Shown here: in pieces, positions 1-15,433 of the stretch | How positions within the stretch are numbered: the stretch's first letter is position 1 | Layout of the letters: each line of letters starts with the position of its first letter | Notes under the pieces: model-generated | Database searches by the model: none | What the model saw: the letters and a program-made list of their open reading frames with translations, nothing else | What the model was told of the DNA's origin: nothing | Assembly: GCA_902797005.1 (NCBI GenBank) | Contig: CADBRE010000075.1 | Span: 1 to 15,433 of the forward strand | Length of the DNA: 15,433 nt | DNA from: an uncultured Erysipelotrichaceae bacterium | GTDB taxonomy: Bacteria; Bacillota_I; Bacilli_A; RF39; UBA660 | Direction: 5' to 3' | Made by a program: the position numbers and the translations under genes

Positions 1-1565
1 ATTATATTTATATAAGTAGATTTATTTGTGTTTATACCGGCAACAATTCCTCCAATAAACCTTTCTTCTCCTTTAATTGTGCCATAATTTACGTTACTTA
101 TAACCTTACCGCTTTGCATAGATCCTATTATTCCTCCAGCTCCATACTTTAAACTCGTTACATTGCCATAATTGATGTTATTTATAGCGTTGCCTGCACT
201 TATATTAGCGATTATTCCGGCCACATAGTTCATTGAAGAGCTCACATTGCCATAATTGATATTATTTTCTGCGTTGCCTGTTAACAAATAACCAGCTATG
301 CCACCTATATAACGTTCTTTAGAAACCACATTGCCATAATTGATGTTATTTGTAGCATTTCCTGTATCTAGGTACCCAGCTATGCCTCCAACGCCAATGC
401 TTGATGCAGTTACAATACCATAGTTAATATTATTTGAAGCATTGCCTGTGCCTAATCGCCCCACTATTCCTCCAACTTGTTGCCCTTTACCGTTAATATT
501 AGAACTATTAAAACAATTACTAACGTTCCCGATAGCCAAATACCCTATTACTCCACCTAAGAAAGTTTCCCCATTAATACTATTATTTATAGACTTGATA
601 TTGTCTATTTCTAATGAAGGAGAAGAAGTTGTATTGCCACCTATTATTCCAACATCATTTCCAGTACTTTTAATATAACTATTTTCGACAGTTAAATCTT
701 TAAATGAAGTGCCGTAATCTCTTCCAATTAATCCAATAAAGTTTCCAGTTCCATTTATATATAGATTTCTAATTGTGTGATTTTGACCATCAAAATTACC
801 TTTGAACTCATATCCTTCGTTTTGCCCTATTGTAGTAAAGGCAGGTGAAGAAGATAGTACATTCCCACTTGAATCATATCTTGCCCCCATGTCTAAATCA
901 CTATCAAGCACTATTGTTTTGCCTTCAAATGAATTGGTACCTGTATTAACTTGGTCTGATATCCATGCCAATTGTTTTGCATTTTTAACTATATATAAAT
1001 TTCCGTTTGGTATTATTTCCTCTATTGTTCCATCCCATATATCTACTGTTTCTATAACTATTTTTCCACTAAAAACCTTACCCATATCTATACTTTGATC
1101 TACTGTTGCACTGTTTTGATATCTAAAGTTTATAGTGTATTTGTGTTTTGCACCAACTGGTAATTCTATTCCAGGAGTTATTCCAACTTTAAGTGGAATA
1201 CTTGTTTTGCTAACATTTTTCCAGTCTTGGCTTATTCCTCCATCTTCTCCAACAATTTGATATTGTAAAAATCCTTCTGTTACAAAAGTATTTACTAAGT
1301 CTTGTATTACAATGCTGTATTCAAATACATCATCAGTTTGACTTTCTACTGTAAATGTTTTTGTTGCAGTCCATCCAGGTCTAATGTTTATTGCTTCTAT
1401 TGCATCACTTGTATCAGTAAATATTACTTTTAATTCTTTACTATCTACTGTTACTACCCTTCCTATTCCTTTTACTTGTACTGAAAAATACGCGACTGAT
1501 AGGCCTATTGTTAATACAAGTAAACTGATTAATGATACTAATAAATATTTTTTTGTTTTTTCCAT
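1..1565 (-). CDS. Surface protein with SipW/TasA-like leader and GLUG repeats, 5' part only
   Basis: The frame is open from an ATG at 1565 to the left edge (521 codons), so the C-terminus lies outside the window. The start has a good ribosome site (AGAGGT, about 9 nt upstream). Residues 1-6 are Lys-rich, 7-27 form one hydrophobic segment ending in SVAYFS, as in SipW-processed TasA/CalY-type proteins, and 35-175 look like a beta-rich domain of that kind. Residues 188-270 carry the usual lead-in to GLUG regions (NAKQLAWI, F-x-G-x-FDGQNHTI). From about 275 on come Gly-rich GLUG-like repeats with cores such as GGIAGYL and NNINYGNV, becoming exact 28-residue units after residue 365. Probably exported and displayed at the surface as an adhesin-like protein; no sipW or sortase gene is in view. 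The family call is by motif, and the ligand is unknown. Confidence 0.85.
   Translation of the reverse strand, partial: MEKTKKYLLVSLISLLVLTIGLSVAYFSVQVKGIGRVVTVDSKELKVIFTDTSDAIEAINIRPGWTATKTFTVESQTDDVFEYSIVIQDLVNTFVTEGFLQYQIVGEDGGISQDWKNVSKTSIPLKVGITPGIELPVGAKHKYTINFRYQNSATVDQSIDMGKVFSGKIVIETVDIWDGTIEEIIPNGNLYIVKNAKQLAWISDQVNTGTNSFEGKTIVLDSDLDMGARYDSSGNVLSSSPAFTTIGQNEGYEFKGNFDGQNHTIRNLYINGTGNFIGLIGRDYGTSFKDLTVENSYIKSTGNDVGIIGGNTTSSPSLEIDNIKSINNSINGETFLGGVIGYLAIGNVSNCFNSSNINGKGQQVGGIVGRLGTGNASNNINYGIVTASSIGVGGIAGYLDTGNATNNINYGNVVSKERYIGGIAGYLLTGNAENNINYGNVSSSMNYVAGIIANISAGNAINNINYGNVTSLKYGAGGIIGSMQSGKVISNVNYGTIKGEERFIGGIVAGINTNKSTYINI
77..496. repeat. 84-bp tandem repeat inside the GLUG gene
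   Basis: The element cattgccata and close variants recurs at 77, 161, 245, 329 and 413, exactly 84 bp apart, followed each time by an attgat-attatt-like stretch. On the minus strand it encodes NNINYGNV within a 28-residue unit. The two ends of each unit are nearly identical between copies while the middle differs. The block is in frame, so unit gain or loss would change protein length without a frameshift. Confidence 0.85.
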
Positions 1566-1597
1566 TCTTTCTCTACCTCTTTCTTTTTAGACAAGCT

Positions 1598-1624
1598 AAA
1601 AACACATACCGATATTAGTATGTG
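1598..1624 (-). terminator. Terminator-like hairpin ahead of the surface gene
   Basis: On the minus strand, CACATAC (1624-1618) and GTATGTG (1609-1603) form a perfect 7-bp stem with an 8-nt loop, followed at once by five T (1602-1598). It lies after the small G9 ORF and 33 nt before the surface-protein ATG, so it could end the short upstream transcript or act as an attenuator. A TATAAT (1630-1625) abuts the hairpin, so the same inverted repeat could instead be an operator over a local start site. The T-tract is short, so the call is moderate. Confidence 0.45.
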
Positions 1625-1673
1625 ATTATATTAAAGCACGCAAAAGCACTAAGGGTATTATTTAGTCTATATT

Positions 1674-1763
1674 TTACCCCCCCCCTAGGACTTTATAATG
1701 CACATTTTTGGAAATGCTAGTTTTTGACATTAAACCCGATATGTTTTTTTCAAATCTTGTCAT
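1674..1763 (-). CDS. Small 29-aa ORF ending in a G9 tract (possible leader peptide)
   Basis: ATG at 1763 is preceded by AAGGAG with 9 nt spacing and by a good promoter at 1836-1808, the best support for real translation. It encodes 29 residues (MTRFEKN... to ...KVLGGG), and its last three sense codons are GGG GGG GGG directly before TAA. I do not recognise the peptide. It precedes the surface-protein gene in the same direction, with 108 nt between stop and next start. One extra G (or two fewer) would remove this stop and add 23 codons, ending at a TAA (1617-1615) in the loop of the following hairpin; one fewer G gives a stop after three more codons. It could be a leader peptide, a phase-variable small protein, or the remnant of a longer gene. 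Confidence 0.5.
   Translation of the reverse strand: MTRFEKNISGLMSKTSISKNVHYKVLGGG
1677..1685 (-). repeat. Homopolymeric G9 tract
   Basis: Nine consecutive C on the plus strand (G on the coding strand) in a very AT-rich intergenic region, at the end of the small ORF at 1763-1674. It is the longest G/C homopolymer I noticed here. Tracts of this length are slippage-prone in organisms that use contingency loci; whether they are in this lineage is unknown. Confidence 0.9.
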
Positions 1764-1780
1764 AACTAACATCTCCTTTC

Positions 1781-1809
1781 TTCACTTGTCTATTGTATGA
1801 CAATATTAT
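1781..1809 (+). promoter_or_regulatory. Promoter for the yqfQ-like gene with an inverted repeat in its spacer
   Basis: TTCACT (1781-1786), a 17-nt spacer and TATTAT (1804-1809) lie about 70 nt before the ATG at 1880. TATTGT-ATG-ACAATA (1791-1805), a perfect inverted repeat with 6-bp arms, fills most of the spacer and would also cover the start site of the opposing promoter at 1836-1808. That placement suits a shared operator, but no regulator is encoded nearby. Confidence 0.45.
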
Positions 1810-1836
1810 CTTATCAAAAATAGTTCTTTCAGTCAA
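1808..1836 (-). promoter_or_regulatory. Promoter for the small G9 ORF and possibly the surface gene
   Basis: On the minus strand, TTGACT (1836-1831), a 17-nt spacer and TAAGAT (1813-1808) with an upstream TG giving an extended -10 element. Predicted start near 1801, about 38 nt before the small ORF. It overlaps the plus-strand promoter at 1781-1809. Confidence 0.6.
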
Positions 1837-1879
1837 CATTTTTGGTTGAAATAAATATAATATTGTAGGTGATTTAATC

Positions 1880-2167
1880 ATGGCTAGTAGTCTATTTAAA
1901 GCTTTTAGTTTAGATAAAATTATAAGTGGAGGCAAAAGTGTAACTTCATTTATAAACAAGGCAATCCCAATATATAAGCAAAGCATGCCAATAGTTCAAA
2001 ATGTAAGAAGTGCTTGGAATACTGTCTCTTCTGTTAGAAAAGCTGCAAGAGATGAAGTTATTAAAGACATAAAAGCTTTTGAAAGACCAGTAAGTCATTT
2101 TAAAAAGAAATCTGTTAGTGATGCAAGAGGTAAACTCGATATAGATGGTTTAACATTTTTCCAATAA
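1880..2167 (+). CDS. YqfQ/VrrA-like small protein
   Basis: 95 residues, ATG at 1880 with AGGTGA placed 8 nt upstream. The centre (about residues 15-52) has a Gly-containing turn followed by amphipathic stretches with PIYKQSMPIVQNVRSAWN, resembling the pattern in Bacillus YqfQ (VrrA) proteins, where a PMVQQYGP-like stretch precedes a short helix. The C-terminal half is basic and charged. In B. subtilis yqfQ also lies close to sigA and trmK, so the position next to trmK and rpoD supports the call; here the gene is convergent to them. There is no signal peptide or clear membrane segment. The family's function is unknown. The similarity is from memory of the motif, hence moderate certainty for the family but good certainty that this is a gene. 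Confidence 0.65.
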   Translation: MASSLFKAFSLDKIISGGKSVTSFINKAIPIYKQSMPIVQNVRSAWNTVSSVRKAARDEVIKDIKAFERPVSHFKKKSVSDARGKLDIDGLTFFQ

Positions 2168-2224
2168 AAAAAAGAATTAGTATGTGTAGTTTTTTAGTAT
2201 TTCAACTACTTTTACTAATTCTTT
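2166..2224 (-). terminator. Nested-stem terminator of the dnaG-rpoD-trmK operon
   Basis: A perfect 12-bp inverted repeat (2171-2182 with 2213-2224) encloses a second 6-bp one (GTAGTT 2186-2191 with AACTAC 2204-2209). On the minus strand it is followed by eight T (2173-2166). The trmK stop and last codons lie inside the stem. Because it is symmetrical it may also slow the convergent yqfQ-like transcript, which has only a T-rich tail after it. Confidence 0.85.
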
Positions 2225-2785
2225 GTTTTCAGTTATTTTAGAATACTTTTCTATTAAATAGTCATTATATTCTTTTAGTAATCCTTTATTTTGATGATTA
2301 ACTCCTACTATAGTTTCTTCTTCAGAATATATTGTAGTTCCAGGTAAAAAAACTATTAAATTATAGTATTTACCCTTTTCTTTTATTATTTCTTCTAAGG
2401 ATACTTTGTACTTTAGTTTAAGCATTTCTTTTCTTAACATATCATTATTGTTATTTGATATTGTTATGATTTTATCAAATCTTTTATCTGTGTTTTTAAG
2501 AATATCAAGCATTGTATAAGCACCCATACCCGCTAATACTAGGGTAAAATTGTTTTCATTATCCTTAAGTGTAACACCATCACCAACTCTGAAATCTATG
2601 TAACTTAGAAAGGGTTTCGGAGTAGCCTCTTTAGCTTTTTCTATTATATTACTTCTTAAATCACTGGCTATAGAATAAATACCTCTTTTAGCAAGTAATC
2701 TAGATAAAAGTGCTTGATCACATCCAACATCAAGCACTTTTTCATTATCAGTAATATATTTAGAAATAGTTTCTAATCTAGTCAA
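2177..2785 (-). CDS. trmK: tRNA (adenine(22)-N(1))-methyltransferase TrmK
   Basis: A 202-residue class I SAM-dependent methyltransferase that methylates N1 of A22 in tRNA. Motif I is [11 protein letters not shown] (residues 17-27); further marks are SDLR (41-44) for the acidic residue binding the ribose, GDG (68-70) and LAGMG (84-88). The start codon is TTG (2785) and overlaps the last 8 bases of rpoD; the [10 protein letters not shown]-terminus fits the family and no ATG lies nearby, so translation is probably coupled to rpoD. The region where Bacillus TrmK has a QPN motif reads TISNNNND here, and the helical C-terminus is somewhat shorter than in Bacillus. The position behind rpoD, as in other Bacilli, supports the assignment. 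Confidence 0.88.
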
Positions 2786-3875
2786 TTAAGAAATCTTTAA
2801 GCTTTTTAGCACGAGATGGATGTCTTAACTTTCTTAGTGCTTTAGCTTCTATTTGTCTTATTCTTTCTCTTGTTACTCCAAATCTTTGGCCTACTTCTTC
2901 TAGTGTATGGCATGTACCATCATATAGCCCAAATCTAAGTTCCAAAACTTCTTCTTCTCTTTTAGTTAAAGTTTCAAGTACGCCTTTTAATTCTTCTTTT
3001 AGCATTTCATATGTAGTATATTCTTCTGGAGACATTGTTCTTTCATCAGCTAAGAAATCTCCTAAATGAGAATCATCTTCTTCACCTATTGGTGTTTCTA
3101 AACTTACTGGATCTTGACTTATCTTTCTTATTTCAACTATCTTTTCTAATGAAAGATTCATCTTTTTAGCTAATTCTTCATCTGTAGGTTCTCTATTTAA
3201 ATCAAGAGCCATTTGTCTTTCAATTCTAGCCATTTTATTTATAGTTTCAACCATATGAACAGGAACACGTATAGTTCTTGCTTGGTCTGCTAATGCTCTT
3301 GTAATTGCTTGTCTAATCCACCATGTAGCGTATGTACTAAATTTAAATCCTTTTTCAAAGTCAAACTTATCTACTGCCTTCATAAGGCCAATATTACCTT
3401 CTTGAATAAGATCTAGGAACAATAAGCCTCTTCCAACATATCTTTTAGCTATTGATACAACAAGTCTTAGGTTACTTTCTGCAAGTGTTCTTTTAGCATC
3501 TTCATCACCTGCAGCAATTCTATGTGATAGTTCTTGTTCTTCTTCTAGTGATAACAAACTTATTTTACCAATTTCTTTTAGGTACATTCTAACATTATCA
3601 TTGACAGCCATGTCTTTGCTTTCGCTTGCCAATTGTTCAATGTTAAGTGTTACATCTTCACTTAAAAGTCCACCATCTGTGTCGTCTTCATCTTCACTTC
3701 TTACTTCAATGTTGTTTTCATTAAGTGTATTGTATAGTGTATCTAAGTTGTTTGCATCTAGTTCTAGATTATTTGTAGCTTTTGCTATTTCTTCGTATGT
3801 AAGAAATCCTTTAGTTAGTCCTGTTTCAACTAACTCTTTAAGTATCTCTTCAAAAGTCTTCATTTCGTTTACCAT
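2778..3875 (-). CDS. rpoD: RNA polymerase primary sigma factor (sigma-A)
   Basis: A 365-residue housekeeping sigma factor that directs core polymerase to -35/-10 promoters. Residues 1-60 form a short region 1.1, followed by an acidic linker (60-74). Region 1.2 is around 93-125 ([13 protein letters not shown]), regions 2.1-2.4 run from about 130 to 205 and include [17 protein letters not shown] and the [14 protein letters not shown] helix for -10 recognition and melting, region 3 is 206-280, and region 4.2 (324-360) has [21 protein letters not shown] for -35 binding. Length matches Bacillus SigA. The ATG at 3875 has GAGAGGT upstream and overlaps the end of dnaG (ATGGTAA), so the two are translationally coupled; a second in-frame ATG lies four codons on. 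It is part of the macromolecular synthesis operon. Confidence 0.98.
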
Positions 3876-5590
3876 TTTAGAACCTCTCTTTTCATGTTCT
3901 CAATTCTTGAGCCCAATTTCTTCTTCTCTTCTAAATCAAGTGTGTTTTTCATTTTCTCAGTTAGAGTATCTATTTGCATCTTTACTCTATATTCTTTGAC
4001 TCTTAAACAATAGTCCTCTAATTCCAAATCAGTATACTCTTCACTCTGATTAAATGCTAAAACCTCATTCATCACTTCATTTAAATCTTCACGTGCACTA
4101 GTGTAACATATAAAGTCCGATATGTCAAAGGTTTTCTTTGTATTATAATAATTTATTATTTCATTTGCTAGTTTCTTTCTTTTTTCATTGTTTAAATAAC
4201 CTAGATTTAATTGATAATACATTATTAATTCTTCGTGCATCATCATAAGATATAAAATCCTTATTTCGCTCTTATCATATTTGTTATACATTTTTTTCTG
4301 CAGTGCAGGTTTCTTTTCTTCTTTGACTTTAATCTTTGTATTAGTTATTTTACTCTTTATTAAATCAATACTAATACCATATTCTTCACTCAGTTGTTTT
4401 ATTTTAATTTCTCTTAGAATATCATCATCAATCTCATTAATTGCTTTTATTGATTCATTAATATAACTTGATAAGTCAGTTGCGTTATTTAAATCTTTAT
4501 TGTTTTTTAAATAATTTAGTTTAAAGTCAATAAAACTAACTTTATTATTATAAGCAGATATAAATGCATCTTTTCCATATTTAATTATGTATTCATCAGC
4601 GTCTTTGCTACCATCATATACTATTACCGATACACTTATTCCGTTTTTGATAAGTTCATCACCTATTGATAATGTCGCACGCTTTCCAGCATCATCTTGG
4701 TCTAGATTTAATACTACGGTACATTTTAATGACTTGATTATATTAAAATGTTCTTTAGTGAAACTTGTTCCCATTAATGCAACTGCATTGTCTATTCCAA
4801 TAGTATGCATTCTTATTATTTCCATCTGGCCTTCACTTATTATAATTTCGTGCTGTTTTCTTATGAAATCTTTAGCACGGTAGAAGTTATACATTATTTC
4901 ACTTTTTTTAAATATTGGTGAATCCATTGTATTTATGTACTTTGCTTCACTGTTCTCTATATATCTTCTTGCGGAGAAACCAACTGGATTACCATTGTTA
5001 TCTTTTATTGTAAACATTATTCTGTTTTTAAATAAGTCTCTGTTATTAGAGTTAGATAGCCCTATTTTTCTTAGTTCAGATAAAGCATATTTTTTTGATA
5101 AGCTGTTTACTAATCCTTCATCTAATGAAAGCCCAATGTCAAAGTAATCTATCGTTTCTTTATCTAGCTGCCTTTCATCTAAGTATTTTCTTGCTCGTTC
5201 TCCCATTTTTGAGTTTAAATTGTTTTTATAATAAGCAACTGCTAGTTTATATATATCATATAGTTCTTTATTAGGGTTTTGTTTTTCTTCTTTATCTATT
5301 TTTACATTTATACCAGCATTTTTTGCAAGTATATCCACTGCTTCTATAAATGATACTTTTAAATATTCCTGAACGAATGTTATTACATTACCACTTGTTC
5401 CGCATGTAAAGCATCTAAAGATTTGTTTATCTGGAGAAACACTCATAGATGGTGAATGGTCATCATGAAAAGGGCAAACAGCAAAGTAGTTTTTACCTTT
5501 TTGAATAAGAGGTATGTATGAAGAAATAACATCTACTATATCATTAGATTCTTTTATCTCTTTTATGGTATTTTCATCTAAATGTGCCAT
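3869..5590 (-). CDS. dnaG: DNA primase DnaG
   Basis: 573 residues; synthesises RNA primers at the replication fork with the DnaB/DnaC helicase. The N-terminal CHC2 zinc finger has ligands Cys39, His42, Cys60 and Cys63. The catalytic core follows, with the Toprim part starting near residue 245: the glutamate lies in SEGQMEII (about 252-259) where most primases read VEGYMD, and the metal-binding Asp cluster is LDQDDAG (about 296-302) instead of the usual DGDxAG. Residues after about 420 form the helical helicase-binding domain, a little shorter than in Bacillus (whole protein about 600). The ATG at 5590 has a near-perfect AGGAGGGTGA site. It lies 46 nt after the UPF0316 gene and overlaps rpoD, so all are probably one operon. 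Confidence 0.97.
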
Positions 5591-5636
5591 TTTTTCACCC
5601 TCCTACTTCATATGTGAATATTTTTCACTTGACTTT

Positions 5637-6149
5637 TTAATATCCACCAATTCTATATTTATTATCACTTACTACTATAAACGCATGATCATCTATACTA
5701 GTTACTATTTCTTTTAATTCATTTACTCTTCTGTTAGTAGTAGCTACGAATATCATATATTTATTAGATATCAAGTCTTTACCTTTAATCTTACTTACAC
5801 TTATGGCAAAGTTTTTGTCTATCAAAGCTTTTACTACTTTTCTAGATTGTTTAACTACTATGTTAACAGATACATTACTTTCTATAAAAGTATCAGTTAT
5901 ATACATACCCACAAGTACGCCACAAGCATAACCGGATGCATATGATAAAGCTATTAATAATGGATTAGCTTCAGTAGCCAAAGCTTCTCTGACTATAAGA
6001 AACCAAACTAATACCTCAAAAAAAGCTACAATCATGGCATATAGACTTTTATTCCTTACAATTAGAACAGTTTTAACTGTATCTAAACTTGTATCCATTA
6101 TTCTAGCCACAAATACTATTAAACACAAAAATACTACATTATCAAACAT
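5637..6149 (-). CDS. UPF0316 membrane protein (YebE-like, DUF5698/DUF2179)
   Basis: 170 residues. Three hydrophobic segments (about 5-20, 36-57 and 64-84) are followed by a soluble alpha/beta domain (95-170) with the VSVNIV start typical of DUF2179. The TSLDTVKTVLIVRNKSLYAMIVAFFEVLVW pattern, split over segments 1 and 2, is characteristic of the UPF0316 family. The molecular function is unknown; the C-terminal domain resembles the small sensor-like domain found in other membrane proteins. The ATG at 6149 has AAAGGTG 8 nt upstream, and the likely promoter is just before it. As first gene of the operon its promoter probably also serves dnaG, rpoD and trmK; I see no good separate promoter in the 46-nt gap before dnaG. 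Confidence 0.85.
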   Translation of the reverse strand: MFDNVVFLCLIVFVARIMDTSLDTVKTVLIVRNKSLYAMIVAFFEVLVWFLIVREALATEANPLLIALSYASGYACGVLVGMYITDTFIESNVSVNIVVKQSRKVVKALIDKNFAISVSKIKGKDLISNKYMIFVATTNRRVNELKEIVTSIDDHAFIVVSDNKYRIGGY

Positions 6150-6178
6150 TTTTCAACACCTTTTTTCCTCTAATAGAT

Positions 6179-6207
6179 ATTTTATCACTTTTTATTTTCT
6201 TTTAAAA
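6179..6207 (-). promoter_or_regulatory. Promoter of the UPF0316-dnaG-rpoD-trmK operon
   Basis: On the minus strand, TAAAAT (6184-6179) is preceded by TGA, giving an extended -10 element; the -35 at 17-nt spacing is weak (TTTTAA, 6207-6202). Predicted start near 6172, about 23 nt before the ATG. It diverges from the murT promoter. Confidence 0.5.
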
Positions 6208-6259
6208 GATATAGTTATATATTTTATATATTTTTCTTTACTCTTACTTTACTACTTTA

Positions 6260-6289
6260 TTGCTTTAAATGTTTAAATCTTGGTATAAT
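6260..6289 (+). promoter_or_regulatory. murT-gatD promoter with extended -10
   Basis: TGG-TATAAT (6281-6289) is a full extended -10 element; the -35 (TTGCTT, 6260-6265, 18-nt spacer) is weak. The predicted start near 6296 lies after the upstream in-frame ATG at 6269, which is why murT is started at 6311. The leader would be only about 15 nt. Confidence 0.6.
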
Positions 6290-6310
6290 AATAAGGAAAG
6301 AAGTGAGTTT

Positions 6311-7627
6311 ATGAAAGTATTAGTTATTATAATTTGTAAGATTATTAGATTTTTTGGAAAGCTTATGAAAAGAGGTTCTTCTCTTCCTGGATATATAGCT
6401 ATTAAATTAGATAAGAATATTTTATCTAAAATGGATTTGCCAGAAAACATAATTATGGTTACAGGAAGTAATGGTAAAACTACTACAACTGAAATGATTG
6501 CCTCTAGTCTTAAAATGAATGGATATACCGTTGGGACTAATGAAGAAGGTTCTAACCAAATAGCTGGTGTTGCTACTATGATTATTAATAATTCTAATAT
6601 ATTTGGTAAGTGTAAAAAGGATGCTTTAGTTATTGAAAGTGATGAAAGGTATGCTAAAGATACTTGTAAATATATTCATCCTAAGTATTTCGTTGTAACT
6701 AATCTATATAGAGATCAAATGACTAGAAATGCTCATCCAGAAAGTGTTTATGAAGCTGTTAAAGATGCCGTTCACGATGACATGCATTTAATTTTAAATA
6801 GTGATGATCCGTTATCTAGCATGTTAGGATATAATAGAGATAATGTAACATATGTTGGTATTGAAGAGAATCAATTTAGCACTAAAGAAAATAACTCGGC
6901 GTATAATGATGGCGTATATTGTCCTGTTTGTAAGGGAAAGATGAAGTATGAATATTATCATTTTTCTCATATAGGAAAGTATGAATGCACTAAGTGCGAG
7001 TTTAAAAGGGCCAATCCTTTATATAAAGTTACAGATGTTAATCTAAGTGGTGGATATATTAAAATCAATGGTAGCAGCACTTTAAGGATGCATATGAAGG
7101 GATACTATAATGCATATAATTTGCTTTATGCATTTACTGTTTTATCTTTAATGGGAATTGAGGAAGAAAAAATAGTTAAAGCGCTAGATGATTACACAAT
7201 ACAAAACGATAGGGTTCAAGAGTTTAACCTTAATAAAGCAAAGGCAATTTTATTGACAAGCAAGCATGAGAACTCCATTAACTATAATCAAAATATAGAT
7301 TATGTTATTAGAGAGAATAAAGAGTTTACAATATGTTTTATACTTGACGCGATTAGTAGAAAGTATTTTACTACAGATACTTCATGGCTTTGGGATATAG
7401 ATTTTGAAAAACTAGATAATCCTTTAGTTAAGAAAATAGTTCTAGCTGGCAAATATTCTCCTGATTTAGCTATTAGGTTTAATTATACAAATATTGATAA
7501 AGATAAAATAGTTAAAACATCTGATTTAGATGAGATGATGAAAATACTAAATAAAGAAGAAAATGATGTTTATGTTCTAACTTGTTTTGCAGATAGAATG
7601 AAGTTTATAGAAAGGGCTCGTAAATAA
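6311..7627 (+). CDS. murT: Lipid II isoglutaminyl synthase, Mur-ligase subunit MurT
   Basis: 438 residues. In the MurT/GatD complex this subunit activates the alpha-carboxyl of D-Glu in lipid II with ATP and amidates it to D-iso-Gln, at the inner face of the membrane. Visible are the N-terminal GSSLPGYIA stretch (22-30), the P-loop TGSNGKTTTT (51-60), NLYRDQ (131-136), a zinc ribbon with Cys204, Cys207, Cys226 and Cys229, and the C-terminal DUF1727 domain with DTSWLWDIDFE (356-366), whose Asp356 corresponds to the conserved Asp of that domain. The KNPAG-type motif usual near residue 315 is replaced by TSKHENS. Start at 6311, not 6269, because the promoter lies between them and the family starts with this MK-rich helix. 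It overlaps gatD by one base. Confidence 0.93.
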   Translation: MKVLVIIICKIIRFFGKLMKRGSSLPGYIAIKLDKNILSKMDLPENIIMVTGSNGKTTTTEMIASSLKMNGYTVGTNEEGSNQIAGVATMIINNSNIFGKCKKDALVIESDERYAKDTCKYIHPKYFVVTNLYRDQMTRNAHPESVYEAVKDAVHDDMHLILNSDDPLSSMLGYNRDNVTYVGIEENQFSTKENNSAYNDGVYCPVCKGKMKYEYYHFSHIGKYECTKCEFKRANPLYKVTDVNLSGGYIKINGSSTLRMHMKGYYNAYNLLYAFTVLSLMGIEEEKIVKALDDYTIQNDRVQEFNLNKAKAILLTSKHENSINYNQNIDYVIRENKEFTICFILDAISRKYFTTDTSWLWDIDFEKLDNPLVKKIVLAGKYSPDLAIRFNYTNIDKDKIVKTSDLDEMMKILNKEENDVYVLTCFADRMKFIERARK

Positions 7628-8337
7628 TGAGAATAAATATATTACATTTATATTATGATTTAATGAATCTTTATGGAGGATATGCGAATGTATTACTACT
7701 TTCTAAACATTTAAGAGATCAAGGTTTTGAGGTCAATGTAGATAAAAAGACTCTTGGCGAAGTGATTAATTTTAACAATTATGATTTTATCTTTATTGGC
7801 GAAGGAACTGAAAGAAATAGAGATTTAATTTTAAGAGATTTAGTTCGCTACAAAGATGATCTTGTTAAGTTTATAGACGAAAATAAGCTTTTATTAATGA
7901 CAGGTATCACTTATGAGATTCTTGGTAAAGCAATTGATAATGATGAAGCTCTTGGTTTATTTGATTTTAGGACTATATCAACTAAGAATAGAATTACAAG
8001 TGATGTTATACTTACCTGTGATTTTCTAAGTAAGAAAACAGTCGGGTTTATTAATACTTCATCTAAAGTTACAGATAACAAACATCCTTTGTTTAAGATA
8101 GTTAAGATTTCTGGCGAGAGTGAAGAAAAAATAGATTTTGTAAATGAAGGCTTTCACTACAAGAATGTTTTTGGAACATTTATTACTGGACCTATACTTG
8201 TAAGAAATCCACATATTCTTAAGTATTTTGTTGATGTCTTGGGAAAGCAAAAAATGAGTGATTTTAAATATAAAGAAATTAGCTATAAAGATGAGGAAGA
8301 TAGTTATAATTTAGCAATCAGTGAATTAGAAAAGTAA
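7627..8337 (+). CDS. gatD: GatD-like glutamine amidotransferase subunit lacking the catalytic Cys and His
   Basis: 236 residues, ATG overlapping the murT stop (TAATG). Normally GatD hydrolyses glutamine and passes ammonia to MurT. The family fold is clear: LHLYYDLMNLYG (6-17), FIFIGEG (54-60), ALGLFDFRT (108-116), EGFHYKNVFGTF (174-185) and GPILVRNP (188-195). However the nucleophile loop, ICGGYQFLG in S. aureus with Cys94, reads MTGITYEILG here (Thr92), and the GTYLHGP motif with His189 reads GTFITGP (Thr187). The only cysteine is Cys131, in another part of the fold, and the GFENH stretch reads GFINT. The frame is intact, with no sign of decay. I therefore infer a glutaminase-dead, possibly structural subunit; the gene symbol is by homology and position. 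Confidence 0.88.
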   Translation: MRINILHLYYDLMNLYGGYANVLLLSKHLRDQGFEVNVDKKTLGEVINFNNYDFIFIGEGTERNRDLILRDLVRYKDDLVKFIDENKLLLMTGITYEILGKAIDNDEALGLFDFRTISTKNRITSDVILTCDFLSKKTVGFINTSSKVTDNKHPLFKIVKISGESEEKIDFVNEGFHYKNVFGTFITGPILVRNPHILKYFVDVLGKQKMSDFKYKEISYKDEEDSYNLAISELEK

Positions 8338-8364
8338 TGAATGAGGTTAATCATTCATTACTTT
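8331..8364. terminator. Bidirectional terminator between gatD and the HipA-like gene
   Basis: A perfect 14-bp inverted repeat (8331-8344 with 8351-8364) with loop GGTTAA. The gatD stop lies in the left arm and the HipA-like stop in the right arm. T-rich sequence follows on the plus strand (CTTTTA); the minus side has only a short T run. It serves both convergent genes. Confidence 0.85.
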
Positions 8365-9520
8365 CTTTTAAGTCTTTTAAATACTCTATTCTGTAGTTAA
8401 TACCTTTTACCACTTTGTCTATTCTATCTTCAGACATATCAGTATACATAATATATTCGTGGAGTGTATTATTTAATATGTTTGGAATGTCATTTAATTT
8501 ATCTAAGTCATACAAGCTTAAGTCAATATATTTAATTAAATCCGAGAATCTTGCATTAATATTATTAAATAGTTTGTATTTACCATTAGTAAAATCAAGT
8601 TCCATCAATGTTTTGTCGCAACAAAGCCCCTGACCATTATCAAATATGGGCATAGTTTTTTCTATTTTTAATGTTTCTACATTTCTAATTACACCATAGT
8701 TTTTCATATGCCTATCATAGTTCATCATTATATAATCAATCAAATACATATTAGATAGTTCTTTTTCTGGATCCGTTATACCCATGTCCCTCAAAAGGTT
8801 TATATAATGGGTATAATCGCTGTCATTATTACTTTGTTTTTTACTAGTAAAAATATCATAAGCTGAAATAATTTCTTCATTACTATTTAATGCATTATCA
8901 CAAACAGATACTAATTTATTATTATAAGTAGTAATCTTATAAGAAACATGATCTATGTTTAGTCTATCACATATTAAAGATGCGATATACTCATTAATTG
9001 GTTCTTGATTAGCTAAAGCGTAAGTTCCTTTCATAAGTTTTCGCTTTCCTTCATCTATGAGCCAAGCTTTAGAAAGCATACCATCAGTTGTGTTATTAGG
9101 AGAGGCCAAACTTACTCTATGTTCTATGTTAGAAGAATATGTAACTTCCAAATATCCTAAATACTCAAAGTCGTTGTCAAAAAAGTTTATATTCTCCCAA
9201 AGGACATCGCTGTTTTCTTCTTTAATCCAATATTGATCTGACAAAGATAATCCAAATGATTTAAGCAAGAGTTCTTCTGGATATGAAACGCCTATGTTCT
9301 CAAGTAAACTGCGCAAATCTTTTCTCCAAGATGGTATTCCTCTTCCTTTAAACCATTCATTTAATGCTTTAGAAACATTTTTAGATTTATCATTATATGC
9401 ATTATAAACTTGCATAGGGGCATATTCTATATTGTATATTTCTATTATATCTTTAAATGTATTATCATCCATTTCCGCTTTTAATACTTCGGTATTTTTA
9501 TTCATTAATATTACATTCAT
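8351..9520 (-). CDS. HipA-like kinase-domain protein
   Basis: 389 residues. The C-terminal part has HipA/CtkA-type kinase marks: a substrate/ATP-binding stretch GMLSKAWL...KLMKGTY (147-167, Lys164), the catalytic loop NYDRHMKNYG (267-276) with Asp269 and Asn274, and the metal-binding Asp294 in PIFDNGQGL. The N-terminal 110 residues differ from E. coli HipA and carry GRGIPSWR (59-66) and FGLSLSDQYWI (89-99), a pattern I associate with stand-alone HipA-domain proteins of gut Clostridia and Bacilli. No hipB-like antitoxin gene or helix-turn-helix protein is next to it. AAGGAGA lies 10 nt before the ATG at 9520. It sits 25 nt after the ATP-grasp gene and is probably cotranscribed. The phosphorylation target is unknown, so a toxin role is not established. 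It ends in TGA. Confidence 0.8.
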   Translation of the reverse strand: MNVILMNKNTEVLKAEMDDNTFKDIIEIYNIEYAPMQVYNAYNDKSKNVSKALNEWFKGRGIPSWRKDLRSLLENIGVSYPEELLLKSFGLSLSDQYWIKEENSDVLWENINFFDNDFEYLGYLEVTYSSNIEHRVSLASPNNTTDGMLSKAWLIDEGKRKLMKGTYALANQEPINEYIASLICDRLNIDHVSYKITTYNNKLVSVCDNALNSNEEIISAYDIFTSKKQSNNDSDYTHYINLLRDMGITDPEKELSNMYLIDYIMMNYDRHMKNYGVIRNVETLKIEKTMPIFDNGQGLCCDKTLMELDFTNGKYKLFNNINARFSDLIKYIDLSLYDLDKLNDIPNILNNTLHEYIMYTDMSEDRIDKVVKGINYRIEYLKDLKESNE

Positions 9521-9545
9521 ATAAATATTGTCTCCTTTTTGTTTT

Positions 9546-10541
9546 TTATTTCATTATTTTTTTGTATTTTGCAAGTAGCCCTTCCTTTTTAGTTACAAAT
9601 GATGGTTTAACTTGATAAACTCCTGGAAAACAGTTACCTTCTACTATTACTGGGCCGTTTTTGCTAATTGCAACATCCCAGCCAACATAGCCAATTTCAG
9701 GAACTACTTTTGCACATTCTTCTACTAATTTAACAGCTTCTTGAAACTCAGGAACTTCAAAACCAATTATTTCTTTCTTTGATAATGGATGCACTTTGTA
9801 TATGTTGTCTTCTCTATCTATCGCAGGAGCAAAAACCTTACCTTTGTCATCTACAAACGTGTACATTCCTCCATTTGAAAAGTTATCTATTACTCCACCA
9901 TTACCTATTTTTAGGACTGCCTGCAAAAAATAGGATTTTCCATCTTTATAGAAAGTAAACATTCTTAAAGTATTAACTGATTTATCGTATAATGTATTCA
10001 TTTTTTCATTCTGAACAATTACTTCTTCAATTAGTAGTTGTTTGTTTTTAATTAGATTATCATAAACTTTTTTGGCATCTTTTTCATTAATGAAGGAGAA
10101 CTTTTCTATTCCTTCGCCGCCTGAAGCATCAATTGGTTTAACAATAATATCTTTATGTTTCTTAAAAAACTTTAAAAAATCATTAAAGCTTTTATCTTCT
10201 AGATATAGATATTCTCTTTTTAAATATTTTGCAAATATTTCATTAAACTTAATTTTATCTTCAAATTTGTAAAAGCTATTTTTATCATTATATTTGCTAA
10301 CAATTTCATTATTCTTTCTTCTTGTTAAATATGTCTCTCTTTCTTTTTTGTTTAAGTTATAAAACTCAAACTCCTGATAATCATAATATCCTGCTCCATA
10401 TTTTAAGCCACAGTAAATGATATCAAATAGAGTAAAGAAATAATTCTTGTTAGCTTTTTTTGATATAGACTTACTTATTTTAAACATATTTTTGTAATCT
10501 AGTTTTACTATTCTTTCAATCATATATTTTATTCTTTTCAT
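9546..10541 (-). CDS. Sugar-transfer-associated ATP-grasp enzyme
   Basis: 331 residues from ATG 10541; a GTG at 10550 is also in frame, but it forms part of the ribosome site AGGTGA and is rejected. ATP-grasp features: VKPIDASGGEGI (134-145, ATP-binding lysine and Gly-rich loop), LLIEEVIVQN (169-178), SVNTLRMFTF (188-197), NFSNGGMY (220-227), and the metal-binding end YVGWDVAISKNGPVIVEGN (285-303). This order matches the ATPgrasp_ST family, found in capsule, teichoic-acid and exopolysaccharide clusters and thought to ligate a carboxylate to an amine or other nucleophile. The N-terminal 60 residues are basic, with the GLKYGAGYYDYQEFEFY segment typical of that family. No glycosyltransferase is adjacent, so the substrate is open. 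It is followed by the HipA-like gene, probably as a two-gene operon. Confidence 0.82.
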   Translation of the reverse strand: MKRIKYMIERIVKLDYKNMFKISKSISKKANKNYFFTLFDIIYCGLKYGAGYYDYQEFEFYNLNKKERETYLTRRKNNEIVSKYNDKNSFYKFEDKIKFNEIFAKYLKREYLYLEDKSFNDFLKFFKKHKDIIVKPIDASGGEGIEKFSFINEKDAKKVYDNLIKNKQLLIEEVIVQNEKMNTLYDKSVNTLRMFTFYKDGKSYFLQAVLKIGNGGVIDNFSNGGMYTFVDDKGKVFAPAIDREDNIYKVHPLSKKEIIGFEVPEFQEAVKLVEECAKVVPEIGYVGWDVAISKNGPVIVEGNCFPGVYQVKPSFVTKKEGLLAKYKKIMK

Positions 10542-10558
10542 TAGTTTCACCTAACAAA

Positions 10559-10567
10559 AGTATATCA
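10559..10567 (-). promoter_or_regulatory. Possible extended -10 promoter of the ATP-grasp/HipA pair
   Basis: TGA-TATACT on the minus strand, 17 nt before the ATG at 10541 and just after the terminator of the upstream gene. There is no clear -35, and the leader would be very short, as for murT. Confidence 0.35.
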
Positions 10568-10577
10568 TATTAAAAGG

Positions 10578-10603
10578 AAAAAAGATAGCAAATAATAGCT
10601 ACC
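10578..10603 (-). terminator. Terminator of the VTC/DUF4956/beta-helix operon
   Basis: On the minus strand, GGTAGC (10603-10598) pairs with GCTATC (10589-10584; one G-U pair) around an 8-nt loop and is followed by six T (10583-10578), right after the stop at 10612. Confidence 0.75.
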
Positions 10604-10611
10604 TTCTTCAT

Positions 10612-12018
10612 CTATCTCATTCTTTGTCTTCCTCCTTGATTTTGAGTATTAGCGTTTTGACTTTCGCTACCGCCTCCTCTCATGTTTCCAGGCATCATGC
10701 CTCCTTGCATACCGCCCATCATCTGGTTAGTTATTTGATTTGTTGTTTGACCGTTTACAATAATTGTTCCTCCAGTATATTTAGCTTCCCCGTCATAGTC
10801 AAATGGTGATTGTCCAGTTATATTGATTGTTCCTCCATTAACATAAATATTGCCATTAGAGTCTATTGCATCAGTATCACCTTGCCCCATTTTAATTGTT
10901 ATGTTTCCTCCATTTATTTCAATAGCCACTTCATATAGGTTAGACTTATTTCCGGCATTTATTCCGTCATCACTTGCAGATATATTAATATTGCCATCAT
11001 TTATTTTTACATATGTTGCTTCTAATCCTTCTGCTGCAGTAATGTTAAGCGTTCCTCCATTTATTTCTAACATTCCATCAGCGTGCAGTGCATCATCCTT
11101 GCTATTAATAGTTATAGTACCTTTATTTATTTGAATATTTCCGTTAGAGTGGATACCATCATCTGTAGTGTTTATATCAAATGTACCACCATCTATTTGA
11201 ATTAGTGTATCAGCTTTTAAACCTTTAGCGGTAGAAGTGATTGCGTTACCTGTTGTTTTAATAGTAAAGTCTCCGCCTTTTATTAGAAGGGTTGTAACCG
11301 CTTCAATGCCATCATTTACTGAAGTTATGTTAAATTCTCCACCTTCAATAACAACATATCCTTTATCTTCTTCATTACTATCAGTTGATTTAATAGCATC
11401 TCCTCCAGCATTTATAGTAAAATCACCACCAGTAATTACAACGCTGTCTTTACCACGAATAGCATCATCTTTACTTGTTATAGTAATGTTTCCATTATTT
11501 ATTACTAAATCATCTTTAGATACAATACCGTCTTCATAATTAGCATTTACTATTAATGCTCCTTCTCCTTCAATAAATAAGTCATCTGTAGAATAAATCG
11601 CACCGTTTGCTTCGGCATCCGAAAAGCTATATGTACTTGAATCTGTTACTGTATTTGTAGTTCCTTCTTTTAAATAAATTACTACATTTTCTGCATTAGC
11701 TACATATATAGCTGGTCCATTTGTACTAGTGATGTTTACTCCATCAAGCACTAATTTAACTGTATCTTCAGTATCAATATATACTGTGGTATTTATTTCT
11801 CCTGTTAATGTATATTCTCCTCCAGCTGTTATTTTATAGTCGCTTGTAACTTCTTTGGCACTTAAGTTAGATGTATCAGCACTTGTATTATAGTTAATAT
11901 TAGATCCACTTATTTCACTAGATGATTTACTCTTACTGTTTAAGTAGAATACTACTCCTACTGCTACTGCTAAAACAGCTACCACTATTATTAAAATTAT
12001 TGTTTTCTTATTTTTCAT
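10612..12018 (-). CDS. Membrane-anchored Cthe_2159-like beta-helix carbohydrate-binding protein (DUF4353)
   Basis: 468 residues. Lys-rich residues 1-5 and a hydrophobic segment (6-26) act as signal anchor or uncleaved signal peptide. A Ser-rich linker precedes about 340 residues of parallel beta-helix turns of 18-22 residues with repeated motifs such as IEGGEFNITS, DDGIHSNGNIQI and KDDALHADGMLEI, rich in Asp and Asn as in the Ca-binding Cthe_2159 family, which binds acidic or cellulosic polysaccharides. The tail (about 434-468) is unusual: repeated GGM motifs (MMGGMQGGMMPGNMRGGG), then Gln/Asn, ending in Arg-rich residues. The ATG at 12018 is one base after the DUF4956 stop, with GGAGGAGGG upstream. 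It is the last gene of the VTC operon; this trio recurs in Bacillota. The polysaccharide or other ligand is not known. Confidence 0.88.
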   Translation of the reverse strand: MKNKKTIILIIVVAVLAVAVGVVFYLNSKSKSSSEISGSNINYNTSADTSNLSAKEVTSDYKITAGGEYTLTGEINTTVYIDTEDTVKLVLDGVNITSTNGPAIYVANAENVVIYLKEGTTNTVTDSSTYSFSDAEANGAIYSTDDLFIEGEGALIVNANYEDGIVSKDDLVINNGNITITSKDDAIRGKDSVVITGGDFTINAGGDAIKSTDSNEEDKGYVVIEGGEFNITSVNDGIEAVTTLLIKGGDFTIKTTGNAITSTAKGLKADTLIQIDGGTFDINTTDDGIHSNGNIQINKGTITINSKDDALHADGMLEINGGTLNITAAEGLEATYVKINDGNINISASDDGINAGNKSNLYEVAIEINGGNITIKMGQGDTDAIDSNGNIYVNGGTINITGQSPFDYDGEAKYTGGTIIVNGQTTNQITNQMMGGMQGGMMPGNMRGGGSESQNANTQNQGGRQRMR

Positions 12019-12019
12019 A

Positions 12020-12682
12020 TTATAGTCCCTCCTCCATTAATGGGTGTGATAAACTCACTTTTAAATTACCATTTCTCACTCTAATTTCATCAAGAAAAGC
12101 TTTTTCTTCTTTAGCATCTTTTAGCTTAACATTATAAGTTAATTCATACATACTGCCCATATTGATTGTTTTGCTTGCAAATAGATTTGCTTCCTTTGTA
12201 TAAACTTTAAATATATCATCAAATATACTTGTGTAATCCATGTCTTCTGGAACGACTACTTTAAGAACTTTTACTCCACTTTTGTCTTCTCCAAAATTAG
12301 ATACACTTAATAGCACCGTAAATAATGATATTACTGCTGTTATAAGAGCTGCGAATGCAACATATCCAGTACCACATGCAAGCCCAACTGCCATTGCAAA
12401 GAATACATTCATTATCTCTTTAGAATTACCTGGTATAGATCTAAATCTTATAAGACTAAATGATCCAAGTATTGCAATTGATGTTCCAAGATTTCCGTTA
12501 ACCATCATTATTACTGTACCTATTAAAGCAGGTATTACTGCTAAAGTAATAGCAAAGTTTTTAGAATAAGCACTTGTCTTCATATGAACAAAACTTATTA
12601 CAAGCCCCAGTAAAAGAGCTGCTCCTATACATTTCACAAAACTGATCAAACTTAAACTTTCTGTTAAAACACTACTAAACAT
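12020..12682 (-). CDS. DUF4956 integral membrane protein
   Basis: 220 residues. The N-terminal half has about four membrane segments (14-32, 43-61, 66-78 and 92-127). The signature between the third and fourth is GSFSLIRFRSIPGNSKEI (73-90), then VFFAMAVGLACGTGY (93-107), characteristic of DUF4956. Residues 135-220 form a soluble domain, probably cytoplasmic, containing VLKVVVPEDMDY and a mixed-charge helix. Function is unknown. The family is found next to VTC-domain polyphosphate polymerases and CotH or beta-helix surface proteins, as here, so a membrane partner for the polymerase or a channel-like component is a reasonable inference. The ATG at 12682 overlaps the VTC gene by 8 bases, so translation is coupled. 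Confidence 0.9.
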   Translation of the reverse strand: MFSSVLTESLSLISFVKCIGAALLLGLVISFVHMKTSAYSKNFAITLAVIPALIGTVIMMVNGNLGTSIAILGSFSLIRFRSIPGNSKEIMNVFFAMAVGLACGTGYVAFAALITAVISLFTVLLSVSNFGEDKSGVKVLKVVVPEDMDYTSIFDDIFKVYTKEANLFASKTINMGSMYELTYNVKLKDAKEEKAFLDEIRVRNGNLKVSLSHPLMEEGL

Positions 12683-13379
12683 AAACTTTCTCCTCCTTTA
12701 TTTGTTCGTTAGCATATATTTTCCCATATTTAGAAAATGAAGTTTCGTAAATATTATTCTTTGAAAGAATTCTTGTAAGCCACAATGGATAGTTATTTAA
12801 TGTTTTAATATCCATTATGTACATATCGTCTTTAAAATATAAACTACCAGCGTCTCCCATTTCTAATCTCAAATCATCTCTCCTACTTCTTATTTTATAG
12901 TCAAATGTAATTCTAAGATCTGGTTCATTAAGTGCATCATAACTTTTTCTATCATAAGCAATAAATATCTTTGGTTTTAGATTTTTTGTTTTTATCGTAT
13001 AATCTATTTCATTTAATATTTGTTTATTGACATCCAAGTTCTTTTCACCTTTCATATATTTATAAAAATCACTTAGTTTAAAGGCTATTCTTCTTTTTCC
13101 TACTACACCTTTATATTTCTTTTTGATTTCTAAGAATACTTGTGAATCCATATCAGGGACTATGTAAGATCTAAGTCTTACTTTCTCTTTATATTTTGGT
13201 TTTTCAAGTGAAGATATTATCGTATCATCTTTATCAGTATCAAAATATATATTACATATTTTACTATCCGGGTGAATATCTGGTTTTATATATTCACTTA
13301 AATCACTAAGTATTTTTTCATACTCACTTTTAGTAAGCAAATACTTTTTTTCAACTCTTTCAAAGTTTTCAATTATCAT
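12675..13379 (-). CDS. VTC-domain polyphosphate polymerase
   Basis: 234 residues, a single VTC domain of the CYTH/triphosphate-tunnel superfamily, which makes polyphosphate from ATP. Tunnel residues occur in the expected order: RVEKKYLL (8-15), NIYFDT (43-48), KVRLRSY (66-72), FLEIKKKYKGVVGKRR (82-97), IAYDRKSY, DLRITFD with a following RSRR, and near the end MDIKTLNNYPLWL (the usual Glu of this E-x-K pair is Asp) and SFSKYG. There is no SPX domain and no membrane segment, so it is cytoplasmic and probably held at the membrane by DUF4956. The ATG at 13379 has AAAGGA upstream. It is the first gene of a three-gene operon preceded by a Pho-box-like array, which fits a phosphate-related role. Other nucleotide or sugar substrates cannot be excluded. 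Confidence 0.9.
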   Translation of the reverse strand: MIIENFERVEKKYLLTKSEYEKILSDLSEYIKPDIHPDSKICNIYFDTDKDDTIISSLEKPKYKEKVRLRSYIVPDMDSQVFLEIKKKYKGVVGKRRIAFKLSDFYKYMKGEKNLDVNKQILNEIDYTIKTKNLKPKIFIAYDRKSYDALNEPDLRITFDYKIRSRRDDLRLEMGDAGSLYFKDDMYIMDIKTLNNYPLWLTRILSKNNIYETSFSKYGKIYANEQIKEEKVYV

Positions 13380-13408
13380 ACTTTTTCTTCCTTTCTGGTT
13401 ATTATTTT

Positions 13409-13457
13409 AGTATAGTTTATTGTTAGATTTGTGAAAACATTGTGAAAGTTTTGTGAA
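13409..13457 (-). promoter_or_regulatory. Promoter with three PhoP-box-like repeats ahead of the VTC operon
   Basis: On the minus strand, TTCACA occurs three times (13457-13452, 13446-13441 and 13435-13430), each separated by exactly 5 nt, giving an 11-bp period. A -10 TATACT (13414-13409) follows 15 nt after the last box, and the ATG is about 30 nt further on. Bacillus PhoP and enterobacterial PhoB bind TT-A/C/T-ACA-like direct repeats with this spacing. No phoP gene is in the window. Confidence 0.65.
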
Positions 13458-13467
13458 AAAGTAAAAT

Positions 13468-13491
13468 AAAAAAAAAGAAGATTACTCTTCT
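13468..13491 (-). terminator. Terminator of infC-rpmI-rplT
   Basis: AGAAGA (13491-13486) and TCTTCT (13481-13476) form a 6-bp stem with a 4-nt loop, followed by eight T (13475-13468). It overlaps the rplT stop codon. Confidence 0.88.
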
Positions 13492-14002
13492 AGTTTAAAG
13501 CTGCAATTAATTCAGCTTTTTTCATTGTAGTGTAACCTTCTATACCTTTTTCTTTAGCTAATTCTTTTAACTCAGCAACTGTTTTACTGTTTAAATCATT
13601 TGTTTCAGCTTTAGTTTCAGCAGGAGTTTCTTCTTTAACACCCTTACCTTCTAAAGCATCTTTAGCAACTTTTACAAGTTTAGCAAATTCGTTCATATCA
13701 ACGATTGCAAGTTCAGATAACATTTTTCTGTTAATTTCAACACCAGCTTTGTTTAGTCCATCAATGAACTTAGAATAACTAATTTCATTTTCTCTACAAG
13801 CAGCATTTATTCTTGTTATCCATAATTTTCTAAAGTTGCCTTTATTTTTCTTTCTATCGTTGAAACTATATCTTCCAGAATGCATTAATTGTTCTTGTGC
13901 AGTCTTATATAGTCTATGTTTACTTCCGAAGTATCCTTTAGCTTGTTTTAATACTTTCTTTCTTCTTTGTCTTGAGACAATTCCACCTTTAACTCTTGTC
14001 AT
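13490..14002 (-). CDS. rplT: 50S ribosomal protein L20 with C-terminal Rho_N/SAP-like extension
   Basis: 170 residues against a usual 117-119. Residues 1-118 are a normal L20: long basic N-terminal helix ([21 protein letters not shown]), [11 protein letters not shown] (30-40), [15 protein letters not shown] (56-70) and the RKMLSELAI region (92-100). L20 binds 23S rRNA early in assembly and in Bacilli represses its own operon through the leader. After an acidic, Thr/Glu-rich linker (119-137), residues 138-170 (starting [18 protein letters not shown], ending KKAELIAAL) have the two-helix pattern of Rho N-terminal/SAP-like nucleic-acid-binding motifs. The frame is continuous and the terminator follows directly, so the tail belongs to the gene. 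The ribosome site AAGGGGG lies in the end of rpmI, 7 nt upstream of the ATG region. Confidence 0.95.
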
Positions 14003-14009
14003 TTACTTC

Positions 14010-14204
14010 TTACCCCCTTAAAGCTTTCTTGTATCTATTTGTATCAGCTTGTGATAAAACAGATCCCTTTCTATGATTTCTATTGAAACTTGTTGGTTTC
14101 TTACCAGTTTTGTGGTTAGCACCAGGTTTTCCTATTTTAGTACTTCCACCAGGTCTTACAGTTACTTTTTTAGCTATACCTTTGTGTGTCTTTTGTTTTG
14201 GCAT
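14010..14204 (-). CDS. rpmI: 50S ribosomal protein L35
   Basis: 64 residues, the usual length. It starts MPKQKTHKGIAKKV and is very basic throughout, with KKPTSFNRNHRKG (35-47), typical of L35, and the NRYKKALRG end. L35 is a small structural protein of the large subunit near the tRNA exit region. The ATG at 14204 has AAGGAG with short A-rich spacing. It lies 19 nt after infC and 7 nt before rplT, the conserved infC-rpmI-rplT order. Confidence 0.97.
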   Translation of the reverse strand: MPKQKTHKGIAKKVTVRPGGSTKIGKPGANHKTGKKPTSFNRNHRKGSVLSQADTNRYKKALRG

Positions 14205-14223
14205 TTTTTCTCCTTCTTTCTTT

Positions 14224-14748
14224 CTATTTTACTTTCGGCGCTACTAAAAGGCTCATACTTCTGCCTTCAAGTTTTGGCTGTTCACTAATCACACCTATTT
14301 CACTAAGTCCTTCAGCAAACTTTAATATTACATCTTTACCTAGTTCAGTATGTGCAAGTTGTCTTCCTTTGAATCTTATAGACACTTTAATCTTATGTCC
14401 TTTTGTTAAGTATTCTTTGGCGTTTCTAAGCTTAGTTTCAAAGTCATGCGTATCAATAGTTACTGACAAGCGATATTCTTTTAAATCAAGATTTTGCTCT
14501 CTTTGCTTCTTCTTTTGTTCTTTTTCTTTCTTGCTCTTTTCATATTTAAACTTGTTATAGTCTATTACTTTAGCAACAGGCATAGGCCCATTACTCATAA
14601 TTACTAAATCAAGTCCAGCATAATTAGCAAGTGTTAGAGCATCTTCTCTTTTCTTGATACCTAGCTTTTCACCATTAGGTCCGATTACCATCATTTCTTC
14701 GGCAGTAATTTGTTCATTCATCTGAACATCATCTTTTTGTTTTGCTAT
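14224..14748 (-). CDS. infC: Translation initiation factor IF-3 (ATA start)
   Basis: 174 residues from an ATA codon at 14748. IF-3 binds the 30S subunit, prevents subunit joining and rejects non-canonical start codons. The N-terminal domain contains MNEQITAEEMMVIGPNGEKLGI (split at residues 10-31) and the linker is Lys-rich (67-84). The C-terminal domain has EYRLSVTIDTHDFETKLRNA (91-110), KVSIRFKGRQLAH (121-133) and the PKLEGRSMSLLVAPK end (158-172). Start choice: GGAGGTG at 14762-14756 points to ATA, and the next in-frame ATG (codon 10) has no ribosome site. An ATG at 14811 is in frame but lies inside the attenuator leader and adds unrelated residues. Bacillus and E. coli infC use ATT at the same place, allowing IF-3 to limit its own synthesis; ATA would do likewise. 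Confidence 0.95.
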   Translation of the reverse strand: MAKQKDDVQMNEQITAEEMMVIGPNGEKLGIKKREDALTLANYAGLDLVIMSNGPMPVAKVIDYNKFKYEKSKKEKEQKKKQREQNLDLKEYRLSVTIDTHDFETKLRNAKEYLTKGHKIKVSIRFKGRQLAHTELGKDVILKFAEGLSEIGVISEQPKLEGRSMSLLVAPKVK

Positions 14749-14892
14749 TTTAAAGCACCTCCATAAATTATAAAAAGTGAATGCATGCGCATCCACCCAT
14801 AAATATAACAAAAACTAAAACATTATTTAGCCTTTTACCTACTAGCCCTTGCTAATCAGGTGAGCGTGGATACACTTCTTTCTCTTTTCACG
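14749..14892 (-). promoter_or_regulatory. L20-type leader (attenuator) of the infC operon
   Basis: About 144 nt of untranslated leader. Near its 3' end, GTGGATGC (14796-14789) pairs with GCATTCAC (14784-14777) and is followed by five T: an intrinsic terminator before the infC start. Upstream, ATCCAC (14871-14866) can pair with the GTGGAT of the terminator's left arm, forming a competing structure. In between, TTAGC and GCTAA flank a G-rich segment. This agrees with L20 leaders of Bacilli, where L20 binding favours termination. The identification is from layout and pairing, not a covariance model. Confidence 0.75.
14772..14796 (-). terminator. Attenuator terminator in the infC leader
   Basis: 8-bp stem (one G-U pair), loop GCAT, then five T (14776-14772), ending 9 nt before the infC ribosome site. 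Full termination here would silence infC, rpmI and rplT. Confidence 0.8.
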
Positions 14893-14898
14893 TATTTA

Positions 14899-14927
14899 AT
14901 AATACAATAAAGTTTATGCTTTGTCAA
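14899..14927 (-). promoter_or_regulatory. infC-rpmI-rplT promoter
   Basis: Minus strand: TTGACA (14927-14922, full consensus), 17-nt spacer, TATTAT (14904-14899) preceded by TTG. It is the strongest sigma-A promoter in the window, in keeping with ribosomal-protein expression. Confidence 0.85.
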
Positions 14928-15001
14928 GTAAAAATTCGCAATAAAACTAGAGATTTAGACAAATATTAATTGAAAAATTTAAAAAATAGTTATTATCCTA
15001 A

Positions 15002-15030
15002 CTTACAAACAGTAAAAAATGTGGTATTAT
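15002..15030 (+). promoter_or_regulatory. Candidate promoter for the stem-loop RNA
   Basis: CTTACA (15002-15007), 17-nt spacer, TATTAT (15025-15030) preceded by TGG as an extended -10. Start predicted near 15037, just before the nested stem-loop. Confidence 0.4.
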
Positions 15031-15036
15031 TTATAC

Positions 15037-15115
15037 ACAACCAATTAATTGAACCACATTTTGCTGAACTGATATTTTTAGTTGGAAGCAGTAGTGGCAA
15101 TTAATTGATTTTTTT
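15037..15115 (+). ncRNA. Candidate small RNA: nested stem-loop ending in T7
   Basis: Two copies of the self-complementary CAATTAATTG (15042-15051 and 15098-15107) close a structure with three inner stems in order: CCAC (15054-15057) with GTGG (15094-15097), TGCT (15062-15065) with AGCA (15087-15090), and AACT (15067-15070) with AGTT (15080-15083), around a 9-nt loop. Seven T follow at 15109-15115. With the extended -10 promoter upstream this would be a transcript of about 79 nt. The region has no ORF with a ribosome site. Alternatively it is just a large terminator or a remnant of a mobile repeat. CCAC can also pair with GTGG at 15021-15024. I recognise no known RNA family. Confidence 0.4.
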
Positions 15116-15172
15116 ATATAAAAATGTTAGGTACATTTGGAAGATTTGGAGTGTTTTATTTTGCTATTTTGG

Positions 15173-15207
15173 ATTAAAACAAAGAAGAAACTTATTTGAT
15201 TTCTTCT
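15173..15207 (-). terminator. Terminator behind the smc tail
   Basis: AGAAGAAA (15207-15200) pairs with TTTCTTCT (15190-15183), loop 9 nt, followed by T-rich TTGTTTTA on the minus strand. The smc stop (15194-15192) lies in the loop, so this is a true gene end. Confidence 0.7.
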
Positions 15208-15433
15208 AATTTAACACTTACTAATTTACTTACACCACTTTCTTGCATTGTTATACCATAAAGTAGATCTAAGTATTCCATAGTTTTCTTTTTATGGGTT
15301 ATAACAAACATATTTACATGGCGCACATGATATTTGCAAATAATTATGTAGTTAATAATATAAAATGTCATAAAAATTAAATCTTTATTTTTAATTAAAA
15401 TGTCAGAACTATAATAAGTGTTTTGATTTAGTA
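15192..15433 (-). pseudogene. 3' end of smc (chromosome segregation ATPase), fragment
   Basis: The last about 38 codons (15305 to 15192) encode [13 protein letters not shown], then [12 protein letters not shown] and [10 protein letters not shown]: the C-terminal end of SMC, including the conserved H-loop histidine (ITH) after Walker B. SMC is the condensin ATPase that organises the nucleoid. Reading upstream, the same frame stays open to the right edge, but beyond about 15345 the translation is hydrophobic, AT-driven and unlike SMC: the signature/Walker B region (DEVDAALD type), expected about 25 residues before ITH, is absent. The stop and terminator are intact, so the 3' end is genuine while the 5' side has been replaced. 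This is either a gene remnant after rearrangement or an assembly join near a contig end. Confidence 0.6.

Follow-up and report, generated by a model that had tools for sequence, protein, structure and literature searches.

Why is a protein with the fold of GatD kept next to MurT when the residues of the glutaminase reaction are gone? This question is raised by a gene pair in the window, by which we mean the whole analysed stretch of 15,433 nucleotides; its host genome is a draft of 1.02 Mb in 175 contigs, 90.67% complete. The two genes are:

6311..7627, plus strand: MurT-like Mur ligase partner (Pfam MurT_C and Mur_ligase_M; PDB MurT)
7627..8337, plus strand: pseudo-GatD, a GATase_3 fold without the catalytic Cys and His (Pfam, PDB matches, predicted structure)

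The murT reading frame as listed begins at 6269, and we favour 6311 as the likelier start because relatives lack residues 2-14 of the longer protein, which are gaps in at least 90% of the rows of the clade alignment. The gatD reading frame is intact, encodes 236 amino acids and overlaps murT by one base, as noted before from the sequence (TAATG, 7625-7629). Elsewhere in the window, on the minus strand, lie a candidate HipA-like kinase with a Pfam score under the cut-off (8351-9520) and a one-strand run of genes (9546-13379) for a sugar-transfer ATP-grasp protein, a Cthe_2159 carbohydrate-binding protein, a DUF4956 protein and a VTC domain protein. A conserved small protein of about 77 amino acids adjoins murT at L151:6253-6483 and at 33 further loci, mostly upstream and on the opposite strand; a Pfam search of a representative gave no match.

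The window GatD has the GATase_3 fold homologous to GatD, as the sequence-only reading had stated. It matches the Pfam profile PF07685 (E 2e-15), its best PDB sequence matches are the GatD proteins of S. aureus and of streptococci (E 2e-25), and its model (pLDDT 94.6) fits S. aureus GatD 6gs2_A with a TM of 0.87; structures were predicted for a selection of 48 GatD and 30 MurT sequences, with the subunits modelled singly. The catalytic Cys94 and His189 are both missing. In an ungapped stretch of the alignment Gly93 stands opposite the nucleophile Cys94 of S. aureus, and Thr187 stands opposite His189. The sequence-only reading was therefore right on the loss of both residues, on Thr187 and on the only Cys of the protein lying elsewhere (C131), but its placing of Thr92 opposite Cys94 is one position off, Thr92 being aligned with Ile93. 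Against the NCBIfam equivalog NF045636 (GatD) the protein reaches 101.3 bits, the cut-off being 400. Three sites, all located by alignment, differ from the known enzymes:

7678..7680, plus strand: Gly18 at the site of the proposed third catalytic residue (S. pneumoniae Asp32)
7900..7911, plus strand: former nucleophile elbow T92-G93-I94-T95, canonical I-C-G-[AGS], clade consensus TGN[SA]
8185..8187, plus strand: Thr187 at the position of the catalytic His189, followed by the retained GPILVRNP

Here and below, residue roles are transferred by alignment from S. aureus and S. pneumoniae, the match of S. pneumoniae E201 to D214 being uncertain. Asp32 has been proposed as the third catalytic residue in S. 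pneumoniae GatD (PMC6085368); relatives in the clade have E or D at this site and the window has Gly. For the prolines of the stretch after His189 a contact role is described (PMC6113224).

Judged by its relatives, the single odd protein of the sequence-only reading is a member of a large and diverse clade. When both sites were aligned across related genomes, as had been proposed, the Cys94 position was Gly in 245 of 245 distinct clade GatDs, the window included, and Cys in none, while the His189 position was His in 0 of 245; to build this set the best 120 of 156 database matches to the window protein were added and identical sequences removed. A canonical panel, consisting of the best 120 of 7575 matches to one query plus two canonical family members, has both Cys and His in 122 of 122 GatDs. 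Counted by reading frame, the GatDs of the window, 29 family loci and 80 loci from named genomes, with several species present twice, have Gly in 110/110 and His in 0/110. Another 40 family reading frames, three of which repeat loci of the former count, divide into 38 pseudo and two canonical ones (G023, G044), the latter being the only Cys/His GatDs among the family GatD-like matches read.

Could the altered residues result from a sequencing error, a chimera or a decaying pseudogene? We regard this as having practically no chance. Intact relatives that would expose an error were not found close by: the same-genus genome G074 encodes a GatD 75% identical to that of the window, in which the same two residues, Gly and Thr, are found, and the proteins of G023 and G044 group on the canonical side. 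The 90%-identity cluster that holds the window GatD has 8 member sequences from 4 contigs, and the residues in question are common to 245 distinct sequences from many assemblies. Measured against L034 (NG86, dS about 1.1), whose GatD has a score similar to that of the G074 protein, dN/dS is 0.16 for gatD and 0.12 for murT; both genes are under purifying selection, with values well below 1, and among the relatives and in the window reading frame no evidence for error or decay was found. The former elbow is conserved in its new form (T92 98%, G93 100%, N94 93% in the clade, the window genus itself having TGIT), with variability ranks of 11, 1 and 30 among the 236 GatD positions; the former His position ranks 110. 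Nearly invariant, too, are LYG and GP[LI]L..NP. From the missing residues it is almost certain that the clade GatD has lost its glutaminase activity. Seven family genomes (G027, G063, G086, G087, G100, G113, G144) have two divergent GatD-like copies each, both pseudo, pointing to at least two subtypes. Among the matching papers listed in searches of the open-licence PMC literature, which leaves most subscription papers outside, none describes a natural GatD without the catalytic Cys.

The two genes travel together. In 145 family genomes a GatD-like match is found in 60 and a MurT_C match in 59, and the sole genome that separates the two sets is G028, where the gatD match starts at base 6 of the contig. 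The control genome, that of Lactococcus lactis, has a MurT_C match too. The gene directly upstream of gatD is murT in 123 of 128 distinct pseudo loci. Among 245 genomes drawn at phylum rank, of which the 37 listed are all of the same class or family, a MurT_C match occurs in 17, including G293 under the cut-off. The 13 MurT loci read from this draw comprise 11 canonical and two pseudo ones (G243, G236, family f14); G000, G097 and G129, also drawn, are pseudo and already known from the family counts.

Two MurT trees place pseudo and canonical sequences on opposite sides of one branch, with SH-aLRT values of 100 and 98. They contain 65 and 66 selected rows (39 pseudo plus 26 or 27 canonical), were built in quick mode with SH-aLRT support only, and have no outgroup; only the second tree includes the 11 canonical pairs taken from other families. 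Since the trees are unrooted, the one split need not mean a single origin of the loss. The group to which the window MurT belongs (SH-aLRT 99 and 100) comprises its genus mate, a Clostridia MAG, Massiliimalia with other Oscillospiraceae, and Erysipelotrichaceae; the other RF39-like copies fall outside it, which suggests that the window genus acquired the pair by horizontal transfer. Carriers include two named strains, Massiliimalia massiliensis Marseille-P2963T and M. timonensis Marseille-P3753. Record titles of related sequences mention goat cecum and colon, deer cecum and rumen, and chicken; in addition, we take RUG and Lapin, two labels on related records, to stand for rumen and rabbit.

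Is the partner still a MurT? The window protein matches MurT_C (E 3e-24) and Mur_ligase_M (E 4e-15), adjoins gatD and has a PDB MurT as a match (E 4e-60). Its model (pLDDT 90.5) fits S. pyogenes MurT 9sqj_AAA with TM 0.76/0.85 and, more poorly, S. aureus MurT 6h5e_D as a whole (TM 0.55/0.62); with pMurC 6vr7, the archaeal pseudomurein peptide ligase, TM is 0.67/0.63. Against the equivalog NF045635 (MurT) it scores 222 bits, with a cut-off of 800. The sites that matter below, again found by alignment, are:

6464..6484, plus strand: P-loop GSNGKTT, residues 66-72
6920..6997, plus strand: Cys4 zinc ribbon, C218 to C243, the fourth Cys being present in 77% of the clade
7262..7273, plus strand: K332-H-E-N335, the clade motif KxEN, replacing canonical KNP
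7355..7366, plus strand: S363-R-K-Y366, the clade motif S-R-[RK]-Y
7376..7378, plus strand: D370 (S. aureus D349, S. pneumoniae D355), kept though its His partner is gone

Numbered from 6311 instead of 6269, D370 is D356, the Asp that the sequence-only reading had listed as kept together with the P-loop and the zinc ribbon; all three are indeed in place. The P-loop, the Mg-binding Glu, the acceptor Asn and the gate Asp are present in the window, and in the clade the P-loop Lys is found in 100% of MurTs, the acceptor Asn (S. pneumoniae N85) in 121 of 122 and the Mg Glu (S. aureus E108) in 120 of 122. The gate residue Asp355 is D in 108 and E in 7 of 122 and Asp361 is kept in 121 of 122, while the loop residues Arg135, Asp136 and Arg140 are kept in 117, 120 and 120 of 122. 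The roles of these residues in ATP and Mg binding, acceptor binding, gate and interface are taken from PMC6085368 and PMC6113224; for Asp355 and Asp361 it has been proposed that they border the ammonia opening. Other contacts have changed: the contact Trp360 is Tyr in 69, Trp in 50 and another residue in 3 of 122, and the position aligned, with uncertainty, to gate Glu201 is Asp in 90, Asn in 30 and a gap in 2 of 122. Asp139 and Glu143 are not kept. In S. pneumoniae loss of these two had a minor effect on activity, and exchange of Asp139 to Ala in MurT affected GatD binding.

Besides these partial changes, the clade MurTs have motifs of their own. The KNPAG-type motif was described as altered from the sequence alone, and the window in fact reads SKHENSIN where KNP is expected between the ATP and C-terminal domains. 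KNP occurs anywhere in 121 of 122 canonical MurTs (panel assembled likewise, from the best 120 of 6235 matches to one query) against 5 of 122 in the clade, 114 of 122 clade MurTs having K-x-E-[NTD] in the right region. The motif S-R-[RK]-Y is found in its loose form in 103 of 122, immediately N-terminal to the gate Asp, where columns 364-366 are gapped in the canonical panel. R403 is present in 97% of the clade and 63% of the canonical panel, and the Asn after DDP, found in 100% of the latter, is not kept. The earlier view of a pseudo-glutaminase retained together with a changed MurT is supported by these motifs and by the clade-wide Gly and missing His. The main text of PMC12786226, which presents MurT trees, does not contain the term "gatd".

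Taken together, adjacent murT and gatD, both folds, the zinc ribbon, the ATP and Mg residues, the acceptor Asn, two gate Asp and a GP..xNP-type stretch are common to the clade and to the MurT-GatD systems of S. aureus and S. pneumoniae. Unlike these, the clade has a GatD without catalytic Cys and His and with TGN for CG[AGS], a MurT with KxEN and S-R-[RK]-Y and, in the window, scores far under the NCBIfam equivalog cut-offs. The nearest experimental counterpart is the S. aureus GatD-C94G mutant (PMC3266927), which likewise has Gly at the nucleophile position but retains His189 and a canonical MurT, whereas the natural clade lacks the His and has an altered MurT. Together with MurT, this mutant lost glutamine-dependent amidation and kept NH3-dependent amidation at pH 8.5; at pH 7.5 it showed neither (PMC3266927). 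In the same organism MurT alone and GatD alone are inactive, both being required (PMC3266927). Co-retention of the genes, the largely kept interface and this published work on canonical complexes make it very probable that the clade GatD serves as a structural partner that renders MurT competent. A comparable history is known for a relative with a different reaction: mammalian CPS I, an ammonia-dependent glutamine amidotransferase relative, has kept its glutaminase fold after loss of the catalytic Cys.

Which nucleophile would such a complex use? Free ammonia is the simplest choice, since the C94G exchange is present in the clade and gate and interface are for the most part preserved. Of the two outcomes named in the sequence-only reading, free ammonia or a different product, the published C94G result favours, by analogy, the first. 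MurT would activate a carboxylate with ATP as an acyl phosphate, as its retained residues suggest, the likeliest target being the D-Glu alpha-carboxyl of lipid I or lipid II; free ammonia would then enter at the gate facing the dead GatD site and attack the acyl phosphate to give the amide, so that the net activity would be that of an ammonia-dependent isoglutaminyl synthase. Ammonia is usually plentiful in gut and rumen-type habitats, and we offer as a suggestion that the gut habitats of the relatives could supply it. We hold ammonia as the nucleophile on a wall precursor tentatively, at a little short of an even chance. Several points tell against it: the S. aureus C94G complex, if it is a guide, used ammonia at pH 8.5 only; loss of the glutaminase alone would leave the conserved TGN, KxEN and S-R-[RK]-Y unexplained; the interface and gate are only partly kept (Trp360, the site aligned to Glu201, Asp139); and five genomes, 92-95% complete, have the pair without another Mur ligase.

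The new motifs in MurT and GatD are the main reason why we keep a second reading, in which the enzyme is a true ligase: MurT would activate the alpha-carboxyl of D-Glu, the attack would come from an amino acid or a different amine, which the new Arg-rich loop would help to hold, and the product would be D-Glu with an alpha-linked residue. This would fit S363-R364-[RK]365-Y366 before the gate Asp where canonical sequences are gapped, KxEN in place of KNP, the enrichment of R403, the lost Asn after DDP and the former elbow conserved in its new form. The likeness of the window MurT model to pMurC would also fit, although it is probably common to canonical MurT. The two kept gate Asp, as proposed borders of an ammonia opening, count against it, as do the narrowness of the canonical panel, whose members are matches of one query, and the fact that this reading names no substrate. 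We consider it possible but rather unlikely, and slightly more doubtful still is its fuller form, a two-subunit Mur-type ligase in which the dead glutaminase would be a platform for substrate or nucleophile while MurT would couple an amino acid or amine, in place of ammonia, to the D-Glu alpha-carboxyl of lipid-linked precursors. Archaeal MurT-like proteins and pMurC (6vr7) are MurT-related Mur-type ligases with no glutaminase partner reported (PMC11915815); archaea with only MurT-like proteins have, according to this paper, no GatD homologue, whereas the clade keeps a partner with the GatD fold. An alpha-linked cross-bridge, as in group B walls, was considered and dropped as a candidate of its own, as none of the papers listed by a literature search connected it with MurT; it is retained only inside the amine-ligase reading.

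A separate glutaminase could feed ammonia to MurT in trans, with the pseudo-GatD as a docking platform; the retention of both gate Asp and of a large part of the interface would fit this. The genomes speak against it: 58 of 60 family genomes with a GatD-like match have pseudo copies only, two have canonical copies only and none has both, and in each of nine additional genomes that carry a pseudo pair a single MurT_C match is present. The check for canonical beside pseudo copies covered GatD-like matches, the MurT_C matches G041:C22, G087:C95 and G100:C29 being left out, and the exclusivity is weak evidence because only two family genomes are canonical. All in all we judge a supply in trans very improbable.

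All 27 of the 27 selected genomes, among them 24 that carry the pseudo pair, have a transpeptidase match (the matches in G033 are weak). Glyco_tran_28_C is matched in 19 of 20 genomes and in 15 of the 16 with the pair; G055 has no match, and those in G077 are weak and perhaps not MurG. These matches make lipid II plausible as a substrate. Walls are predicted for most RF39 species, with some steps missing (PMC10868615), and the terms "murT" and "gatD" are absent from the main text of that paper. A wall-less host was considered and rejected, its own genome having transpeptidase matches, a MurG-type match and a fragment of another Mur ligase. MurT first appeared to be the sole Mur ligase of this genome; the only other Mur ligase match is G000:C125:22-573 (L003), a C-terminal part cut by the contig end and presumably MurE-like by its DNPR motif.

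In five genomes with the pseudo pair (G021, G043, G058, G077, G083) Mur_ligase_C is absent and Mur_ligase_M is found only in MurT, and two genomes without the pair (G034, G135) have no Mur ligase match at all, MurT included. These seven drafts are 91-95% complete, and all have a Glyco_tran_28_C match (weak in G077); transpeptidase matches are present in the first five despite the lack of another Mur ligase. That the MurT-like protein substitutes for lost MurC-F was rejected: loss of MurC-F does not track the pair, because G034 and G135 show neither.

The neighbourhood of the pair bears on a reading in which neither protein is catalytic and the complex, bound to lipid II or to a division protein, would be a scaffold or regulator. 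Genes of division or of the wall are found at most five open reading frames away in 32 of 128 distinct pseudo loci (FtsA/FtsZ in 14, MurB/MurG/FtsQ in 16); one representative per group was identified, and 32 of the 128 loci hold fewer than five reading frames. As a sign of a wall context this is weak support, because the genes are mostly in the other orientation and the lineages related. In 75% of clade MurTs Gly replaces the Thr that follows the P-loop Lys, which would fit a non-catalytic pair, but GKGS-type P-loops are usual in FolC, and the P-loop Lys, the Mg Glu, the acceptor Asn and both gate Asp hardly vary. That both proteins are non-catalytic seems quite unlikely to us.

The best reading of the sequences is a conserved pseudo-glutaminase clade of MurT-GatD complexes, in which GatD would be a structural partner while MurT would use free ammonia to amidate a lipid-linked precursor of the wall. 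The complex has been retained, its glutaminase site lost, in many uncultured Bacilli and in some Erysipelotrichaceae and Oscillospiraceae. Naming by fold only (Pfam GATase_3) assigns to such proteins an activity that is impossible by the known mechanism; the Oscillospiraceae clade protein P0114, for example, is annotated "glutamine amidotransferase". Amidation of D-Glu matters for cross-linking of the wall in several Gram-positive bacteria, and since two named Massiliimalia strains carry the pair, a muropeptide analysis is within reach. The amine-ligase reading, if true, would mean that these lineages have a wall chemistry so far undescribed for them. In this clade the C94G experiment has, as it were, been done by nature, which raises the question why GatD stays after its chemistry is gone.
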